A DNA stretch of 64,000 nt, taken from positions 1,798,001 to 1,862,000 of the forward strand of contig NZ_CP036150.1 of NCBI RefSeq assembly GCF_008329965.1, in the 5' to 3' direction. The notes beneath the pieces were generated by a model that saw only the letters and a list, made by a program, of their open reading frames with translations, had not been told where the DNA came from and ran no database searches. This DNA is from Oceanispirochaeta crateris (GTDB lineage Bacteria; Spirochaetota; Spirochaetia; DSM-2461). The translations under genes and the position numbers were made by a program. This document shows, piece after piece, positions 1 through 64,000 of the stretch (position 1 is the stretch's first letter; each line of letters starts with the position of its first letter).

Positions 1-391
1 GGAATTTATCCATATACTCAGACTTTTCAGCTTTTTTACCCAGACCGGGAGTCTCTGAATTGTCCATAAGCACAACATCCATGATTGATCCGTCTTTTCT
101 GTAGGAGGCCAAAATCTTCATATCACCGCCATAGCCTTTACCATTCAGCTCCAAAATCCAATCGCCCGTGGCTTCCACGGGATAACGGGAAAGAATGACA
201 CTTGAATCGCTTAGATCTTCCCGGGCTCCCGGAGTTCCTTCTTCTAAAAGAGAAGAAAGAGCGGCTTTCAATTCTGCGGCTTTTCTTATAGCAATAGCTG
301 GTTCAGTTATAGAATTGACAACTCCTAAAATAAGAGCCGATAGCGCACATATCAGTGCCAGTTTCCCGGCTTTTTCCATTGTCGCTGTCAT
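1..391 (-). CDS. rnfG: Rnf electron transport complex subunit G (partial, N-terminal part)
   Basis: The frame starts at ATG 391 and runs off the left edge, so only about 130 N-terminal residues are visible. They show a single membrane anchor (about residues 10-28) followed by an extracytoplasmic FMN-binding-type domain with the run DNSETPGLGKKAE, typical of RnfG/NqrC. In the family RnfG carries covalent FMN on a Thr near the C-terminus; that residue lies outside the window. The start overlaps the rnfD stop in an ATGA, so translation is probably coupled. RnfG is part of the membrane ferredoxin:NAD+ oxidoreductase that pumps Na+ or H+. rnfE, rnfA and rnfB would be expected further left. Confidence 0.88.
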   Translation of the reverse strand, partial: MTATMEKAGKLALICALSALILGVVNSITEPAIAIRKAAELKAALSSLLEEGTPGAREDLSDSSVILSRYPVEATGDWILELNGKGYGGDMKILASYRKDGSIMDVVLMDNSETPGLGKKAEKSEYMDKF

Positions 392-1410
392 TTGGCTTCC
401 TCCTCTATAAGCTTCCCGAATTTATCAGGCTGAAAAGCTCTGTTGATAAGAGGGACAAAGATGTTCATAAAAATGATTGCCAGTGAAACTCCTTCGGGAA
501 CAGATCCGAAAAAGCGGAGCAGGTAAGTCATAAAACCGCAGCCGACACCATACACAAGCATTCCCTTGGATGTCAGAGGAGAAGTAACCATATCTGTGGC
601 CATAAAAAATACACCAAGCATCAATCCCCCAGAGAATAATTGAAATAGAACATCTCCGGAAAATAATCCTTGACCGTATCTGAAGCCACCGAATACCCAG
701 ACGAGAAGGACGAAGCTTCCAAGGTAAGAGGCAACGATCTCCCAGTTGGCGATTTTTCTGATCAACAGGAAGAGTCCACCCAAAATGAGCAGTAATGCTG
801 ATACTTCACCGATAGAACCGGGAATCCGTCCCAGGAAAAGGTCCATATAGGAAACGGGAACCCCTTCTGCGGCCAGCAAATCCATGGGCCCTGTGATTGT
901 GTCTGCCATGGTCATCAGTCCAGACTTTATGGACCCCAAGGGGGTAGGACCGGTTATGACATCTGCTGATCCCGGATGAGGAAGAGTCCAGCGAGTCATC
1001 CCGCTGGTCCAGGAAAAGAATACGAAAACACGTCCTGCCAATGCCGGATTCATCCAGTTGGCACCTAATCCGCCAAAGGTCCATTTGGCTACGGTTATGG
1101 CAAAGACTGAAGCAAAAACAATCACATACAGAGGAACTGCTGGAGGCATATTATAACCTATAAGCAGTCCTGTTAAAAAAGCACTCCCGTCAAAGATTGT
1201 CTTATCTTTATTAATCAGGCCAAGAAGAGCTTCGGTTCCTACTGAAGCCACTATGGCTGTCAAAGTGACGAGGAGGGCTCTCATTCCAAAAATATAAATA
1301 CCCCAGACTCCTGCAGGAAGCAGACAGAGCGAAACAGTCCACATAATGGAAGCCGTACTCTGAGGGTGATGAAACTGAGGTGAACTGGTAACTAAGAGTT
1401 TGTCTTTCAT
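388..1410 (-). CDS. rnfD: Rnf electron transport complex subunit D
   Basis: A 340-residue integral membrane protein of the NqrB/RnfD family, close to the usual 320-350. About eight to ten hydrophobic segments are visible. The motif TGPTPLGS places Thr156 where the family attaches FMN covalently, and the preceding NPALAGRVFVFFSW stretch is also characteristic. It is one of the membrane subunits through which Rnf couples ferredoxin oxidation with NAD+ reduction to ion transport. It lies between rnfC and rnfG with 4-bp overlaps on both sides (start at 1410 in the rnfC stop, stop at 388 in the rnfG start), so it is clearly co-translated with them. Confidence 0.93.
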   Translation of the reverse strand: MKDKLLVTSSPQFHHPQSTASIMWTVSLCLLPAGVWGIYIFGMRALLVTLTAIVASVGTEALLGLINKDKTIFDGSAFLTGLLIGYNMPPAVPLYVIVFASVFAITVAKWTFGGLGANWMNPALAGRVFVFFSWTSGMTRWTLPHPGSADVITGPTPLGSIKSGLMTMADTITGPMDLLAAEGVPVSYMDLFLGRIPGSIGEVSALLLILGGLFLLIRKIANWEIVASYLGSFVLLVWVFGGFRYGQGLFSGDVLFQLFSGGLMLGVFFMATDMVTSPLTSKGMLVYGVGCGFMTYLLRFFGSVPEGVSLAIIFMNIFVPLINRAFQPDKFGKLIEEEAK

Positions 1411-2747
1411 TGACCCGCCTTCTTCATAGATTTCTTACGAATAATTTTTTTACCGCCCCGAAACCCCTGAACCAGAGGAATATGTGCTGGACACATATAA
1501 GAACAGGAACCGCATTCAACGCAGTCCATCAATCCAGCTTCCAGGGCCTCTTCTGTCATATTGAAGTCAATATATTTGAAGATTTTTGTAGGATTGAGTC
1601 CCATGGGACAGGAGGAAACACAACGGCCGCAAGAAAGACAGGGAGTTGGTTTGGCTGCTTTGATTTCTTTAGAGGTAAGAGCCAGAATACCGCTGGTACC
1701 TTTTGTCACAGGAGTATCCAGATCATACACGGCAAAACCCATCATGGGTCCCCCGGCGATAATCTTCACCGGTTCTTCTGAAAAACCACCACAGTCATCA
1801 ATCAGACTCCTGAAGGATGTACCGATTCTAGCTTTCAGATTGGAAGGATTCTTGATGGCTCCTCCCGAGACTGTAACGACTCGTTCGATTACAGGTTTAT
1901 CCAAGACCAGGGCTTCATAAACTGAAAGACATGTACCAACATTCGCATTGATCACTCCGACTTCCAGTGGCAGTTTGCCCGAAGGAACTTCTCTACCCGT
2001 AATGGCTTTGATAAGGTTTTTTTCAGCACCCTGAGGATATTTCACCTCTAGAGGCATGACCTCGATATCCAGACCCTTTTCAGTGATAAGAGACTGAAGA
2101 AGTTCTACGGCGTCCATCTTGTTTGCTTCGATACCAATGACTGTTTTCAAAGGAGAAAGCAGACGCTGCATTATCTGAATACCTTCTAGAACTTCAGATC
2201 CTTTTTCAAGCATGATCCGATGGTCCGATGTAAGGTAGGGCTCACATTCTACAGCATTGATTATAAAAGTCTCACAGCTTTTCCCTTTGGGGAGGCTGAG
2301 TTTGACATGGGTGGGGAATGTTGCCCCACCTTGACCGACAATACCCATTTCAGCGATTTTCGCACTGATTTCTTCATTGCTCATACCAGACCAGTCTCGA
2401 AGATCAGCATCTTTGCCCAGGCGTTTGAATTCACCTTTCACTTCGATAACGACCGCATCTACGGCCATACCGTTGGGAAGAAAGATCTTTTTGATCTCCA
2501 ACACTTCCCCTGGAACCGGGGAATGTATATTAGCGGATACGAAACCACCTGATTTACCAATTATCTGCTCTTCTTCGACCAGATCGCCTTTCTGTACGAG
2601 GCACTCACTGGGAGCACCAATATGTTGTGATAGGGGTATGATCGCAGTACTGGTTAAACTGGCATTCTGAACTTCTTTGTTGCAGGTTGCTTCCTTGTAA
2701 TCAGTAGGGTGGATTCCCCCTTTTGGGAAAGTTTTAAACCGACTCAT
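1407..2747 (-). CDS. rnfC: Rnf electron transport complex subunit C
   Basis: A 446-residue peripheral subunit that carries the NADH site of the Rnf complex. The N-terminal part has the biotinyl-lipoyl-like RnfC barrel. The flavin/NADH domain follows with GQGGATFPTHVKL (about residues 137-149). The C-terminus has two 4Fe-4S motifs, CLSCGRCVSSCP and CVECGSCSYMCP, the second followed by a basic tail. No key residue appears to be missing. It overlaps the upstream 499-residue gene by 4 bp (ATGA at 2744-2747), so it is not the first gene of the operon although rnfC often is. Confidence 0.94.
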   Translation of the reverse strand: MSRFKTFPKGGIHPTDYKEATCNKEVQNASLTSTAIIPLSQHIGAPSECLVQKGDLVEEEQIIGKSGGFVSANIHSPVPGEVLEIKKIFLPNGMAVDAVVIEVKGEFKRLGKDADLRDWSGMSNEEISAKIAEMGIVGQGGATFPTHVKLSLPKGKSCETFIINAVECEPYLTSDHRIMLEKGSEVLEGIQIMQRLLSPLKTVIGIEANKMDAVELLQSLITEKGLDIEVMPLEVKYPQGAEKNLIKAITGREVPSGKLPLEVGVINANVGTCLSVYEALVLDKPVIERVVTVSGGAIKNPSNLKARIGTSFRSLIDDCGGFSEEPVKIIAGGPMMGFAVYDLDTPVTKGTSGILALTSKEIKAAKPTPCLSCGRCVSSCPMGLNPTKIFKYIDFNMTEEALEAGLMDCVECGSCSYMCPAHIPLVQGFRGGKKIIRKKSMKKAGQ

Positions 2748-4243
2748 GCTGCCTGTTGCTTCCTCCTTAGGACAAATATAGATTTTCCATAACCCCGGAC
2801 GATCCTGTTCCTGTGGATCGGGTGTATTCCGGGAGATTGGATCAAGACATAGATAACTATTAGTACCGCCAATACCAGAAGTAAAGGCGGACGAATTCCA
2901 GTAAGTATAGAGTCCCGAGAGAGAACAATGGGTGGCCCATCTTCGCTTCTCAAGAGTAAAGCCGGACCGGATTCCATCATATGGGCCAGCCGGGTCTCAA
3001 ACCAGGAAGAATCAAACTCAAGCACAGTTCGGCTCGTTTCGGTGATTCGCCCTTCCTGAACGGCAAAATCCTCCAGAGTAATTGTCGACCCCGGTCTGGG
3101 GAGTAGATAACTGCCTCCGTACATGAAAGATTCCTGAAACGCCTTATGCCTCAAAAAATCTTCCGTATCCGGATATGTGCTCAAGGCTCCATCCGGATTC
3201 AATTCCAAAGCATCCCATTGACCGCCAGAAGCTTGTGCCGAAGGGATGGGAACTGGCAAATATGTCATTCCCGGCCAGGAGACAAGGACCTGAACCATAA
3301 CAGCCAAAGCGGCTGCAAGAAGAAGGGGCGAAATCCTCTGTTTCATAGCAACATCCTTCCTATCCAGCAGAGACACTGGCTCAAAAAGGACATGATCAAC
3401 CCCTTTCCTGACGATAGATTTCCGGGTTCTATCGAGACTGATTCCCTGATTGATAAAACAGGAACCCATAGTTGACGTCAGGATAAAAACGACCATCATC
3501 AACTCTTGAAGATCTATGACATCCCCATAAACAGCCATGCAGGCTGGAAGGAGAGGAAGTATCCAATACAGCTTAAAACTAGATTTTCCGTCTGTAAGGA
3601 AACTTATGAATAAGGCCGTTACAGCAAGAATCAATAGAAATTGACTCTCACAGGCCATTACACTCTGAAACCCCGACAAAAAAAGGGCTAATCCCGATAT
3701 GAGGAAACCCGGAGATTTCCAGCACAAAAGAATCAGGGTCAAAGAAAAGAGCAGGACTTCCACAACTGGGAATTCTGCATCAGGGAATAACAACCCCACC
3801 CCGTTCCATTTTTCGGATTGGGAAAACTGCCAGCTGTATTTTAAAGGAGATTGGCTGCTTGGTAAATAGAATATCTTATATATTCCTTGGTTGAAATAGT
3901 TTTGAACACCCTTCATATAGGGATCATACCGTGGATCTGAAGGATAGAGTTCATCTCCGTTCCGCAGGTCCTTAAGGGAGACCCTTTTAAAATGGTTATA
4001 ACTATTATATTCAACAGTGCTGGTAGCTTCACTAATGAGTAAACCAGAGCCGAGATTCATGAGAGATTCTTCCCTTTGCGCATTCATAGACTGACTGGGA
4101 ATAAGAACAGGATACCAAGCTTTCCAGAAATTCCCTTCATAAGACCAATGGCTGGAAACAACAAATAACCCTGAAAAACTAAGAAGAACCAGAATGATTC
4201 CCGCAGCTGAAAACAAGGGATTACGAGAGCGCAGATTACTCAT
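2744..4243 (-). CDS. Unrecognised membrane protein heading the rnf operon
   Basis: A 499-residue protein I cannot assign to a family. It has one N-terminal hydrophobic segment (about 10-30), then an extracytoplasmic-looking region of some 125 residues rich in Ser and Tyr. A cluster of four or five membrane segments follows (about 160-260), then another segment near 305-325, a second soluble stretch and a last segment near 460-480 with a basic tail. I see no Cys pairs, haem motifs or nucleotide-binding motifs. Its stop overlaps the rnfC start by 4 bp, so it should be made together with Rnf and may be an accessory or assembly factor; that is inference. A perfect TTGACA lies at 4317-4322 on this strand, about 75 nt before the ATG, but I found no convincing -10 box at the right distance. 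Confidence 0.75.
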   Translation of the reverse strand: MSNLRSRNPLFSAAGIILVLLSFSGLFVVSSHWSYEGNFWKAWYPVLIPSQSMNAQREESLMNLGSGLLISEATSTVEYNSYNHFKRVSLKDLRNGDELYPSDPRYDPYMKGVQNYFNQGIYKIFYLPSSQSPLKYSWQFSQSEKWNGVGLLFPDAEFPVVEVLLFSLTLILLCWKSPGFLISGLALFLSGFQSVMACESQFLLILAVTALFISFLTDGKSSFKLYWILPLLPACMAVYGDVIDLQELMMVVFILTSTMGSCFINQGISLDRTRKSIVRKGVDHVLFEPVSLLDRKDVAMKQRISPLLLAAALAVMVQVLVSWPGMTYLPVPIPSAQASGGQWDALELNPDGALSTYPDTEDFLRHKAFQESFMYGGSYLLPRPGSTITLEDFAVQEGRITETSRTVLEFDSSWFETRLAHMMESGPALLLRSEDGPPIVLSRDSILTGIRPPLLLVLAVLIVIYVLIQSPGIHPIHRNRIVRGYGKSIFVLRRKQQAA

Positions 4244-4365
4244 TCAATCCACACTTATATGAGAGTCTCCATTGGTAGTAGGCCATTTGGATAATTTTCC
4301 GTTTATGTCTCTTCTTTGTCAAGAATGAATATGAATAAAACAATGGTCCATACAGTGCTTTTCCA

Positions 4366-4394
4366 TTTACCTGACCTAAGGGATTGGTTATATT
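4366..4394 (+). promoter_or_regulatory. Promoter-like site close to the ATG at 4402 (candidate leaderless mRNA)
   Basis: TTTACC (4366-4371), a 17-nt spacer and TATATT (4389-4394) form a plausible sigma-70 promoter. Only 7 nt separate the -10 box from the ATG, so transcription would start at or next to the start codon. No Shine-Dalgarno sequence lies at a usable distance. Confidence 0.45.
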
Positions 4395-4401
4395 TGATAA
4401 C

Positions 4402-5322
4402 ATGAGCTTCAACACTGAAAAAATAAAAAAATCTCTTATGACAATCGTAGCCACTTTCAGCGGTATCCATGTTTATGCCCTCATTGGAAAAAGCGGAACT
4501 GGAAAGAGTTTCAGGGCCCGTCTCCTTGCAGAGAAATACAACATACCCTACATCATTGACGATGGTCTTCTTATCAACGGCAACAGAATCATTGCCGGCA
4601 AATCAGCAAAAAAAGAGAAGCTCTACATGGGGGCTATTAAAACAGCTCTTTTTGATGACCCCCAGCACAGACTCGAAATTAGAGAGACCATAAAAAAAGA
4701 AAAAGTAAGAAAGATCCTGCTCATAGGTACCTCAGAAAAAATGGTAAACAAGATGACTCAACGCCTGGGGCTTCCACCTGTCAATAAACTGATAAAGATT
4801 GAAGATATTGCCAGCAGGGAAGAAATCGAAAAAGCCATACAGGCTCGTTATTCTGAAGGGAAGCATATAATACCGGTTCCTTCCATTGAAATCAAAACAG
4901 ATTACTCTCATATTCTCCAGGATTCGATCAAGATCCTCTTCAGAAGGAGTTTTGGGTTTAAAAAAGAAACACAGATTTTTGAAAAAGCCGTTGTGACCCC
5001 CGAATTTGCCACTGAAAAGAAAAGAGGGACTGTCAAGATATCAGAGGCAGCCTTGGGCCAGATGATCCTGCATTGCATAGATGAATACGATTGTGAAATC
5101 AAAGTCATTAAAATTTCTGTGAAAAAAGATCGCCGGGGATACCGCATTAAGATTTACATAGAAGCCGGTTACGGCAGTCAATTGGGTGGAAACCTCCACG
5201 ATCTTCAGGCCTATGTCCTGGATAAGATAGAACGTTTTACAGGCATACTCATCGAAGAAGTGGATATTGAAATAGCCAGGGTATCGAAATGGAAAAAGAA
5301 GTCTAACGACTCGCTGGAGTAG
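4402..5322 (+). CDS. P-loop ATPase-like protein with C-terminal Asp23/YloU-type domain
   Basis: 306 residues from ATG 4402; an in-frame TTG at 4384 would add six residues but sits directly on the AAGGGA and is less likely. The N-terminal half has a Walker A, GKSGTGKS (near residues 30-37), and resembles a small AAA/kinase fold. The C-terminal 100 residues begin GTVKISEAALGQMI and end with FTGILIEEVDIEIARV, the alternating pattern of the Asp23/Gls24/YloU family found in envelope-stress and alkaline-shock proteins. The combination is unusual. The 3' end overlaps the convergent pcnB-like gene by 20 bp. Its role is unknown; a regulatory NTPase is the most that can be said. Confidence 0.82.
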   Translation: MSFNTEKIKKSLMTIVATFSGIHVYALIGKSGTGKSFRARLLAEKYNIPYIIDDGLLINGNRIIAGKSAKKEKLYMGAIKTALFDDPQHRLEIRETIKKEKVRKILLIGTSEKMVNKMTQRLGLPPVNKLIKIEDIASREEIEKAIQARYSEGKHIIPVPSIEIKTDYSHILQDSIKILFRRSFGFKKETQIFEKAVVTPEFATEKKRGTVKISEAALGQMILHCIDEYDCEIKVIKISVKKDRRGYRIKIYIEAGYGSQLGGNLHDLQAYVLDKIERFTGILIEEVDIEIARVSKWKKKSNDSLE

Positions 5323-6463
5323 ATCGTCTTGACGAAGCTGGTTTATGACCTTGTTTCGCCTGTTTGTTTCTGGGAGAAGGAGTCCCCTTAAAAGGTGGTC
5401 GTTTCCTGGGAATCTTCCATTGATTCTGCCTAAACAAGAGCTTTACTGCTTCCATAACATCCCGGTTGGGAGCGATCATAGGTCGCAGGTACTCTTTAAC
5501 GGCATTGACTGTATCGCTGTATTGAGTTTCGGTTTCTTCATGGAGGGAGGTCGTCTCCATGAGGAAGGTATGGGTCAGGAAATAGAGCATTTTCCCTCTT
5601 TTTTTATCCTTTCCTTCTTTTTTTATGTACTTATCCAACTTCTGCATATCCCGGTAAAAGCTTTTCCTATATCCCCTGCCGTCTTTACTCTTTGCCAGGG
5701 AATCATGAATCCTCGGGATAAGGAATTCCAGAATTTTCAATTCTTCTGCTCTCTTAAATATGGCTTCGGAGTACCCCGACTGGAGAATCTTAAAAATCTC
5801 TTCGGACATCCTCGAAACGGAACACTCGGCCAGTAGCGGTGCCTCTTTTTTGATTGCCTGCCTCAAACGCCAGGGAATCCTGGCTCCTGTCATTACGGAG
5901 TATTTAATTCCTCTGAGCATCCGAACCGGATCTTCCTTGAACGTAATATCCAGAGGAATGACGGAGCGGAGTTTTTTTGTTCTTATATCTTTGACTCCAT
6001 CATGATAATCAATGATCTGCTCTTCCCGGGGAGAATAATACAGGGCATTGAGAGTAAAATCCCGTCTGTTGGCATCTTCGTCTATTGTACCATAAACATT
6101 ATCGCCCTCCCCCCCTTCGAGAGAACGGAAGGTTGCGACTTCCAATATCTTGTTTTGTGGAAAATAGACGTGAACCAGTCGGAAGCGTTTTCCTATGATA
6201 CGGGAATTTCTAAATATCTTCCTAACCTTGGAAGGGTATGCGTCGGTGGCAATATCATAATCTTTTGGAATTTTGCCTATGAGGAGGTCTCTTACAGCCC
6301 CGCCCACGACATAGGCCTGGTAACCTGCGGATCTCAGACGATCTGTGACTTTCAGAGCATCACGATCCAGGCTCCCGCGGTTTATTCCGTGTTCGTCAAG
6401 TGTATATACTTTAGCCTGCTTAATGAGGCGGCCCTTGCTATTTTTTCCATATCTTATCAGCAT
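5303..6463 (-). CDS. pcnB: Poly(A) polymerase / CCA-adding-type nucleotidyltransferase
   Basis: A 386-residue class II nucleotidyltransferase. VGGAVRDLLIGKIPKDYDIA supplies the glycine signature and the two catalytic aspartates, and RRDFTLNALYY is the second conserved block. GKRFRLVHVYF and the C-terminal extension rich in Lys, Arg, Pro and Ser fit PcnB-type poly(A) polymerases better than CCA enzymes, but sequence alone does not separate the two safely. It adds A residues to RNA 3' ends for decay, or CCA to tRNA. The gene is convergent with the P-loop/Asp23 gene; their 3' ends overlap by 20 bp. Confidence 0.88.
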   Translation of the reverse strand: MLIRYGKNSKGRLIKQAKVYTLDEHGINRGSLDRDALKVTDRLRSAGYQAYVVGGAVRDLLIGKIPKDYDIATDAYPSKVRKIFRNSRIIGKRFRLVHVYFPQNKILEVATFRSLEGGEGDNVYGTIDEDANRRDFTLNALYYSPREEQIIDYHDGVKDIRTKKLRSVIPLDITFKEDPVRMLRGIKYSVMTGARIPWRLRQAIKKEAPLLAECSVSRMSEEIFKILQSGYSEAIFKRAEELKILEFLIPRIHDSLAKSKDGRGYRKSFYRDMQKLDKYIKKEGKDKKRGKMLYFLTHTFLMETTSLHEETETQYSDTVNAVKEYLRPMIAPNRDVMEAVKLLFRQNQWKIPRKRPPFKGTPSPRNKQAKQGHKPASSRRSTPASR

Positions 6464-6945
6464 TGCAGTTATTCTTACCAGTAAACCATCATCCAGGGGA
6501 TGACAGATTTTTTCCTATTGACTTAAAGGCCGGCATCAAATGAACAGCCTATACAAAAGATCATTTTATATCATTTCATAAACAGATTTCAAGTGCAGAA
6601 AACCAGAACCGGGATACCCCCCATCCCTGCATGACCAACGGAAGATGCAGGGACAGAACACAAAACAGAAGGGTATGGCAGTCATTATTGGAAACATGGA
6701 GCAGATTGTAAAGCAAAAGATTTCGTTCCTGCCGTATTCGCTCCTTAAAAAATCACCCGAATACACCCGGATTTGTGGAATGATGGGGTTCACTTACAAT
6801 AAAATTGTAGTTTTTACAAAAAAATTAGTAATTTCTCTTTTCCTTCCGTCAGAACCTGTTACAATAGTAGAGATTTTATTTATTATAAAATAATGAGTAT
6901 TAGTGGAATACAGACTGATTCGTCATTCAACAAGGAAGAAAACTC
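6464..6945. other. 482-bp divergent intergenic region with alternative hairpins
   Basis: No convincing gene lies here. Two hairpins share one arm: GGGAT (6611-6615) can pair with ATCCC (6623-6627), while TCCCTGCAT (6624-6632) can pair with ATGCAGGGA (6645-6653) across a 12-nt loop. The two cannot form together, as in attenuator leaders, but no poly-T follows. The right part (6790-6870) is AT-rich and holds the TTACAA-type repeats described separately. The ATG of the next gene at 6946 is preceded by a weak AAGGAAG. Confidence 0.4.
6794..6865 (+). promoter_or_regulatory. Operator-like cluster of TTACAA/TTGTA half-sites before the catabolic locus
   Basis: TTACAAT (6794-6800) is followed after three bases by ATTGTAG (6804-6810), giving an inverted repeat. 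A further TACAA (6815-6819) pairs with the TTGTA before it, and another TTACAAT lies at 6859-6865. The same half-site occurs in the promoter region of the carbamate kinase gene at 16154-16160 and, inverted, at 16185-16190, and again at 17201-17206. This fits a shared operator, possibly for the YheO-like regulator encoded in between. TACAAT can also act as a -10 box, so some copies may be promoter elements. Confidence 0.35.
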
Positions 6946-8133
6946 ATGAAATTCAAATACCAATGCAGCGAATGCGGCAGCACATACGACCTTGACCCGG
7001 AGCTGACCACCTGCCCTTCCTGTCAAAAAAATCAAAGAGACAATGAACCACTTAGGGGAGTTCTGGAAGTGTTGGCAGAGGGAACTCTGCCCCCGTCTCC
7101 TGCCGACAGGAATGTGGCATTACTACCTGTTCCTTTAGAATTCTTTCCTCCTGTTCCCAGAATTACTGGAGAACTGTGGCACCCCCTTCGATTGTGTGAG
7201 GAAATGAAATTGCCCGAACTGTTTATCATGAACGACGGGTCAAATCCGACAGGATCTTTCAAAGACAGGGCGTCAGTCCTTGTTTCCGCCTATGCTCAAC
7301 AGTGCGGAATCAATAGCATCGTTTTAGCGTCAACAGGCAATGCCGGTTCTTCCATGGCTGGCATCGGCGCTGCCGCCGGTCAAAAAATCGTGTTGTTCCT
7401 GCCTGAGACGGCTCCACCAGCCAAGATGATACAGGCTCTGCAGTACGGTGCTACAGTTTACAAGGTGGCCGGTAACTACGATATGGCCTACGACCTGTCC
7501 TTGGAGTACTCAGAAATCATGGGCGGTATGAATAGGAATACGGCCTGGAACCCCATGACCATGGAAGGTAAAAAAACGGTATCTCTTGAGATATTCAGCC
7601 AGTTGGGTGACAAAGCTCCCGACAGAGTCATTGTTCCCACCGGAGACGGATGTATATTGGGCGGTGTGTACAAAGGTTTCAAGGACCTCTTGCAGTTTGG
7701 CTTGATAAAAAAAATGCCCCGCATTACGGCGGTACAGGCCGAAGGGAGCAATGCCCTTTATAGAGCGTGGAAGTCCGGGAGCTTTGACGACAGCCCCAGC
7801 AGCACCATTGCGGACTCCATTTCTGTGGATATTCCCCGAAACGGGTATACCGCACTGCGCTATTTAAACGAGTTTCAGGGAGAGGTGATCACCGTCAGCG
7901 ACGAACAGATCATCCAGGCTCAAACTCATTTGTCCAGCGGATCAGGTTTATTTACCGAACCCGCGGGAGCCGCCGCCTGGGCGGGACTAGTAAAACACAG
8001 GGATAAAATTTCAGCAGGTGAAACAGTCGTTGTCCTGGCAACAGGCAGCGGATTAAAAGATACAGCTACAGCCATGAAGGGAATTCATGTACCTGAACAA
8101 AGTATTCATACAATAAAAGACGTAAGGGGATAA
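6946..8133 (+). CDS. Threonine synthase-like PLP-dependent enzyme
   Basis: A 395-residue fold-type II PLP enzyme. It has an N-terminal zinc ribbon (Cys7, Cys10, Cys23, Cys26), then PTGSFKDRA with Lys106 as the Schiff-base lysine, STGNAGSSMAG for phosphate binding, and a late TGSGLKDT. This is the layout of threonine synthases with a zinc ribbon. It opens the ygfK/ssnA/ygeY/ygeW locus rather than a threonine operon, and it is followed after 3 nt by a second PLP enzyme. A catabolic lyase role, for example on diaminopropionate or another beta-substituted amino acid in place of YgeX, is therefore more likely than threonine synthesis. That role is inference. Confidence 0.8.
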   Translation: MKFKYQCSECGSTYDLDPELTTCPSCQKNQRDNEPLRGVLEVLAEGTLPPSPADRNVALLPVPLEFFPPVPRITGELWHPLRLCEEMKLPELFIMNDGSNPTGSFKDRASVLVSAYAQQCGINSIVLASTGNAGSSMAGIGAAAGQKIVLFLPETAPPAKMIQALQYGATVYKVAGNYDMAYDLSLEYSEIMGGMNRNTAWNPMTMEGKKTVSLEIFSQLGDKAPDRVIVPTGDGCILGGVYKGFKDLLQFGLIKKMPRITAVQAEGSNALYRAWKSGSFDDSPSSTIADSISVDIPRNGYTALRYLNEFQGEVITVSDEQIIQAQTHLSSGSGLFTEPAGAAAWAGLVKHRDKISAGETVVVLATGSGLKDTATAMKGIHVPEQSIHTIKDVRG

Positions 8134-8136
8134 GAG

Positions 8137-9597
8137 ATGATCGATTTTACTGTAAACAAAGAAATTCAGAAGAACAATGCGGAGTACTGCAAATCTAAAG
8201 GGATTAAACTTCCGACCTATGCCATGATGAAAAACCCAGAACTGGTACCCGAAGAAGCAAAGGCCAAACTGAAGAAAACCGGATTATGGGATATTGATCC
8301 TATCAATCTCTACCGTATCAGCTGGAAAAATGAAGCCGTTGAATCAGGCGGTCTCTTCGGAAAGGTCAATCATCTGGTTCTTCCACCGGCTCTCACTGGA
8401 TGCAAAGCGAATATCATTGTATTGACAGGGAAATGGTTTCCTACGGGAGCTCACAAAGTCGGAGCCACTTATGGTTGTCTTGCCCCCAGACTGATCACGG
8501 GACAGTTCAATCCCAAAACCACCAAGGCAGTATGGCCATCAACAGGAAACTACTGCCGCGGAGGAGCCTACATCTCCTCTCTATTGGCCAGTGAAGCCAT
8601 CGCCATCCTTCCCGAAGAGATGAGTGAAGAACGATTTAACTGGCTTAAAAAAGTTGCCGGAGAAGTGATTGCCACTCCTGGATCAGAATCCAATGTAAAA
8701 GAAATCTTTGACAAATGCTGGGAACTCAGAGAATCCGGCCAGGATCTTCGAATCTTCAACCAGTTTGACGAAATGGGAAATCCCCTGTGGCACTACAACG
8801 TAACAGGAAGCGCCATCGAGGAAGTCCTGGGATATTACATGAAAGAAGGCGATAAAATGGCAGGATTTGTCTCTTCATCAGGCTCAGGCGGAACTCTGGC
8901 TGCCGGTTCCTACCTTAAAAAAGTATTTCCCGCTACAAAGATCATTGCCGCCGAAGCCCTCCAGTGTCCGACCCTCCTGCAAAATGGTTTTGGAGCCCAT
9001 AGAATCGAAGGAATAGGCGACAAACATGTTCCTTGGGTTCACAACTGTAAAGACAGCGACTTCATCGCAGCCATTGATGACGAAGACCCCATGCGCCTCA
9101 TTCGCCTTTTCAACGAAAAAATCGGTCGTGACAGCCTGAAATCTGGTGGAGTCTCTGCGGAATTAGTCGATCAGCTTGATCTTCTGGGTATTTCCGGGGT
9201 TGCCAATGTTCTGGCGGCCATTAAATTTGCCAAGTACAGCGAATTGACAGAAAAAGACTATGTCGTGACCATTGCGACAGACTCCATGGAACTCTACGGA
9301 TCCAGAGTTCAGGAACTGGCCCAGGCAAGAGGCCCCTACACAAGCGCTCAGGCCGAACGGGATATCCAGCTCATTCAGGGACAGGGAATCGATCATCTGA
9401 AAGAGCTCAACTACTATGATAAAAAGTCTATTCATAACCTCAAATACTTCACCTGGATCGAACAGCAGGGACGGGAACTGAGTGAGTTGAACGATCAGTG
9501 GTATGACCATGACAACTACTGGTACGGAACTCTGGAACAGGCTGGTGAAATTGATAGCTTAATCGAAGAATTCAATTCAATTATCGATAAGAGCTAA
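8137..9597 (+). CDS. Fold-type II PLP-dependent enzyme (cysteine synthase/tryptophan synthase beta-like) of the ygeW locus
   Basis: 486 residues. Lys107 in FPTGAHKVGATYG is the probable PLP lysine, STGNYCRGGA is the phosphate/substrate loop, and SSSGSGGTLAAGSYL is the glycine-rich PLP-phosphate site. It is longer than cysteine synthases (about 310) and has a C-terminal extension of about 90 residues rich in Tyr, Asp and Glu. It starts 3 nt after the preceding PLP enzyme and is followed 21 nt later by ygfK, so all three are one operon. The substrate cannot be read from the sequence. The context suggests a lyase acting on an intermediate of purine or ureido-amino-acid breakdown. Confidence 0.78.
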   Translation: MIDFTVNKEIQKNNAEYCKSKGIKLPTYAMMKNPELVPEEAKAKLKKTGLWDIDPINLYRISWKNEAVESGGLFGKVNHLVLPPALTGCKANIIVLTGKWFPTGAHKVGATYGCLAPRLITGQFNPKTTKAVWPSTGNYCRGGAYISSLLASEAIAILPEEMSEERFNWLKKVAGEVIATPGSESNVKEIFDKCWELRESGQDLRIFNQFDEMGNPLWHYNVTGSAIEEVLGYYMKEGDKMAGFVSSSGSGGTLAAGSYLKKVFPATKIIAAEALQCPTLLQNGFGAHRIEGIGDKHVPWVHNCKDSDFIAAIDDEDPMRLIRLFNEKIGRDSLKSGGVSAELVDQLDLLGISGVANVLAAIKFAKYSELTEKDYVVTIATDSMELYGSRVQELAQARGPYTSAQAERDIQLIQGQGIDHLKELNYYDKKSIHNLKYFTWIEQQGRELSELNDQWYDHDNYWYGTLEQAGEIDSLIEEFNSIIDKS

Positions 9598-9618
9598 TTT
9601 AAAAATAGAGGAATAGGT

Positions 9619-12600
9619 ATGACTGATATTATGCACCCGGTTTCCTTTGGGGAACTGGTTAAAAGAACCTTTGAAGAATATGCCCTGGAAGGTAAAATTT
9701 TCAGTTTCAACAAAGAACTCTCAGGTACAGATGGCGGAAGTCACTCACCCATGGTCCTGTTTGGGGAAACCGCCGCCACCCCCGTGGGGCCTGCGGCTGG
9801 TCCTCATACTCAATTAGCTCAGAATATTGTCACATCCTGGGCGGCGGGAGCCCGGTTCTTCGAGCTGAAAACCGTGCAGATCATGGATACTCTTGAAATT
9901 GAAAAACCTTGTATTGATGCCGAGGATGAAGGATTCAATACCGAATGGTCCACAGAATTCACCCTGGACAAGGCCTACGATGAGTACCTGAAAGGCTGGT
10001 TCCTACTTCATATGCTGGAAGCCCTCTTTGAAGATCATCCTGACAGACAGTTTATTTTCAATATGTCTGTGGGTTATGATCTGAAGGGTATTCAGAATCC
10101 GAGAATGGATCAGTTTATCAACCGCTTGATGAACAGCGCCAAGGAAGAGAAGTTTCTTCAATATAAAAAGGAACTGGAAGCCTATGCCGCAAATCCCTCC
10201 TTCTTGAAGGGGACGGGACTGGAAGGAAAAGCGGAAAAGCTCAAGGGTTTGGCCGATAGAATATCCCCCGAATTGTGCCGGTCCATGACTCTGAGTACCA
10301 TGCATGGATGCCCCCCCGAAGAGATAGAGAAGATTGCGGTTTATCTGCTCACCGAGAAAAAGATCCACACCTTTGTCAAACTGAATCCGACCCTTCTGGG
10401 ATACGATCGAGTCAGACAGATTCTGGATGAACTGGATTATGATTACGTCGCCTTAAATCCGGAAAGCTTTGAACACGATCTGCAGTATCCCGATGCTGTG
10501 GCAATGCTGAAAAGACTCATTGATCTGGGCAAAAAACAGGGACTCAGCTTTGGTGTTAAATTGACAAACACTCTGGGATCGGTCAACAACAAAACCGTTC
10601 TGCCCGGAGATGAAATGTATATGTCCGGGCGAGCCCTTTTCCCCATTTCCATCCAGGTAGCATTGAAATTAAGCCGAGAATTCAAGGGGACCCTCCCCAT
10701 CTCTTTTTCCGGTGGAGCCAGTGTTTTCAATATGAAAGAGATCATCGAAACAGGAATACGTCCTGTAACAATGGCCACGGACCTACTCAAACCCGGTGGA
10801 TACGGTCGAATGGCCAGGAGCATAGACAAATCAAAGGAAATTCAGGACTGGAACCGAGAAAATATCGATTTAAAAGCTCTGGAAGTCTTGGCTGAAAAGG
10901 CCATGACAGCCAAAGAGTATAAGAAAGGCTGGAGAGGAACGGATGTCATTTCAACAGAAGAGGAACTGCCTCTTTATGACTGTGCCGTTGCCCCCTGCAA
11001 AACGGCCTGCGCCATCCATCAGGATGTCCCGGAATACCTCCGTTTAGTCGGTCAGGGTCGCTATGCAGATGCCCTTCAGGTCATCTACGACAAGAATCCC
11101 CTCCCCTTCATCACCGGTTGGATCTGTGATCACAAGTGTCACTACAACTGTACCCGTTTAGACTATGATGGGACTGTAAAAATAAGGGAAATGAAAAAGA
11201 TTGCCGCTCAGGAAGGTTTTGAGGAGTATTTGAAACGATTCTTAAAACCCGGTAAGGGAACAAGCGCTAAGGCCGCCGTCATCGGCGCTGGACCTGCCGG
11301 TCTGGCCGCCGCTTATTTCTTAAGGAGAGGGGGTATGGAGGTCTCTGTGTTCGAAAGAGCGGACGGACCCGGCGGAGTGATCCGCTACGTGCTTCCTTCC
11401 TTTAGGATGCCTCTGGATCAAATCGAGAACGACATGGATTTTATCCGCATGCATGATGTGGATTTCCATTTTGACCAGAAAGACTTAACCATTGAGGGAC
11501 TGAAAGACAAGGGGTATGACAGCATCCTCATCGCCATTGGAGCGGAAAAGGACAATACTCTAGATCTCCCCGGAGGCAGGGTCATGACCTCACTGGATTT
11601 CCTTGAAAAGTTCCGCCACGACCCAGAAACATGCCAGCTTGGTGAAAATGTCGCCGTCGTGGGCGGTGGAAACACCGCCATGGATTCGGCTCGTTCTGCC
11701 GTCAGAGCGCCTGGTGTAAAAAAAGTTAGTGTTATCTACAGACGGACATTGAAAGAAATGCCCGCGGACAGAGAAGAATACTACGACGCCCTGGAAGAGG
11801 GAATCAGTTTTCACTTCTTGAGGAATCCGAAAGAGTTTATCAAGGATGGCAAACTTCGCTGCTCTGTTATGAAGTTGGGAGAACCCGATGAATCAGGCCG
11901 GAGAAGACCAGTAGTTACTGATGAGTACGAAGAGTTCCCAGTCAACACTCTGATCACCGCCATAGGTGAAACTGTCAACAAAGAGGCTCTTCGATCGATG
12001 GGGCTCCCCGTTAGCGAAAAATGGGTCCAGGTAAACAACAAAACCCATGAAACAGAAATCCCGGGTGTTTTTCTTGTAGGAGATGCCCAAACCGGTCCGG
12101 ATTCCATAGTAGGAGCCATGGGAAGTGCCAGAAAAGCGGTTAACCATATTCTGGCCAAAGTGGGAGTCACCCTGGAAGCAGTTCAGGCGGAAGCTCTGGA
12201 ACCAGCTGAAATGAAAGACCTTCTGCATCGGAAATCAGAAATGACAGAGAGCGCTCCCGATTCTGACACAACAGCCCATTGGGCTCAGGTGGAAGCCAGT
12301 CGCTGCCTTCAGTGTGATGTTGTTTGTGATAAATGCGTAGATGTCTGTCCCAACAGGGCCAATGTGGTCATCCGTACAGGAAAAGATGGATTCTCTCAGG
12401 AGACCCAGATCCTTCATGTAGATGCCTACTGCAACGAATGTGGCAACTGTGCCCGGTTCTGCCCCTGGGAAGGACGTCCCTACAAGGATAAAATTACTGT
12501 TTTCAGCACAAAAGATGACTTTGACGGCAGTGACAACAACGGATTCTTTGTAAAAGGGTCTGAAATTACCCTCCGCCAGAGCGGCGCTGTTATGACATTG

Positions 12601-12723
12601 AACTGGAACGGTTCCGAATTGAGTGGAACAATACCCGGTGGAGTGGAAGGTGAAAAAACAGCCAGGATTTTAAAAACAATCCTCACCGACTACAACTGGT
12701 ATAACGGTCCAGTAGAACTCTAA
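9619..12723 (+). CDS. ygfK: YgfK family iron-sulfur flavoprotein (putative selenate reductase subunit)
   Basis: 1034 residues, the family's usual length. The first 440 or so form a dihydropyrimidine-dehydrogenase-like TIM-barrel region. A Cys-rich block follows (CAVAPCKTACAIHQ and CDHKCHYNCTR), as in glutamate synthase small subunits. Then come an FAD site, VIGAGPAGLAAAYFLRRGG, and an NAD(P)H site, VVGGGNTAMDSARSA. The C-terminal part carries ferredoxin-like clusters, CLQCDVVCDKCVDVCP and CNECGNCARFCPWEGRPY. This is a cytoplasmic multi-centre electron-transfer enzyme. In gut bacteria such genes are tied to anaerobic use of purines and uric acid; the exact reaction is not settled. It is preceded by AGAGGAATAGGT and lies in one operon with its neighbours. 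Confidence 0.9.
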   Translation: MTDIMHPVSFGELVKRTFEEYALEGKIFSFNKELSGTDGGSHSPMVLFGETAATPVGPAAGPHTQLAQNIVTSWAAGARFFELKTVQIMDTLEIEKPCIDAEDEGFNTEWSTEFTLDKAYDEYLKGWFLLHMLEALFEDHPDRQFIFNMSVGYDLKGIQNPRMDQFINRLMNSAKEEKFLQYKKELEAYAANPSFLKGTGLEGKAEKLKGLADRISPELCRSMTLSTMHGCPPEEIEKIAVYLLTEKKIHTFVKLNPTLLGYDRVRQILDELDYDYVALNPESFEHDLQYPDAVAMLKRLIDLGKKQGLSFGVKLTNTLGSVNNKTVLPGDEMYMSGRALFPISIQVALKLSREFKGTLPISFSGGASVFNMKEIIETGIRPVTMATDLLKPGGYGRMARSIDKSKEIQDWNRENIDLKALEVLAEKAMTAKEYKKGWRGTDVISTEEELPLYDCAVAPCKTACAIHQDVPEYLRLVGQGRYADALQVIYDKNPLPFITGWICDHKCHYNCTRLDYDGTVKIREMKKIAAQEGFEEYLKRFLKPGKGTSAKAAVIGAGPAGLAAAYFLRRGGMEVSVFERADGPGGVIRYVLPSFRMPLDQIENDMDFIRMHDVDFHFDQKDLTIEGLKDKGYDSILIAIGAEKDNTLDLPGGRVMTSLDFLEKFRHDPETCQLGENVAVVGGGNTAMDSARSAVRAPGVKKVSVIYRRTLKEMPADREEYYDALEEGISFHFLRNPKEFIKDGKLRCSVMKLGEPDESGRRRPVVTDEYEEFPVNTLITAIGETVNKEALRSMGLPVSEKWVQVNNKTHETEIPGVFLVGDAQTGPDSIVGAMGSARKAVNHILAKVGVTLEAVQAEALEPAEMKDLLHRKSEMTESAPDSDTTAHWAQVEASRCLQCDVVCDKCVDVCPNRANVVIRTGKDGFSQETQILHVDAYCNECGNCARFCPWEGRPYKDKITVFSTKDDFDGSDNNGFFVKGSEITLRQSGAVMTLNWNGSELSGTIPGGVEGEKTARILKTILTDYNWYNGPVEL

Positions 12724-12736
12724 AAAGGAGCAGAAT

Positions 12737-14071
12737 ATGCTGATTATTAAAAATGCGACTGTCGTCAACTTCTCACCTCCCGAAGTCCACCGGGGCTGGG
12801 ATCTTGTGATTGACAACGGAATGATTGCTGCGGCTGGTCCCGGGGCCTCGGAGGGCTTAAAGGCCGATGAGGTATGGGATTTGAACGGAGATATTGTCCA
12901 TCCCGGACTGGTGTGCAGTCACAACCACTTTTACTCCGGTCTTTCCAGAGGAATTTTGGCGGATATAAACCCCTCACCGGATTTTATCTCCATCCTGAAA
13001 AACCTCTGGTGGCGCCTAGATCGGGCCATAGACAAGGATATTCTGAAATCGAGTGCCCTCATCTGTTCCCTCGATGCCATACGAAACGGAACAACGGCGG
13101 TCATAGACCACCACTCCTCACCCTCCTTCATTGAAGGCTCCCTGTCTGTGATGAAGCAAAGCTTTGAACAAACCGGTTTGCGCGGGATGAGCTGCTATGA
13201 AACATCCGATCGTAACGGCATGTCAGAAATGGAAGCCGGAGTCGCTGAAAATGTGCGGATGGCCCATGAAATTGACAAAGAAAAAGAGGCTGGAAAATGG
13301 TCAGGCCTCTATGAAGCCCATATTGGGGGCCATGCTCCCTTCACCATACCGGAAAGTGGAATGAAGATGCTCAAGGATGCCATCGATGCTACGGGACGGG
13401 GAATCCATATCCATGTCGCCGAAGACAAGTATGACGCCGCCCACTCACACCACCATTACGACGAAGACCTTTTGGTGAGGATGGACAGACACGGCCTGCT
13501 CAATAGCAAGTCACTCATTGCCCACGGCCTCTACCTCTCGGAAAAGGAAAGAAATATCCTCGATGAAAGAAACAGCTTTCTGGTGGTAAACTTCCGCTCC
13601 AACATGAATAACAATGTTGGTGCCCAGCAGCACTTGGGTGGAATCAAAAATGCAGCCCTGGGAACAGATGGCATCGGCAGTGATATGTGGGAAGAGTTCA
13701 AATTTGCCTACTTTAAACACAAGGATACGGGTGGCCCTCTCTGGCCAGGTGACTTTCTAAACTTCCTTCATAATGGAAACACCCTCCTTGAAAGGAATTT
13801 TGACAGCCGTTTCGGCCGCATTGAGAAAGGGTTTAAAGCGGATCTTGTTGTGTCAGATTATAGAAACCCGACTCCTCTCAAGGGCGAAAACATAGCTGGT
13901 CACATGGCCTTTGGACAATCTGCCGGGTCTGTACGATCTGTCGTCATAGACGGAAAGGTCGTCATGAAAGACCGAAAGTTTCCTTTTGATGAAAAAGAAA
14001 TCTATGCAGAAGCCAGGGAGAATGCGGCCAGACTCTGGGAAAACATGAACAAACTGGATGATTCTAAGTAA
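12737..14071 (+). CDS. ssnA: SsnA family amidohydrolase
   Basis: 444 residues of the metal-dependent amidohydrolase superfamily, about the family length. Metal-site motifs are SHNHFYSGLSRG near residue 60, HVAED in the middle and GTDGIGSDMW with the late Asp. The first motif reads HNH rather than the commoner HTH or HxH with small residues, as in SsnA-type proteins. It would hydrolyse a C-N bond in a ring or exocyclic amine of a heterocycle-derived intermediate. AAAAAGGAG precedes the ATG and the ygfK stop is 13 nt upstream. In this locus type ssnA is constantly found with ygfK and ygeY. Confidence 0.87.
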   Translation: MLIIKNATVVNFSPPEVHRGWDLVIDNGMIAAAGPGASEGLKADEVWDLNGDIVHPGLVCSHNHFYSGLSRGILADINPSPDFISILKNLWWRLDRAIDKDILKSSALICSLDAIRNGTTAVIDHHSSPSFIEGSLSVMKQSFEQTGLRGMSCYETSDRNGMSEMEAGVAENVRMAHEIDKEKEAGKWSGLYEAHIGGHAPFTIPESGMKMLKDAIDATGRGIHIHVAEDKYDAAHSHHHYDEDLLVRMDRHGLLNSKSLIAHGLYLSEKERNILDERNSFLVVNFRSNMNNNVGAQQHLGGIKNAALGTDGIGSDMWEEFKFAYFKHKDTGGPLWPGDFLNFLHNGNTLLERNFDSRFGRIEKGFKADLVVSDYRNPTPLKGENIAGHMAFGQSAGSVRSVVIDGKVVMKDRKFPFDEKEIYAEARENAARLWENMNKLDDSK

Positions 14072-14082
14072 TTTATATTATG

Positions 14083-14099
14083 CCAGGTTGTACACCTGG
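14083..14099 (+). promoter_or_regulatory. Intercistronic inverted repeat between ssnA and ygeY
   Basis: CCAGGT (14083-14088), a five-base loop and ACCTGG (14094-14099) form a perfect 6-bp stem in the 63-bp gap. There is no T-run, so it is not a classic terminator. It could be an mRNA stability element or an operator. Low certainty. Confidence 0.3.
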
Positions 14100-14134
14100 T
14101 TCAGAGACTAATAAATAAGATACAGGAGAAAACA

Positions 14135-15340
14135 ATGGGTATTGAAAAAGAGATTCGCGCCAAAGCAGAAGAATACAGAGACTACACAGCAACTTTGCTT
14201 TCAGAAATGGTTAAAATAAAATCTTACAGCTCAGAGGAAGAGGCGGTCTGCCGAAAAATCAAAGAGATGTGTGAAGAAGCAGGATTTGATGAAGTCTATT
14301 TTGACGGATTGGGTTCTGTTATCGGCCGTATTGGATCAGGACCTAAGATTCTAGCCTTTGATGCACACATCGATACGGTCACCACCGGAGACCTGAGTGC
14401 CTGGAAAAAGGATCCTTTTTCCGGAGAAATCGATGATACATATGTGTGGGGACGGGGAACATCTGACCAGAAAGGGGGTGCTGCCTCCATGATCACAGCT
14501 GGAAAGATCCTCAAAGATCTGGGATATGATAAGGATTATTCTGTTTACTTCACCTTCACTGTCATGGAAGAAGACTGTGACGGAATGTGCTGGAAATATC
14601 TGATTGAAGAAGAAAAGCTCATCCCCAACTTCGCCGTCTCTACCGAACCCACAAGCTGCCGTCTCTATAGAGGCCATAGGGGAAGAATGGAAATGGTTGT
14701 GACCTTGAAAGGAATATCCAGCCATGGATCTGCTCCTGAAAGAGGCGTGAGTGCGGCCTACAAAGCCAGCCGTGCCGCTCTGGCCATGGAGAAACTGAAC
14801 TCCGAATTAAAACCTGATGCAGAGAATTTCCTTGGAAAAGGAACCATCGTCGTATCAGAAATGAAGGTCAACGGCCCCTCCCAGTGTGCCGTTCCCGACC
14901 AGGCCATGCTCTACCTTGACCGCCGACTCACATGGGGTGAGGATGCGGCCCTTGCCATCAGTCAGGTCAAAGAATACATCACAGAAGCCCTGGGTGAAGA
15001 ACCCGAGTCTGTCACCATGCCCGATTACAGCAAAAGGGGCTGGAAGAATACAGATTACAGCCAGGAACTCTATTTCCCCACATGGAAAATTGATGAAGAC
15101 CATGAAATTGTCAAGGCTGGAGTATCCGCACACACGGATCTATTCGGCAAGGCTCCCGTTGTAGATAAATGGACCTTCTCAACAAATGGAGTTGCCATTT
15201 GCGGACGCCATAAAATCCCCATGATTGGGTTTGGACCCGGAGATGAGTCAGAAGCCCACGCTCCCAATGAGAAGAACAGAATAGAAGACCTTGTAATCTG
15301 CAGCGCTTTCTATGCCATGCTTCCCTACAAACTCTCCTAA
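14135..15340 (+). CDS. ygeY: YgeY family M20-type hydrolase
   Basis: 401 residues of the M20 zinc-peptidase fold. DAHIDTV and GRGTSDQKGG supply the first metal ligands, EEDCDGMCW the catalytic Glu region, STEPTSC the next ligand region, and GFGPGDESEAHAPNE the last His. The lid domain contains SSHGSAPERGVSA. YgeY proteins are annotated as selenium-metabolism-linked hydrolases, but genetic work in gut bacteria ties them to anaerobic purine breakdown; an N-carbamoyl or ureido amino acid substrate is plausible. It is the last gene of the first half of the locus and is followed by a bidirectional terminator. Confidence 0.88.
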   Translation: MGIEKEIRAKAEEYRDYTATLLSEMVKIKSYSSEEEAVCRKIKEMCEEAGFDEVYFDGLGSVIGRIGSGPKILAFDAHIDTVTTGDLSAWKKDPFSGEIDDTYVWGRGTSDQKGGAASMITAGKILKDLGYDKDYSVYFTFTVMEEDCDGMCWKYLIEEEKLIPNFAVSTEPTSCRLYRGHRGRMEMVVTLKGISSHGSAPERGVSAAYKASRAALAMEKLNSELKPDAENFLGKGTIVVSEMKVNGPSQCAVPDQAMLYLDRRLTWGEDAALAISQVKEYITEALGEEPESVTMPDYSKRGWKNTDYSQELYFPTWKIDEDHEIVKAGVSAHTDLFGKAPVVDKWTFSTNGVAICGRHKIPMIGFGPGDESEAHAPNEKNRIEDLVICSAFYAMLPYKLS

Positions 15341-15356
15341 TTTTTAATCCAAAAAA

Positions 15357-15393
15357 AAGGCTGAAACTCTCTACTGAGTTTCAGCTTTTTTTT
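15357..15393 (+). terminator. Bidirectional rho-independent terminator after ygeY
   Basis: GCTGAAACTC (15360-15369), a six-base loop and GAGTTTCAGC (15376-15385) form a perfect 10-bp stem. Eight A lie on the left and eight T on the right, so it can serve both ygeY on the plus strand and the regulator on the minus strand. Confidence 0.88.
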
Positions 15394-15425
15394 GAATGGA
15401 ATTCTTATATGTTGGTCTCCTATCA

Positions 15426-16064
15426 TTAGAGAGTATTCTTCACCTCTTCAATATAATTATAAATTGTATAGCGGCTGACATTGAGTTCTCCCGCCAGATT
15501 ATCCGTTGATCCCTTGATAGAAAAAATATGATTTTCATTGAGGAAGCGAACAACCTCCAGATTGTCTTTCTTGTCAAAATAACAAACAGGTTTCCCTATG
15601 GTCTCGATCCCTTTCCTAATCATAATATTCAGGAACTCCTGAGTATTCTGAGGCATTTCATCATGGCCGTCAGCTCTCTCCTTCCCGCTAAACTGATCGA
15701 TAAAATGCTGGAGCATATTCATGGCGCTCATATCCATGTTCAAGCTGAGTGCTCCTAAAAGTGCCTTTTTATCATGGATGAGAACCGTCGTCGATTTGAG
15801 AGGTTTTCCTGATTTTGTGGCCGATTCATAGTTTATACGCATGGTTTCGCCGGCGGCCTCCATTTCATCCACCATATCACAGAGGAGCTGAGAAGCCGGT
15901 GTTCCAGGTTGACGGCTGGTGATTCCCCCTTCTCTGGCAATTAACACTGGCGGTTCTCGCTGAAAATCATAGAGTATCACTTCTCCAACACCAATCGTTT
16001 TACCAACAGCATGAACCAGAGGAATACAGGACTTAAGAATATCAGACGAATCAGAATGAGGCAT
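15426..16064 (-). CDS. YheO/DauR-like transcriptional regulator (PAS-like domain plus HTH)
   Basis: 212 residues from ATG 16064, chosen because CCGGGAG lies 5 nt before it; the open frame extends to 16136 without a ribosome site. The N-terminal half has the YheO PAS-like fold (VGEVILYDFQ, then TTVLIHDKKALLGALSLNMD). The C-terminus is a helix-turn-helix, STDNLAGELNVSRYTIYNYI. The family regulates amino-acid and related catabolism in response to small ligands. It sits inside the ygfK-ygeW locus, divergent from arcC, and is the obvious local regulator. A small TCCCG/CGGGA hairpin (16079-16094) lies in its leader. Confidence 0.82.
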   Translation of the reverse strand: MPHSDSSDILKSCIPLVHAVGKTIGVGEVILYDFQREPPVLIAREGGITSRQPGTPASQLLCDMVDEMEAAGETMRINYESATKSGKPLKSTTVLIHDKKALLGALSLNMDMSAMNMLQHFIDQFSGKERADGHDEMPQNTQEFLNIMIRKGIETIGKPVCYFDKKDNLEVVRFLNENHIFSIKGSTDNLAGELNVSRYTIYNYIEEVKNTL

Positions 16065-16153
16065 ACAAACTCCCGGATTCCCGCAAAAACGGGATGAATA
16101 TGCTTTCATTATATCAGAGAATACGGTCCCTGCCAAAAAAGAAGCTTCTTTTC

Positions 16154-16203
16154 TTACAATATTTTAATAAACCTTGCCAAATATTTGTAAATAGATCTAT
16201 AAT
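16154..16203 (+). promoter_or_regulatory. Promoter of the arcC-ygeW half operon with flanking TTACAA inverted repeat
   Basis: TTGCCA (16174-16179), an 18-nt spacer and a perfect TATAAT (16198-16203) form a strong sigma-70 promoter. TTACAAT (16154-16160) lies just upstream of the -35 box, and TTTGTAA (16184-16190) lies in the spacer. The pair forms a spaced inverted repeat that a repressor or activator could use. Confidence 0.6.
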
Positions 16204-16239
16204 CTATCTATTAATTGTTATTTTCATAGGGGAGATTTT

Positions 16240-17196
16240 ATGGCTGAATCATTGGCTCTCATTGCCATCGGAGGGAATTCCCTCATCGCTGATAAGGATC
16301 ATATGTCTGTAGAAGATCAGTATGCCGCTGTTTGCACAACCGCCCGTCATATCGCTGATCTGGTGGAGGCAGGAATGACCATCGTAGTCACCCATGGAAA
16401 TGGTCCTCAAGTAGGATTTATACTCAGAAGGTCTGAGATTGCCAGGGAAACAGCCCAGATGCATCCTGTCCCACTTGTAAACTGTGATGCCGATACTCAG
16501 GGAGCCATCGGCTACCAAATTCAACAGGCCCTTGATAATGAGTTCAGAAAGCGTAAAATAAAACAGTCCGCTGCAACCATTGTGACACAGGTTCTTGTGG
16601 ACAAGAAAGATGAAGCCTTCCTGAAACCGGCCAAGCCCATTGGTCAGTTCTATACTGCCGACGAGGCGCACCTTCTCAGGGCTGCTTATCCGGAATGGAC
16701 ACTGGTTGAAGATGCAGGCAGGGGGTTCCGCAGGGTTGTTGCCTCACCCCTTCCTCAGGAAATCATAGAACTGGGAGCCATCAAAGCACTGATATCGAAT
16801 AAGTATTGTGTCGTGGCAGCAGGAGGAGGCGGTATCCCCGTCGTTGAAAACAGCGAGGGTCAGCTGGAAGGCATTGATGCTGTTATCGATAAAGATTTTG
16901 CTTCTGCCTTCTTATCCCATGCCCTGGATGCCGATGTATTCATCATATCCACGGGTGTCAAAGAAGTATGCCTCAACTTTGGAAAACCGGATCAAATGAT
17001 TCTGACCAACATAAAGGCATCAGAGGCGAGACAATACCTGAAGGAAGGACACTTTGCACCGGGAAGCATGGCTCCAAAAATCAAGGCGGCCCTGGATTTT
17101 CTGGAAAGAGGTGGCCGGGAAGTCATCATCACCAGCCCGGACAATTTGAAAGAGGCTGTACTCAAGGGTGCAGGCACACATATAACGCAGGATTAA
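16240..17196 (+). CDS. arcC: Carbamate kinase
   Basis: 318 residues of the amino acid kinase fold, the normal length. It shows the N-terminal AIGGNSL, THGNGPQVG, the VAAGGGGIPVV nucleotide region and the C-terminal HFAPGSMAPKIKAAL, all conserved in ArcC/YqeA. It transfers phosphate from carbamoyl phosphate to ADP, giving ATP, CO2 and ammonia. It lies 24 nt upstream of ygeW, which would supply the carbamoyl phosphate, so the pair makes the energy-yielding end of the pathway. GGGGAGATTTT precedes the ATG. Confidence 0.93.
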   Translation: MAESLALIAIGGNSLIADKDHMSVEDQYAAVCTTARHIADLVEAGMTIVVTHGNGPQVGFILRRSEIARETAQMHPVPLVNCDADTQGAIGYQIQQALDNEFRKRKIKQSAATIVTQVLVDKKDEAFLKPAKPIGQFYTADEAHLLRAAYPEWTLVEDAGRGFRRVVASPLPQEIIELGAIKALISNKYCVVAAGGGGIPVVENSEGQLEGIDAVIDKDFASAFLSHALDADVFIISTGVKEVCLNFGKPDQMILTNIKASEARQYLKEGHFAPGSMAPKIKAALDFLERGGREVIITSPDNLKEAVLKGAGTHITQD

Positions 17197-17220
17197 TATA
17201 TTGTAACATAGGAGAAAATA

Positions 17221-18417
17221 ATGGATAGAATTGGAATTGAAGAGAGAATCAAAGACCTTTCCTGCCTCAGAGCAGAGAATATGTACCTCAAAGATTTTCT
17301 GCTGACATGGGACAAAACAGATGATGAAATTGCAGCCGTATTCGAGGTTGCTGAAATCTTGAGGGGAATGAGAGAAAGTAATATTTCTTCCAAAGCCTTT
17401 GACAGCGGATTGGGGATTTCCCTGTTCCGCGACAACTCAACACGAACCCGTTTCAGCTATGCCAGTGCTTTGAACCTTCTTGGACTGAAAGATCAGGACC
17501 TGGATGAAGGAAAATCGCAGATTGCCCATGGTGAAACCGTCCGGGAAACAGCCAATATGATCAGCTTCATGGCCGATGTCATTGGTATCAGAGACGACAT
17601 GTACATTGGTAAAGGTCATACATACATGAAGAATGTAGCCAAGGCAGTGGAAGAAGGCTACCGGGACGGCGTTCTTGAGCAGCGACCAACTCTTGTAAAC
17701 CTTCAGTGTGATATAGATCATCCCACTCAGAGCATGGCAGATACCCTTCACCTGATCAATCATTTTGGTGGTGTTGAAAACTTGAAAGGCAAAAAGATTG
17801 CCATGACCTGGGCCTATTCTCCTTCTTATGGTAAACCTCTTTCTGTTCCACAGGGAATCATTGGGCTTCTCACACGCTTTGGAATGAATGTGTCTCTGGC
17901 CCATCCCGAAGGCTATGAAGTCATGCCCGAAGTCGAAGCGATTGCAGCTAAAAACTCGGCTAATTCCGGAGGAAGTTTTGTCAAAACAAACTCCATGGCA
18001 GATGCTTTCAAAGACGCAGACATCGTCTATCCCAAGAGCTGGGCACCCTTTAGTGCCATGGAAAAGAGAACAGACCTCTATGGTGCCGGTGATTTTGACG
18101 GAATTAAAACTCTGGAAAAAGAACTCCTCGCTCAGAATGCCAAGCATACAGACTGGGAATGCACAGAAGAACTTATGAAAACAACAAAGAATGCAGAAGC
18201 CCTGTACATGCACTGTCTGCCCGCGGATATCACAGATGTCAGCTGCAAACAGGGAGAAGTGGCCGCTTCGGTTTTTGACCGCTACAGAGTACCTCTTTAC
18301 AAGGAAGCCAGCTTCAAACCCTATATCATAGCAGCCATGATTTTTACGAGTAAATTTAAAAATCCTTCAGAGAAACTGATGGAAATGCTAAAACGGGATA
18401 GAAACAGAATCCTATAA
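17221..18417 (+). CDS. ygeW: Knotted carbamoyltransferase YgeW
   Basis: 398 residues of the aspartate/ornithine carbamoyltransferase family. FRDNSTRTRFSY is the carbamoyl-phosphate loop, CDIDHPTQSMAD the second conserved block, and HCLPADITDVSC the C-terminal substrate region. The insertions and the HPTQ and HCLP motifs match the trefoil-knotted YgeW group rather than OTCase. In the catabolic direction it would phosphorolyse a carbamoylated amino acid to give carbamoyl phosphate for the kinase upstream. The substrate is debated; a ureido derivative of 2,3-diaminopropionate has been considered for this locus. A TTGTAA lies just upstream at 17201. Confidence 0.92.
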   Translation: MDRIGIEERIKDLSCLRAENMYLKDFLLTWDKTDDEIAAVFEVAEILRGMRESNISSKAFDSGLGISLFRDNSTRTRFSYASALNLLGLKDQDLDEGKSQIAHGETVRETANMISFMADVIGIRDDMYIGKGHTYMKNVAKAVEEGYRDGVLEQRPTLVNLQCDIDHPTQSMADTLHLINHFGGVENLKGKKIAMTWAYSPSYGKPLSVPQGIIGLLTRFGMNVSLAHPEGYEVMPEVEAIAAKNSANSGGSFVKTNSMADAFKDADIVYPKSWAPFSAMEKRTDLYGAGDFDGIKTLEKELLAQNAKHTDWECTEELMKTTKNAEALYMHCLPADITDVSCKQGEVAASVFDRYRVPLYKEASFKPYIIAAMIFTSKFKNPSEKLMEMLKRDRNRIL

Positions 18418-18431
18418 TCCACAATAGGGAT

Positions 18432-18465
18432 AAAAAAGAGCAGTTCATATGAACTGCTCTTTTTT
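18432..18465 (+). terminator. Rho-independent terminator after ygeW
   Basis: A 34-bp perfect palindrome centred at 18448/18449. Its inner stem is AGAGCAGTTCAT with its complement, flanked by six A on the left and T on the right. It is bidirectional and also closes the minus-strand DUF1456 gene. Confidence 0.92.
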
Positions 18466-18478
18466 TTCTGGAATCAAA

Positions 18479-18937
18479 TCAATCGGGGATGGCAAGCCCT
18501 TTTAAAAAGTGACGAAGGAGTTGATCCCCGCACTCCCTGTAATGCTTATGCCCTTTTTTTCTGAACAGAGCAGATAATTCAGCCTTTGAAATAACAAAAC
18601 CACCCTTCTTGAGGGTGCTGATCATATCCTCTTCTCTCAGTTCCATGGCAATTCTAAGCTTTTTCAATACCATATTATTATCCAATGCCTGAGGCAGTGG
18701 TGCTTTTCGATTAGGATCTGCAGGGCCTCTTTTCTGAGTGATCAGCCCATCTAGAAAATGACCGAGAACAACATCGTCAATGGCTAAAAAGCCATCCTGT
18801 TCCTCATGTTTGAGCATCAGATTGATATCGGATGAGGTCACCTTATAACCGTCTAAAGCAAAGACTTCGGTCATTTGCTGGTCTGTATAATCAAGTGCAT
18901 AACGCAAGCTTCGTAGTACTGTGTTGAATTCCATCAT
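18479..18937 (-). CDS. DUF1456 (YehS-like) protein
   Basis: 152 residues made of two homologous halves, each starting with a helical VLRSLRYALDYTDQQM- or VLKKLRIAMELREEDM-type block and ending with a C-terminal HFLDGL or HFLKGL. This is the duplicated DUF1456 architecture of E. coli YehS. The family has no established function. Cytoplasmic, no signal peptide. AAAGGATGA precedes the ATG. It is separated from ygeW by a terminator and from the RNase M5-like gene by about 150 bp. Confidence 0.85.
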   Translation of the reverse strand: MMEFNTVLRSLRYALDYTDQQMTEVFALDGYKVTSSDINLMLKHEEQDGFLAIDDVVLGHFLDGLITQKRGPADPNRKAPLPQALDNNMVLKKLRIAMELREEDMISTLKKGGFVISKAELSALFRKKGHKHYRECGDQLLRHFLKGLAIPD

Positions 18938-19089
18938 TCATCCTTTCTTGTCAAAATCATAATTGTTGAGACAAGTTCCAATGCCTTAGGATATTATACA
19001 AAGGGAATAAAGTACAGGAAAAACCTACGTCAAAAAGCTTCCCACTCCCATCCAGCCCCTTCCCTTTTCCTAGTATTGGATTTTCGTTT

Positions 19090-19638
19090 TTATACTCTTT
19101 TATTGATCTGGGAAAGCGCTTTTTCAAGTTCATCCCGGCTGATTCCGAAGTGGTTGAGCCGGGCCAGGAACTGTTTTGTATTGCCGTAGCCGATCCTGAG
19201 CAGCTGACCCAGATTCTGCCGTCTTTCCTTTGAACCTGAGGCTCCGCTCAATCCGTAAGAATCCATATCTGCCAATGAGAATTCCTGAGTGTTTTCCACG
19301 AGCTTAAACCGGGCTTTTTCAAGTGCGGCAATAATCGCTTCGCTACTTGCATTTTCAACGCCGATATTGTCTTTTTTGGTCCCTTCTTTCCGGGAGATAT
19401 AGGCGTGTTTGACATTGGGAACCGCTTTTTCAATAGTTTCTCTGATGGTTCTACCTGCATGATCCGGATCGGTGAGGACAATCACACCGATTCGCTCACT
19501 GGCAAAACGGATTTTATCCAACGTTTTTTTGGATTTTACGGCGAAACCATGAACAGGGAGGACTTCTGCCTGAACCGCTTTTTTAACGGCAGCCACATCA
19601 TCAACCCCTTCAACCACAATTAGTTCTTGTATTATCAT
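19090..19638 (-). CDS. rnmV: TOPRIM-domain ribonuclease M5-like protein
   Basis: 182 residues, the size of RNase M5. The TOPRIM core is visible: VVEGVDDVAAVKKA with the catalytic Glu, VIVLTDPDHAGRTIRE with the DxD-type acidic pair, and a C-terminal region, GASGSKERRQNLGQLLRIGYGN, typical of RNase M5. The family matures 5S rRNA in Gram-positive bacteria and occurs sporadically elsewhere. The ribosome site is weak. It sits 5' of two unrelated genes on the same strand. Confidence 0.85.
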   Translation of the reverse strand: MIIQELIVVEGVDDVAAVKKAVQAEVLPVHGFAVKSKKTLDKIRFASERIGVIVLTDPDHAGRTIRETIEKAVPNVKHAYISRKEGTKKDNIGVENASSEAIIAALEKARFKLVENTQEFSLADMDSYGLSGASGSKERRQNLGQLLRIGYGNTKQFLARLNHFGISRDELEKALSQINKRV

Positions 19639-19692
19639 ATCATCTACCCCGGGAGAAATCTGATTTTATCTGCCTGTTGATACAGGTATAAT

Positions 19693-20496
19693 TCAGAGAC
19701 CTGATACGATCTCCTCACTGTCGGGAGAAATCCATTCATACCAGTCTCTGATGGATAGAAAATCCGCCCAGAGATCGGTAATCTGCCGGTCGCTCTCGGG
19801 AGAATCGGATGTGATTTCCAAGGTGGCCTTCAGAAGCCTTGCAATTTTACGGCTCTGGGGCAGGACTCCCGTTCGGGATAAAAAATCGGTCCCGGCCAGT
19901 TTATCCAAAAGGTTGAGGTAGACAGAATTCATTATCAGGGACGCATCATAGATCGTTTTAGGGCTATAGATCCTGACTTCTTCCTTTTGTGCCGCCATAA
20001 AATCTAAAAACTGCCGCTCCAGAACGATTCTACGGGGTTCTTCCAGTTCAGGTATCTCTTCGAATATAGCTTTCTGTATATAAATATCCGCTGGCTGACT
20101 GATCAGCTGGTTCACAACTCCATATATCCAGGCCCGTACGATCTCATCCTCATTCAGGGCCCTCGATAAATCCGGGCGGCCTTCTGCATCCAGGGCCAGG
20201 CGCATCCGGGCATTGTTAAAATGCTCTTTTCCTGATGAAGGAATAAGCCGTTTCTCAGCCTCTTCCCGGAACATCCTGAGAATCTGGTAACACTTACAGG
20301 CTATTAGATGCTGTCCCTCGGGATCTTTAAAAAATTCAGATATATAAAAAATATGTCCCTTATCTTCTTTACCAGCAGGTTTTATTTCCACCATGCTGTT
20401 CATTCCGGGAGCCTGTACCCACAGCACAGGCTTTCCCGTTTCTTCTTCGACCCTTTTGACCAGGTCTTCTACAGAATCCAGTATTGTGAGATCCAT
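19693..20496 (-). CDS. Hypothetical protein linked to the acyl-CoA synthetase gene
   Basis: 267 residues from ATG 20496, preceded by AGAGG at the end of the synthetase gene; a TTG one codon earlier overlaps the synthetase stop. No signal peptide or membrane segment. The protein is mostly helical and acidic, with a conserved-looking YILRMFREEAEKRL-like helix in the middle; I recognise no domain. Some features, such as a central block EQ/ERQFLDFMAAQKEEV, suggest a peptidase-like or regulatory all-helical fold, but that is guesswork. The tight coupling suggests a function with the synthetase, or simple co-transcription. Confidence 0.65.
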   Translation of the reverse strand: MDLTILDSVEDLVKRVEEETGKPVLWVQAPGMNSMVEIKPAGKEDKGHIFYISEFFKDPEGQHLIACKCYQILRMFREEAEKRLIPSSGKEHFNNARMRLALDAEGRPDLSRALNEDEIVRAWIYGVVNQLISQPADIYIQKAIFEEIPELEEPRRIVLERQFLDFMAAQKEEVRIYSPKTIYDASLIMNSVYLNLLDKLAGTDFLSRTGVLPQSRKIARLLKATLEITSDSPESDRQITDLWADFLSIRDWYEWISPDSEEIVSGL

Positions 20497-22175
20497 CAAT
20501 CCTCTTTCAAAACGACTTTGTGTCTCTTTATTTTCTTTGTAGTTGTCATTTCCATGGCTTCATGGAGTATATGAAATTGGCTAATTTTCTGGTAGGCCTT
20601 CAGGTTGGAATTTACCTCATCGATCACTTTTTGAAAGTGTTCACGGCTTAGATCTTTCCCATCCTGATTTGGATAAATCAGAGCTTCAATTCCCTCGGTC
20701 TTCATTTTGGCATCCAACACATAGCCGCGGATAAGAATCTGATCAATTTCATCATACAGTTGGAACTTATCCTCAATTTCTTCGGGGAACACATTCTTGC
20801 CCCCTTCTGTGACAATCATAGATTTCGCCCGACCTGTGAGATACAGATAGTTATCCTCATCCAAATAACCCACATCCCCAGTCTTAAACCAGTTGTCTTC
20901 CGTGAAGACTTCTCTGGTGGCCTCATCATTCTTGTAATATCCCCGCATGACCATTGAACCCTTGAGGGCAATTTCGCCGCATCCCCTCTCATCGGGATCA
21001 AGAATCTTAGTCTGTGTGCCGGGAATCATCTTTCCCACAGAATCTTCTTTGTAAGCTTCCTTGGGATTCAAGGCGACAATGGGTGAGGTCTCGGTCAATC
21101 CATATCCCTGGACAAAGTCAATTCCCAATTGATTGAACATCTTAAATGTGGACGCAGGAAGAGGACCTCCACCGCAAATACAAACCCTGTTGGTATCAAG
21201 GGATAATTTTGCAAGGAGTCCTTTGAACATTTTCTTCCCCGGGTTTACATGGAAGTATTTTTTAATGAGGCCGCTAATCCACATCAAAAACAGAATCAAT
21301 CCATAAACAACGATTCCTTTATCACGGATTCCCTTCATCAATCCCTTGATCATCTTGTTAAAGAGCATGGGAACTCCCAAAAACATGGTGACCTGACCCT
21401 GTTTAAGGTCCTTTAGAATCTGGGCGATGGCCAGATGCTTGGCAAACACGATTTCTGAACCAACACAGAGTGATTCGATAAAAACAGCCAGCATGGAATA
21501 AGAGTGATGCAGGGGAAGAAGGGCATAAAATACATCCGTATGGAAGATGTTCATATTCGCCTGAGCCTGGTAAGCATCACTGACAAAATTGGAATGAGTC
21601 AGCATAACGCCCTTGGAAACACCTGTGGTTCCTGACGTAAACAGAATGGCAGCCAGATCATCCTCTTGGGGCATATCTATGGTTTCATCTCCATCATGAC
21701 TGATGTGCAAAACATAATTTTCTTTTTTGGGTGACAGAGCTATCAAATTCTTGAGATTTTTATCTTGGAAAAAATCATACTTTTCTTCATCACAAAACAG
21801 GATGTCAACATCGGCCATTTCCATAAGTTTCTCAACTTCACCATTGCTGAGTCCATAGTCCAATGGAACAACAACACCACCGGCAAAAAGAATACCGAGG
21901 TAGGCAAGTCCCCATTCGGGGGAGTTCTTTCCGGTGACACCCACACGGTGACCCTTTCGAACACCATGGGAATGAAGATACTGTCCGATAATCTTGGATT
22001 TTTCCAATACATCCTTGTAAGTCAGTTCCAGAAGTTCTGGAGAATAAGCAGTAAAAGCCCTTCTTTCGCCATAACGCTCAACCGTAATTTCAAGGACTTC
22101 GGGAAGAGTCGGCCAGGTACCATTAAAGTACTTACCTTTGTATTTTGGTAGGAATTCCCAGGGTGTTAAATTCAT
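20496..22175 (-). CDS. AMP-dependent long-chain acyl-CoA synthetase-like ligase
   Basis: 559 residues from ATG 22175, chosen because TGGAGG lies 7 nt upstream; the frame is open to 22208 but without a site. AAILFTSGTTGVSKGVMLTH is the AMP-binding P-loop, QGYGLTETSPIV the A5 motif, and FKTGDVGYLDEDNYLYLTGR the A7/A8 hinge. The late Lys lies in EMTTTKKIKRHKV. A hydrophobic patch near residue 300 may touch the membrane. It would activate fatty or other carboxylic acids as acyl-AMP and then acyl-CoA. The following unknown gene is translationally close. Confidence 0.88.
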   Translation of the reverse strand: MNLTPWEFLPKYKGKYFNGTWPTLPEVLEITVERYGERRAFTAYSPELLELTYKDVLEKSKIIGQYLHSHGVRKGHRVGVTGKNSPEWGLAYLGILFAGGVVVPLDYGLSNGEVEKLMEMADVDILFCDEEKYDFFQDKNLKNLIALSPKKENYVLHISHDGDETIDMPQEDDLAAILFTSGTTGVSKGVMLTHSNFVSDAYQAQANMNIFHTDVFYALLPLHHSYSMLAVFIESLCVGSEIVFAKHLAIAQILKDLKQGQVTMFLGVPMLFNKMIKGLMKGIRDKGIVVYGLILFLMWISGLIKKYFHVNPGKKMFKGLLAKLSLDTNRVCICGGGPLPASTFKMFNQLGIDFVQGYGLTETSPIVALNPKEAYKEDSVGKMIPGTQTKILDPDERGCGEIALKGSMVMRGYYKNDEATREVFTEDNWFKTGDVGYLDEDNYLYLTGRAKSMIVTEGGKNVFPEEIEDKFQLYDEIDQILIRGYVLDAKMKTEGIEALIYPNQDGKDLSREHFQKVIDEVNSNLKAYQKISQFHILHEAMEMTTTKKIKRHKVVLKED

Positions 22176-22364
22176 AAAAATACCTCCAGAGAGAGCCGGC
22201 TCTTTCATACCGCCTCGAAAAAAATAGAGTCAATGAAATATTTTAGACTATCAATTTGGAAATTGAAAGACGAAAATTACTGAAAGAATCCCAGGATCAC
22301 TCTGATATTGTACAGATTCATAAAAATACGGAACCCATCTTCATGATTGGAAGGGGTTATCTTG

Positions 22365-22892
22365 TCATCTTTGATACTTGGAAACTCCTGTTGCCCGGAG
22401 AATTTCTCCAAAATAGACAACATGATAATCCTTGAGAGGGTAATTCATTTCCAGTGAATCATCATAAAAGTTCTCCGGTTTGATTCGGTCTCTATACATG
22501 GTTTTACATTCTAAAATGAGTTCGGCTTCTTCAAAAGAGGGAGATCCGACCCTAAGAGATGCTAAAGGTGTCAGTCCTGATTCAGCGATTTTATCTTTGA
22601 ACCGCCCGGAAATAGAACCCATAAGACTCATTGTATTTCTAAAGTCGTCAGGAAGGGCACAGAGTGTAAAGTCGGGATAGTTCTCCATAAACTCATAGGT
22701 ATAGCGCCCGGGACGGACCACGACCTGAACAAAGGGCTTCTTCCACATAACCCCCAGACTCCCCCACCCCACGGTCATCGTATTGAATAGACCATCTTTG
22801 AGGTTTCCTGAGGTCAATAGAAGCCAGCTGTCTTTCCAAATGGCCGTTGGCTCCACACTCAATTCATTCACATCAATATTGGCTCTTGTCAC
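22365..22892 (-). CDS. Flavin reductase-like FMN-binding protein
   Basis: 175 residues of the split-barrel flavin reductase family. It shows WLLLTSGNLKDGLFNTMTVGWGSLGVMWKKP in pattern, then VVRPGRYTYEFME, typical of the FMN-binding flavoprotein group of anaerobes (NimA/flavoredoxin-like). It starts with GTG 22892, 8 nt after AAGGA. The substrate is unknown; electron transfer or FMN reduction in the cytoplasm is likely. It lies 18 nt downstream of proA on the same strand. Confidence 0.82.
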   Translation of the reverse strand: MTRANIDVNELSVEPTAIWKDSWLLLTSGNLKDGLFNTMTVGWGSLGVMWKKPFVQVVVRPGRYTYEFMENYPDFTLCALPDDFRNTMSLMGSISGRFKDKIAESGLTPLASLRVGSPSFEEAELILECKTMYRDRIKPENFYDDSLEMNYPLKDYHVVYFGEILRATGVSKYQR

Positions 22893-22910
22893 AGATCTAT
22901 TCCTTTATAT

Positions 22911-24224
22911 TCATTTATCCGATTGAAGATTTTCTTCCAAAGGCTTATGGGTGTACTCATTTTCTCCCGTAGAAAAAGAAGCCACGGTCTGTCCACTGCC
23001 TAATAGTTTGTATTTGTAGATCATAAGACCTTCCATTCCAACTGGCCCCCGGGCATGGATCTTACTGGTACTGACACCAATTTCCGCCCCGAAGCCATAG
23101 CGAAACCCATCGCTGAAGCGGGTGGAACAATTCCAGAAAACACTCGAAGCGTCCACTCTGGCCATGAAGGCCGAGGAGCACTCTTTTGAGGCTGTCAGGA
23201 TTGCATCGGTATGACCGGAACCGAAGGAATTGATGTGCTGCACCGCATCATCCAATGAATCCACGATTTTGATTGAGAGTTTATAATCAACATACTCTGT
23301 CGACCAGTCTTCCTCGCTGGCAGGGGCAACATCGATGATCTCACGGCATCGATCACAGCCAACAAGTTCTACGCTCTTCTCTTCCAAGACCTTCTGTAAT
23401 CCGGGAAGGACGGAAGAAGCAATTTTTTTATGAACCAAGAGAGTCTCTACACTGTTACAGGCGGCAACATACTGAGTCTTGGAGTCTAGCACTATGGGAT
23501 TAATGATCTGCAAATCCGCATCGTCATGAATATAGATATGGCAGATTCCATCAGAATGGCCGAGAACGGGAATACTGGAGTTCTCCATGATATACTTGAC
23601 AAATGAGTTGGATCCCCGGGGGATAAGAAGGTCGATGTACTCATTCAACCTGAACATATCATTCACATCAGAACGGGTTTCGACTAGCTGAATCCAACCT
23701 GAAGGGAGGCCAGCCTTGACTGTCGAGTCATGTATAATCCGACTGAGGACCCGATTCGTCTCTGCCGCTTCAGACCCTCCTTTTAAGAGTAGAGCATTGC
23801 CGCTTTTCAGACAGAGCGATGAGATCTGAACCAGAGCATCCGGTCTTGATTCAAAGATGATGCCAACGACCCCGATGGGACAGCTGATACGGTAGAGATC
23901 CAATCCGGGAGAAAGTTCACGGGCCATCTGGGTCTCTCCCACAGGATCCTTCATGGAAACGAGGCTCCTGATTCCCTCAATAACCTGGGAAATTTTTTCA
24001 TCTTCAAAAATGAGTCTTTTCAGAAGAGGCCCCGGCAGATCGGCCTTCTCACTCCTACGGTAATCTTCCCGATTGGCCTGAATGATTTCAGCCTTAGAGT
24101 CTTCAAGAGCGGCGGCCATGGCTTCCAGTGCTTTGTTCTTAAGATCGGAACTGACTGCAGCCAGTATTAAGGAGGCTTTTCTCGCCTCTTGCGCTCTATT
24201 CAGTATGGTCATAACCCTCTCCAT
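22911..24224 (-). CDS. proA: Gamma-glutamyl phosphate reductase
   Basis: 437 residues from ATG 24224, preceded by AAGGAAG; the frame is open up to a TTG at 24275 that would overlap the DUF454 stop. It is an aldehyde-dehydrogenase-fold enzyme with GVVGIIFESRPDALVQIS, LKGGSEAAETNRVL, and the catalytic Cys in a VAACNSVETLLVHK block. It makes glutamate semialdehyde for proline synthesis. No proB is nearby, which is unusual; it must be elsewhere. The gene is flanked by a DUF454 gene and the flavin reductase-like gene on the same strand. Confidence 0.92.
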   Translation of the reverse strand: MERVMTILNRAQEARKASLILAAVSSDLKNKALEAMAAALEDSKAEIIQANREDYRRSEKADLPGPLLKRLIFEDEKISQVIEGIRSLVSMKDPVGETQMARELSPGLDLYRISCPIGVVGIIFESRPDALVQISSLCLKSGNALLLKGGSEAAETNRVLSRIIHDSTVKAGLPSGWIQLVETRSDVNDMFRLNEYIDLLIPRGSNSFVKYIMENSSIPVLGHSDGICHIYIHDDADLQIINPIVLDSKTQYVAACNSVETLLVHKKIASSVLPGLQKVLEEKSVELVGCDRCREIIDVAPASEEDWSTEYVDYKLSIKIVDSLDDAVQHINSFGSGHTDAILTASKECSSAFMARVDASSVFWNCSTRFSDGFRYGFGAEIGVSTSKIHARGPVGMEGLMIYKYKLLGSGQTVASFSTGENEYTHKPLEENLQSDK

Positions 24225-24271
24225 TGTCTTCCTTGAATCCCCCATTTTTTTATCATAAAAAAGAGCATGTT

Positions 24272-24688
24272 TCAACGAGAATCAAACTCTTGTGATTCCA
24301 GTTCATCTTCAGAGGAATATCCCTTCGGCTTGACTGTCTTCACAATGAACCCCATCACAATAGTTCCTGTCAGTCCCAGAACAAGGAGTGTAAGGCGAAA
24401 GTGAAGATGGGAGATTCTGTAGGCGGACAGGCCGATCATGGACCACATCATCAGGATACTGATGAGTTTCACCCTGAGACTCATACCTTTGTCTTTGCTG
24501 TATTGGCGGAGATATTTCCCAAAGACTCTATTGGATTGGAGTTTGACATAGAGTGTTTCACTGCTCCTGAGAAAAAGCCCTGCCGATAAGAGAACAAAGG
24601 GAGTTGTGGGCAGTCCTGGTAGGATAATACCAATGCCTCCAAGGCCAAGGGATAAAAAACCAAGAAAGATGAGTAGTGGCTTTAACAT
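24272..24688 (-). CDS. DUF454 (YbaN-like) small membrane protein
   Basis: 138 residues. Two N-terminal hydrophobic segments frame GIGIILPGLPTTPFVLLSA, the hallmark of the YbaN/DUF454 family; two more segments follow near residues 75-110. The C-terminus is acidic. Function unknown; inner membrane. AGGAGG precedes the ATG. It is directly upstream of proA and may share its mRNA. Confidence 0.82.
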   Translation of the reverse strand: MLKPLLIFLGFLSLGLGGIGIILPGLPTTPFVLLSAGLFLRSSETLYVKLQSNRVFGKYLRQYSKDKGMSLRVKLISILMMWSMIGLSAYRISHLHFRLTLLVLGLTGTIVMGFIVKTVKPKGYSSEDELESQEFDSR

Positions 24689-24738
24689 AGGAACCTCCTG
24701 AAATCAGTATGGTTGGACAAATTTGTCATTTTATGTCT

Positions 24739-25728
24739 TTAAATGTCAGAACCGGAAAAGATCTTCCTGAAAGATTTGTCTCTATTGCTCTTGGTAAAAT
24801 CGGTGAGACTATAGGCAAAATTTTCAAAATACTCCCTGTTGAGCCGTTTCCTGTCCACTTCCTCTTTAAGAATGGTTAAGGCTTCCAGGGGTTCCATGGC
24901 ATTCCTATACATCCTTTCGTCGTTTGTGATGGCTTCATAAGAGTCGATGATAGCCAGGATCTGACCTATTTCTGAAATTTTTGTCAAACCATAAGGATAC
25001 CCCTTGCCATCCAGCTTCTCATGATGCTCCAGAGTCCCAGGAATGGCACAGTGAACGGCAGGACTATTGGCTTGTAGGATCTCTGCCCCTAGAAGGGTAT
25101 GACGCTTCATGGTTGAAAATTCCAAGTCTGTCAGCTGATTTACGGATGTCAGGATTTTCTGAGGGATTTCGGTTTTACCTATGTCATGAAACAACGCGGT
25201 TAAACCATACTCGACAGTTTTTTCAAATGTCTTTTTTGTAAAAAAACAATAACCCACTGTTAAAGCCATGACATTGATGGAATGAATGGTCGTTGTATAG
25301 TCAGAATGGGAGATCTTGGCGAGGTTCTTTATCACATCGGGCTGTTTGGAATAACTTTCAACAATGATATCGATCGTATCGGGTATGACCTCAAGACCTC
25401 CGGAACGGGGTTCGTGAAGGGTTTCATCAATGATGTTGATGAGGTTTTCCTTAACTTTATCAACGCCAACAGCCATGCTTTGGTCCAGATCCAGGCTGAA
25501 TCCCTTTTGAACCTGTCTTAAGCATTTGCTCTTATCCTCCGGACGTATATAGAGATCACCCGTATAGGGTTTATCCTTGAGGCGAAGATCTGAAATCTCC
25601 ATTCCCGAAGACTTGTAGAGAAGGATATTACCTGAAGATTTATTTCGGTAATAGAGATCTATGTCATCGTAGTACTTCAGATTGGATTTTCTGACCGGAA
25701 TCCATTTCTCTCTTCGTATCGATATCAT
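24739..25728 (-). CDS. HD-GYP domain cyclic-di-GMP phosphodiesterase
   Basis: 329 residues. The C-terminal half is an HD-GYP domain: HDIGKTEIPQKIL, the MKRHTLLGAEIL His, LEHHEKLDGKGYP with HH and GYP, and later NRDKSF. The HD and GYP signatures are complete, so it should be active. The N-terminal 100 residues resemble the uncharacterised DUF3391-like sensor region found with such domains; there is no receiver or membrane segment. AGGG lies 9 nt before the ATG. Cytoplasmic control of cyclic-di-GMP is the likely role. Confidence 0.88.
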   Translation of the reverse strand: MISIRREKWIPVRKSNLKYYDDIDLYYRNKSSGNILLYKSSGMEISDLRLKDKPYTGDLYIRPEDKSKCLRQVQKGFSLDLDQSMAVGVDKVKENLINIIDETLHEPRSGGLEVIPDTIDIIVESYSKQPDVIKNLAKISHSDYTTTIHSINVMALTVGYCFFTKKTFEKTVEYGLTALFHDIGKTEIPQKILTSVNQLTDLEFSTMKRHTLLGAEILQANSPAVHCAIPGTLEHHEKLDGKGYPYGLTKISEIGQILAIIDSYEAITNDERMYRNAMEPLEALTILKEEVDRKRLNREYFENFAYSLTDFTKSNRDKSFRKIFSGSDI

Positions 25729-25830
25729 TTAAATATACCCTGTTAAATCCTCAAAATATTTACAATATACTAACTATAAACGAATCTTGTTAAAGGCTTC
25801 AAGAAATGCCGGAGACTCTCCTTGGGTCAA

Positions 25831-26700
25831 TCATTGTCGGTCCCCATCGCTGGAAGAATCCCGGTATTCATGGGAGTTCTCCAAGGATTCAATAGAGGAG
25901 TGGGGATGGGTTCCTTTCGGGACCATATCCATTTCTGTTTCTCTTACATGATTGAACAAACCCGCATAAAATCCACTGCTGAGAAACATATAGTAGCCGA
26001 GCAGAAACCCAGAGAAGATGTTCAATGCATCATTTTCGACCCTGTAGAGGATTATAAAATTCAAAACCAGGGGTAAAAAACTGCAAATACCAAAAACAGC
26101 AAGAACTTTTTTCTTATTGAGCTCAAAAAGTATGCGGCTGAAAGTAACGGCTCTGAAATTACGGACATCCTTCATCAGAAAGAAATTCACAGAAGAGGAA
26201 TACCGGATGAGGGAGATAAACCCTGTGATAGCGATCACAGGCAAAACAATATACAATTGAGTCAGAGGATCTATATGACTACTGCTCAAAAAGACACTGA
26301 TCAGGGTGGCGGCAATGATGCCGGCGAGCATCAATGGAATCATACGCACAATCATGGCCAAGCTGGTCGTAATGTAAAAGGGAAGTTTTTTGAAGGCAGA
26401 GGCAACAAGGCTGTTATAATCATCACAGTCTTGATTCTTCACAAGCAAAATCAAGGAAATGTTCGGAACGGTGCCTAAAAGATTCAGCAATAACATCACA
26501 GGTAAAACCACAGCACTGCCACTGCTCAAGTGCCTCATCATATCTCCGGATCTTATGAGAATGAATGCATTGGTAGGAATATAAAAGATCGCCCAGATCA
26601 GCGTCATATAGGCTAAATGGGGCCTGATAATGTTCCAGGTAGAAACAAAAAGACCTTTGATATCCGAGTCTATTATAAATCCGTTCTCATATTTGAGCAT
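25831..26700 (-). CDS. Hypothetical polytopic membrane protein
   Basis: 289 residues with about six membrane segments (roughly 25-50, 65-90, 110-140, 150-175, 200-220, 225-245) and a charged C-terminal tail. It resembles the membrane region of 'glycerophosphoryl diester phosphodiesterase membrane domain' and other UPF0259-like proteins, but I cannot name a family. No catalytic motif. An extended -10 (TGG then TATAAA, 26706-26711) ends 5 nt before the ATG, so the mRNA may be leaderless. The gene is divergent from msrAB. Confidence 0.65.
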   Translation of the reverse strand: MLKYENGFIIDSDIKGLFVSTWNIIRPHLAYMTLIWAIFYIPTNAFILIRSGDMMRHLSSGSAVVLPVMLLLNLLGTVPNISLILLVKNQDCDDYNSLVASAFKKLPFYITTSLAMIVRMIPLMLAGIIAATLISVFLSSSHIDPLTQLYIVLPVIAITGFISLIRYSSSVNFFLMKDVRNFRAVTFSRILFELNKKKVLAVFGICSFLPLVLNFIILYRVENDALNIFSGFLLGYYMFLSSGFYAGLFNHVRETEMDMVPKGTHPHSSIESLENSHEYRDSSSDGDRQ

Positions 26701-26705
26701 CCTCT

Positions 26706-26711
26706 TTTATA
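26706..26711 (-). promoter_or_regulatory. Extended -10 element directly before the ATG at 26700
   Basis: On the minus strand TGG precedes TATAAA (26711-26706), followed by AGAGG and the ATG. The five-base gap places the expected transcription start at the start codon. AGAGG directly touching the ATG is too close to act as a normal ribosome site. The -35 region is weak. Confidence 0.35.
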
Positions 26712-26881
26712 CCATATAAATCGAGTTTAGAACACTGCTACTCATCCTGAGAATTTGAGAATCCATCAAGAACCGCCCCTATTAATACTATTTTTATAAT
26801 ATTTATGAAACTTTCCGGTCCTAAATAGCTTATTTTATAAGAGAGTTGCTACAAAAAATAAAAATAAGTCAGGAGTATTTT

Positions 26882-27976
26882 ATGTTCAGGATTTTCATAT
26901 TGTTAATGCTATGGGGAGGATCGGCTCTCTATGCCGGGGGTCAGCAGGCGGATCAAGTTGGAGAAAGAAGCAAAGGCAGCGATGACCTTGAAAAAATTCT
27001 CTCTGACTCAAACCTTGAAGTTGCCACCTTTGCAGGAGGCTGTTTTTGGTGTACCGAATCTGATTTTGAACAAGTTCCGGGTGTCAGTGAAGTCATTTCC
27101 GGCTACTCAGGTGGTCAATTGGAGAACCCGAGCTATCAACAGGTATCTTCAGGGACAACAGGACATCTGGAAGTCATACAAATCTATTATGATCCCAAGA
27201 GAGTCAGCTTCAGCCAACTCCTGGATACACTGTGGAGGGTGATGGATCCCACCGATGGAGAAGGCTCCTTCGTAGACAGGGGCAATCAGTATACCAGCGC
27301 TGTATTCTACCATTCTGAAGAACAAAGAGCCCTCGCCGAAGCCTCCAAGAAGGCAATGAATGAGTCCGGCATTTTCAAAAAAGACTTAGTCACACCCATC
27401 AGACCCTATGTGAACTTCTATGCTGCCGAAGAATATCACCAGGACTATTACAAGAAAAATCCTATTCGCTACAAGTACTACAGGCACAACTCTGGAAGAG
27501 ATCAGTTTCTAGAAGAAGTATGGGGGTTTGAGAAAGTCAGTTACAATAAGCCGGGAGACAAGGAGATCAAAGAAATTCTGACACCCCTGCAAATTGAGGT
27601 CACCCAGAATGAGGGGACAGAACCCGCCTTTGACAACGAATACTGGGAGAACAAAGATGCGGGAATTTATGTGGATATTGTGACAGGTGAACCCCTTTTT
27701 AGTTCTGTCGATAAATATAAATCCGGCACCGGCTGGCCTAGCTTCACACGTCCCCTGGTGGCAGAGAATATCACCGAACATACGGACAATAAACTGCTTT
27801 ACACAAGGGTGGAAGTACGAAGTTTGTACGGCGATAGTCATCTGGGTCATGTGTTCCCCGATGGTCCGGCACCCACTGGACTGCGCTACTGTATTAATTC
27901 GGCAGCCCTCCGCTTCATCCCCCTCTCTGAATTGGAACAGGAGGGATATGGGTCCTTTTTAAGTTTCTTTCCTTAA
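26882..27976 (+). CDS. msrAB: Secreted methionine sulfoxide reductase MsrA-MsrB fusion
   Basis: 364 residues from ATG 26882, with CAGGAG 7 nt upstream; the frame is open to TTG 26846. A signal peptide ([20 protein letters not shown]) is followed by an MsrA domain with the catalytic GGCFWC and a C-terminal MsrB domain with GTGWPSF and [11 protein letters not shown], whose Cys is catalytic. The zinc CxxC pairs of many MsrB proteins are absent, so it is a zinc-free type. It repairs both methionine-S- and methionine-R-sulfoxide, here outside the cytoplasm. Confidence 0.93.
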
Positions 27977-28000
27977 AGACAATATGAAAAAGGCAAAAAA

Positions 28001-28381
28001 TTATTTATCAACCGGGATGGTGAATTGATGGCTTTGAAAACGGTCGCCTCCAAACCAAAGATCAATCTTGATCCCTGAATCGGTTTGCACAACATCTGAA
28101 TGTTTGACCTGCCATCCCAGAAGATCCAGACGGGCGGAACCCAGCATATCATGACCTGTCATGGCGCCGTAATATTCGGCCAGCTCAGGACGTTTGCGGC
28201 TATTTAGGGCTTTTCTCATGGAATCCAGTTCATCCTCTGTATGCTTGTTGTCATCCAGGATACAGAGGTGGAGACCGTCTTCCTCCTGATGAAGAGAGAC
28301 CACAAGGCGCATGGGATTCTCGTCCAGCAGATAATTTGATATTTCACCGATCAGATTCAGAATGAGATCTTTTCTTTTCAT
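28001..28381 (-). CDS. Hypothetical protein next to the DUF1576 transporter-like gene
   Basis: 126 residues, no signal peptide or membrane segment. The pattern (an N-terminal helix with EISNYLLDENPMRLVVSL, a short DDNK acidic turn, and a G-containing stretch GSARLDLLGWQV) faintly resembles the ATP-binding fold of small histidine kinase or anti-sigma proteins, without a clear N box. AAGGAG lies 9 nt before the ATG. It starts 14 nt after the upstream DUF1576 gene and should be co-transcribed. Confidence 0.6.
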   Translation of the reverse strand: MKRKDLILNLIGEISNYLLDENPMRLVVSLHQEEDGLHLCILDDNKHTEDELDSMRKALNSRKRPELAEYYGAMTGHDMLGSARLDLLGWQVKHSDVVQTDSGIKIDLWFGGDRFQSHQFTIPVDK

Positions 28382-28395
28382 ATGTTCAAAACTCC

Positions 28396-29604
28396 TTACT
28401 TTTCTACTTTGTTATTCCGGTACCACTGGATGACTGCCACCGTGGCCGCGGCCGTGAGGCCTCCTGCAAAACCGTTGTTGTACAGATTCATACCTCCCTG
28501 CCAGGTTCCTGTCTGGCTGACCATGACAAAATGAATGAAACCGGCTAACAATCCAGTAAAATAACCAAACTGCCCCGCCAAGGGTGCCAGGGTGGTACTG
28601 AACAGCAGAGCCAGCACAGGCCCCGGATCAGAAAGCGGTCTTGAGAAGACAAAACAGCTTAAGGCCACTCCTGCCACTACGGACCAGGAGTTTCTGAAGT
28701 GAGTACCAAAGGCACCAAATCCCATGACAGTCAACAAACCGCCAAGGACAGGACCATTAAAATCCCCCCCTACGGCTAAAACAAGGACCGAACCTGCCAG
28801 CCCGAGGAGTCCTGCATTCAAAAAGGCTCCACCGGGACTCTCCAAGTCGGTAAAATCAGAAGGAAGCCGTCCGGACTGCTTCTGTATGGATAGGAAAGCC
28901 CGGAAAGCCTTTCCTTTTTCCCTGACTAGAGCCATCCCAATGAGGAGTATGGACAAGCCCGGGATGAGAAGTTTCAAGAACAGAATATCTGTAGTATACC
29001 AGACGAGAGCTGGTTCAAAGGGAAGACCTGCCGCCTTAAGTATAGAAGCGGCAAAGAGGCTCAGAAACCCGCAAGTCAGCCCCATATTGTACAGGCTGTA
29101 TCCCTGATGCAGGTGCAGCATGGCAACCGCAAGGGACGGTAGAATAAACCCGGCGACAGTTCCCCCTAAAAATCCAAGGAAGACTCCCTGCCAGAGATCC
29201 AAACCGGTTTCCAGAAACAAGACACTAACAAGGGGTCCCATAGCTGTGCCGAACAGGGCGATGATTATATAATCCCGCAGTTTTTTGCCCACTAAACGGG
29301 CCGAAAGAGTGACCCCTAAAATGATAGGCAGAATGTTCAGGGGTGTTTTTCCAAAAAGACCAAATCCCATCATGGTCAATATGGCGGCAAAGGTCGTTCC
29401 TGAAAAAGAAATTCCCGTAGCATAAACGAGAATAACACCAATAAGACCGACGGCAGCGGCATTTAAAAGAGTGCCCCCTATGCCGGCAACGGCAAAGAAG
29501 TCATTAATCAGTCTCCCGGGATGAAGTTGAAGATTCAAGAAAGCCTGGAGAGATTCAATCACACCGTCATTGAAAAATGCGGCCATAATGAAAAGAAAAA
29601 TCAT
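28396..29604 (-). CDS. DUF1576 family polytopic membrane protein
   Basis: 402 residues, about ten membrane segments. The two halves are clearly homologous: GGTLLNAAAVGLIGVILVYA in the first and GGAFLNAGLLGLAGSVLVLA in the second, each followed by a TMMGFGLFGK- or TVMGFGAFGT-type block. Such an inverted or tandem pseudo-repeat is typical of transporters and channels, and the family is uncharacterised. The start may be ATG 29604 or ATG 29586; no Shine-Dalgarno sits before either. The divergent neighbour is the cobalamin riboswitch operon. Confidence 0.8.
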   Translation of the reverse strand: MIFLFIMAAFFNDGVIESLQAFLNLQLHPGRLINDFFAVAGIGGTLLNAAAVGLIGVILVYATGISFSGTTFAAILTMMGFGLFGKTPLNILPIILGVTLSARLVGKKLRDYIIIALFGTAMGPLVSVLFLETGLDLWQGVFLGFLGGTVAGFILPSLAVAMLHLHQGYSLYNMGLTCGFLSLFAASILKAAGLPFEPALVWYTTDILFLKLLIPGLSILLIGMALVREKGKAFRAFLSIQKQSGRLPSDFTDLESPGGAFLNAGLLGLAGSVLVLAVGGDFNGPVLGGLLTVMGFGAFGTHFRNSWSVVAGVALSCFVFSRPLSDPGPVLALLFSTTLAPLAGQFGYFTGLLAGFIHFVMVSQTGTWQGGMNLYNNGFAGGLTAAATVAVIQWYRNNKVEK

Positions 29605-29784
29605 TAAAAATAGATATAGAGATATAATATTCGATGAAGTTTTCAGAACCCGCTCCCCTTTTATTACAAATAGTATCTTATTCTAGATTTCTGAACACAT
29701 CTGTCAACATGATACAGCAAAGATCCTCGACTAAAGGAATGGTAAAAGGATGCACATCAGTATATAATATTCTCCAACATCCTG

Positions 29785-29940
29785 AATTGAGGGAAGAGAG
29801 GTGCAATGCCTCCACGGTCCCGCCGCTGTAAACAGGGAAAATTCTGCCATTCAAGGACCTCGAAGGAGGGAATAGCCACTGGGTCGCCCGGGAAGGCTTG
29901 GTAGAATTTTATGATCTGTGAGTCAGAAAACCTGAATCAG
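29785..29940 (+). ncRNA. Cobalamin (adenosylcobalamin) riboswitch
   Basis: The conserved aptamer blocks occur in order: GAGAGGTGCAATGCC, TCCACGGTCCCGCCGCTGT, then the B12 box around AATAGCCACTGGGTC with GGGAAGGC, then GAGTCAGAAAACCTG. All fit the family pattern. Downstream, a GCGGC/GCCGC hairpin (29962-29976) lies directly before the ribosome site CGAGGAG of btuF, suggesting control of translation. A TATAAT at 29763-29768 is a candidate -10 about 20 nt upstream. Corrinoid binding should repress the transport operon. Confidence 0.95.
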
Positions 29941-29961
29941 ATGATTTCAATCCACCCATTG

Positions 29962-29976
29962 GCGGCCAACAGCCGC
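29962..29976 (+). promoter_or_regulatory. Expression-platform hairpin of the cobalamin riboswitch
   Basis: GCGGC, a CAACA loop and GCCGC form a 5-bp GC-rich stem 25 nt before the btuF ATG, followed by CGAGGAG. No T-run follows, so translational rather than transcriptional control is likely. Confidence 0.5.
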
Positions 29977-30001
29977 TGATGATGTAACGAGGAGATTACA
30001 T

Positions 30002-30931
30002 ATGGATAGGAAAAGAAAGCCCCTGATATTGCTAATGCTTTCTCTCTGCCTGAACCTTTTTTCAACAGGACAGATGGATTCCCCATCGGAAATCAGCAGG
30101 CTCCCGAATGAAATAGAACCCTTCAGTTTCACAGATAGCCGCGGCGTGAGCCGGGTGTTCCAGGAATATCCCCGGAAAGTGGTCTCCCTGGGTCCTAATA
30201 TGACAGAAACAATCTTTGCCCTGGATAGGGGGGATCTCTTAATTGGTCGAACCGATTTTTGTGATTTTCCAGAAGAGGTCAGCCTTATACCCAGTGTGGG
30301 GAACTTGATAGAACCCAACATGGAAACAATCGTGAATCTGGATCCCGACCTGATCATAGCTTCCACACATGTCTCATTGGAAGTGCTGGAGAAACTGGAG
30401 TCCTTTGGCATCCCTACGGTGATGATTTACGGGGAAGAAAACTTTGACGGCATGAAGAGTGTCATCTCGGGCTGTGCCACTTTGCTGAATGCCGAAGAGG
30501 AAGGAACTGCCCTACTCCAGGATATAAGCACCCGCCTTGAGGCTGTCGGCCAGAGAGTGAGCCAAATGCGGTACCATCCCAGCTGTTATTACGCTCTGGG
30601 ATTCGGAGACGGAGGAGACTGGACGGCCGGTGGAAGTACCTTCATCAACGAGCTGCTGAGCCTTGCCGGTGGAAAGAATATCGCTGCAGATCAATCTGGA
30701 TGGTCCTATTCAAAAGAGCTTTTAGTCTCCAAGCAGCCGGAAATCATCATTTTGAACAGAGGTTTAAAGAAGGAATTTCTTTCACTTCCAGTCTATGACG
30801 GCCTCAAGGCTTCCCTCAATGATAGAGTCTTTGAGATTGATGAAAATATCCTGGTTCGCCAGGGACCACGGCAAATCACAGCATTGGAAGAACTCACCCT
30901 CATCATGGAATCCGCCCTTGATCAACCCTGA
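30002..30931 (+). CDS. btuF: Corrinoid ABC transporter substrate-binding protein
   Basis: 309 residues of the BtuF/FhuD class III binding-protein fold: VVSLGPNMTETIFALDRGDLLIGRT, LDPDLIIAS and the DGLKASLNDRVFEIDENILVRQGPR end block are typical. The N-terminus is a signal peptide ending near Gly23; the Cys in LSLCLN does not make a standard lipobox, so anchoring is unsure. It sits behind a cobalamin riboswitch, which identifies the ligand better than the sequence does. It captures cobalamin or cobinamide in the periplasm for the BtuC/BtuD transporter. Confidence 0.9.
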   Translation: MDRKRKPLILLMLSLCLNLFSTGQMDSPSEISRLPNEIEPFSFTDSRGVSRVFQEYPRKVVSLGPNMTETIFALDRGDLLIGRTDFCDFPEEVSLIPSVGNLIEPNMETIVNLDPDLIIASTHVSLEVLEKLESFGIPTVMIYGEENFDGMKSVISGCATLLNAEEEGTALLQDISTRLEAVGQRVSQMRYHPSCYYALGFGDGGDWTAGGSTFINELLSLAGGKNIAADQSGWSYSKELLVSKQPEIIILNRGLKKEFLSLPVYDGLKASLNDRVFEIDENILVRQGPRQITALEELTLIMESALDQP

Positions 30932-31946
30932 CAGAGCCACCTCTCGTATCCCGGGGCTGATCCTCCTGAGTCTCCTCTTCCTCTCCATCCCCCTGGCGTC
31001 TTCCATAGGAGCAGTGCCTCTTCCTTTTAAGGGGATTCTCAGCTTCCTGTTTACCCGGAGCCATAGCGGACTCAGCGAAGCACAGCAGATTATCCTTCTC
31101 CAAATCCGGTTACCCCGAGTAGTCCTGGCGGGCCTCTCCGGTGCGGGACTCTCCCTGTCGGGACTCGTGTTTCAGGCCATCTTCAGAAATCCCATGGCCG
31201 AGCCCTACCTGCTCGGTGTTGCCTCAGGAGCTTCCCTGGGAGCCGCCCTGTTTATGATGTTGAATGTCCCCCTGGCCTTTTTATCCGCCCTGGGACTGAC
31301 GGCCTCAGCCTTTGCTGGGAGCTTGCTTTCGGTCTTCCTGATCCTGATGCTGGGAGCACGCAACCGGAACAACATGAGCTCCCTTCTCCTGGCGGGAATT
31401 GCCTTCAGCGCCATTGCCCAGGCGGGCGTTTCGGTTTTAATGATGATCAACAGAGAAAAAATAGAAAGGATCGTATTCTGGACCCTGGGCAGTTTTTCTG
31501 CGGCCACACAGGGAAAGAGCCTGATCCTCTTGATACTGCTGATACCATCTGTTCTGTTCATCCTCAGCCGCCATAGAGAGCTGGACCTATTGAGCCTCGG
31601 CCATGAAGAGGCCCATTCACTTGGAATCAACCCCGAAAGAGTCTCTTTTGTACTCCTATTGGTGAGCTGCCTTATAACCGCCACCGTGGTTTCTGTGTGT
31701 GGAATCATCGGTTTTGCCGGCCTTTTGATCCCCCACCTGATGCGCCTTATCTCGGGACCCGATCATAGGCGCCTCACAGGCCTGTCTCTCATGGGAGGAG
31801 CTCTGCTGATGATTCTCTCAGATCTCCTGGCCAGGACAGTCATTGCCCCCACGGAGATTCCTGTGGGCGTTCTTACGGCCCTCATGGGTGGTCCCTTTTT
31901 CCTTTATCTCCTGCGTATGAACATCAGAAAAGGACAATCCCAGTGA
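30918..31946 (+). CDS. btuC: Corrinoid ABC transporter permease
   Basis: 342 residues from TTG 30918, chosen because it gives the normal length and overlaps the btuF end by 14 bp; the frame is open to 30795 without reason. About ten membrane segments. QIRLPRVVLAGLSGAGLSLSG and NPMAEPYLLGVASGASLGA are BtuC/FecCD signatures; GLLIPHLMRLISGPDHRRL is the EAA-like loop that contacts the ATPase. It forms the channel with BtuD. Confidence 0.92.
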   Translation: MINPDRATSRIPGLILLSLLFLSIPLASSIGAVPLPFKGILSFLFTRSHSGLSEAQQIILLQIRLPRVVLAGLSGAGLSLSGLVFQAIFRNPMAEPYLLGVASGASLGAALFMMLNVPLAFLSALGLTASAFAGSLLSVFLILMLGARNRNNMSSLLLAGIAFSAIAQAGVSVLMMINREKIERIVFWTLGSFSAATQGKSLILLILLIPSVLFILSRHRELDLLSLGHEEAHSLGINPERVSFVLLLVSCLITATVVSVCGIIGFAGLLIPHLMRLISGPDHRRLTGLSLMGGALLMILSDLLARTVIAPTEIPVGVLTALMGGPFFLYLLRMNIRKGQSQ

Positions 31947-32719
31947 ACCCAGCAGTCATGGTCGAGGATATGAACTTTTCCTATGGGAAAGATTTTCACC
32001 TGAACCTTCCTCATATTCAAATATACCCCGGAATGCTGACGGTCATATTGGGGCCGAACGGTTCGGGGAAAACCACGTTCTTCTCTCTTTTAAGGGGAAG
32101 GCTCAAACCGGATAATGGAAAAATCACCGTCTTTGGAAAAAATCTATCCGTTTTAAAAGACAGGGAAAGAGCCGCCTTGATCGGACTGGTTCCCCAGAGA
32201 ACAGAAACGGCTTTTGCCTATACAGTGCAACAGATGGTTGCCATGGGATACTACCGGAAGACCAAGTCATTATGGCATGATACGGTTGATCATAAGGCTC
32301 TGGCACTCCTGATGGATCGACTCGATCTGAAATCGCTGGCTGACCGCGAAGTAAACAGCCTCAGCGGAGGAGAGTACCAAAGAGTACTGCTGGCCCGTGT
32401 CCTTGCACAGGACCCGAAGGTTCTCCTCCTGGACGAACCGGCCAACCATTTGGACCTCCACCATCAGGATGATCTCCTTTGCCTCCTCAAGGAGGAAGCG
32501 AAGAGGGGGAAAACAGTGATTGCCATCCTGCATGACATCAATCAGGCCCTACTGTACGCAGACAGGGTCATTCTACTCCATGAAGGCAACTGCGAGGACT
32601 CAGGGCTGGCCCGGGACGTCGTAACTCCGGAAAACATAAACAAAGTCTACAAAATAAACCTAGACTATTATCACCACCATCAGGAGGATACAGCTCTGTT
32701 AGGACCAATCAAATCATGA
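31943..32719 (+). CDS. btuD: Corrinoid ABC transporter ATPase
   Basis: 258 residues. Walker A GPNGSGKTTFF, Q-loop near VPQRTETAFAYT, signature LSGGEYQRVLLARVL, Walker B VLLLDEPANHLDL and the H-loop AILHDINQA are complete. The GTG at 31943 overlaps the btuC TGA; ATG 31958 is an alternative that removes five residues. It drives corrinoid import and is followed by cbiZ with an ATGA overlap. Confidence 0.93.
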   Translation: MNPAVMVEDMNFSYGKDFHLNLPHIQIYPGMLTVILGPNGSGKTTFFSLLRGRLKPDNGKITVFGKNLSVLKDRERAALIGLVPQRTETAFAYTVQQMVAMGYYRKTKSLWHDTVDHKALALLMDRLDLKSLADREVNSLSGGEYQRVLLARVLAQDPKVLLLDEPANHLDLHHQDDLLCLLKEEAKRGKTVIAILHDINQALLYADRVILLHEGNCEDSGLARDVVTPENINKVYKINLDYYHHHQEDTALLGPIKS

Positions 32720-33441
32720 AGCAATGCGGAACGATCCCCCTGAAGGGACTAGATATTTCATACAATTGTGAAGAAGATCATGCCCGTCTTGATTTTTCCT
32801 CACCTGTCGAATCCCTGTCATCGGCCCTGTACCGGGGAGGCAGACAGACCATCTCCCATGTTCTGAACATGCAGGTTACTCATAATGTTTCCGATGAATA
32901 TAAGGGGTACGAATCTCCTCAGCTTACCCTTGAAAATAAAGCCAGGTCTCTGAATATGGGAAAAGATTTTGCCGGAATGATGACCTCCGCATCCATGAAG
33001 AGTTTTCGCTTTTACAGTGAAACCGAGGGAGATGTGGGTGTTTTCTGCTGCCTGACAGCCGGATTGACCAATTCACGCGCTCCAGGAGATAAGGCCGACT
33101 TCAGAGAACTGGAAGCTCATAGAGCCGGTAAGGGCACCATCAATATCATAGCAGGAACAAATGTCCGCTTGTCCGAGGCCGCTCTTTGTGAAGCCCTTAT
33201 GGTCGTCACCGAAGCCCGCAGCTGGGCTGTGATGAATAATGACGTAAAAAGCCGGGTATCCGGAATCCCCGCCTCTGGAACGGGTACGGATTCTCATCTC
33301 GTCTTCTCAGGAAACGGCCCGGAAATCCACTTTTGCGGCAAACACACCCTGTTGGGAGAGATGCTCGCCAGAGCCGTCATTACTCCCTTACAGGAGGTGA
33401 TTAGACTCATTCAAGAGATGGAAAGGTTGAAAATCATCTGA
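32716..33441 (+). CDS. cbiZ: Adenosylcobinamide amidohydrolase CbiZ
   Basis: 241 residues. It shows the CbiZ pattern with SSALYRGGRQTISHVLNMQV, GMMTSASMKSFRFYSE, and the late GTGTDSHLVFSGNG block. In the family it removes the aminopropanol part of adenosylcobinamide or cobalamin to give cobyric acid for remodelling. The ATG overlaps the btuD stop, so uptake and salvage are coupled and both are under the cobalamin riboswitch. The cell can thus convert foreign corrinoids to its own type. Confidence 0.88.
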   Translation: MKQCGTIPLKGLDISYNCEEDHARLDFSSPVESLSSALYRGGRQTISHVLNMQVTHNVSDEYKGYESPQLTLENKARSLNMGKDFAGMMTSASMKSFRFYSETEGDVGVFCCLTAGLTNSRAPGDKADFRELEAHRAGKGTINIIAGTNVRLSEAALCEALMVVTEARSWAVMNNDVKSRVSGIPASGTGTDSHLVFSGNGPEIHFCGKHTLLGEMLARAVITPLQEVIRLIQEMERLKII

Positions 33442-33486
33442 TTCTTATCAAGAGTCGATGTGAATTTCTGAAAAAAGCCCCCTTCC

Positions 33487-33516
33487 TTAACATCAGCTGA
33501 CAAGTCAGGCTATACT
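33487..33516 (+). promoter_or_regulatory. Promoter with -10 directly before the ATG at 33524 (candidate leaderless mRNA)
   Basis: TTAACA (33487-33492), an 18-nt spacer and TATACT (33511-33516) form a good sigma-70 promoter. Only GCAAACC (7 nt) lies between the -10 box and the ATG, and there is no Shine-Dalgarno, so the mRNA probably starts at or beside the start codon. Confidence 0.6.
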
Positions 33517-33523
33517 GCAAACC

Positions 33524-34624
33524 ATGAAATACTCCTACATCACCGACTTTGGTCATTTTACACTCAAATTTGAAACCCAGGATAAATCATTAAAGCCCTT
33601 TGATGCCGCCGATGAATATCTACTGTCACTCCTGGCAGATACAAAATATGCACATCAGAAACTTCTGCTTGTCAATGACCGCTGCGCAGCTCTATCAGTA
33701 CCTCTGGCGGAACAACTGATTGGTCATGTCAACGATTCTCTCCATGAACTGGAAGAAACAGCAGAAAACATGCATGAGAACGGAAAGCCGCCGTGTCCTT
33801 CTCAATCAATCCTGAAACCCATACCGGATGCCCCGGACTGCATCGTTATGAAAATACCCAAATCATTGGACCACTTCCGGTTTCAGTTGCAGAAAATCAG
33901 AGCGGGAATCCAAAAAGAGACAGAGATTCTTGCCGCCGGCATGAGCCGTTATCTTCCGGCGAGTTATTTTGAATGCTTTCAGGCAGAAACTCAGGATGCG
34001 ACCTATTCCAGAATTGAGAAAAAAGCCAGATATTACAAGGGAGTTCTGAAACCCCAAACAGAAATGTCTGTACAATCCTCATCCTATGTTTGGGAGGGTC
34101 GCAGATACATCAGTCTGCCAGGGGTTTTTTCCCACCGGGGGGTAGATCCAGGAAGCGGATTCCTATTAAAAAACATGCCCGATCTTCCTGTCCCGAAGGT
34201 GATCATAGACCCCGGCTGCGGGAATGGCATTCTGGGACTGGAAGCATTGAATATTTGGCCCGAAGCCCGGCTGACTGCGACCGATGAGAATGCTCTAGCT
34301 GTGGCCAGCACCCTCCAAAATAGTGAACGTGCAGGAGTGGCGGAACGCTGTACTGTATTGCAAACCCGGATTCTCAGAGGAATAGCGCAGGAATCTGCAG
34401 ATCTGATCCTGTGCAATCCTCCCTTTCACCGGGGACACACTGTCTCATTGGAAACAGGATTCGCTTTCATACGAGAATCCTCGGCGGTCCTGCGAGAAGG
34501 AGGATATATGGCTCTGGTTGTAAACAAAACCCTGGGATATGGAAATATTTTGAAAGAGAATTTTCAGAAGGTGAACATCCTCAAACAAAACAGCAAGTAC
34601 CGTCTGATCCTCTGCCGTAAATAG
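33524..34624 (+). CDS. RlmG/RsmC-like rRNA guanine N2-methyltransferase
   Basis: 366 residues. The C-terminal half is a Rossmann methyltransferase with IIDPGCGNGILGLEAL for SAM binding and the LCNPPFHRG catalytic tetrad motif (NPPF) used by N2-guanine methyltransferases. The N-terminal half is the degenerate methyltransferase-like domain seen in RlmG and RsmC. Which rRNA position it modifies cannot be told. The gene is alone on its strand, convergent with fumC. Confidence 0.85.
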   Translation: MKYSYITDFGHFTLKFETQDKSLKPFDAADEYLLSLLADTKYAHQKLLLVNDRCAALSVPLAEQLIGHVNDSLHELEETAENMHENGKPPCPSQSILKPIPDAPDCIVMKIPKSLDHFRFQLQKIRAGIQKETEILAAGMSRYLPASYFECFQAETQDATYSRIEKKARYYKGVLKPQTEMSVQSSSYVWEGRRYISLPGVFSHRGVDPGSGFLLKNMPDLPVPKVIIDPGCGNGILGLEALNIWPEARLTATDENALAVASTLQNSERAGVAERCTVLQTRILRGIAQESADLILCNPPFHRGHTVSLETGFAFIRESSAVLREGGYMALVVNKTLGYGNILKENFQKVNILKQNSKYRLILCRK

Positions 34625-34646
34625 AGCAGTTCATCTACACCGCCCC

Positions 34647-36038
34647 TCAATGCTCTCCTGTCATAGTCGCCGGATCAAGGAGTCTGTCAATATCCTCTTT
34701 TTTCAAAAGCCCGGATTCATACAGAACTTCACGGACTGGACGTTTCTCCTTATAGGCCTTGTATGCCAGCTCAGCTGCCTTATCGTATCCTATTGTCAAG
34801 GCAACAGGAGTCACCATGGCAAGAGATCCTTCTATGGCCTGCAGGCAGTTTTCCTCATCGGCCTGAATGCCATCGATACAGTTTGCGGCAAAGACTCTGG
34901 ACGTCTCAGCCAGTAGATTCAAAGAGGTCAGGGTCTCATGTGAGATCAGGGGCATCATCATATTCAACTGAAGGGGACCATGCTGGTTGGCAATGGAAAC
35001 TGACAGGGCTTTTCCCTGAAGGAAAGCCGCCACCTGAATGACCATTTCGGGGATAACTGGATTGACCTTTCCTGGCATGATGGAACTGCCCGGCTGAAGG
35101 GTGGGAAGGATAATCTCTCCCAGACCGGAACGGGGACCGCTTGTGAGAAGCCTCAAGTCATTGGCTATCTTCATAAAATCACAGGCTATGGAATTGATCA
35201 CTCCCATAAGATCCACCTGGCTGCTTCTGAAGGAGATTCCCTGGAATTTATTATCCATGGGTCTAAAAGGAATGCCCGTTTCATCGGCAATTCCCTTTAT
35301 GGCCGCAGGGGCAAATCCCGGATGGGCATTCAATCCTGTTCCAATGGCCGTCCCACCCAAAGGCAAATCACACAGCAGGGTCTTCTGATGCTCAAGGTTT
35401 TTTCGACCCTGCCCAACTTGAACGGCAAAAGCCGAGAACTCCTGTCCCAGAGTCATGGGAACAGCATCCTGAAGGTGGGTACGTCCCAGTTTGATGACCT
35501 CTGAGAACTCTATGGATTTTTTTGAGAACGACTCCTCCAAGGCTTTCATCCCCGCAACGGCATCCTCCAAAAGAAGACGATTTGCCAAAGAGATGGCTGT
35601 TGGAATGACATCGTTGGAAGATTGTCCCATGTTGACATGATCATTGGGGTGTACGGGCTTACGGCTACCAACTTCGCCTCCCAAAAGAAGATTCGCCTTG
35701 TTGGAAAGGACTTCGTTGATATTCATATTCCAGGATGTTCCGGAACCGGTTTGAAATACATCAATGGGAAATTGGTCCGTACTCTTCTCTTCTATGATCG
35801 CATCCGCACTGCGGGCAATGGCCTGAGAAAGGGATTCATCCAGCAGTCCTAAAGAAGCGTTGGCTCTGGCGGCATGTTTCTTTATAAGACAAAGGGCTTT
35901 CACCATGTAGGGGTGAATCCGTAAGGGAGAGACAGCAAAATTCCCGACAGCTCTTTGAGTTTGTGCCCCCCAGAGGCAATCAGAAGGCAGGCGCATCTCT
36001 CCCATAGAATCAAATTCGGTTCTTATATCTTTGCTCAT
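34647..36038 (-). CDS. fumC: Class II fumarate hydratase
   Basis: 463 residues, the usual length. GSGTSWNMNINEV, GRTHLQDAVPMTLGQEFSA and the signature GSSIMPGKVNPV with the catalytic loop serine are all intact. The oxygen-stable, iron-free enzyme interconverts fumarate and malate. TCAGGAGAGATAAA precedes the ATG. It lies 43 nt downstream of the lipase-like gene on the same strand and ends 22 nt from the convergent methyltransferase. Confidence 0.95.
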   Translation of the reverse strand: MSKDIRTEFDSMGEMRLPSDCLWGAQTQRAVGNFAVSPLRIHPYMVKALCLIKKHAARANASLGLLDESLSQAIARSADAIIEEKSTDQFPIDVFQTGSGTSWNMNINEVLSNKANLLLGGEVGSRKPVHPNDHVNMGQSSNDVIPTAISLANRLLLEDAVAGMKALEESFSKKSIEFSEVIKLGRTHLQDAVPMTLGQEFSAFAVQVGQGRKNLEHQKTLLCDLPLGGTAIGTGLNAHPGFAPAAIKGIADETGIPFRPMDNKFQGISFRSSQVDLMGVINSIACDFMKIANDLRLLTSGPRSGLGEIILPTLQPGSSIMPGKVNPVIPEMVIQVAAFLQGKALSVSIANQHGPLQLNMMMPLISHETLTSLNLLAETSRVFAANCIDGIQADEENCLQAIEGSLAMVTPVALTIGYDKAAELAYKAYKEKRPVREVLYESGLLKKEDIDRLLDPATMTGEH

Positions 36039-36080
36039 TTTATCTCTCCTGATAGTTTAAATCTTCTCACAATTTGTTTT

Positions 36081-37127
36081 TTAACCCTTCAATTCAAGAA
36101 TGGTCAGAATATCCTGATATACTTTGTGCCGAAGGGCAGGAATTTCATTGAAAAGGCTATGTTCACCCTCATCATAATAGATTACGTCAGAGTGAGGATA
36201 TTTTTCCATTAGAAAGGGAATATTATGCCTGTAATCCACAACAGTATCCTTGCGGCCCTGTAAGATATGAAAAACCAGGTCTTCCCGGGGAGGAATCTGC
36301 TCCATGCGCTTAATCCAGTTTGTGTTGGCATAAATCCAGTGAAAGGGGATTCTCTGACTCTGGAGAGGGTCGTTGTGTTCGGTAAAATATTCAAATTCCT
36401 CATTGGAGCTGGAACCACCAAAACGCCTTTTAATATCATCCATAAAGGGATCTCCCAGAAACAATCCCAGAGCTGTGAGACGCCAGGCGAAATTTTTGAC
36501 CAGAGGAGAAGTCAGAATCAATGCCTTGAAGTCATTCTCATAGAGGTTTGTATATTCAAGGATCACCGAGGAACCTGTGCTGTGTCCAAGAGCGAAAAAG
36601 GGACCTTCCAGAGAGGATTCAGTGAGAGCCTTAAACCTTTTTAAACAGAAGGCATATTCACTGAAATCATCTATATCAACAGGAACTCCCTCGGACATCC
36701 CGTGTCCGGGAAGATCAAAGGCGGCAACATTGTAATTATGCTCCACAAGAAAGCGGATCACCCCAGTATTGGATAGACTGTGATCCAGATAGCCATGGAG
36801 AAGGTAAACCGTACCGGCAGCTGGTTCTCCCGGGGTGCGAAACAAATAGGCCGCAATTTTACGCTCTTCCGACAGAAACCAGCCGAACTCCAGAGGACCT
36901 GGGACCTGATCGGCACTGTAATGGGCCAGAAAGGCGAGTGTTTCCGGAAAATATTGAGTATTATGATTCTCTAAAGGTGTCATCTGCTCTTTTACTGCAG
37001 AAATATCCTGACTTCCAAAGGAGTCTTCGGTCCTACTGTCAGTTTGCCCCTTGGCTGGCAGGGAAAAACCAATCGTAAAAAAAGAGAAAAAAGGAATGAG
37101 CAGCAAAGCACGGCGTATCAGATTCAT
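36081..37127 (-). CDS. Secreted alpha/beta hydrolase (lysophospholipase-like)
   Basis: 348 residues with a signal peptide of about 27. VYLLHGYLDHS, AFDLPGHGMSEG, the nucleophile elbow GHSTGSS, and a late catalytic His in EGEHSLFNE define an alpha/beta hydrolase of the monoglyceride lipase/lysophospholipase type. It should act in the periplasm or outer surface on lipids or esters. A promoter (TTGAGT, 17 nt, TATCAT) ends 9 nt before the ATG with no ribosome site. Confidence 0.85.
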   Translation of the reverse strand: MNLIRRALLLIPFFSFFTIGFSLPAKGQTDSRTEDSFGSQDISAVKEQMTPLENHNTQYFPETLAFLAHYSADQVPGPLEFGWFLSEERKIAAYLFRTPGEPAAGTVYLLHGYLDHSLSNTGVIRFLVEHNYNVAAFDLPGHGMSEGVPVDIDDFSEYAFCLKRFKALTESSLEGPFFALGHSTGSSVILEYTNLYENDFKALILTSPLVKNFAWRLTALGLFLGDPFMDDIKRRFGGSSSNEEFEYFTEHNDPLQSQRIPFHWIYANTNWIKRMEQIPPREDLVFHILQGRKDTVVDYRHNIPFLMEKYPHSDVIYYDEGEHSLFNEIPALRHKVYQDILTILELKG

Positions 37128-37136
37128 AGTTAATTC

Positions 37137-37165
37137 ATGATATGAAATAGTTCAATCTTACTCAA
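37137..37165 (-). promoter_or_regulatory. Promoter directly before the ATG at 37127
   Basis: On the minus strand TTGAGT (37165-37160), a 17-nt spacer and TATCAT (37142-37137) are followed by 9 nt and the ATG. No Shine-Dalgarno sequence is present, so a leaderless or nearly leaderless mRNA is expected. Confidence 0.5.
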
Positions 37166-37216
37166 GCATAGCTCCTTAGGGCTGTTGGTCATACATAAAG
37201 GGGCAGAAGGACTTTT

Positions 37217-39526
37217 TTAATTCCATTGTCCAAGGAGTTCTGCCAGCTCAAAATAGCCTTTGTTGTAAGCCCGGGAATAGGCCGAATCTCCATCCTTATC
37301 CAGGATTGAAGGATCTGCTCCCTTTTCAAGAAGAAATTGGCAGACCTCTCCATATCCCATGGAAGCCGCAAGAATCAGAGGCGTTTCACCCTTGATATTA
37401 AGCCCATTCACATCTGTCCCCGCCTCTATGAGCAGATCTAAAGACTCCAAATGGGGAGCAACCCAAGCGGAACAAGCAAGGTGAAGAACCGTCTCATTCC
37501 TGTATGATCTGGCTTCAGCATCCGCCCCGGCATCCAGAAGAAGTTGAATGTGCTCGGGAGAACCATGATTCCTCATGACCCACATCAGGGCTGTCCAGTT
37601 ATCAAAATCACGGACATCCACATCCCATCCCTCCTCCATGAGCAGAGAGGAGATACGACTATCCGAGGACCAGGCGGCCAGATGAAAAGCCGTCCACCCA
37701 GAGGGTGTGATATCGAATACCGAGGCGCCTCTTCGGATCAAAGTGCGAACCATATCATAACTGCTGTAGGCAGAGGCTGTCATGAGAGCTGTAAAACCTT
37801 CCTCATCACTGGCATTGGGATCGGCCCCTTCTGAGATGAGGAGCTCCGCTATTGCCGGATCTTTTCCCCAGCGGATGACTTCGAGTAGAGCCTTGTTTAA
37901 ATCTCCCCCCACAGGAATACTGTCTGCAGGGTAAACCCTTTTGTTCTTGATCAGCCTGTCTAACTCTACCGGTGCTTGGTAAGGACTGTTTTTTTCATAT
38001 TCGGATTTGAACTCTTCCAGAGTCCTTCCAATTCCATCCCGAATCCGGCCATCTGGAGTCATTTCTGCCAGCAAGGCGACCATCTCGGGAGTGTTTCCAA
38101 AACGGAGAGCCCCCATGAGAGGAGTCCATCCATCTTTATCCCGCCAGCCGGCCTTGGCCTTGTCTTTCAGCAGAGAAGCCACAAAGCCGGTATCATCGGC
38201 ATAGGCGGCAGCCCAGAAAAAACCAGGCGTACCAAAATCATCTCTTATTTCTGGATCGACACCCAGAGTGATCAATGTCTCCATGACCTTGGTATTCTGC
38301 CCGTACAAGATGGCATAAGTGAGGGCACTCCAACCTTGAGAATCCCTCGCTCCTAAGTCGGCCCCCGCCGCGGCAAGTTCTTCTAAAAGAGTCACATCAT
38401 CTTCAAGATGAATGGTAAGGGCCGTCATCAAAGGACTGACCCCCTCGGGTCCAGGGAGGTTTGGATCGGCTCCTCTTTCAATTAAAAGAGAGGCCAATGG
38501 GGTGGAATGAAGGATGCTCTTTGCAAGGAGAGTCTGCCCTTTCTCATCTCGAATATTCACTGGAAGCCCCTGGTCCAACAGTAACTCCATTAGTGGAACG
38601 GCTATCATCGGCTCATAGTCTAGGGGGAAAAAGAGGATGAGATTCTGAAGTTCCCTTGGATCATTCTTAAAAGGGAATACAGCTGTGTCCCATTGGAGCA
38701 GTAAGTTCAAAAGATCCGGCCGTCCTGCGGCAACGGCATAATGACAGGGAGTGTAGCCCCCGGCATTCTTGTAGGACGGACTGGCTCCCCGATTTAGAAA
38801 GTCCAGAATCTCAAATTCTGTCAGCTCTTGTCCATGATATTCCAGGGCATCGATCATTGCCTCATTCAAAGAATAACGCAAGGTTGCCAGGAAATCGGCG
38901 CTTTTCAAATCGTCTTGTGCCAATGCTTCTTCTTCGGGAGTCCTGTTCAGGGAGTTGCGTCCTTCAAGAGAACAACCTGCATTGGACAAGGCTTCAAGAA
39001 ATTGATATTTCAAAAGAGAATCCGGACGGTCCAACACAGTAAACAAGAGAGATTCCTCCCCTCTTTCTTCAGAAGGAAACAATCCGTACTCTTTGAAGAC
39101 ATCTATAAAATCCGGATTCTGTCCTCGGGAGATGAAAACTTCAATGGGAGTTTTACCACTATTGTCCACAAGATCAGTGCGGGCTCCTGCCCGAAGCAAA
39201 AGAGAGAGGATATCATTATCATGGGTAAATTGTAGGGCAAAATACAGAGCGGTCTGACCGTTCATATCCTTCAGGTTTGGATCGGCTCCCGAGGAAAGGA
39301 GACGCCTGACTAAATCAGTGCGTTCCTGCCAGACGGCCCGCATCAGAGCCGTTCTTCCTCTGTCATCGGGAATATCAATATCCCCCGGAGCCTCTAGATC
39401 ATTTAATTCCTCTTCAAGAACCTCAATAATAAGTTCCTCATGGCTTCTGTCAGCAAAAAGGAAGGGAGTAAAAAACAGATAAGAAATTATTATAACAAAA
39501 AAAGGGATAGACTTAATCATTTTCAT
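37217..39526 (-). CDS. Secreted ankyrin-repeat protein
   Basis: 769 residues with a signal peptide (about 1-25) and then ankyrin repeats almost to the end. At least fifteen copies of the pattern DxxGxTALMxAxxxGxxxxVxxLLxxGADPN can be followed, for example RGRTALMRAVWQERTDLVRR and GETPLILAASMGYGEVCQF. No enzyme domain or membrane anchor is seen apart from the signal. Such proteins act as protein-binding scaffolds; the export signal places it in the periplasm or outside. GGGAGG lies 11 nt before the ATG. It ends 89 bp before the lipase-like gene on the same strand. Confidence 0.88.
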   Translation of the reverse strand: MKMIKSIPFFVIIISYLFFTPFLFADRSHEELIIEVLEEELNDLEAPGDIDIPDDRGRTALMRAVWQERTDLVRRLLSSGADPNLKDMNGQTALYFALQFTHDNDILSLLLRAGARTDLVDNSGKTPIEVFISRGQNPDFIDVFKEYGLFPSEERGEESLLFTVLDRPDSLLKYQFLEALSNAGCSLEGRNSLNRTPEEEALAQDDLKSADFLATLRYSLNEAMIDALEYHGQELTEFEILDFLNRGASPSYKNAGGYTPCHYAVAAGRPDLLNLLLQWDTAVFPFKNDPRELQNLILFFPLDYEPMIAVPLMELLLDQGLPVNIRDEKGQTLLAKSILHSTPLASLLIERGADPNLPGPEGVSPLMTALTIHLEDDVTLLEELAAAGADLGARDSQGWSALTYAILYGQNTKVMETLITLGVDPEIRDDFGTPGFFWAAAYADDTGFVASLLKDKAKAGWRDKDGWTPLMGALRFGNTPEMVALLAEMTPDGRIRDGIGRTLEEFKSEYEKNSPYQAPVELDRLIKNKRVYPADSIPVGGDLNKALLEVIRWGKDPAIAELLISEGADPNASDEEGFTALMTASAYSSYDMVRTLIRRGASVFDITPSGWTAFHLAAWSSDSRISSLLMEEGWDVDVRDFDNWTALMWVMRNHGSPEHIQLLLDAGADAEARSYRNETVLHLACSAWVAPHLESLDLLIEAGTDVNGLNIKGETPLILAASMGYGEVCQFLLEKGADPSILDKDGDSAYSRAYNKGYFELAELLGQWN

Positions 39527-39587
39527 TCAGTAGGAAACCTCCCAGTTAATGATGATCAGTATATCCCTCTATGAAGAGATGCCTCAA

Positions 39588-39944
39588 CTACTCTACGCTG
39601 AGAATATCCTTCATGGCCGACAAGAACGAGTCCTTGGGAAGAGCTCCCTGAGCCATCTGGGGTTTCCCCTCTTTGGGGATAAAAAGAATGGATGGAATAC
39701 TTTGAACTCCAAAGGCGCCTGCCAGTTCCTGTTCGGCTTCTGTGTCTATTTTAAAGACATCCATCTTGCCTTCATATTCTGTAGAAAGTTCATCCAGGAT
39801 GGGAGCTACCATTTTACAGGGACCACACCAGTCTGCATAAAAATCTATGATACAGGGACGTTCGCCCTTAAATTTCCATTCTTTTTCATTTTCAAAGTCA
39901 AAGACTTTATCCAGGAAATCCTGTTTTGTTAGATGCTGAGCCAT
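39588..39944 (-). CDS. trxA: Thioredoxin
   Basis: 118 residues with the classic ADWCGPCKM active site, the cis-proline in SIPSILFI, and the FYADWCGPC sheet-helix pattern. Cytoplasmic dithiol reductant. The N-terminus (MAQHLTKQDFLDKV) is slightly longer than E. coli TrxA. AAGGAGG lies before the ATG. The promoter is TTGACC, 17 nt, TATTTT (40009-39981). Confidence 0.95.
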   Translation of the reverse strand: MAQHLTKQDFLDKVFDFENEKEWKFKGERPCIIDFYADWCGPCKMVAPILDELSTEYEGKMDVFKIDTEAEQELAGAFGVQSIPSILFIPKEGKPQMAQGALPKDSFLSAMKDILSVE

Positions 39945-39980
39945 TGAAGGCCTCCTTGATATTCAATTTTATATATATGA

Positions 39981-40009
39981 AAAATACTTAATAATTCAGA
40001 AAAGGTCAA
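39981..40009 (-). promoter_or_regulatory. trxA promoter
   Basis: On the minus strand TTGACC (40009-40004), a 17-nt spacer and TATTTT (39986-39981) lie about 40 nt before the trxA ATG. A good match to the sigma-70 consensus. Confidence 0.55.
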
Positions 40010-40167
40010 ATAATAAATTTTTATAAAAGAAATTTTTCATATAATCATTTTAAAACCATTGAGGGTCTGTTTGCAAATTTCTCTTTTTGTGGGAGACTTA
40101 TAAGCACTTGTCGCTTCACAAAAATGAGACTGCGACATTCATCATAACAGGAGTAGGAGAAATAGAA

Positions 40168-41940
40168 TTGAAAAAAAATGATTTACCTGCCTGGGATCTG
40201 AACATGTATCCCGGTCTTGATTCGGATGAATATAAATCCAATAGATGTGAAATGGAAAAGATACTGGCTGATCTGTCTGTACTTCTGAAAAAAGATGAAC
40301 TCTGGCAGGGAAAGTCACTAAAGAGCCTGGAAGAAGTCATTCCTCTATTGAACAGGGCACATGATATATATGAGTCTCTCGAGTCTTATACATACTGTTC
40401 CTATTCTGTTCAAACAGATAATGTAACTGCCCTCAATGCCCTCAATGCACTAGAAGAATCGGCACTTCCCTTTAACGGGATTCTGGTACGTTTCAAAAAC
40501 AGGTTGGCCGATTCCCAAAGTTCAGAAAAAGACTGGAAGGAATCTCCGATCTTAAAAGATTATCTCTATTTCCTGAAAGAGTCTTTAAAAGAACAGAAAT
40601 TCCAGTTATCTCCCCTAGAGGAAGATCTGGCGGCGGATCTTTCACGATCTGGGGGAACCGCCTGGGGCAGACTCCAGGAAAGCATATCCTCCTCATTAAA
40701 GACTGAATGGGAGGAGGGAGAAGAAAAGACAGTTACCCAACTGAGGCTCCTCTCCACTCATGCCGACAGGGAAATTAGAAAGAAAGCCTGGAAAAAAGAA
40801 CTTCAGTGCTGGGAGTCCATGGAGATACCTCTGGCAGCCGCTCTCAATGGGGTTAAGGGATTTTCCCATACGCTCAACTCCCGACGGGGGTATAAAACGA
40901 CACTGGAACGATCCACCCATCAGGCCGGCATGTCACAGACAACCCTGGAAGCCATGATCGGGAGTATGAAAAAAAGCCTTCCAGATTTCAGACGGTTCAT
41001 GAAAGCCAAGGCCTCAGCCATGGGGCTTGAACGTCTCTCCTGGTACGACACAGTGGCCCCTCTCTCCAACGCAAAGGATGAATGGACCTGGGACAGAGCC
41101 AGAGGATTCATTATTGAACACTTCTCCTCCCTCAGCCCCGCATATTCCGATTTTGCTCGCTTCTGTTTTGATAAAAACTGGATTGATGCCCCCCCCCGGA
41201 AGGCAAAGGTGGGCGGTGCATACTGCATCAGTTTTCCTTTAACCGAAGAAAGCCGTATCATGACCAATTTCTCAGGTTCATTCAGTGATGTCTCCACCAT
41301 TGCCCACGAACTGGGACATGCCTGGCACCATGAAGTACTAAAAAAGGCCCCTGCCCTTCACCGCCACTATCCCATGACACTGGCTGAAACTGCCTCTATT
41401 TTCTCGGAAACACTGGTGTTTCAAGCCTGTTCCAAACAGGCCTCCCATCATGAGAAGGCTTCCTTGCTGGACAGCACCCTGATGGATTCCAACCAGGTAA
41501 TTACGGACATCCTCTCCCGATTCCTATTTGAACAGGAACTGATGGAAAGAAGATCATCTGGAGAGGTCTCCCCGGAAGAGCTGAAGCAGATGATGCTCCA
41601 GGCTCAGGATCTGACTTATGGAGAAGCCCTGAGTGAAGATGAAAGACATCCCTGGATGTGGGCGGTCAAGGGTCATTACTACAATCAAGATCTCGGGTTC
41701 TACAACTTTCCCTATGCCTTCGGCCTGCTCTTTGCATTGGGACTGTACAGCCTTTATGAAGAGATGGGCAGTGATTTTTCTGAACTGTATACCAAGGTAC
41801 TGCTGAAAACGGGACAGGCAAGCGCAGAAGATTGTGCCGCCGAAGCAGGGATAGATCTCAGGGGACAGGCGTTCTGGGACAGGAGCCTGGGAATCATAAA
41901 GAAGCAGATAGACGAATACTGCAGCCTGGTACAGCCATGA
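40168..41940 (+). CDS. pepF: Oligoendopeptidase F (M3 family)
   Basis: 590 residues from TTG 40168, chosen because AGGAG lies 8 nt upstream and it gives the usual PepF N-terminus; the frame is open to 40087. The zinc site IAHELGHAWHH (HExxH) and the downstream Glu in ETASIFSETL are intact, as is the family's HYYNQDLGFYNFPYAFG. A cytoplasmic oligopeptidase. It overlaps the next gene by an ATGA. Confidence 0.93.
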   Translation: MKKNDLPAWDLNMYPGLDSDEYKSNRCEMEKILADLSVLLKKDELWQGKSLKSLEEVIPLLNRAHDIYESLESYTYCSYSVQTDNVTALNALNALEESALPFNGILVRFKNRLADSQSSEKDWKESPILKDYLYFLKESLKEQKFQLSPLEEDLAADLSRSGGTAWGRLQESISSSLKTEWEEGEEKTVTQLRLLSTHADREIRKKAWKKELQCWESMEIPLAAALNGVKGFSHTLNSRRGYKTTLERSTHQAGMSQTTLEAMIGSMKKSLPDFRRFMKAKASAMGLERLSWYDTVAPLSNAKDEWTWDRARGFIIEHFSSLSPAYSDFARFCFDKNWIDAPPRKAKVGGAYCISFPLTEESRIMTNFSGSFSDVSTIAHELGHAWHHEVLKKAPALHRHYPMTLAETASIFSETLVFQACSKQASHHEKASLLDSTLMDSNQVITDILSRFLFEQELMERRSSGEVSPEELKQMMLQAQDLTYGEALSEDERHPWMWAVKGHYYNQDLGFYNFPYAFGLLFALGLYSLYEEMGSDFSELYTKVLLKTGQASAEDCAAEAGIDLRGQAFWDRSLGIIKKQIDEYCSLVQP

Positions 41941-42659
41941 TTGTATTTGCCCATAGAGGCGCGTCTGCCTATGCCCCTCAGAACACAGTTCCCTCTTTTA
42001 AAATGGCACTGGCCATGAAGGCCCAGGGCATTGAATTGGACGTCCAGCTCTCATCAGATGGAGTGCCTGTGATCATCCACGACTTCATGCTGGATAAAAC
42101 CACAGACCTCAGTGGTTTTGTTCACACCCATTCCTGGCAGGAGCTCAGGAAAGCCGATGCAGGGCTCTGGTTCGGAGAGGAGTACAGAGAAACCCGGATT
42201 CCCAGCCTGGAGGAAGTATTGGCTCTGATTCCCAAGGATGTCCTTCTGAATGTTGAAATAAAATCCATCACATCATTGAATCAGCCTGTGGCCCGTATAG
42301 TTTCCCAAGTATTGAATCAGGAGAAGGACAGAAACCTCATTGTTTCGTCCTTCAACCACCCGATCCTCAAGGATTTTCAGTTACTATCACCGGAAGTGAA
42401 AATAGGCATTCTCACAGCTAATGATTTTATAAACTTTCCTGCTTATGTGGAATCCAGCGGAATTCGTCCTTACAGCATCCATCCCGAGGCATCCTACCTT
42501 TCATACCAATCCATAGAAGATTATCATAAGAGAGGGTGGAAGGTGATGACCTATACAATAAATTCCACCACCCAATCCAGGATGGTAGAATCCCTGGGTG
42601 CTGACGGAATATTCTCAGATTACCCCGATCTTAATAGCGATATTCAAGATTCAGACTGA
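41937..42659 (+). CDS. Glycerophosphodiester phosphodiesterase
   Basis: 240 residues from ATG 41937, overlapping the pepF stop (ATGA). FAHRGASAYAPQNTV holds the catalytic His and Arg, ELDVQLSSDGVPVIIHD the metal ligands and second His, and EIKSI the late Glu. No signal peptide, so it is a cytoplasmic GlpQ/UgpQ-type enzyme that releases glycerol 3-phosphate from glycerophosphodiesters. The 3' end overlaps the convergent barrel gene by 29 bp. Confidence 0.9.
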   Translation: MIVFAHRGASAYAPQNTVPSFKMALAMKAQGIELDVQLSSDGVPVIIHDFMLDKTTDLSGFVHTHSWQELRKADAGLWFGEEYRETRIPSLEEVLALIPKDVLLNVEIKSITSLNQPVARIVSQVLNQEKDRNLIVSSFNHPILKDFQLLSPEVKIGILTANDFINFPAYVESSGIRPYSIHPEASYLSYQSIEDYHKRGWKVMTYTINSTTQSRMVESLGADGIFSDYPDLNSDIQDSD

Positions 42660-43584
42660 AAGATGCTGCGGCATAGCTGACACCGGCACCTCCCGGATAA
42701 TAAGCCAGGAGATTGCCGCTGTCGCTGTATACCAATGTATCCCCCTGAAGTTCCGGTACGTAATCATAATCAAAACTGAAGGCTAATGAGAAGGCTTCTG
42801 TCCAATGCCAGCGTGTAGTTGCAGAATAGCCGTAGTAAAATCCTCCAGTGAAATAATCATAAAAGTGGAGTCCCCGGAGTTTGTGAAAGTCATGGTCGTC
42901 CACACTGACCATCCAACTGTACAAAAGTGTTAAATTAAAGAATAAGGGTCCTTCTTGCAGTGAAAACCCAACTCCAAGATAGGGAATCCGGTACTCAATG
43001 TCGTAGTCTATTCCATTGGTACCTACGTAGGTGAATATATCTTCTCCGTAGTAGTTCATCTCTTTGATGCTGTCGGTCCAGCCCCACTGAATTAACTTGA
43101 AACCGCCTAATAAATCGAGGCTATTCCTCTGGGTTCTGTAAACGCGGACAGCCGTGTTGTAATCCACAAGAAGTGATTGAGTTAAATAAATAGTACTTAG
43201 AGAATAATGAGTCCAGTCTGTGTCGGTAGTGGAAAAATACTCTGAGTCCCAATCATAATCGGTCATCTCCCCGGTAGGAGAATTCAAACTACTACCGGCT
43301 GCAATATTGAAAAACAGGACATTCCCAATATTCACAGAAGCAGAAACACCGCTAATAACAGCAGGCTGAATTTCCCAATGAAGACGGCTGAGATAGGGAT
43401 AAGGACCACTGCTGCTACCATATACAAGCTCATTGGAGTGCCCTGTCATATAAGAAAGAAAAGGGCTGAGAGACAACCCTGCATTGCTATTGGGACTCAA
43501 AAGAGCACCGGGCTTCGCCTGCAGGGCGCTAAGAGGAACAGAGAGCGAACAGAAGAAAAGAATATACAGCAGGTGCCTTCTCAT
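42631..43584 (-). CDS. Predicted outer-membrane beta-barrel protein
   Basis: 317 residues with a signal peptide (cleavage near residue 20). The rest is built of alternating hydrophobic/polar stretches rich in Tyr, Trp and Gly, and ends in LEYRY with a terminal aromatic, as in barrel proteins. I cannot assign a family. A strong TATACAAT lies 6 nt before the ATG on this strand and there is no Shine-Dalgarno. It is divergent from the twin-ATPase gene. Confidence 0.72.
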   Translation of the reverse strand: MRRHLLYILFFCSLSVPLSALQAKPGALLSPNSNAGLSLSPFLSYMTGHSNELVYGSSSGPYPYLSRLHWEIQPAVISGVSASVNIGNVLFFNIAAGSSLNSPTGEMTDYDWDSEYFSTTDTDWTHYSLSTIYLTQSLLVDYNTAVRVYRTQRNSLDLLGGFKLIQWGWTDSIKEMNYYGEDIFTYVGTNGIDYDIEYRIPYLGVGFSLQEGPLFFNLTLLYSWMVSVDDHDFHKLRGLHFYDYFTGGFYYGYSATTRWHWTEAFSLAFSFDYDYVPELQGDTLVYSDSGNLLAYYPGGAGVSYAAASFSLNLEYRY

Positions 43585-43590
43585 AAGACC

Positions 43591-43598
43591 ATTGTATA
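43591..43598 (-). promoter_or_regulatory. -10 element directly before the ATG at 43584
   Basis: TATACAAT on the minus strand (43598-43591) ends 6 nt before the ATG; the transcript should start at the start codon. The -35 region (TGGTTT at 43619-43614) is poor. Confidence 0.4.
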
Positions 43599-43666
43599 TT
43601 CAGGAAGTAAATAAAACCACCTTGCCTCCATGAAATCTTCTATCCAGAAGAAGAAGGTTCCTGCTG

Positions 43667-43694
43667 TTCCAAGACATAGTTCCCCTGATACAAT
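43667..43694 (+). promoter_or_regulatory. Promoter-like site directly before the ATG at 43704
   Basis: TTCCAA (43667-43672), a 16-nt spacer and TACAAT (43689-43694) lie 9 nt before the ATG, with no ribosome site between. Candidate leaderless mRNA; the -35 match is weak. Confidence 0.35.
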
Positions 43695-43703
43695 TCTCTC
43701 ATT

Positions 43704-45140
43704 ATGAAAGCAAAGCCTCTGATATCACTGATTGATCAATACCTTCCCGCTTATCCTGGAAAAGGAAAAGGTCCCCTCATCAACTGGACATGGAACGAGG
43801 GAGAATCCTGGGTCATCCTGGGAGAAAACGGTTCGGGAAAAACCAATTTTTCCGAATTGATTGCGGCTCAAATGCCTGGAAAAACAAAAAAAGTCTCTTT
43901 TGAAGATTTAGAAGACCTCCTTGAACAACAAATCCAGCAGGATGATTCTGAATATACGGGTCGCGTGGATACGGGAACAGCTCTTTATGAATTCTTAGGA
44001 CTGGATCAGGGGGAAACCCTTCCTACCGGGACAATCCCTCCACCGGCTGGTCTTGAAAAGTTGATGAATTCGGGATTGAGGATTCTATCCACAGGTGAAA
44101 TAAGAAAATCTCTGATTTATAAAGCTCTTCTTGAAAATCCGGATCTTCTCATACTGGATGAACCCTTCGATGGACTGGATAAAGAATCGGTTCTTCAGAT
44201 GCAGGAGATGATCCAATCTCTGATCACAGAGGGGATTCCCGTTCTGATGATCCTAAACAGAAAGAGTGAGATTCTCCCCTGTCACAGCCATGTAGCGGTA
44301 TTCAGGGAATTCCAAATTGTCTTCGAAGGCAGTAAAGAGGAATGGATTCAGTTTGACAAAGTGGATATTCCTCTACAACAGAACACCATGAAAATACCAG
44401 GAGCACCGGGAGGATCTCCAAAAATTAAAGAGCAAACACTCGTGGAGATTCGAAACACAACTGTCCGTTATGGGGAAAAAATAATTTTAGACCGGATCAA
44501 CTGGCAGGTAAAAAAGGGAGAACACTGGAAAATTACCGGCCCCAATGGAGCCGGAAAGTCAACCCTTCTGGGTCTGATCACAGGAGACCAGCCCCAGGCC
44601 TATGCCAACGATATTCGCCTCTTTGGTAAACCCAGAGGCAGCGGTGAGTCAATCTGGGAAATCAAGGAGAAACTGGGGATAATTTCCCCTGCTCTGCAGC
44701 TCAGTTACCGTGTCAGCCTGACGGCCAGGATGTGCATAGTATCGGGTCTGTACGACAGCATTGGTATTTACAACAGTGTCCCTCCCCGTGAACGGGCCCT
44801 GGCCGATGAGTGGCTGCGCTACATAGGAATGTTCCATAAGGCAGAGACTCCCATTAAGAAACTATCCTATGGAGAACAAAGGCTACTTCTCATCGCCCGG
44901 GGTCTGATCAAACATCCGGCTCTGCTCATTTTAGATGAGCCCTGCCAAGGACTTGATGATAGAAATAGAGAGAGGATATTGGATGTTCTTGGTAATTTTG
45001 CAGGAGAATCGGAAACGACACTGCTTTATGTGACTCACCACGAAGAGGATAAAATCAGACATATCGACAGACATCTCCGCTTTTGTCCTCAAGATGGTGG
45101 TTTTACATTGACCTCAGACGCTGTTCCACTTCCGCAATGA
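43704..45140 (+). CDS. Twin-ATPase ABC protein, ModF-like
   Basis: 478 residues with two ABC ATPase domains. The first has Walker A GENGSGKTNFSEL, signature LSTGEIRKSLIYKALL and Walker B LLILDEPFDGLD; the second has GPNGAGKSTLLGL, LSYGEQRLLLIARGLI and ALLILDEPCQGLDD. The H-loop of the second is YVTHHEED. This layout matches ModF/PhrA rather than ABC-F proteins, since the long inter-domain linker of ABC-F is missing. ModF has no settled function, though it is linked to molybdate genes in E. coli; there are none here. The 3' end overlaps ispH by 38 bp. Confidence 0.85.
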   Translation: MKAKPLISLIDQYLPAYPGKGKGPLINWTWNEGESWVILGENGSGKTNFSELIAAQMPGKTKKVSFEDLEDLLEQQIQQDDSEYTGRVDTGTALYEFLGLDQGETLPTGTIPPPAGLEKLMNSGLRILSTGEIRKSLIYKALLENPDLLILDEPFDGLDKESVLQMQEMIQSLITEGIPVLMILNRKSEILPCHSHVAVFREFQIVFEGSKEEWIQFDKVDIPLQQNTMKIPGAPGGSPKIKEQTLVEIRNTTVRYGEKIILDRINWQVKKGEHWKITGPNGAGKSTLLGLITGDQPQAYANDIRLFGKPRGSGESIWEIKEKLGIISPALQLSYRVSLTARMCIVSGLYDSIGIYNSVPPRERALADEWLRYIGMFHKAETPIKKLSYGEQRLLLIARGLIKHPALLILDEPCQGLDDRNRERILDVLGNFAGESETTLLYVTHHEEDKIRHIDRHLRFCPQDGGFTLTSDAVPLPQ

Positions 45141-45945
45141 TGCTGTCGGGAGTGGAGGCTCCGGCACTGAGTCCGATGGTATCGTACAAAGAGGCTTCAG
45201 ATGGAATTTCTGAGGCATCCTGGATATGCCAGCAAGGGATACCCGTTTCCTGGGCTGTATAAAACAGACGCTGCGTATTGGCACTGCCTTTGCCGCCGAT
45301 GATAAGACAGGCATCGACTCTGGAGCAGAGATGAATCAAGGCTTCCTGGCGTTTACTTGTGGCCGAACAGATACTCTCCACAATCTTGAGGGGCTTGCAT
45401 TTTTCCCGTAATACAGCACAGACTCTATCATACTCATCCTGCTTGATCGTTGTCTGACTAATGACCATGACAGGCCCATCCAGCGTTAAGCGGCCGGCCT
45501 CTTCAGGGCTGCTGATAACGATGGGATGGTTCGCATATCCGGCCAGGCCCTGAATTTCTCCATGATCGGGATCTCCCACAATGACAGTATGATACCCTAA
45601 GGAAGCATACTTTCTCACCGTTTTCTGGGAGGCAATGACCTTGGGACAGGTTCCATCCATGACAAGACTCCCTCTCTTATTCAACGCCTCCTGAGTGAGA
45701 GGCGGTATACCATGAGCCCGGATGATAACCCGGCAGTCTGCGGGGACGTCTTCGGGAGATTCAACAGATTTAACTCCTCTGGAAGCAAAATCACTGATAA
45801 CCCGGGGATTATGAATGATAGGCCCCAGAGTATAGACGGGGCTGTCATTTGAACGGACTGCATTTTCCAGAGTACCTATGGCACGACGGACTCCCAAACA
45901 GAATCCCATTTCATCGGCTCGTATGATTGTTTTTTTATTTTTCAT
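45103..45945 (-). CDS. ispH: 4-hydroxy-3-methylbut-2-enyl diphosphate reductase
   Basis: 280 residues, the usual size. The three iron-sulfur Cys lie in MGFCLGVRRA, DGTCPKV and ICSATSKRQ. It makes IPP and DMAPP in the last step of the non-mevalonate isoprenoid pathway, using a 4Fe-4S centre. AAGG lies 8-9 nt before the ATG. Its 3' end lies inside the convergent twin-ATPase gene. The polysaccharide deacetylase gene ends 12 bp upstream on the same strand. Confidence 0.95.
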   Translation of the reverse strand: MKNKKTIIRADEMGFCLGVRRAIGTLENAVRSNDSPVYTLGPIIHNPRVISDFASRGVKSVESPEDVPADCRVIIRAHGIPPLTQEALNKRGSLVMDGTCPKVIASQKTVRKYASLGYHTVIVGDPDHGEIQGLAGYANHPIVISSPEEAGRLTLDGPVMVISQTTIKQDEYDRVCAVLREKCKPLKIVESICSATSKRQEALIHLCSRVDACLIIGGKGSANTQRLFYTAQETGIPCWHIQDASEIPSEASLYDTIGLSAGASTPDSIIAEVEQRLRSM

Positions 45946-45957
45946 TGTTCTGCCTTA

Positions 45958-47139
45958 TTATGGAATATACACATACACTGTGTCATCCCCGCCCAGATTC
46001 AGATTATAGTCCTCCAGACTAATAGCCTTACCTGTGGAATATATAAGAATGGTCCGATGACTCAAATAGGTATTATTGGAAGATAAACGCGCCAAAAGAG
46101 GTTCAAAACTCTTATTTTCCACAGAATACCTGGAAATGTTCCAAGAACGGAACGACGGACTCCAGGGGGGATCGGAGAACCGTCCGTCCAGGTCATAAGC
46201 CGTCTTAGGAAACTCCCCTCTTTCAATAGACGAAAGTAGATCCGACTCTTCTTTTTCTGTAAAATTCCCAGATCCGTAGGGATAAGCCAATGTCGGCAAA
46301 GCGATTTTCTGTCCCACATAGTCTGAAAGGATTCTATTGCTTTCACGGATCTCCCAAAGGAAGGCATCATGGGTCAGATTCTCCCGGAAGGTATGAGTCA
46401 GGCTATGATACCCCAGATGAAACTCTCTCATTGCATAACGGATTTTATCCCTGACAACAGGAGTTCCTTCGTAGGGGAACCCCGGATTTGCCAATCCGCC
46501 TAGCTGCCTGAAAGGCACGGCATCAAAAGAAATATAAAAAGTCAGGTTGTAATGACCTCTAGTCTTTTGAAAGTACCGGGTGAAGATAGATGCCAAACAG
46601 TCAGGATCCAATTCCCAGCGATTGGGATTCCCCCTCCCATAGGCCGCAAGAGTGTTTTCATCCCATAAAAGCTGAGTAGCCCCAGCATCATCCGCTCCCA
46701 AAACCACGGGACGCATCCCCGAAGGAACAGAAGAAAAATCACCATTGGCAAACTCATGGTCTGAAATGGGATAATACTTATACTTTATCAGAGAAGCCAT
46801 GAGGTGATGCACTCTGGGAAGAGACAATTCATACAATTCTTCATCACCAATTCGGTGAAAACAAAGGACAGGGATTTGCCCTTCGGATTTCCTGGGAAAC
46901 AGAATTGTAACACCCTCATTACGTACAACCTGAGGAGATTTATAATCTAGATTTTCAAGGAGAAAAGATTCAGGTTCCTTCTCTTTCAGGGAACGGACAA
47001 AGACAAGTCGGACGGGATTCCCCTCCCGATCCATCTGAATCCGATAAAGATTACCGCCGGTCCTTGCACTCAGGGACAGCGAGCTCATGAGGAGAAAAAA
47101 AATGAAAAAAACAGAGAAGAGACAGGTTCTTGAGATCAA
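45958..47139 (-). CDS. Secreted polysaccharide deacetylase-like protein
   Basis: 393 residues starting at TTG 47139 with a signal peptide of about 25. The NodB-type fold can be followed: VLCFHRIG, VVLGADDAGATQLLW in the place of the usual FDDG, then LGYHSLTHTF (HxxxH metal pair) and LPTLAYPYGSGNFT. The DDAG variation keeps the metal-binding Asp. It may trim acetyl groups from peptidoglycan or another glycan in the envelope. The FecR/TPR gene ends 15 bp upstream on the same strand. Confidence 0.8.
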   Translation of the reverse strand: MISRTCLFSVFFIFFLLMSSLSLSARTGGNLYRIQMDREGNPVRLVFVRSLKEKEPESFLLENLDYKSPQVVRNEGVTILFPRKSEGQIPVLCFHRIGDEELYELSLPRVHHLMASLIKYKYYPISDHEFANGDFSSVPSGMRPVVLGADDAGATQLLWDENTLAAYGRGNPNRWELDPDCLASIFTRYFQKTRGHYNLTFYISFDAVPFRQLGGLANPGFPYEGTPVVRDKIRYAMREFHLGYHSLTHTFRENLTHDAFLWEIRESNRILSDYVGQKIALPTLAYPYGSGNFTEKEESDLLSSIERGEFPKTAYDLDGRFSDPPWSPSFRSWNISRYSVENKSFEPLLARLSSNNTYLSHRTILIYSTGKAISLEDYNLNLGGDDTVYVYIP

Positions 47140-47154
47140 GTGCTGACAAATCTC

Positions 47155-48030
47155 CTAAAGAGAAGAGAGTGCCTGAGCAGCCTGTTGGCCCACAGAAGAT
47201 GAAGGTATCAGTTTTTGAGCCTCTTGAAAAGCTGTTTTGGCATCCTGCTTTTGACCGCTACCCAGATAAGCGGTTCCTTTCAAAAAAAGAATCTGCTGTT
47301 TTTCATCCGCATTCAATGACTCTTCCTGCCCTTCAAATCCATGGATAAGATTGAGAGCATCCGTATACGCCAGAGAACGAATGAAAAGATCACTCATCCT
47401 GATCACATAGGCTCCCTGAAATTCCATCTCCAGATCCTTCATTTCTATATCCTGAAGGCTGCGGGCATAGGAGCGTTTCTGGCCTAGTGCGTCGTAGCAG
47501 ACGGCACTGAAAAACAGGCAGTTTTGATCTTCAAAAAAATCCCACCCCTCTTCAAAGTTAATGAGGGCTTCATCTAAGTCACCCTGATTTAAAGAATCCA
47601 AACCGGCATTGAGATAAGTAAAAGCATCTTCCATACCCGTAGAATCTGAGACTGAGGCCTGGGCACCGCGGACACCCATGGTTGCCTCATGCTGCCATTT
47701 CTCATTCCCAGAACTGAGGGTCAGTTTCTTTTTGAGATCCAGAGATGTTGTGGCCACAGAGGCACTCCCCCTCATCAGTTCTTTGACCTCATAGGTTCCA
47801 TCACGGGTAAGAGAAACGACTGAATCACCGATAAGAAGCTCGGCATATCCGTCTTCGGAAAGTTTGAGTCTGGCAGTATCGGAAATATCATCACCAATCC
47901 AGACCTCCTCCCAGCCACCGGCACTCTGCACTTCGAGTATGCCCTCAAGATAATCAACAGAAGTCTCGGCAAAGGTTGTATATGAAAGGCAAAGAAATGC
48001 AATTGATAAGAGTAATATACTTCTAAACAT
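47155..48030 (-). CDS. Secreted FecR-like and TPR protein
   Basis: 291 residues with a signal peptide (about 1-21). A FecR-like beta domain follows (YLEGILEVQSAGGWEEV, then LKLSEDGYAELLIGD and later MGVRGAQAS), then TPR-type helices from about residue 135 (LNAGLDSLNQGDLDEAL and LGSGQKQDAKTAFQEAQ). Periplasmic, probably in protein interactions or envelope sensing. AAGGAGG precedes the ATG. It precedes the polysaccharide deacetylase gene and may share its mRNA. Confidence 0.8.
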   Translation of the reverse strand: MFRSILLLSIAFLCLSYTTFAETSVDYLEGILEVQSAGGWEEVWIGDDISDTARLKLSEDGYAELLIGDSVVSLTRDGTYEVKELMRGSASVATTSLDLKKKLTLSSGNEKWQHEATMGVRGAQASVSDSTGMEDAFTYLNAGLDSLNQGDLDEALINFEEGWDFFEDQNCLFFSAVCYDALGQKRSYARSLQDIEMKDLEMEFQGAYVIRMSDLFIRSLAYTDALNLIHGFEGQEESLNADEKQQILFLKGTAYLGSGQKQDAKTAFQEAQKLIPSSSVGQQAAQALSSL

Positions 48031-48141
48031 AGAATAGCCTCCTTAAGGCATAAAGTATGATACGACTCCATTATACCTTCATTTTAGGAATTTTACATTT
48101 CACAAGGACGGACAAACAAGAATATACTGGATTTTATGATC

Positions 48142-48170
48142 TGGATTGGATGGGGCGAACAGTCTATAAT
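48142..48170 (+). promoter_or_regulatory. ettA promoter
   Basis: TGGATT (48142-48147), a 17-nt spacer and a perfect TATAAT (48165-48170) lie about 40 nt before the ettA ATG. Confidence 0.5.
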
Positions 48171-48210
48171 GCCGAGAAACTGAATATAAAAATTGATGTG
48201 AGGGTTTTGG

Positions 48211-49893
48211 ATGGCAGACGATAAAAAAGTTATTTACTCCATGGTGGGAGTCAGTAAGAGTCACAACCAGAAAGTGGTTCTCAAAGATATATATCTCTCT
48301 TATTTTTACGGAGCGAAAATAGGGGTCCTGGGTTTGAACGGCTCTGGAAAAAGTACCTTACTCCGTATCCTGGCAGGAGTCGATCAGGACTTTACAGGCG
48401 AAACGGTCCTATCCGATGGCTTTACAATAGGATACCTGGAACAGGAACCCCAACTCGATCCCGACAAGACTGTCCGTCAAGTCGTTGAAGAAGGGGCCCA
48501 GGAAACGGTGGATCTCCTCAAGGAATATGACGACATTAACGCCCGCTTCGGTGAAGAGATGAGCGATGAAGAAATGAATGCACTCCTTGAAAAGCAGGGA
48601 AAAGTACAGGACAGACTGGAGGCTCTGGATGGGTGGGAACTGGATTCCCGTCTGGAATTAGCCATGGATGCCCTGCGATGCCCTCCCGAAGATCAACTGA
48701 CAGCCGTTCTATCAGGTGGAGAAAAACGAAGAGTGGCCTTGTGCCGCCTTCTTTTGAAAAAACCGGATATTCTTCTTTTGGACGAGCCGACCAACCATCT
48801 GGATGCCGAATCCGTCGCCTGGCTGGAACACCACCTCCAGCGATATGAAGGCACGATCATAGCGGTCACCCATGACCGTTATTTCCTGGATAATGTAGCC
48901 GGGTGGATTCTGGAACTCGACAGAGGACAGGGAATTCCCTGGAAAGGAAACTACTCATCCTGGTTGGATCAGAAACAGAAACGCATGCTTCTTGAAGAGA
49001 AAAAGGAATCAGAGCGGCAAAAAACACTTAAAAGAGAGCTGGAATGGATACAGATGAGTCCTAAGGGCCGGCATGCCAAATCTAAAGCCCGTATCAGCTC
49101 CTATGAATCTCTTTTAAATCAGGAAGCCAGCAGCTCAGGGAATGAATTGCAGCTCTTTATCCCACCCGGTCCACGTCTGGGAAATGTAGTCATTGAGGCA
49201 GATAACATAAGCAAGGGCTTTGGAGACCGTATACTCTATGAGAATCTAAGCTTCAAACTCCCACCTGGCGGTATTGTAGGAATCATCGGTGCCAATGGTG
49301 CGGGTAAAACAACCCTCTTCAGAATGATTACGGGAGAAGAAACACCGGATCAGGGAAGTATTAAAGTGGGAGAAACTGTCAGACTGGCCTATGTGGAACA
49401 GACAAGACAGAATCTGGATCCTGAAAAATCCGTTTGGGAACAGATCTCAGATGGACTGGATATCATTAAACTTGGAAAAAGAGAGATGAACTCCCGGGCT
49501 TTTGTATCTCAATTTAATTTCTTGGGAGCAGACCAGCAGAAAAAAGTGGGAGTCCTCTCCGGAGGTGAACGGAACAGAATAAACTTGGCCATGATGCTCA
49601 AAGAAGAAGCGAATGTTCTCCTCTTGGACGAACCGACAAACGACCTTGATGTGAACACGATTCGGGCACTAGAAGACGGTCTTTTAAACTTTGCAGGATG
49701 CGCCGTTGTGATCAGCCATGACAGGTGGTTCCTGGATAGAGTAGCCACCCATATTCTGGCTTTTGAAGGAGACAGTGCGGCATTCTGGTTTGAAGGTAAC
49801 TTCAGCGAGTATGAAGAAAACAAGAAAAAGCGACTGGGAATCGATGCGGATCAGCCCCACAGAATAAAATATAGAAATCTGACAAGAGACTGA
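48211..49893 (+). CDS. ettA: Energy-dependent translational throttle EttA (ABC-F)
   Basis: 560 residues, very close to the family's 555. Two ABC domains (GLNGSGKSTLLRI/VLSGGEKRRVALCRLL and GANGAGKTTLFRM/VLSGGERNRINLAMML) are joined by the long ABC-F linker with KRELEWIQMSPKGRHAKSKARI. Walker B motifs LLLDEPTNHLD and LLLDEPTNDLD are intact. It binds the ribosomal E site and gates translation by ATP/ADP level. TGAGGGTTTTGG precedes the ATG. Confidence 0.95.
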   Translation: MADDKKVIYSMVGVSKSHNQKVVLKDIYLSYFYGAKIGVLGLNGSGKSTLLRILAGVDQDFTGETVLSDGFTIGYLEQEPQLDPDKTVRQVVEEGAQETVDLLKEYDDINARFGEEMSDEEMNALLEKQGKVQDRLEALDGWELDSRLELAMDALRCPPEDQLTAVLSGGEKRRVALCRLLLKKPDILLLDEPTNHLDAESVAWLEHHLQRYEGTIIAVTHDRYFLDNVAGWILELDRGQGIPWKGNYSSWLDQKQKRMLLEEKKESERQKTLKRELEWIQMSPKGRHAKSKARISSYESLLNQEASSSGNELQLFIPPGPRLGNVVIEADNISKGFGDRILYENLSFKLPPGGIVGIIGANGAGKTTLFRMITGEETPDQGSIKVGETVRLAYVEQTRQNLDPEKSVWEQISDGLDIIKLGKREMNSRAFVSQFNFLGADQQKKVGVLSGGERNRINLAMMLKEEANVLLLDEPTNDLDVNTIRALEDGLLNFAGCAVVISHDRWFLDRVATHILAFEGDSAAFWFEGNFSEYEENKKKRLGIDADQPHRIKYRNLTRD

Positions 49894-49928
49894 TTCTTTT
49901 TCATTCCCTGGATAAGCAAGTTGAAAAT

Positions 49929-49954
49929 AAAAACCTCCCAGATGGGAGGTTTTT
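49929..49954 (+). terminator. Bidirectional terminator between ettA and the cNMP regulator
   Basis: AAAAACCTCCC (49929-49939), an AGAT loop and GGGAGGTTTTT (49944-49954) form an 11-bp hairpin with A/T flanks, between two convergent genes. Confidence 0.9.
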
Positions 49955-49987
49955 TCATGCAGGTGGAAAAAGCTGAATATTTAGAGA

Positions 49988-51220
49988 CTAACTTTTTAAA
50001 CTTCCTGCCTGCCGTGAACGGTTTACTTTCTCCATGGTCTTAAAGTATTCAGCGTTCTTTTTGACTTCCCGAATATCTTCGATGAAGAATTTATTATCTA
50101 CAATCTTAAATTTCTTATTATCCATCAATTTCCGTAATGCCTGAGCACCGGCTTCTTTTGTAAGACCCACAATATTCACCAGCTCTTTAGGACCATAAGG
50201 ATAGGAGTAAGATCGTTTGGCCTCAGGGTCGATACGGTTCTTTTCCAGTTCCAAAAGGAGAGTGTCATACATTCGCCCCGTGGGATCTCCGATCATAGTA
50301 TTTTCAAGCTGTTTGTAAATGGACCAGATGCGTTCGGCCAATAAAACGGTCAGCCTGGAGATAATCTTGGGTTGTTCAACGACCATGCTTTTGAAGTTGG
50401 ATCTGTTCACAGCCATTAGAACCGCAGTCTCATGGGCAATAGCCGATGCTGACCGGGGTTTATTCTCCAAGAGAGCCATTTCACCGAAGATATCCCCCGG
50501 TTTAAGGAGGGCCAGCATAACCTCATTGTTATCAACAATTTTGGTGATTCTGATACTACCCTTTTGAATGATGTACAACTCCGGCCCAAACTCGGCTTCA
50601 CTAAAGACCATGGTATCCTTGGGATATTGGCGTATGAACTCATTGGACTTTTCAACATCCAAATAAGCCACAGTGGCATAGGGTTTGATTTTTTCCATTT
50701 TGATGCGGGCTTCTTTGACATGATCACCCTGGGGACAGTGTTTCAAGTATTGATAATAAGAGTAGTAGGCCTGATTATACTGATTCTGTTTGATGTAGTA
50801 CTCAGCAACATTGAACAGATGGGGCGGTTCAATCTCGGCAGAACTTTTGAATGTCATCCGGGTCAGTGCTTCATCCAGCATACGGACCTTCTTGGAAAAT
50901 CCATTGATGATCTTCATGGCGACCGGAGTATTCCGTTCTATCAACAGGGAGTATTGGTCTTTTCGGACAGAAATGAGAGTCACATCCGTCAGCGCCCGGG
51001 CCGTTTCGAGGTGATTATGAGAAGCCATTGTTGAAACTACACCGAAAAAATCACCGGGTTTGAAGATTTCACCCCCAGATTCTTCCTCGATCTCAAATTC
51101 CTTTCCACAATGAACATGACCGGTTCTTATGATGTAAAACTGCTCGGTCTGTTTCCCTTCGACTGTGATATAGGCGCCTTTCTTAAAACTGACTAGACCT
51201 AACTGCAGTGGGTTATTCAT
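49988..51220 (-). CDS. Crp/Fnr-type regulator with two cNMP-binding domains
   Basis: 410 residues from ATG 51220, placed by GGGAGTAGGG just upstream; the frame is open to 51265. The first cNMP-binding fold covers about residues 15-125 (FYIIRTGHVHCGKEFE), followed by a helical, TPR-like linker with EYYIKQNQYNQAYYSYYQYL. The second cNMP fold covers about 180-290 (LYIIQKGSIRITKIVDN, GDIFGEMALLENKPRSASA), and the C-terminus is a winged helix with GPKELVNIVGLTKEAGAQALR. Only the second has a full phosphate-binding cassette (GEMALLENKPRSAS). Such a four-part layout is unusual among Crp-type proteins. It lies downstream of glyA. Confidence 0.82.
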   Translation of the reverse strand: MNNPLQLGLVSFKKGAYITVEGKQTEQFYIIRTGHVHCGKEFEIEEESGGEIFKPGDFFGVVSTMASHNHLETARALTDVTLISVRKDQYSLLIERNTPVAMKIINGFSKKVRMLDEALTRMTFKSSAEIEPPHLFNVAEYYIKQNQYNQAYYSYYQYLKHCPQGDHVKEARIKMEKIKPYATVAYLDVEKSNEFIRQYPKDTMVFSEAEFGPELYIIQKGSIRITKIVDNNEVMLALLKPGDIFGEMALLENKPRSASAIAHETAVLMAVNRSNFKSMVVEQPKIISRLTVLLAERIWSIYKQLENTMIGDPTGRMYDTLLLELEKNRIDPEAKRSYSYPYGPKELVNIVGLTKEAGAQALRKLMDNKKFKIVDNKFFIEDIREVKKNAEYFKTMEKVNRSRQAGSLKS

Positions 51221-51292
51221 CCCTACTCCCGTAAACACTATTGGCTGAAACAGGCGGGAATACATTCCCGCCGTGAATTTTCTGATTCTAGA

Positions 51293-52579
51293 TTATTTAT
51301 ATATCGGAAAATCCTCACATAAAGATTGAACCTTTTTACCGATTTCGTCAATTTTATTTTTTTCGCCGCCACTTTTTAGAATGGCACAGACATAGTCTGC
51401 GATCATTTCCATTTCTTTTTCCTTCATGCCCCTGGAGGTTACTGCCGGAGATCCGATCCGTACTCCTGAAGTAATAAAGGGACTCTTCTGATCAAATGGA
51501 ATGGCATTTTTATTCACTGTGATTTGTGCCAGATCCAGCCAGGCTTCTGCTTCCTTGCCGCTGACACCAAGGGGAGTCAAATCGACAAGCATGAGATGAT
51601 TATCAGTTCCACCGGAGACGATTCTCACACCACCGGCTTCCAATGCTTTGGCTAGAGCAGCCGCATTTTTAACAACTTGCTGCTGGTATACTTTAAAATC
51701 TGGCTGAAGGGCTTCTTTGAATGCAACTGCTTTTGCTGCAATGATATGCATCAAAGGTCCACCCTGCATTCCTGGAAAGATCGCCCCATTTACAATCTCA
51801 GACCAGTTCTTAACTCGACCGGATTTAGCTGCCACAATACCAAGATCATTTTCACCGTCTTTTCCCATGAGGATCATTCCACCCCGGGGGCCCCTCAGTG
51901 TCTTATGAGTTGTGGTGGTTGTAAAGTGGGAGTCCTTCAGAGGTGAAGGATGGCAGTCTGCGGCGACAAGTCCGGCAATATGAGCCATGTCTGTCATCAA
52001 ATAGGCACCGACTTCATCCGCAATGGATCTGAATTTTTTAAAATCAAGAACTCTAGGATAGGCAGAGGCTCCTGCAACAATCATTTTGGGTTTGCACTCT
52101 TTTGCCGTCTTGAGAAGCTCATCATAATCAATTGTTTCTGTTTCTTTATCCACACCATAACTTACAATATTGTAGAGTTGGCCCGAAAAATTGACTGGAG
52201 AACCATGGGTGAGATGCCCTCCATGTGACAAATTCATTCCCAGGACAGTGTCTCCAGGCTTACATACAGAAAAGTAGACTCCCATATTTGCCTGGCTTCC
52301 CGAATGGGGCTGTACATTGACATATTCACAGTCGAAGAGTTCTTTTGCTCTGGCTACCGCCAGATTTTCAGCTTCATCAACAAACTCACATCCACCGTAA
52401 TATCTTTTTCCGGAATATCCTTCAGCATACTTGTTTGTCAAAACAGACCCTGCAGCTTCCAATACAGCCTTGGAAACAATATTTTCCGAAGCAATAAGCT
52501 CCAGATTACCCTTCTGTCTGTTCAGTTCACGACCCATGGCTGCAAACAGCTCCGGATCAAAGTTCTGTAATTCAGTCAT
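51293..52579 (-). CDS. glyA: Serine hydroxymethyltransferase
   Basis: 428 residues, complete. [14 protein letters not shown] carries the PLP lysine, and the N-terminal [19 protein letters not shown] is highly conserved. It interconverts serine and glycine and makes methylene-tetrahydrofolate. GAGGAG lies 8 nt before the ATG. The upstream region is unusual: it holds the 68-bp tandem repeats, and a 22-codon open frame from the nearest repeat ends on the glyA start codon (ATGA overlap). The cNMP regulator follows on the same strand. Confidence 0.96.
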
Positions 52580-52644
52580 CCACCCAACTCCTCATTTAAT
52601 ATACTCTCGAGAACAATATCCCGTTCATTGGCTTTCAATAACAT
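52576..52644 (-). other. 22-codon upstream open frame overlapping the glyA start
   Basis: ATG 52644 lies in the repeat copy nearest glyA. The frame reads [20 protein letters not shown] and ends GG, with its TGA sharing bases with the glyA ATG (52577-52579). Upstream of the ATG is only AGGGCC, so its translation is doubtful. A frame this short can occur by chance. Confidence 0.2.
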
Positions 52645-52813
52645 GGCCCTGGTGATTATTCAATTAAGGCCTAAGGAATTAAGTTCCTCTTGCCCTACCA
52701 GCGCCAAAACATGGCCCTGGTGATTATTCAATTAAGGCCTAAGGAATTAAGTTCCTCTTGCCCTACCAGCGCCAAAACATGGCCCTGGTGATTATTCAAT
52801 TAAGGCCTAAGGG
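52641..52813. repeat. 68-bp tandem repeat, about 2.5 copies, between the transglutaminase-like gene and glyA
   Basis: Copies begin at 52641, 52709 and 52777 (each with ACATGGCCCTGGTGATTATT), and the first two match each other exactly. The third stops at the CCTAAGG near 52812, where the 3' end of the transglutaminase-like gene begins: its last codons and stop (LGLN then TGA at 52796-52798) lie in that copy. The unit therefore combines the gene's 3' end with the following intergenic bases, which fits tandem duplication or slippage. Each unit holds an AGGAA-CTTAA-TTCCT hairpin and an AAGGCCTT-type palindrome. No coding role is apparent. Confidence 0.92.
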
Positions 52814-54409
52814 TATTATAGCAATATCCTTGTAGATTATGGAACAGCTATCCAGGTTTCCCAGCCATTCTGCATAAAGACTTTGACGACTGTAATCACA
52901 AAGAGCATTAAGGCGGCTTTTATCATAGAGAGGCATGTACTCCTGTTTGCCCTTTGAAAAGGCAATATGACCCGCATCAAGGGCTCCCCAGCCCGCTAAT
53001 GACTCTTCTTCCCCCAGCCAGGGGGCCAGAACACCATCAGCCGCAGCGGGATCGGCAGGAAACCAGCCAAACTCCGGTAGATAGACTTCCACCCAGTGGT
53101 GAGTAATGCCGGTTGATCCATCTGGCGGCAGCCAGATCCCCGAGACAATCCGGGAAGGAATCTCAACAGACCGGCTCAAAGAAACCAAAAGAGACGCATA
53201 CCCAAGAGAATCTGTTTTCCTCGTCTGAAGCCATTGATCAGGGTCCCTTGCAGGGTTTTCAAGATCCGGTTCCATTTTCCAGACAACATAATCAAACAGA
53301 AGCTCTGCCTTTTTGTAGGGATTCACCTCTCTTTTAATGACAGCTAATGCGGTCCTTCTGAAATCTGAGGAAGGAAGTTCTGCTGTGTCTTCCAGCCAGG
53401 GTTCAAGCATGGACTGGTTCTTGTACCCATGAGGAATCTCATTCCCATCCAGTTCATAACGAAGATCCCTGAGTTCCAGCTCATAAACACGCCGCAGCTG
53501 CCGTTTTTCGCCGCTTTCTAGCTCGTTGAGAATGAGAAGAGAATCATCCGTGCCATAGCTGGAATCAAGGGCCAGAATCTGTTGCCCCGGATTCAGCTGT
53601 ATCTCAGGAATTCTAAGAGCCAAGGCATTCCCTGGAAAAGCAGCGATGTGAGAGATGTCCACGTCCTGTTGAATTTTAATATTTTGAGATTCACCCAGCA
53701 CAAGTTCCGCTTTTGATAGAACATCAATCCTCACTGGATTGCTGTAGCCCGAAGCCGTATGGAGGTAAAGTGGCCCGCTTTGGGCCTGTTCCGGAAGAAA
53801 AAACGATACAACATCATCTTCCCAGCTGTAGATATGACTCTCAGGAACCCCTAGAAAATGTTCTTCATCGGGAAGATCAAGTACACTCTCAGGAGCTTCT
53901 CCAGAAAGACTCACAAGAATACGGCTATTTTTTTTCCGCATTCCCATCTTATCCCCTTTTAGGATAACAAGATCTCCGGGGAAAAAGCTTCTGTCATTGA
54001 TACCGGCCAGGTAGGGCTTTCCCGGAAGGAATGCACCGGAAGAGAGGTCCGGAACCCTTTCGGAAAGGATGAACAGGGCTCCATTACTTCTGCCTCCTGT
54101 TGTTTCAACAGAAATGAGTCCGGAGCTATTTATGGGAGGGACTCTGACTTTCAGAGTATCTTCTGACCAGGACTCGATGAAGGAGGCGGTGAGAGGACTT
54201 TTATCCAGAAAAACTCTAGATTTCCCTCTGTTCGCACCAAAATGCTGTCCATTGAGAACAATAAGATCTCCGGGACTGACCCTGGATGGCTCTATAGAAA
54301 AAATAACCGGCTGTGTTCTGGAAACAGACAGGCTTGCCGCATAGAGTAATACAATCAGAGCAAAAAGTGCCCCCGGTATGAAATGATTTATGAGAATTTT
54401 TTTATTCAT
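52796..54409 (-). CDS. IPT/TIG and transglutaminase-like domain protein with Cys-to-Ser change
   Basis: 537 residues with an N-terminal membrane anchor or signal (about 12-30). Two IPT/TIG-like Ig folds follow (about 35-115 and 125-230; [20 protein letters not shown] and [17 protein letters not shown]). The transglutaminase-like domain covers about residues 355-500. At the catalytic Cys position it reads [13 protein letters not shown], where C-x-D-F-A is expected; the His (HHWVEVY) and Asp (FPADPA) are kept. The Ser is encoded TCT, one base from TGT. It may bind rather than cleave. AAGGA precedes the ATG. It is the last gene of the ECF sigma operon. Confidence 0.82.
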
Positions 54410-54429
54410 GAATTATCCTTGAGGAGCCA

Positions 54430-54987
54430 TCAGTTCCCTTTATTTTCTACATCGGGAACGGTCTCTCCTGCAAGAGTCTTTTCTATCAGATAGGGATAGA
54501 TCTTCAAGATCATCTCGATATGAATCTGGTTTGGATTTTTCAGATCTTCAAGTTTCCCAAGGGGGTAAAAATAGATCGTTTCATCGTAATCCAAAGGTAT
54601 ACTTTTCATGCTGGTAAAATACCTGAGATTCTCAGGACTCGTCTCCGTGGCGGCTTCTTTTAGCCATATTTCACTCTGAGCCACCAGGATCAGACCGCCA
54701 GGTGTCTTTCTGTAGGGAGTAAAGTGGACTGAAAGTCTAGCCTGATCATTCTGCATGTGTATGGTTACAGGACGGCCGGGAATGGTTAGTTTTTCCAACT
54801 CGGATTGCCACATAACGTTTTGAACATCATGAAACAGTTTGGCTTGAATATGTACGGTTAAAGCCTCTTTGAGGAGCTCTTCCATATTGGCATCAGAAGG
54901 AGCAGAATCCTTCTCCTCCTGAGCCATCATTCCATTCACGAAGAACAATGAAAGAATGAGTCCGATTGTCAGTGTTTTACGCATCAA
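54430..54987 (-). CDS. Hypothetical secreted protein of the ECF sigma operon
   Basis: 185 residues with a signal peptide (about 1-22). The rest is soluble with mixed alpha/beta character, no Cys, and no recognised domain. Its ATG overlaps the anti-sigma stop by 4 bp, so it is co-translated with it. The context suggests a periplasmic partner or target of the sigma/anti-sigma pair. Confidence 0.7.
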   Translation of the reverse strand: MMRKTLTIGLILSLFFVNGMMAQEEKDSAPSDANMEELLKEALTVHIQAKLFHDVQNVMWQSELEKLTIPGRPVTIHMQNDQARLSVHFTPYRKTPGGLILVAQSEIWLKEAATETSPENLRYFTSMKSIPLDYDETIYFYPLGKLEDLKNPNQIHIEMILKIYPYLIEKTLAGETVPDVENKGN

Positions 54988-55553
54988 CGGGATGAGCCCC
55001 CGGCAAAGCTGGCAGTGCGGATAAGCTGAGAATCCCCATGAAGTGCCAGATTCAGGTCCCCAGGCAGACTCAGACTGGATTCCTGGCTGAATAGACTGCT
55101 ATCAGATTGATTGATCAGTGAAAGCATGGCTTCTATATCTTCCCCTGGAATCATCATGTCTCCAGGAGGAACTGACCATCCATCGGAGACAGCAAGAGGC
55201 ATATCCATATAGCTGGCAGAAGGTCCGGGAGAACCGGACATAGAGAAACCTAAAAAGAAAGCCAAAACCGCTGCCGCCGCAGCAGCCATTGAAAAAATCG
55301 GTTTTTTTACTGCTGGTAGAAAAGAATGGACTTCTACATTTTCTTTATGCCGGATGAGCCTCTGTAGATCTTCATAACTTGTAGAGACATCAGGTTCCGT
55401 TTCAGAAAGAAGAAGATCCGACTGAGCTCTGAAGCTCTCAAGAACGGCATGACATTCTTTACAGACATGAATGTGTTCTTCAATTTTCTCTTTCCAGGGA
55501 CTGGAAACCTCACCATCATAATAGGCAGACAACAATTTGTCGTCAGGGCACAT
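54984..55553 (-). CDS. Anti-sigma factor with N-terminal zinc-binding (zf-HC2-like) domain
   Basis: 189 residues from ATG 55553, placed by GGGGGAAG just upstream and overlapping the sigma stop by 11 bp. Cys and His residues CPDD near the N-terminus and HIHVCKECHA (HxxxCxxC) form the ZAS-type anti-sigma domain. One membrane segment lies near residues 90-110 (FSMAAAAAAVLAFFLGF), followed by an extracytoplasmic tail of about 80 residues rich in Ser. It would hold the ECF sigma until an envelope signal arrives. Confidence 0.86.
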   Translation of the reverse strand: MCPDDKLLSAYYDGEVSSPWKEKIEEHIHVCKECHAVLESFRAQSDLLLSETEPDVSTSYEDLQRLIRHKENVEVHSFLPAVKKPIFSMAAAAAAVLAFFLGFSMSGSPGPSASYMDMPLAVSDGWSVPPGDMMIPGEDIEAMLSLINQSDSSLFSQESSLSLPGDLNLALHGDSQLIRTASFAGGSSR

Positions 55554-56058
55554 AGACTTCCCCCTTATCAAGGATTTCACTCAGTTTCTGTCTGGCACGA
55601 AAGACACGTATTTTAACATTTCCTTCAGATATTTTCAGAATTTCTCCAATCTGCTTGTAGTTGAGGTTGGCGTATTCCTTTAAGGTCAGCACCACCCGCA
55701 TCTTATATGGCAGCTTCATAAGCGCTTCCTGAATGAGTTTTTTTGACTCATCCTCCATAAGCCCCTTCTCACCCTGATTGATCACCTCGGGTTTGGGCTC
55801 ATGATAATGTTTCTGATAAGCGTTCCTCTCCCGGCCCTTCCTCTTTTCATGATTGTAAGCCAGGTTTTTTACAACACGGATCATCCAGTACTTCGCTTGT
55901 TCTCCAGGTGGAATCTTATCCATCCGTTCATAGTAACGGACAAATGCCTCCTGGCAAAGGTCTTCACTAACTTCCGTACTGCCCGTAATCCTGTAAGCAA
56001 CACGTATCAAAACAGGGTAAAAATCTTTATATGCTAGCTCAAAGTCGTCAGACACCAA
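55543..56058 (-). CDS. ECF-type RNA polymerase sigma factor
   Basis: 171 residues. Region 2 shows LCQEAFVRYYERMDKIP and region 4 KLPYKMRVVLTLKEYANLNYKQIGEILKISEGNVKIRVFRARQ in pattern, typical of the SigE/RpoE-like ECF group. The start is TTG 56058 (or the GTG one codon on), with GAGGG upstream. It is followed by its anti-sigma gene with an 11-bp overlap. It should turn on its own operon, which reaches down to the transglutaminase-like gene. Confidence 0.92.
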   Translation of the reverse strand: MVSDDFELAYKDFYPVLIRVAYRITGSTEVSEDLCQEAFVRYYERMDKIPPGEQAKYWMIRVVKNLAYNHEKRKGRERNAYQKHYHEPKPEVINQGEKGLMEDESKKLIQEALMKLPYKMRVVLTLKEYANLNYKQIGEILKISEGNVKIRVFRARQKLSEILDKGEVYVP

Positions 56059-56112
56059 GATCTACCCTCTCATCATTAAAACATGTAATCAGAAATGCTG
56101 TTACATGAAATT

Positions 56113-57528
56113 TCATTTTTTTTTCCATTTTGGACCGTCAGGAGAATCGATGATCTGAATTCCCTGTTCCAACAGCTGATCGCGGATTTCGTCAGACCTC
56201 TTAAAGTCTTTATTTTTACGCGCTTCCTGCCGCTCAAGAATGAGTGCTTCGATATCCTTATCAAGATTATCGGACTGATCATTGTCTTCTGGAACTTCGT
56301 CCAGTTTCAGTCCAAGGATTCTATCCATATCCATGATGAGAGTCAGTTTCTCAGCGGTAGTAAGTTCTTTATTCTTCAAAAGGCTCCAGAGATCGGCCAG
56401 GGCTCTGGGAGTATTGAGATCGGCGGCCATATGGTCCTGAAAATCCTTTAGAACAGCCTTTCCCGCCTCTGACAGAGTAGAAAGTTCTCCGGGAGTAGCC
56501 TCTTTTTTCATAATCGCAATTTTTCGAACAAGTGACTCTCTGGCGGAACGGGAGGCATCCAGGGATTCCCAAGAAAAGATCAGTTGCGAACGATAATGGC
56601 CTCCTAAAAGGAAATACCGGTAATCCAGAGGATCATAGCCCTTGTCAATTAGATCCTGTAAAGTGATAAATCCACCCTTGGATTTTGACATTTTTCCGTT
56701 TTTCATGAGAAGAAACTCATTATGAAGCCATACATTGACCCATTTGCAGCCATTGGCGGCTTCTGACTGGGCGATTTCGTTTGTATGGTGAATGGGAATA
56801 TGGTCCACACCGCCGCAGTGTATATCAAAATGGGGTCCCAGGTATTTGCAGCTCATAGCCGAACACTCTATATGCCATCCGGGATAACCCTTTCCCCAGG
56901 GAGAATCCCAGGTCATGGCCTGATCCTCAAACTTGCTGTTGGTAAACCAGAGAACAAAATCGGTGTAATTCTTTTTATTTTCGTCGACAGCCACACGGGC
57001 GCCATGCTGAAGATCCTGGTTTTCAAGATTTGCCATACGGCCGTATTCTGGAAATTTTGCCGTATTAAAGTAAACATTCCCTCCAGCGACATAGGTGTAT
57101 CCCTTGTCTTCCAGGGTTTTAACCATATCGATCATATCCTGGATGTGCTCGGTAGCCTTGCACACTTGAAGGGGTGTCTTAATATTCAGTCTCTGGGAAT
57201 CTTTAAAAAAAGCGTCCGTAAAATGCTTGGCAATATCCCAAACCGTCATGCCCTGCTCCCGGGCACTCTTGATCATCTTATCTTCGCCATCGTCGCCGTC
57301 ACCTGTAAGATGCCCCACATCTGTCACGTTCATGACATGATTGACCTTGTAGCCGGCATATTCCAGAGTCCTACGAAGAACGTCTTCATATGTATAGGCC
57401 CGCATATTACCAATATGGGCATAATTGTAAACTGTGGGTCCACAGCAATACAGTCCAACTTGTCCCTCAACAAGGGGGCGAAAGTCCTGCAGGAGCCGTC
57501 CATCCGAATTCATCAGTTTCAATTTCAC
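56113..57528 (-). CDS. cysS: Cysteine-tRNA ligase
   Basis: 471 residues, starting with GTG 57528 about 8 nt after GAGGT. CGPTVYNYAHIGNMRAY carries the zinc Cys and the HIGH motif, and KMSKSKGGF is the KMSKS loop. GGVDHIPIHHTNEIAQ and the C-terminal helical domain are normal. It charges tRNA-Cys. The ECF sigma gene follows 54 nt downstream; murB is divergent. Confidence 0.96.
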   Translation of the reverse strand: MKLKLMNSDGRLLQDFRPLVEGQVGLYCCGPTVYNYAHIGNMRAYTYEDVLRRTLEYAGYKVNHVMNVTDVGHLTGDGDDGEDKMIKSAREQGMTVWDIAKHFTDAFFKDSQRLNIKTPLQVCKATEHIQDMIDMVKTLEDKGYTYVAGGNVYFNTAKFPEYGRMANLENQDLQHGARVAVDENKKNYTDFVLWFTNSKFEDQAMTWDSPWGKGYPGWHIECSAMSCKYLGPHFDIHCGGVDHIPIHHTNEIAQSEAANGCKWVNVWLHNEFLLMKNGKMSKSKGGFITLQDLIDKGYDPLDYRYFLLGGHYRSQLIFSWESLDASRSARESLVRKIAIMKKEATPGELSTLSEAGKAVLKDFQDHMAADLNTPRALADLWSLLKNKELTTAEKLTLIMDMDRILGLKLDEVPEDNDQSDNLDKDIEALILERQEARKNKDFKRSDEIRDQLLEQGIQIIDSPDGPKWKKK

Positions 57529-57629
57529 AAATATACCTCACTGTGTTGCCATGTACGGGCAGTCCATTTATCATTGTAGATGTGTACAAATTAATCGATT
57601 TGAAGAGAAAAATCAACATCAGAGGTTCC

Positions 57630-58517
57630 TTGAGAGAACAGGAATCACTAAAAAACCTCACAAGCTTCCGCCTTGGCGGAAAGGCTGATCTATATGCCGA
57701 GCCTTCTGATGAAGAAGATCTTCTGCATCTGCTTCGAGCCCTGAAAGAGATGGAAATTCCCTGGTTTATCCTGGGAGGAGGAGCCAATATCCTCATATCT
57801 GACAGGGGAATCAGAGGCATGGTCATCTCTATGACCCGACTGGATTCGATAAGTAAAAAAGAAAGCTCTTTGACGCTCGGTGCGGGACTCCCCGTATCGG
57901 ATGGTGCAGCCTATGCCGCCGACAAGGGGCTCAAAGGCCTGGAGTTCATCTATGCCATGCCCGGTTCCGTAGGAGGAGCCCTCTGGATGAATGCCCGCTG
58001 TTATGGCGGTGAGATAGCCGGGATACTGAAAGGTGCCACCATCATCAATGAAAATTTGGAAAGAGAGTATGTCCCATTCAAAACAAATGAGTGGAACTAT
58101 AAAAAATCCCCATTCCAGAACAGGAATTGTATTATACTATCTGCCGAGTTCTCTTTGGAAAGAGCTGTCCCTTCCGATCTCTGGATAGAGATGAAAAGAA
58201 TACGGAAAGACCGGGAAGACAAGGGACATTTTCGTGCCCCCTGCGCTGGTTCAACCTTTAAAAATAACAGGGCCTTTGGTGCACCTTCTGGACAGATCAT
58301 CGAAGATGCCGGACTGAAGGGATATAGAATAGGCGGTGCAGCCGTATCAGATTGGCATGGAAATATCCTTATCAATGAGAAAGATGCAACGGCGGAAGAG
58401 TTGGACAAACTGATCAAGTTTGTTCAAGAGAGAGTTCAGGAGAAGACTGGGTTTCTTCTGGAACCTGAGGTAATCAGGGTTGGTGACTGGAGGTCAATTG
58501 ATGCAGAATCTGATTGA
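57630..58517 (+). CDS. murB: UDP-N-acetylenolpyruvoylglucosamine reductase
   Basis: 295 residues from TTG 57630, chosen for AGAGG 5 nt upstream; TTG 57600 is an alternative, and the frame is open to 57390. LTSFRLGGKADLY, ILGGGANILISDRGIRG (FAD), GLEFIYAMPGSVGGALWMNA (catalytic region) and AGSTFKN (late Ser) are conserved, and the C-terminal Glu lies in the LLEPEV end. It makes UDP-N-acetylmuramic acid for peptidoglycan. Its stop lies inside the next gene. Confidence 0.92.
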   Translation: MREQESLKNLTSFRLGGKADLYAEPSDEEDLLHLLRALKEMEIPWFILGGGANILISDRGIRGMVISMTRLDSISKKESSLTLGAGLPVSDGAAYAADKGLKGLEFIYAMPGSVGGALWMNARCYGGEIAGILKGATIINENLEREYVPFKTNEWNYKKSPFQNRNCIILSAEFSLERAVPSDLWIEMKRIRKDREDKGHFRAPCAGSTFKNNRAFGAPSGQIIEDAGLKGYRIGGAAVSDWHGNILINEKDATAEELDKLIKFVQERVQEKTGFLLEPEVIRVGDWRSIDAESD

Positions 58518-59847
58518 AAACCTGAAAGAGTATCTGGATCCTGTCAATGACGGTCAGCTCCGGTCGGTTCTGGATGAACTGAGTGCCGCTGAAATCGCCG
58601 AAATCTGGGACAATTTTTCCAATGAAGAGAGTCTTAGAATATTCGCCCTCATCCAACAGGACAAAAGAAGTGACCTCATATCCGAGCTCCACATCTATGA
58701 ACAGGAACATCTCATCAGAGAGCTCTCGGAGGGAATCACAAAGACTCTTTTAAATGGAATGGAACCGGATAATCTTGTAGACCTGATTCAGTCGGTCAGC
58801 CCGGAGCTACGCTCTGCCGTTTGGGAACAGCTGAGCGAAGAGACACGGAGAGAGACAACGTTTCTACTACGCTTTGACGAAGATGATGCTGCAGGTATCA
58901 TGACTCCCAGGTATGCGGCCATCCTTGGGGGAATCACAGTCGCCCAGGCTCTGAAATTCATCCGGAAAACGATGGATGAAATGGAAACCATTTACTACTT
59001 GTATGTGGTTGATAAATTAAAGAGGCTCAATGGGGTCGTCTCCCTCAAGGACATACTCAGAGCCAATGATTCGGACCGGATTGAAGATATCATGATCCGC
59101 AAGGTCATATATGTTCACGATGATACAGACCAGGAAGAGTCTGCCAGAGTTCTTGAAAATCACGGTTTACTGGCTCTTCCCGTAGTGGACCGATTTAACA
59201 GACTCCTGGGAATCATTACCTTTGATGATGTAATTGATGTCATCAGGGAAGAGCAGACAGAAGATATCTATAAGATGGGAGCCATGGGTGGAAACACAAA
59301 TAGTTATCTGGAAACCAGCTCATGGGGTCTGGTAAAAAAGCGTATTCCCTGGCTGATCATCCTCCTCGTGGCAGGAACTATCACGACAAATGTACTCCAT
59401 CTCTATCAAGACTTACTTCTGGCAGCCGCATTTTTGACACTTTTTATACCGGTTATAACGCAGACAGGGGGAAACTCGGGAACTCAGTCATCCACTTTGA
59501 TGATTAGAGGACTGGCAACAGGAGAGCTTCACTTCAGGGATATTGGGAAGGTCATGCTCAAAGAGATCATCGTGGGCCTGTTTTTGGGAATAACCACGGG
59601 AGTTGTCATTTTAACCAGAGCCTACTTCACCCCTCCGGGAATAGAATTTCTACCAGCTATAGCCATTGCCATATCCTTGTGCAGTGTTGTAATTTTTGCC
59701 ACAGTTTTGGGCGCCTTTGTCCCCATGCTGATCCACAAGATTGGATTTGACCCGACAGTAGCTGCTGGCCCCCTGATGTCGACAGTCATTGATGTGTGCG
59801 GACTAACCATTTTCTTCGAAGTATCCAAGAGGATTCTCACCCTGTGA
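58501..59847 (+). CDS. mgtE: MgtE-type magnesium transporter
   Basis: 448 residues from ATG 58501, placed by GGAGG 7 nt upstream; it overlaps murB by 17 bp. The MgtE N-domain (about 20-130) is followed by tandem CBS domains (about 130-255, with IMTPRYAAI and GIITFDDVIDVI) and five C-terminal membrane segments with the signature TQTGGNSGTQSSTLMIRGLA. A Mg2+ channel gated by cytoplasmic Mg2+. The stop shares a GTGA with the next gene. Confidence 0.94.
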   Translation: MQNLIENLKEYLDPVNDGQLRSVLDELSAAEIAEIWDNFSNEESLRIFALIQQDKRSDLISELHIYEQEHLIRELSEGITKTLLNGMEPDNLVDLIQSVSPELRSAVWEQLSEETRRETTFLLRFDEDDAAGIMTPRYAAILGGITVAQALKFIRKTMDEMETIYYLYVVDKLKRLNGVVSLKDILRANDSDRIEDIMIRKVIYVHDDTDQEESARVLENHGLLALPVVDRFNRLLGIITFDDVIDVIREEQTEDIYKMGAMGGNTNSYLETSSWGLVKKRIPWLIILLVAGTITTNVLHLYQDLLLAAAFLTLFIPVITQTGGNSGTQSSTLMIRGLATGELHFRDIGKVMLKEIIVGLFLGITTGVVILTRAYFTPPGIEFLPAIAIAISLCSVVIFATVLGAFVPMLIHKIGFDPTVAAGPLMSTVIDVCGLTIFFEVSKRILTL

Positions 59848-60839
59848 AACAGCGTTCTTCAGAAACGGAGATTGAGTTCTACAAGAATCATGTTTCCCGG
59901 GTTGAAGTGGATGCAACGACAATAGAAATCAACCCCTCGAGCCGGCTGTATTTTGCCGGTTCCTGTTTTGCAGAGAACCTTTTTTCCTACTGGCAGGAAC
60001 ACTTTCTCTCGGGAGCCCTATCTCCTTTTGGCAGTACCTATAACCCTGTTTCTCTGCGAGACAGCCTCTGCCTGATTTGTGAATATCAGGAAGTAAAAGA
60101 AGAGGATCTTTTTCTACATAATGAACTCTGGCGGCATCCCCTGTTTAATACTCTTATGGCCGATAAGACAGCATCGGTAGTAACGAGCAGAATCAATAAA
60201 AGCCTCATGAATCATAGGCTTCTCTTGCAACAAAGTGACTTTCTTATTCTGACCCTGGGAACAGCCTATGTGTATGAAGAGATTAAAACACATAACATTG
60301 TAAATAACTGCCATAGACGACCATCTACTGAGTTTCGAAGGTACGCTCTAACAGTCGAAATGATAGTAGAAGCTCTGGAAAGCCTGATGAAGGCTGTGAG
60401 AAAAATAAATCCGGGAATAAAACTGATTCTGACCCTGAGTCCAGTCCGGCACCTGAGGGATAAAGCCTCTGAGAACTCCCTGAGCAAGGCTCTTCTGCGC
60501 TGCGGCATAGAGGAGTTTTTAAACCGGGACCATGATTCTGAATACTTCCCGTCCTATGAAATTCTGCTAGATGAGCTACGGGATTACCGTTGGTACACAG
60601 AGGATCTGGTACACCCCTCTGATGCGGCATTGAAGTATATTATGTCCCGTTTTTGTGAGTCCCGGGGAAATGATGCCCTAAAATTATATTTAAAAGACTC
60701 AGAAGCTCTGAGCCGGATGAATCGCCACAAGGTTCTTCATCCGGACACAGAAGAGGGAAGAAATTTTATGGCGTTGAAAGAAGCAAAAAAACAGGATTTT
60801 TTAAAAAAATATCCCTTTACCACTTTAAAAGATTTCTAA
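59844..60839 (+). CDS. GSCFA-domain protein
   Basis: 331 residues from GTG 59844, which overlaps the mgtE stop; the frame is open to 59796. FAGSCFAENLFSYWQ is the motif that names the GSCFA family, and the TLGTAYVYEE and YRWYTEDLVHPSDAALKYI blocks follow, the latter holding the DxxH pair. The fold is SGNH-hydrolase-like, so an esterase or acetyl-transferase-like role is likely, but no substrate is known. It is the third gene of the murB-mgtE-GSCFA series and meets the convergent HDAC-like gene with a 4-bp overlap. Confidence 0.85.
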   Translation: MKQRSSETEIEFYKNHVSRVEVDATTIEINPSSRLYFAGSCFAENLFSYWQEHFLSGALSPFGSTYNPVSLRDSLCLICEYQEVKEEDLFLHNELWRHPLFNTLMADKTASVVTSRINKSLMNHRLLLQQSDFLILTLGTAYVYEEIKTHNIVNNCHRRPSTEFRRYALTVEMIVEALESLMKAVRKINPGIKLILTLSPVRHLRDKASENSLSKALLRCGIEEFLNRDHDSEYFPSYEILLDELRDYRWYTEDLVHPSDAALKYIMSRFCESRGNDALKLYLKDSEALSRMNRHKVLHPDTEEGRNFMALKEAKKQDFLKKYPFTTLKDF

Positions 60840-61840
60840 AGACGTCTTCTCAACACCCATTTTAAGAATTGAGTATGAATCTCCCAGGATGAGGCCCCAT
60901 ATCCTCCGGCGGCTACCCAGGCAGAAGGAATCTGTCGGTCTTCCAAGTAATGATAGAGGGTCTGGTCCCGTTCCAGCATCTGCTCTTTGGTCATGGATAT
61001 AAGATTTGTCGAAGGAAGTTCATCCTTTTCGTAGGGATCCACACCGCCGACGACAAGGACCAAATCCGGACGGCCCTTGTGTTCCAGTTCGTCCAGGGCT
61101 TTCATCAGCCGAGGGATGTACTCGCCCTCTTCTCCTGCTTCAATAGGAATATCCACATCCCCGGGAAACCAGGAGGGGTTAAGACTGCCGTCTTCCATCA
61201 TCTTTGGTGAATCCAGCGGCCAGCCTTTGGCCATATGAATGCTCAAAGTGGTTATATCATCATGAGAGGCCATGACTTCGGCTGTCCCGTCTCCCCGATG
61301 AGCATCCATATCTACAATCCAGGCGGTCTTAAACAGCCCCTCAGAATGGGCCCTTAAAATAGCCACAGCAATATCATTAAGAAGGCAGAATCCATGACCG
61401 AAGTCTGGATGCCCATGATGCATACCTCCCCCCAGGAAGTAACAAAACCCGGTCTCCAAAGCCTTGGAAATGGACGCGTAAGTCCCCGAAATAATGGTCA
61501 TTACATCCTCAATGATTCCTCCCAACTCCGCAGAAGCATCTTCAGGATCATACCTGTTAAAGTTGCCCTGCTCATCTAAAAGTTCATAGGCTTTGATGAG
61601 AGTCTGAGTCTGTTCCTCGCCGAAAAGGCGGTCCAGATATCCACGATTATGAGCCCTCTCCAGATCCTCCCTGTTAATGACAGAGGGAATATCATGAATG
61701 TACCACTCCTTGGATCTTGAGCCCAGAATCGGATCTTCAAGAAGAGCTTTGATTGTATTTGTTTTCCGGCTGTCCAGGGATGGTATTTGAATTCCGTATT
61801 TTGGAAATGTGATTTTGGCATCAGGATTATAAATTAGCAT
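60836..61840 (-). CDS. Histone deacetylase-like amidohydrolase
   Basis: 334 residues of the arginase/deacetylase fold. LGGGMHHGHPDFGHGFCLLND supplies the HH pair in pattern, VDMDAHRGDGTAEV the zinc ligands Asp and His (with Arg where HDACs have the second His), VVGGVDPYEKDELP the third ligand, and AAGGYGASSWEIH the catalytic Tyr. Bacterial members deacetylate acetylpolyamines or proteins. GGGAG lies 7 nt before the ATG. It follows the SET-domain gene by 50 bp on the same strand, an unusual pairing. Confidence 0.87.
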   Translation of the reverse strand: MLIYNPDAKITFPKYGIQIPSLDSRKTNTIKALLEDPILGSRSKEWYIHDIPSVINREDLERAHNRGYLDRLFGEEQTQTLIKAYELLDEQGNFNRYDPEDASAELGGIIEDVMTIISGTYASISKALETGFCYFLGGGMHHGHPDFGHGFCLLNDIAVAILRAHSEGLFKTAWIVDMDAHRGDGTAEVMASHDDITTLSIHMAKGWPLDSPKMMEDGSLNPSWFPGDVDIPIEAGEEGEYIPRLMKALDELEHKGRPDLVLVVGGVDPYEKDELPSTNLISMTKEQMLERDQTLYHYLEDRQIPSAWVAAGGYGASSWEIHTQFLKWVLRRRL

Positions 61841-61890
61841 TGTTCAACTCCCGGTTAATATTTTTCCTCTGCTAGAGGTTTTTCAATTTA

Positions 61891-62514
61891 TCAGAAAAGT
61901 ATAAGCTCCCGGAAGCCTCCGGACCAGTACTCTTCTCCATAATCTACTGAAAACTGGGAACCTGAGCGAATATATTGTTGTACCACAAAAAAGATAACCC
62001 ACCGGTTGTCTACAAGGGTGTGTTCCACAACCAGGTTCGGATCAAAACTGTGATTGACATAACGCAGCTCATTTCCCATTTTCAGAGCATTGACCTCGTA
62101 AAGAACATCTTCATACCAGGCATCGGGGTAATCCCAGGTATAATCCGTATCATACCTCACCGGCTCCTCTATGCTCTCAGGATCGAGGATTAGATCCTCT
62201 CCGGACTGAACAAGACCGGCATACTCAGATAGAAAATCTCCGGGTTTCATATCGACTGCGGCAAATAAGCCGTATCCAACATCCTCCGAAACCTTCTGTA
62301 TTGAAACAGGAGCCATAAAAGCCTCCTCGATCTTACCATGATAATCTGCGTGAAGAGTCTCAAACTCCTCTTGATTATCCAGATAATAGGGCGACTCTTT
62401 CTGGTCTCTTGAAAAAACAGGAACATCCTTGTAAACAGACCTTGAAATATAGTCTAATCCCTGGGATTCCATAAACCGGCGACGAGAATCGGGAGTTTCA
62501 TATTTTTCCGACAT
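61891..62514 (-). CDS. SET-domain protein (putative protein lysine methyltransferase)
   Basis: 207 residues. GYGLFAAVDMKPGDFLSEYAG opens the SET domain, LRYVNHSFDPNL is the RFxNHxC-like core (NHS in place of NHS/C), and VDYGEEYW the catalytic YxxDYG-like block. The zinc-binding Cys of post-SET regions are missing, as in most bacterial members. TAGGAG lies before the ATG and includes the TAG stop of the small secreted ORF. Substrates are unknown. Confidence 0.87.
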   Translation of the reverse strand: MSEKYETPDSRRRFMESQGLDYISRSVYKDVPVFSRDQKESPYYLDNQEEFETLHADYHGKIEEAFMAPVSIQKVSEDVGYGLFAAVDMKPGDFLSEYAGLVQSGEDLILDPESIEEPVRYDTDYTWDYPDAWYEDVLYEVNALKMGNELRYVNHSFDPNLVVEHTLVDNRWVIFFVVQQYIRSGSQFSVDYGEEYWSGGFRELILF

Positions 62515-62523
62515 TCACAGCTC

Positions 62524-62760
62524 CTAAAAAAAGCATTGACCTTGGGGATCACCATCACGACAGGATTCATAGGATATGCCTTTTGAATAGCATCCCGTTG
62601 GCAGATCCAACCGACAATACAGCCAATCACTGGATTGCGTAGTGTCCTGGGCCAATAAAGACCTGATGACAACATTATTAAAGTAACTAAATGCCAGACT
62701 CAAAGCAACAGACAGCAGAAAAAACAGAACGTTGACAGGACGGGATAAGGATTTTTTAAT
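62524..62760 (-). CDS. Small secreted cysteine-containing protein (start unclear)
   Basis: An uninterrupted frame of 78 codons read from ATT 62760 to TAG 62524. It opens IKKSLSRPVNVLFFLLSVAL, a textbook basic-plus-hydrophobic signal peptide, and continues with a soluble part holding four Cys (YCR, GCY, SCR, QCF). There is no in-frame ATG, GTG or TTG before the signal core. ATG 62776 lies in another frame and would join this frame if one base in the A-rich run near 62761 were absent, so a frameshift, an ATT start or an assembly error are the options. The TAG sits within the ribosome site of the SET gene, so the two are probably co-transcribed. TATAAT lies upstream near 62796. I do not recognise a family. 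Confidence 0.55.
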   Translation of the reverse strand: MKKSLSRPVNVLFFLLSVALSLAFSYFNNVVIRSLLAQDTTQSSDWLYCRLDLPTGCYSKGISYESCRDGDPQGQCFF

Positions 62761-62886
62761 TTATTTTGTCTTTCATATGAGAATTTAAGGACATATTATA
62801 CAATTTTTTGGTATTTTAGTTTGAGCTTTTAGAACCTTTCTCATCAATTGATTTATCCCTCTATATTCCCTATTCTGTTAATAGTT

Positions 62887-63660
62887 ATGATGAGAACTGG
62901 AAGACAACGCAGGCACAGGAAAAGACTAAAGCCGACTCTTTCCCTGGATCAGCTGCTGAGAAAACAGCCCAAGTCCCTACAAAAGAACCCTCTTTACTCC
63001 CTGATGGAAAATCATTTTAGACTCTCCCAACCATTGCAGAGCTTAAGGATAAACCGTCGTTGTTACCGCCTCATGGACAAAGCTGTTATTGATCCAGAAA
63101 ATCTGGTTCATTTCTATAGAACCTACGGATTACCTCAAGATCCATTCTTCCCTCTATTTTTCAACATTAAAAGGGATTATTTAAAAAAAAGAGAAGAAGC
63201 AGCACTAAGAAAAGAAGAGTATATTCTAAAGAAAATGCAGCAATTACCAATGGAAAAACGAAAGATCCTCCGCTTCTTGGCTGAATGGGAGGAAGAGGTG
63301 AACTCAAATAAAAACCGTCCTCTCTGGGAGCGGAATATCTACCCTAGAAGCAAGAAACGGGTCCATGAGCTCCTGCAATATCGAGAGTCTGAATGGATAG
63401 AGCTCTTTGACAACCATTTAGATTTAATGCTGCAACGGTATTCTGTCATTTCTGAATCCAGGTTGATGACAGTAAAGGCCTGTCTTACCCTGGACCTCCC
63501 TCCCAAAGTGAAACCCTTCAGGCTTCCTTTTCAAAAGGACATACAGAAGGCCTTCTTAAAACGATGTCCCATATGTCACCCTGATACGGGAGGTGATGGT
63601 AAACTGTTTACCCTCCTACAAGAAAGAAGAACACTACTGAGGGACAGAATCAGGGAATAA
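62887..63660 (+). CDS. Hypothetical basic protein with a C-terminal J-domain-like HPD motif
   Basis: 257 residues from ATG 62887 (or the next codon, 62890). The longer frame from TTG 62848 is unlikely, since that TTG fits as a -35 box (TTGATT, 17 nt, TATTCT at 62871-62876). The protein is Lys/Arg-rich and helical, with a possible coiled coil near residues 100-135. The last 45 residues read IQKAFLKRCPICHPDTGGDG and then helices, the pattern of a J domain with the HPD tripeptide. It may be a DnaK co-chaperone of non-standard layout. No Shine-Dalgarno precedes the ATG. Confidence 0.68.
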   Translation: MMRTGRQRRHRKRLKPTLSLDQLLRKQPKSLQKNPLYSLMENHFRLSQPLQSLRINRRCYRLMDKAVIDPENLVHFYRTYGLPQDPFFPLFFNIKRDYLKKREEAALRKEEYILKKMQQLPMEKRKILRFLAEWEEEVNSNKNRPLWERNIYPRSKKRVHELLQYRESEWIELFDNHLDLMLQRYSVISESRLMTVKACLTLDLPPKVKPFRLPFQKDIQKAFLKRCPICHPDTGGDGKLFTLLQERRTLLRDRIRE

Positions 63661-63689
63661 GAGCTCTCCCCCTTTTGAATACCGCCCTC

Positions 63690-64000
63690 TTATACTAGAC
63701 TGGCGATGACTTCTAAAAGAGTTTTTCTATCAAAGGGTTTTTGCATAAAGGCATCGATTCCCGGAGGGAGTTCATTCTGGTTTAGATTTTCATTAAATCC
63801 GGAAAATAGAATAATAGGCAAATCCGGCCTCAGTTCTTTCAGTTCCCGGGCCACTAAATCTCCTCTCTTTTCCGGCATAGTCATATCCAGGATTGCCAAG
63901 CCATAGGCCTCTGGATTCTCATGAAAATTCTTGACCCCTTCCAAGGCACTACTGAAACTATGAACCACAAAGCCTTCCTTCTCCAGATAGAGTGTAAGAA
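63690..64000 (-). CDS. Response regulator receiver domain (partial)
   Basis: The frame enters from the right edge and ends at 63690; about 103 residues are seen, so the N-terminus is missing. AILDMTMPEKRGDLVAREL carries the phospho-acceptor Asp, PIILFSGFNEN the conserved Ser/Thr, and DAFMQKPFDRKTLLEVI the Lys. No output domain follows, so it is a stand-alone receiver or the C-terminal receiver of a hybrid histidine kinase. Which of the two cannot be decided here. Confidence 0.86.
   Translation of the reverse strand, partial: LTLYLEKEGFVVHSFSSALEGVKNFHENPEAYGLAILDMTMPEKRGDLVARELKELRPDLPIILFSGFNENLNQNELPPGIDAFMQKPFDRKTLLEVIASLV

Follow-up and report, generated by a model that had tools for sequence, protein, structure and literature searches.

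A predicted envelope protein of spirochaetes with a transglutaminase fold and no catalytic cysteine

Gene cluster and distribution

Within the window, the stretch of 64,000 nucleotides of the Oceanispirochaeta crateris genome analysed here, a tight run of genes comprises cysS, an ECF sigma factor, an anti-sigma factor, a protein of 185 aa and, as its last member, a gene for a transglutaminase-fold protein that we call PTG, for pseudo-transglutaminase, a name coined in the present analysis. PTG occupies 52796..54409 and encodes 537 aa, as read from its open reading frame, Pfam matches and an AlphaFold model, and all genes, domains and residues given below lie, like PTG itself, on the minus strand; the coordinates, strand and frame in the original prediction were all correct. 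The ECF sigma factor (55543..56058) contains the Sigma70_r2 and r4 domains and scores 97.1 bits against TIGR02937 (cut-off 42.9). The anti-sigma factor (54984..55580) combines a zf-HC2 domain (PF13490, 24.3 bits, cut-off 22.2; alignment A3) with a hydrophobic segment, and its translation may really begin a few codons into the ORF. Next to PTG lies the small protein, here p185 (54430..54987), which has an N-terminal hydrophobic helix followed by a beta fold and belongs to no Pfam family. Its AlphaFold model reached a pLDDT of 84.9, and among the 50 Foldseek matches listed all TM-scores (by query) were below 0.4. The run is headed by the gene at 56113..57528, which we take to be cysS, and the gene downstream of PTG at 51293..52579 is presumably glyA. 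A perfect 68-bp tandem repeat of 2.5 copies (52640-52812) runs across the last PTG codons into the spacer before glyA, covering some of it; genome-wide, with up to three mismatches allowed, a 37-base piece of this repeat turns up only at the three places within it.

We searched 392 genomes drawn from the phylum with a PTG profile (E ≤ 1e−15, up to three candidates scored per genome) and obtained matches in at least 199 of them, many of the same-class matches being full length and some being core-only or paralogues. Judged by these matches, proteins of the PTG family are common across one class of spirochaetes. We fetched 113 loci and read their triads, with about 40 further full-length same-class matches lying outside this sample, and neighbour maps were drawn for 106 of the 113, the other seven having given no target ORF with a simple ORF picker. 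Upstream of PTG, the anti-sigma cluster was found at 89 of the 106 mapped loci, the ECF sigma cluster at 87 and the cysS cluster at 86, while the glyA cluster lay downstream at 28. The p185 cluster sits directly upstream of PTG, between it and the anti-sigma gene, at 53 of the 106 and does not appear in the family f3 maps. Because BLAST was the sole means of clustering the neighbour genes, a gene that seems absent from an individual locus may have been overlooked. Relatives of cysS were present in all 18 genomes searched for them. PTG had been placed at the end of an ECF sigma operon, and the maps agree: it stands last after the ECF sigma and anti-sigma genes, in an order kept in most of the mapped relatives.

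Domain architecture and fold

The AlphaFold model of PTG, built with 99 aligned sequences (alignment A2), has a mean pLDDT of 93.3 and, together with Pfam, gives a domain order from the N to the C terminus of a hydrophobic helix, two IPT/TIG-like domains, a beta region and a transglutaminase core; the model segments are a helix at residues 3-30, beta domains at 35-115 and 133-230, the beta region at 234-320 and then the core. The helix at residues 3-30 (54320..54403), hydrophobic by reading of its residues, would be a signal anchor or signal peptide, and the remainder of PTG is thus probably exported to the periplasm. The first IPT/TIG domain (residues 34-109, 54083..54310) scores 35.9 bits against PF01833 (cut-off 20.9) and superposes on the corresponding domain of the cyclodextrin glucanotransferase 1cgt (Z 14.7, rmsd 1.9, 85 aligned), the likeness to cyclodextrin glucanotransferases extending to sequence as well as fold. 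The second (residues 133-230, 53720..54013) is a beta domain in the model for which Pfam gave no match, even when residues 118-233 were scanned separately. Of the two IPT/TIG domains originally predicted, Pfam confirms the first, and the second stands here as a Pfam-silent domain of the model. Two TIG stretches were recognised by Pfam in six of seven whole relatives scanned, and one stretch in L089, the nearest of the seven. The fold of the first domain is common to cyclodextrin glucanotransferase, Bacteroides surface glycan-binding proteins, plexin and Met, but in those proteins it stands beside other domains, whereas in PTG it stands beside a transglutaminase core.

The beta region ahead of the core (residues 234-320, 53450..53710) consists of strands in the model and falls within the best match to a solved structure, that of residues 235-536 to 3isr (Z 19.2, rmsd 4.2, 249 aligned), titled a putative cysteine protease from Cytophaga (C. 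hutchinsonii). The core itself (residues 355-454, 53048..53347) scores 69.7 bits against the Transglut_core family PF01841 (cut-off 23), and in the predicted model it also resembles Streptococcus pyogenes TglA (9crn; Z 13.3, rmsd 2.9, 138 aligned), human transglutaminase 3 (TG3, 1l9m; Z 11.5, rmsd 3.0, 150 aligned) and TgpA (6g49; Z 10.7, rmsd 4.0, 190 aligned). An NCBIfam scan of PTG gave nothing above cut-off and a defence-system scan gave no match. By profile and modelled fold, PTG belongs to the transglutaminase-like superfamily, and its core fold is intact in the prediction.

The active site

PTG shares with the PF01841 superfamily (3isr, TglA, TG3 and TgpA) the profile, the fold and the His and Asp of the triad, but its family departs from that superfamily in the catalytic Cys. 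In PTG the nucleophile position is occupied by Ser401 (codon TCT, 53207..53209), the first residue of a model helix spanning 401-414, and the alignment places His437 (53099..53101) and Asp453 (53051..53053) at the His and Asp positions, so that the original reading of a Ser in place of the Cys with His and Asp kept was right. We compared 104 of 115 sequences (the window's protein, 113 best hits and the second hit L196b), 101 of which form the ingroup of the tree described below. Across the ingroup, the Cys site holds Ser in 43 rows, Ala in 36, Pro in nine, Thr in five, Val in three and Asn, Ile, Gly, Asp and Cys in one each. Cys is absent from 100 of the 101 and occurs in four of all 104 rows, namely L179 and the three outgroup rows. 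Ser is encoded at the site by TCN in 34 rows and the window and by AGY in eight rows. The window's own family contributes 21 full-length orthologues, the window's protein among them: 18 have Ser, one each has Ala, Thr and Asn, and none has Cys; the Ala is found in the window's own genus (G006) and the Thr in a close relative (G007). The His position carries His in 91 ingroup rows, Trp in five (fetched rows of genus g6) and Tyr in five (two of them from g5), and nine Ser-bearing members have replaced it, five with Trp and four with Tyr. Asp453 is identical in 104 of 104 rows, and Glu441 is conserved in 98.

These counts bear on several points of the original prediction. Alignment had been proposed as a way to see whether Ser is fixed among homologues, and it is not, given the range of residues above. 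Cys-bearing homologues, named as evidence against the prediction, number just one within the ingroup (L179). That TCT differs from TGT by one base is true but carries little weight because Cys is absent from nearly the whole ingroup. A sequencing error at Ser401, also raised there, is excluded, since relatives from other genomes carry Ser and the nearest of them (70% identity) has the same TCT codon. Ser, Thr, Asp, Asn, Pro, Ala and Gly are frequent at helix starts; as the Cys site begins a helix, their suitability there would explain the mix of residues without any chemistry.

Two sequences of the sample stand apart. L179 (4038-5642) has the sole Cys-His-Asp triad of the ingroup, with codon TGC, and groups with Ala-bearing relatives; it is possibly a regained enzyme. 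L195 (3935-5431) has no residue aligned at the Cys site and Thr at the His position, a pattern suggestive of further decay of the core.

Phylogeny of the nucleophile position

The tree was rooted on three Cys-bearing sequences (L196, L196b and L197) chosen by the analyst as outgroup, and it is a quick tree that drew warnings of long branches and of two long-branch joins. It omits L107 (an N stretch, with the gene in two pieces), L108 (at a contig edge), L195 (divergent), L198 (distant), the partial L185 and L186 and the near copies L129, L168, L172, L178 and L194; among the omitted sequences, Cys is present in L198, no residue can be read at the site in L107, L108 and L195, and the other seven lack Cys. 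By parsimony on the 104 rows, no fewer than 32 changes are needed at the Cys site, close to the median of 35 for the 107 core columns. Elsewhere in the cleft, His437 changed four times (only to Trp or Tyr), Glu441 six times and Asp453 and Trp439 not at all. When the residues are scored as Cys or non-Cys, two changes suffice, one at the split of outgroup and ingroup and one at L179. These sequences would be explained most simply by a single early loss of Cys, after which the site drifted among residues that are mostly small or suited to helix starts, with Cys regained once. With a chosen outgroup and a quick tree with long branches, a single loss is likely but short of proven.

L196 (2134-3402) and L197 come from another class of the phylum and, like PTG, have TIG and a transglutaminase core above cut-off. 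They differ from PTG in keeping Cys-His-Asp and in having one TIG stretch, and their short mapped neighbourhoods contain no ECF or anti-sigma cluster. At L196 (828-3402), two Cys-bearing transglutaminase-core genes lie adjacent, one of them with TIG. In the genome that encodes the window's PTG, there are three other Transglut_core matches, all with Cys, two of which are weak partial matches.

PTG and the sigma factor system

One reading of the gene order is that PTG is an envelope sensor, whose dead cleft would bind a stress ligand, for instance misfolded protein or free peptidoglycan peptides, and which, perhaps with p185, would release or block the anti-sigma factor. The order cysS, ECF sigma, anti-sigma, (p185), PTG recurs across many families at the frequencies given above, and the zf-HC2 domain and hydrophobic segment of the anti-sigma factor also suit such a role. 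We nevertheless consider this reading rather unlikely, as genome content speaks against it from two sides.

The first concerns family f5, which is Borreliaceae-like. PF01441, which we take to be the OspC-type lipoprotein family, was found in four of six f5 genomes, in none of five others and in none of 14 controls. At the four mapped f5 loci (L199, L200, L228 and L229) the order is murB, cysS, PTG, glyA, with no ECF sigma or anti-sigma gene between. The anti-sigma profile had no match in any of the six f5 genomes, each of which has just two sigma-70-type genes; their open frames, near 630 and 277 aa, are not of ECF size. The f5 proteins are divergent: the two scanned score below the Transglut_core cut-off of 23 (19.5 bits for L199, 18.1 bits for L228), and TIG was found in one of them. 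We assign f5 members to the PTG family because the A1 profile matches them (6.8e−35 for L228, 2e−39 for L229) and because of their gene order.

The converse is seen in family f12 and in G081, which we take from its gene order to be T. pallidum-like. The anti-sigma profile matched in 10 of 11 f12 genomes and in G081, but no full-length PTG match was found in 12 f12 genomes or in G081. Core-only matches occur in the f12 genomes G355 and G275, on contigs other than that of cysS. The 11 anti-sigma-bearing genomes are silent for the PTG profile except for the core-only match in G275. Of ten f12 stretches, eight have ECF sigma and/or anti-sigma genes near cysS or murB with no PTG behind them, one (L233) stops just past the anti-sigma gene and one (L234) has neither gene. 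Remnants of PTG behind the f12 anti-sigma genes were sought in three genes, and these gave one DUF362 match and two proteins with no Pfam family. In G081, cysS, ECF sigma and anti-sigma are followed by unrelated genes; TP0092 of T. pallidum is described as sigma-24 (PMC4368718). In a further genome, G303 of family f16, glyA comes after cysS with no ECF sigma, anti-sigma or PTG gene. On this comparison of genomes, the link between PTG and the sigma system is real as gene order and obligatory in neither direction, which weakens the case for PTG as an obligate anti-sigma sensor.

Proposed function

We think it probable that PTG is an envelope pseudoenzyme whose core forms no acyl-enzyme and serves instead for binding or as an adaptor. 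The loss of the nucleophile while the fold, a ring residue and Asp are retained favours a pseudoenzyme. The original prediction of a catalytically dead binding protein is supported as regards "dead" by the absent Cys and the drift of the site, and binding is what we infer. In the mechanism that we propose, the hydrophobic helix would anchor or export PTG, and the two IPT/TIG-like domains and the beta region would hold up the core. The core would have lost its nucleophile early in the class and so would no longer form the acyl-enzyme. Its cleft still has Asp453, Trp439 and, at position 437, His or a different ring residue, and would let the core bind or act as an adaptor, the partner probably being an envelope component that carries a peptide. 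PTG would usually be made together with the ECF sigma and anti-sigma factors and is likelier a co-expressed part of the envelope than an obligatory piece of a switch. Against the pseudoenzyme reading stands the one ingroup member with Cys-His-Asp, and the strong conservation of His and Asp could stem just from the needs of a stable fold, or from a reaction in which Cys plays no part.

The closest working parallel to PTG, by analogy, appears to be fungal Cyk3, whose transglutaminase-like domain has likewise lost the Cys and conserved the His and Asp and which acts on yeast wall synthesis (PMC4758748). A version of Cyk3 with both His and Asp changed to Ala no longer stimulated chitin deposition at the septum but still bound chitin synthase, and the bare transglutaminase-like domain showed no two-hybrid binding to chitin synthase (PMC4758748), so the parallel does not speak for the cleft as the contact site. 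Cyk3 comes from yeast, includes an SH3 domain and has an architecture different from that of PTG, and we draw the likeness at the level of the shared fold. As a tentative possibility, PTG may be a class-wide bacterial counterpart of Cyk3, in which, after early loss of the nucleophile, the His-Asp cleft was selected as a binding site controlling envelope or peptidoglycan assembly, normally wired to an ECF stress sigma factor and kept in the Borreliaceae, which lack a sigma factor of ECF type.

Could the retained His-Asp pair instead perform another chemistry, or bind metal, with no need for a Cys? The invariance of Asp453 and the strong conservation of the His position and Glu441 would suit such a role, but the ten ingroup rows with Trp or Tyr in place of His fit packing or stacking better, and we regard it as improbable. 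The residues kept in PTG are those of the ordinary transglutaminase core motif. The other option of the original prediction, a Ser-based enzyme in which, at least among the Ser-bearing members, Ser401 would be the working nucleophile of a hydrolase with a Ser-His-Asp triad built on a transglutaminase scaffold, can draw on Ser being the commonest residue at the site with His and Asp kept, but it is unsupported and very improbable because Ser varies to Ala, Pro, Thr, Val, Gly, Asn, Ile and Asp, including the Ala in the window's own genus and the Thr in a close relative, and the site drifts like an average residue while nine Ser-bearing members have replaced the His.

Transglutaminase-fold pseudoenzymes are already known, for example in yeast. 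The pseudoenzyme that we favour for PTG would be one retained in most sampled families of a bacterial class, with a fixed place beside ECF sigma and anti-sigma genes. Its nucleophile position has drifted and the remainder of the active site has hardly changed, a situation that offers a clean way to test what purpose a dead transglutaminase cleft serves. Among the papers listed by searches of the open-licence PMC literature, which leaves out most subscription papers, none treats this family as a pseudo-transglutaminase.

The Borreliaceae orthologue

In Borrelia burgdorferi, BB0600 lies between BB0599 and BB0601, which we take to be cysS and glyA, and this is the cysS-PTG-glyA order of the Borreliaceae-like loci L199, L200, L228 and L229. 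BB0600 is probably the Borreliaceae orthologue of PTG. A published passage gives bb0600 a cyclodextrin-transglycosylase domain, which fits the TIG domain of PTG, and considers the gene for chitin use, the transglutaminase core going unmentioned in that passage (PMC2845121). PTG as a binding pseudoenzyme would offer a probable function class for a protein kept by Borreliaceae-like genomes with chromosomes of about 0.9 Mb. Many spirochaetes, Lyme-disease-type bacteria included, would then carry an old PTG that most likely binds rather than reacts. As noted for L228 (2784-4349) and L229 (2632-4179), the residue at the nucleophile site in Borreliaceae-like genomes is apparently Ala, judged by eye, in genus g12, and it is Ser in genus g32.
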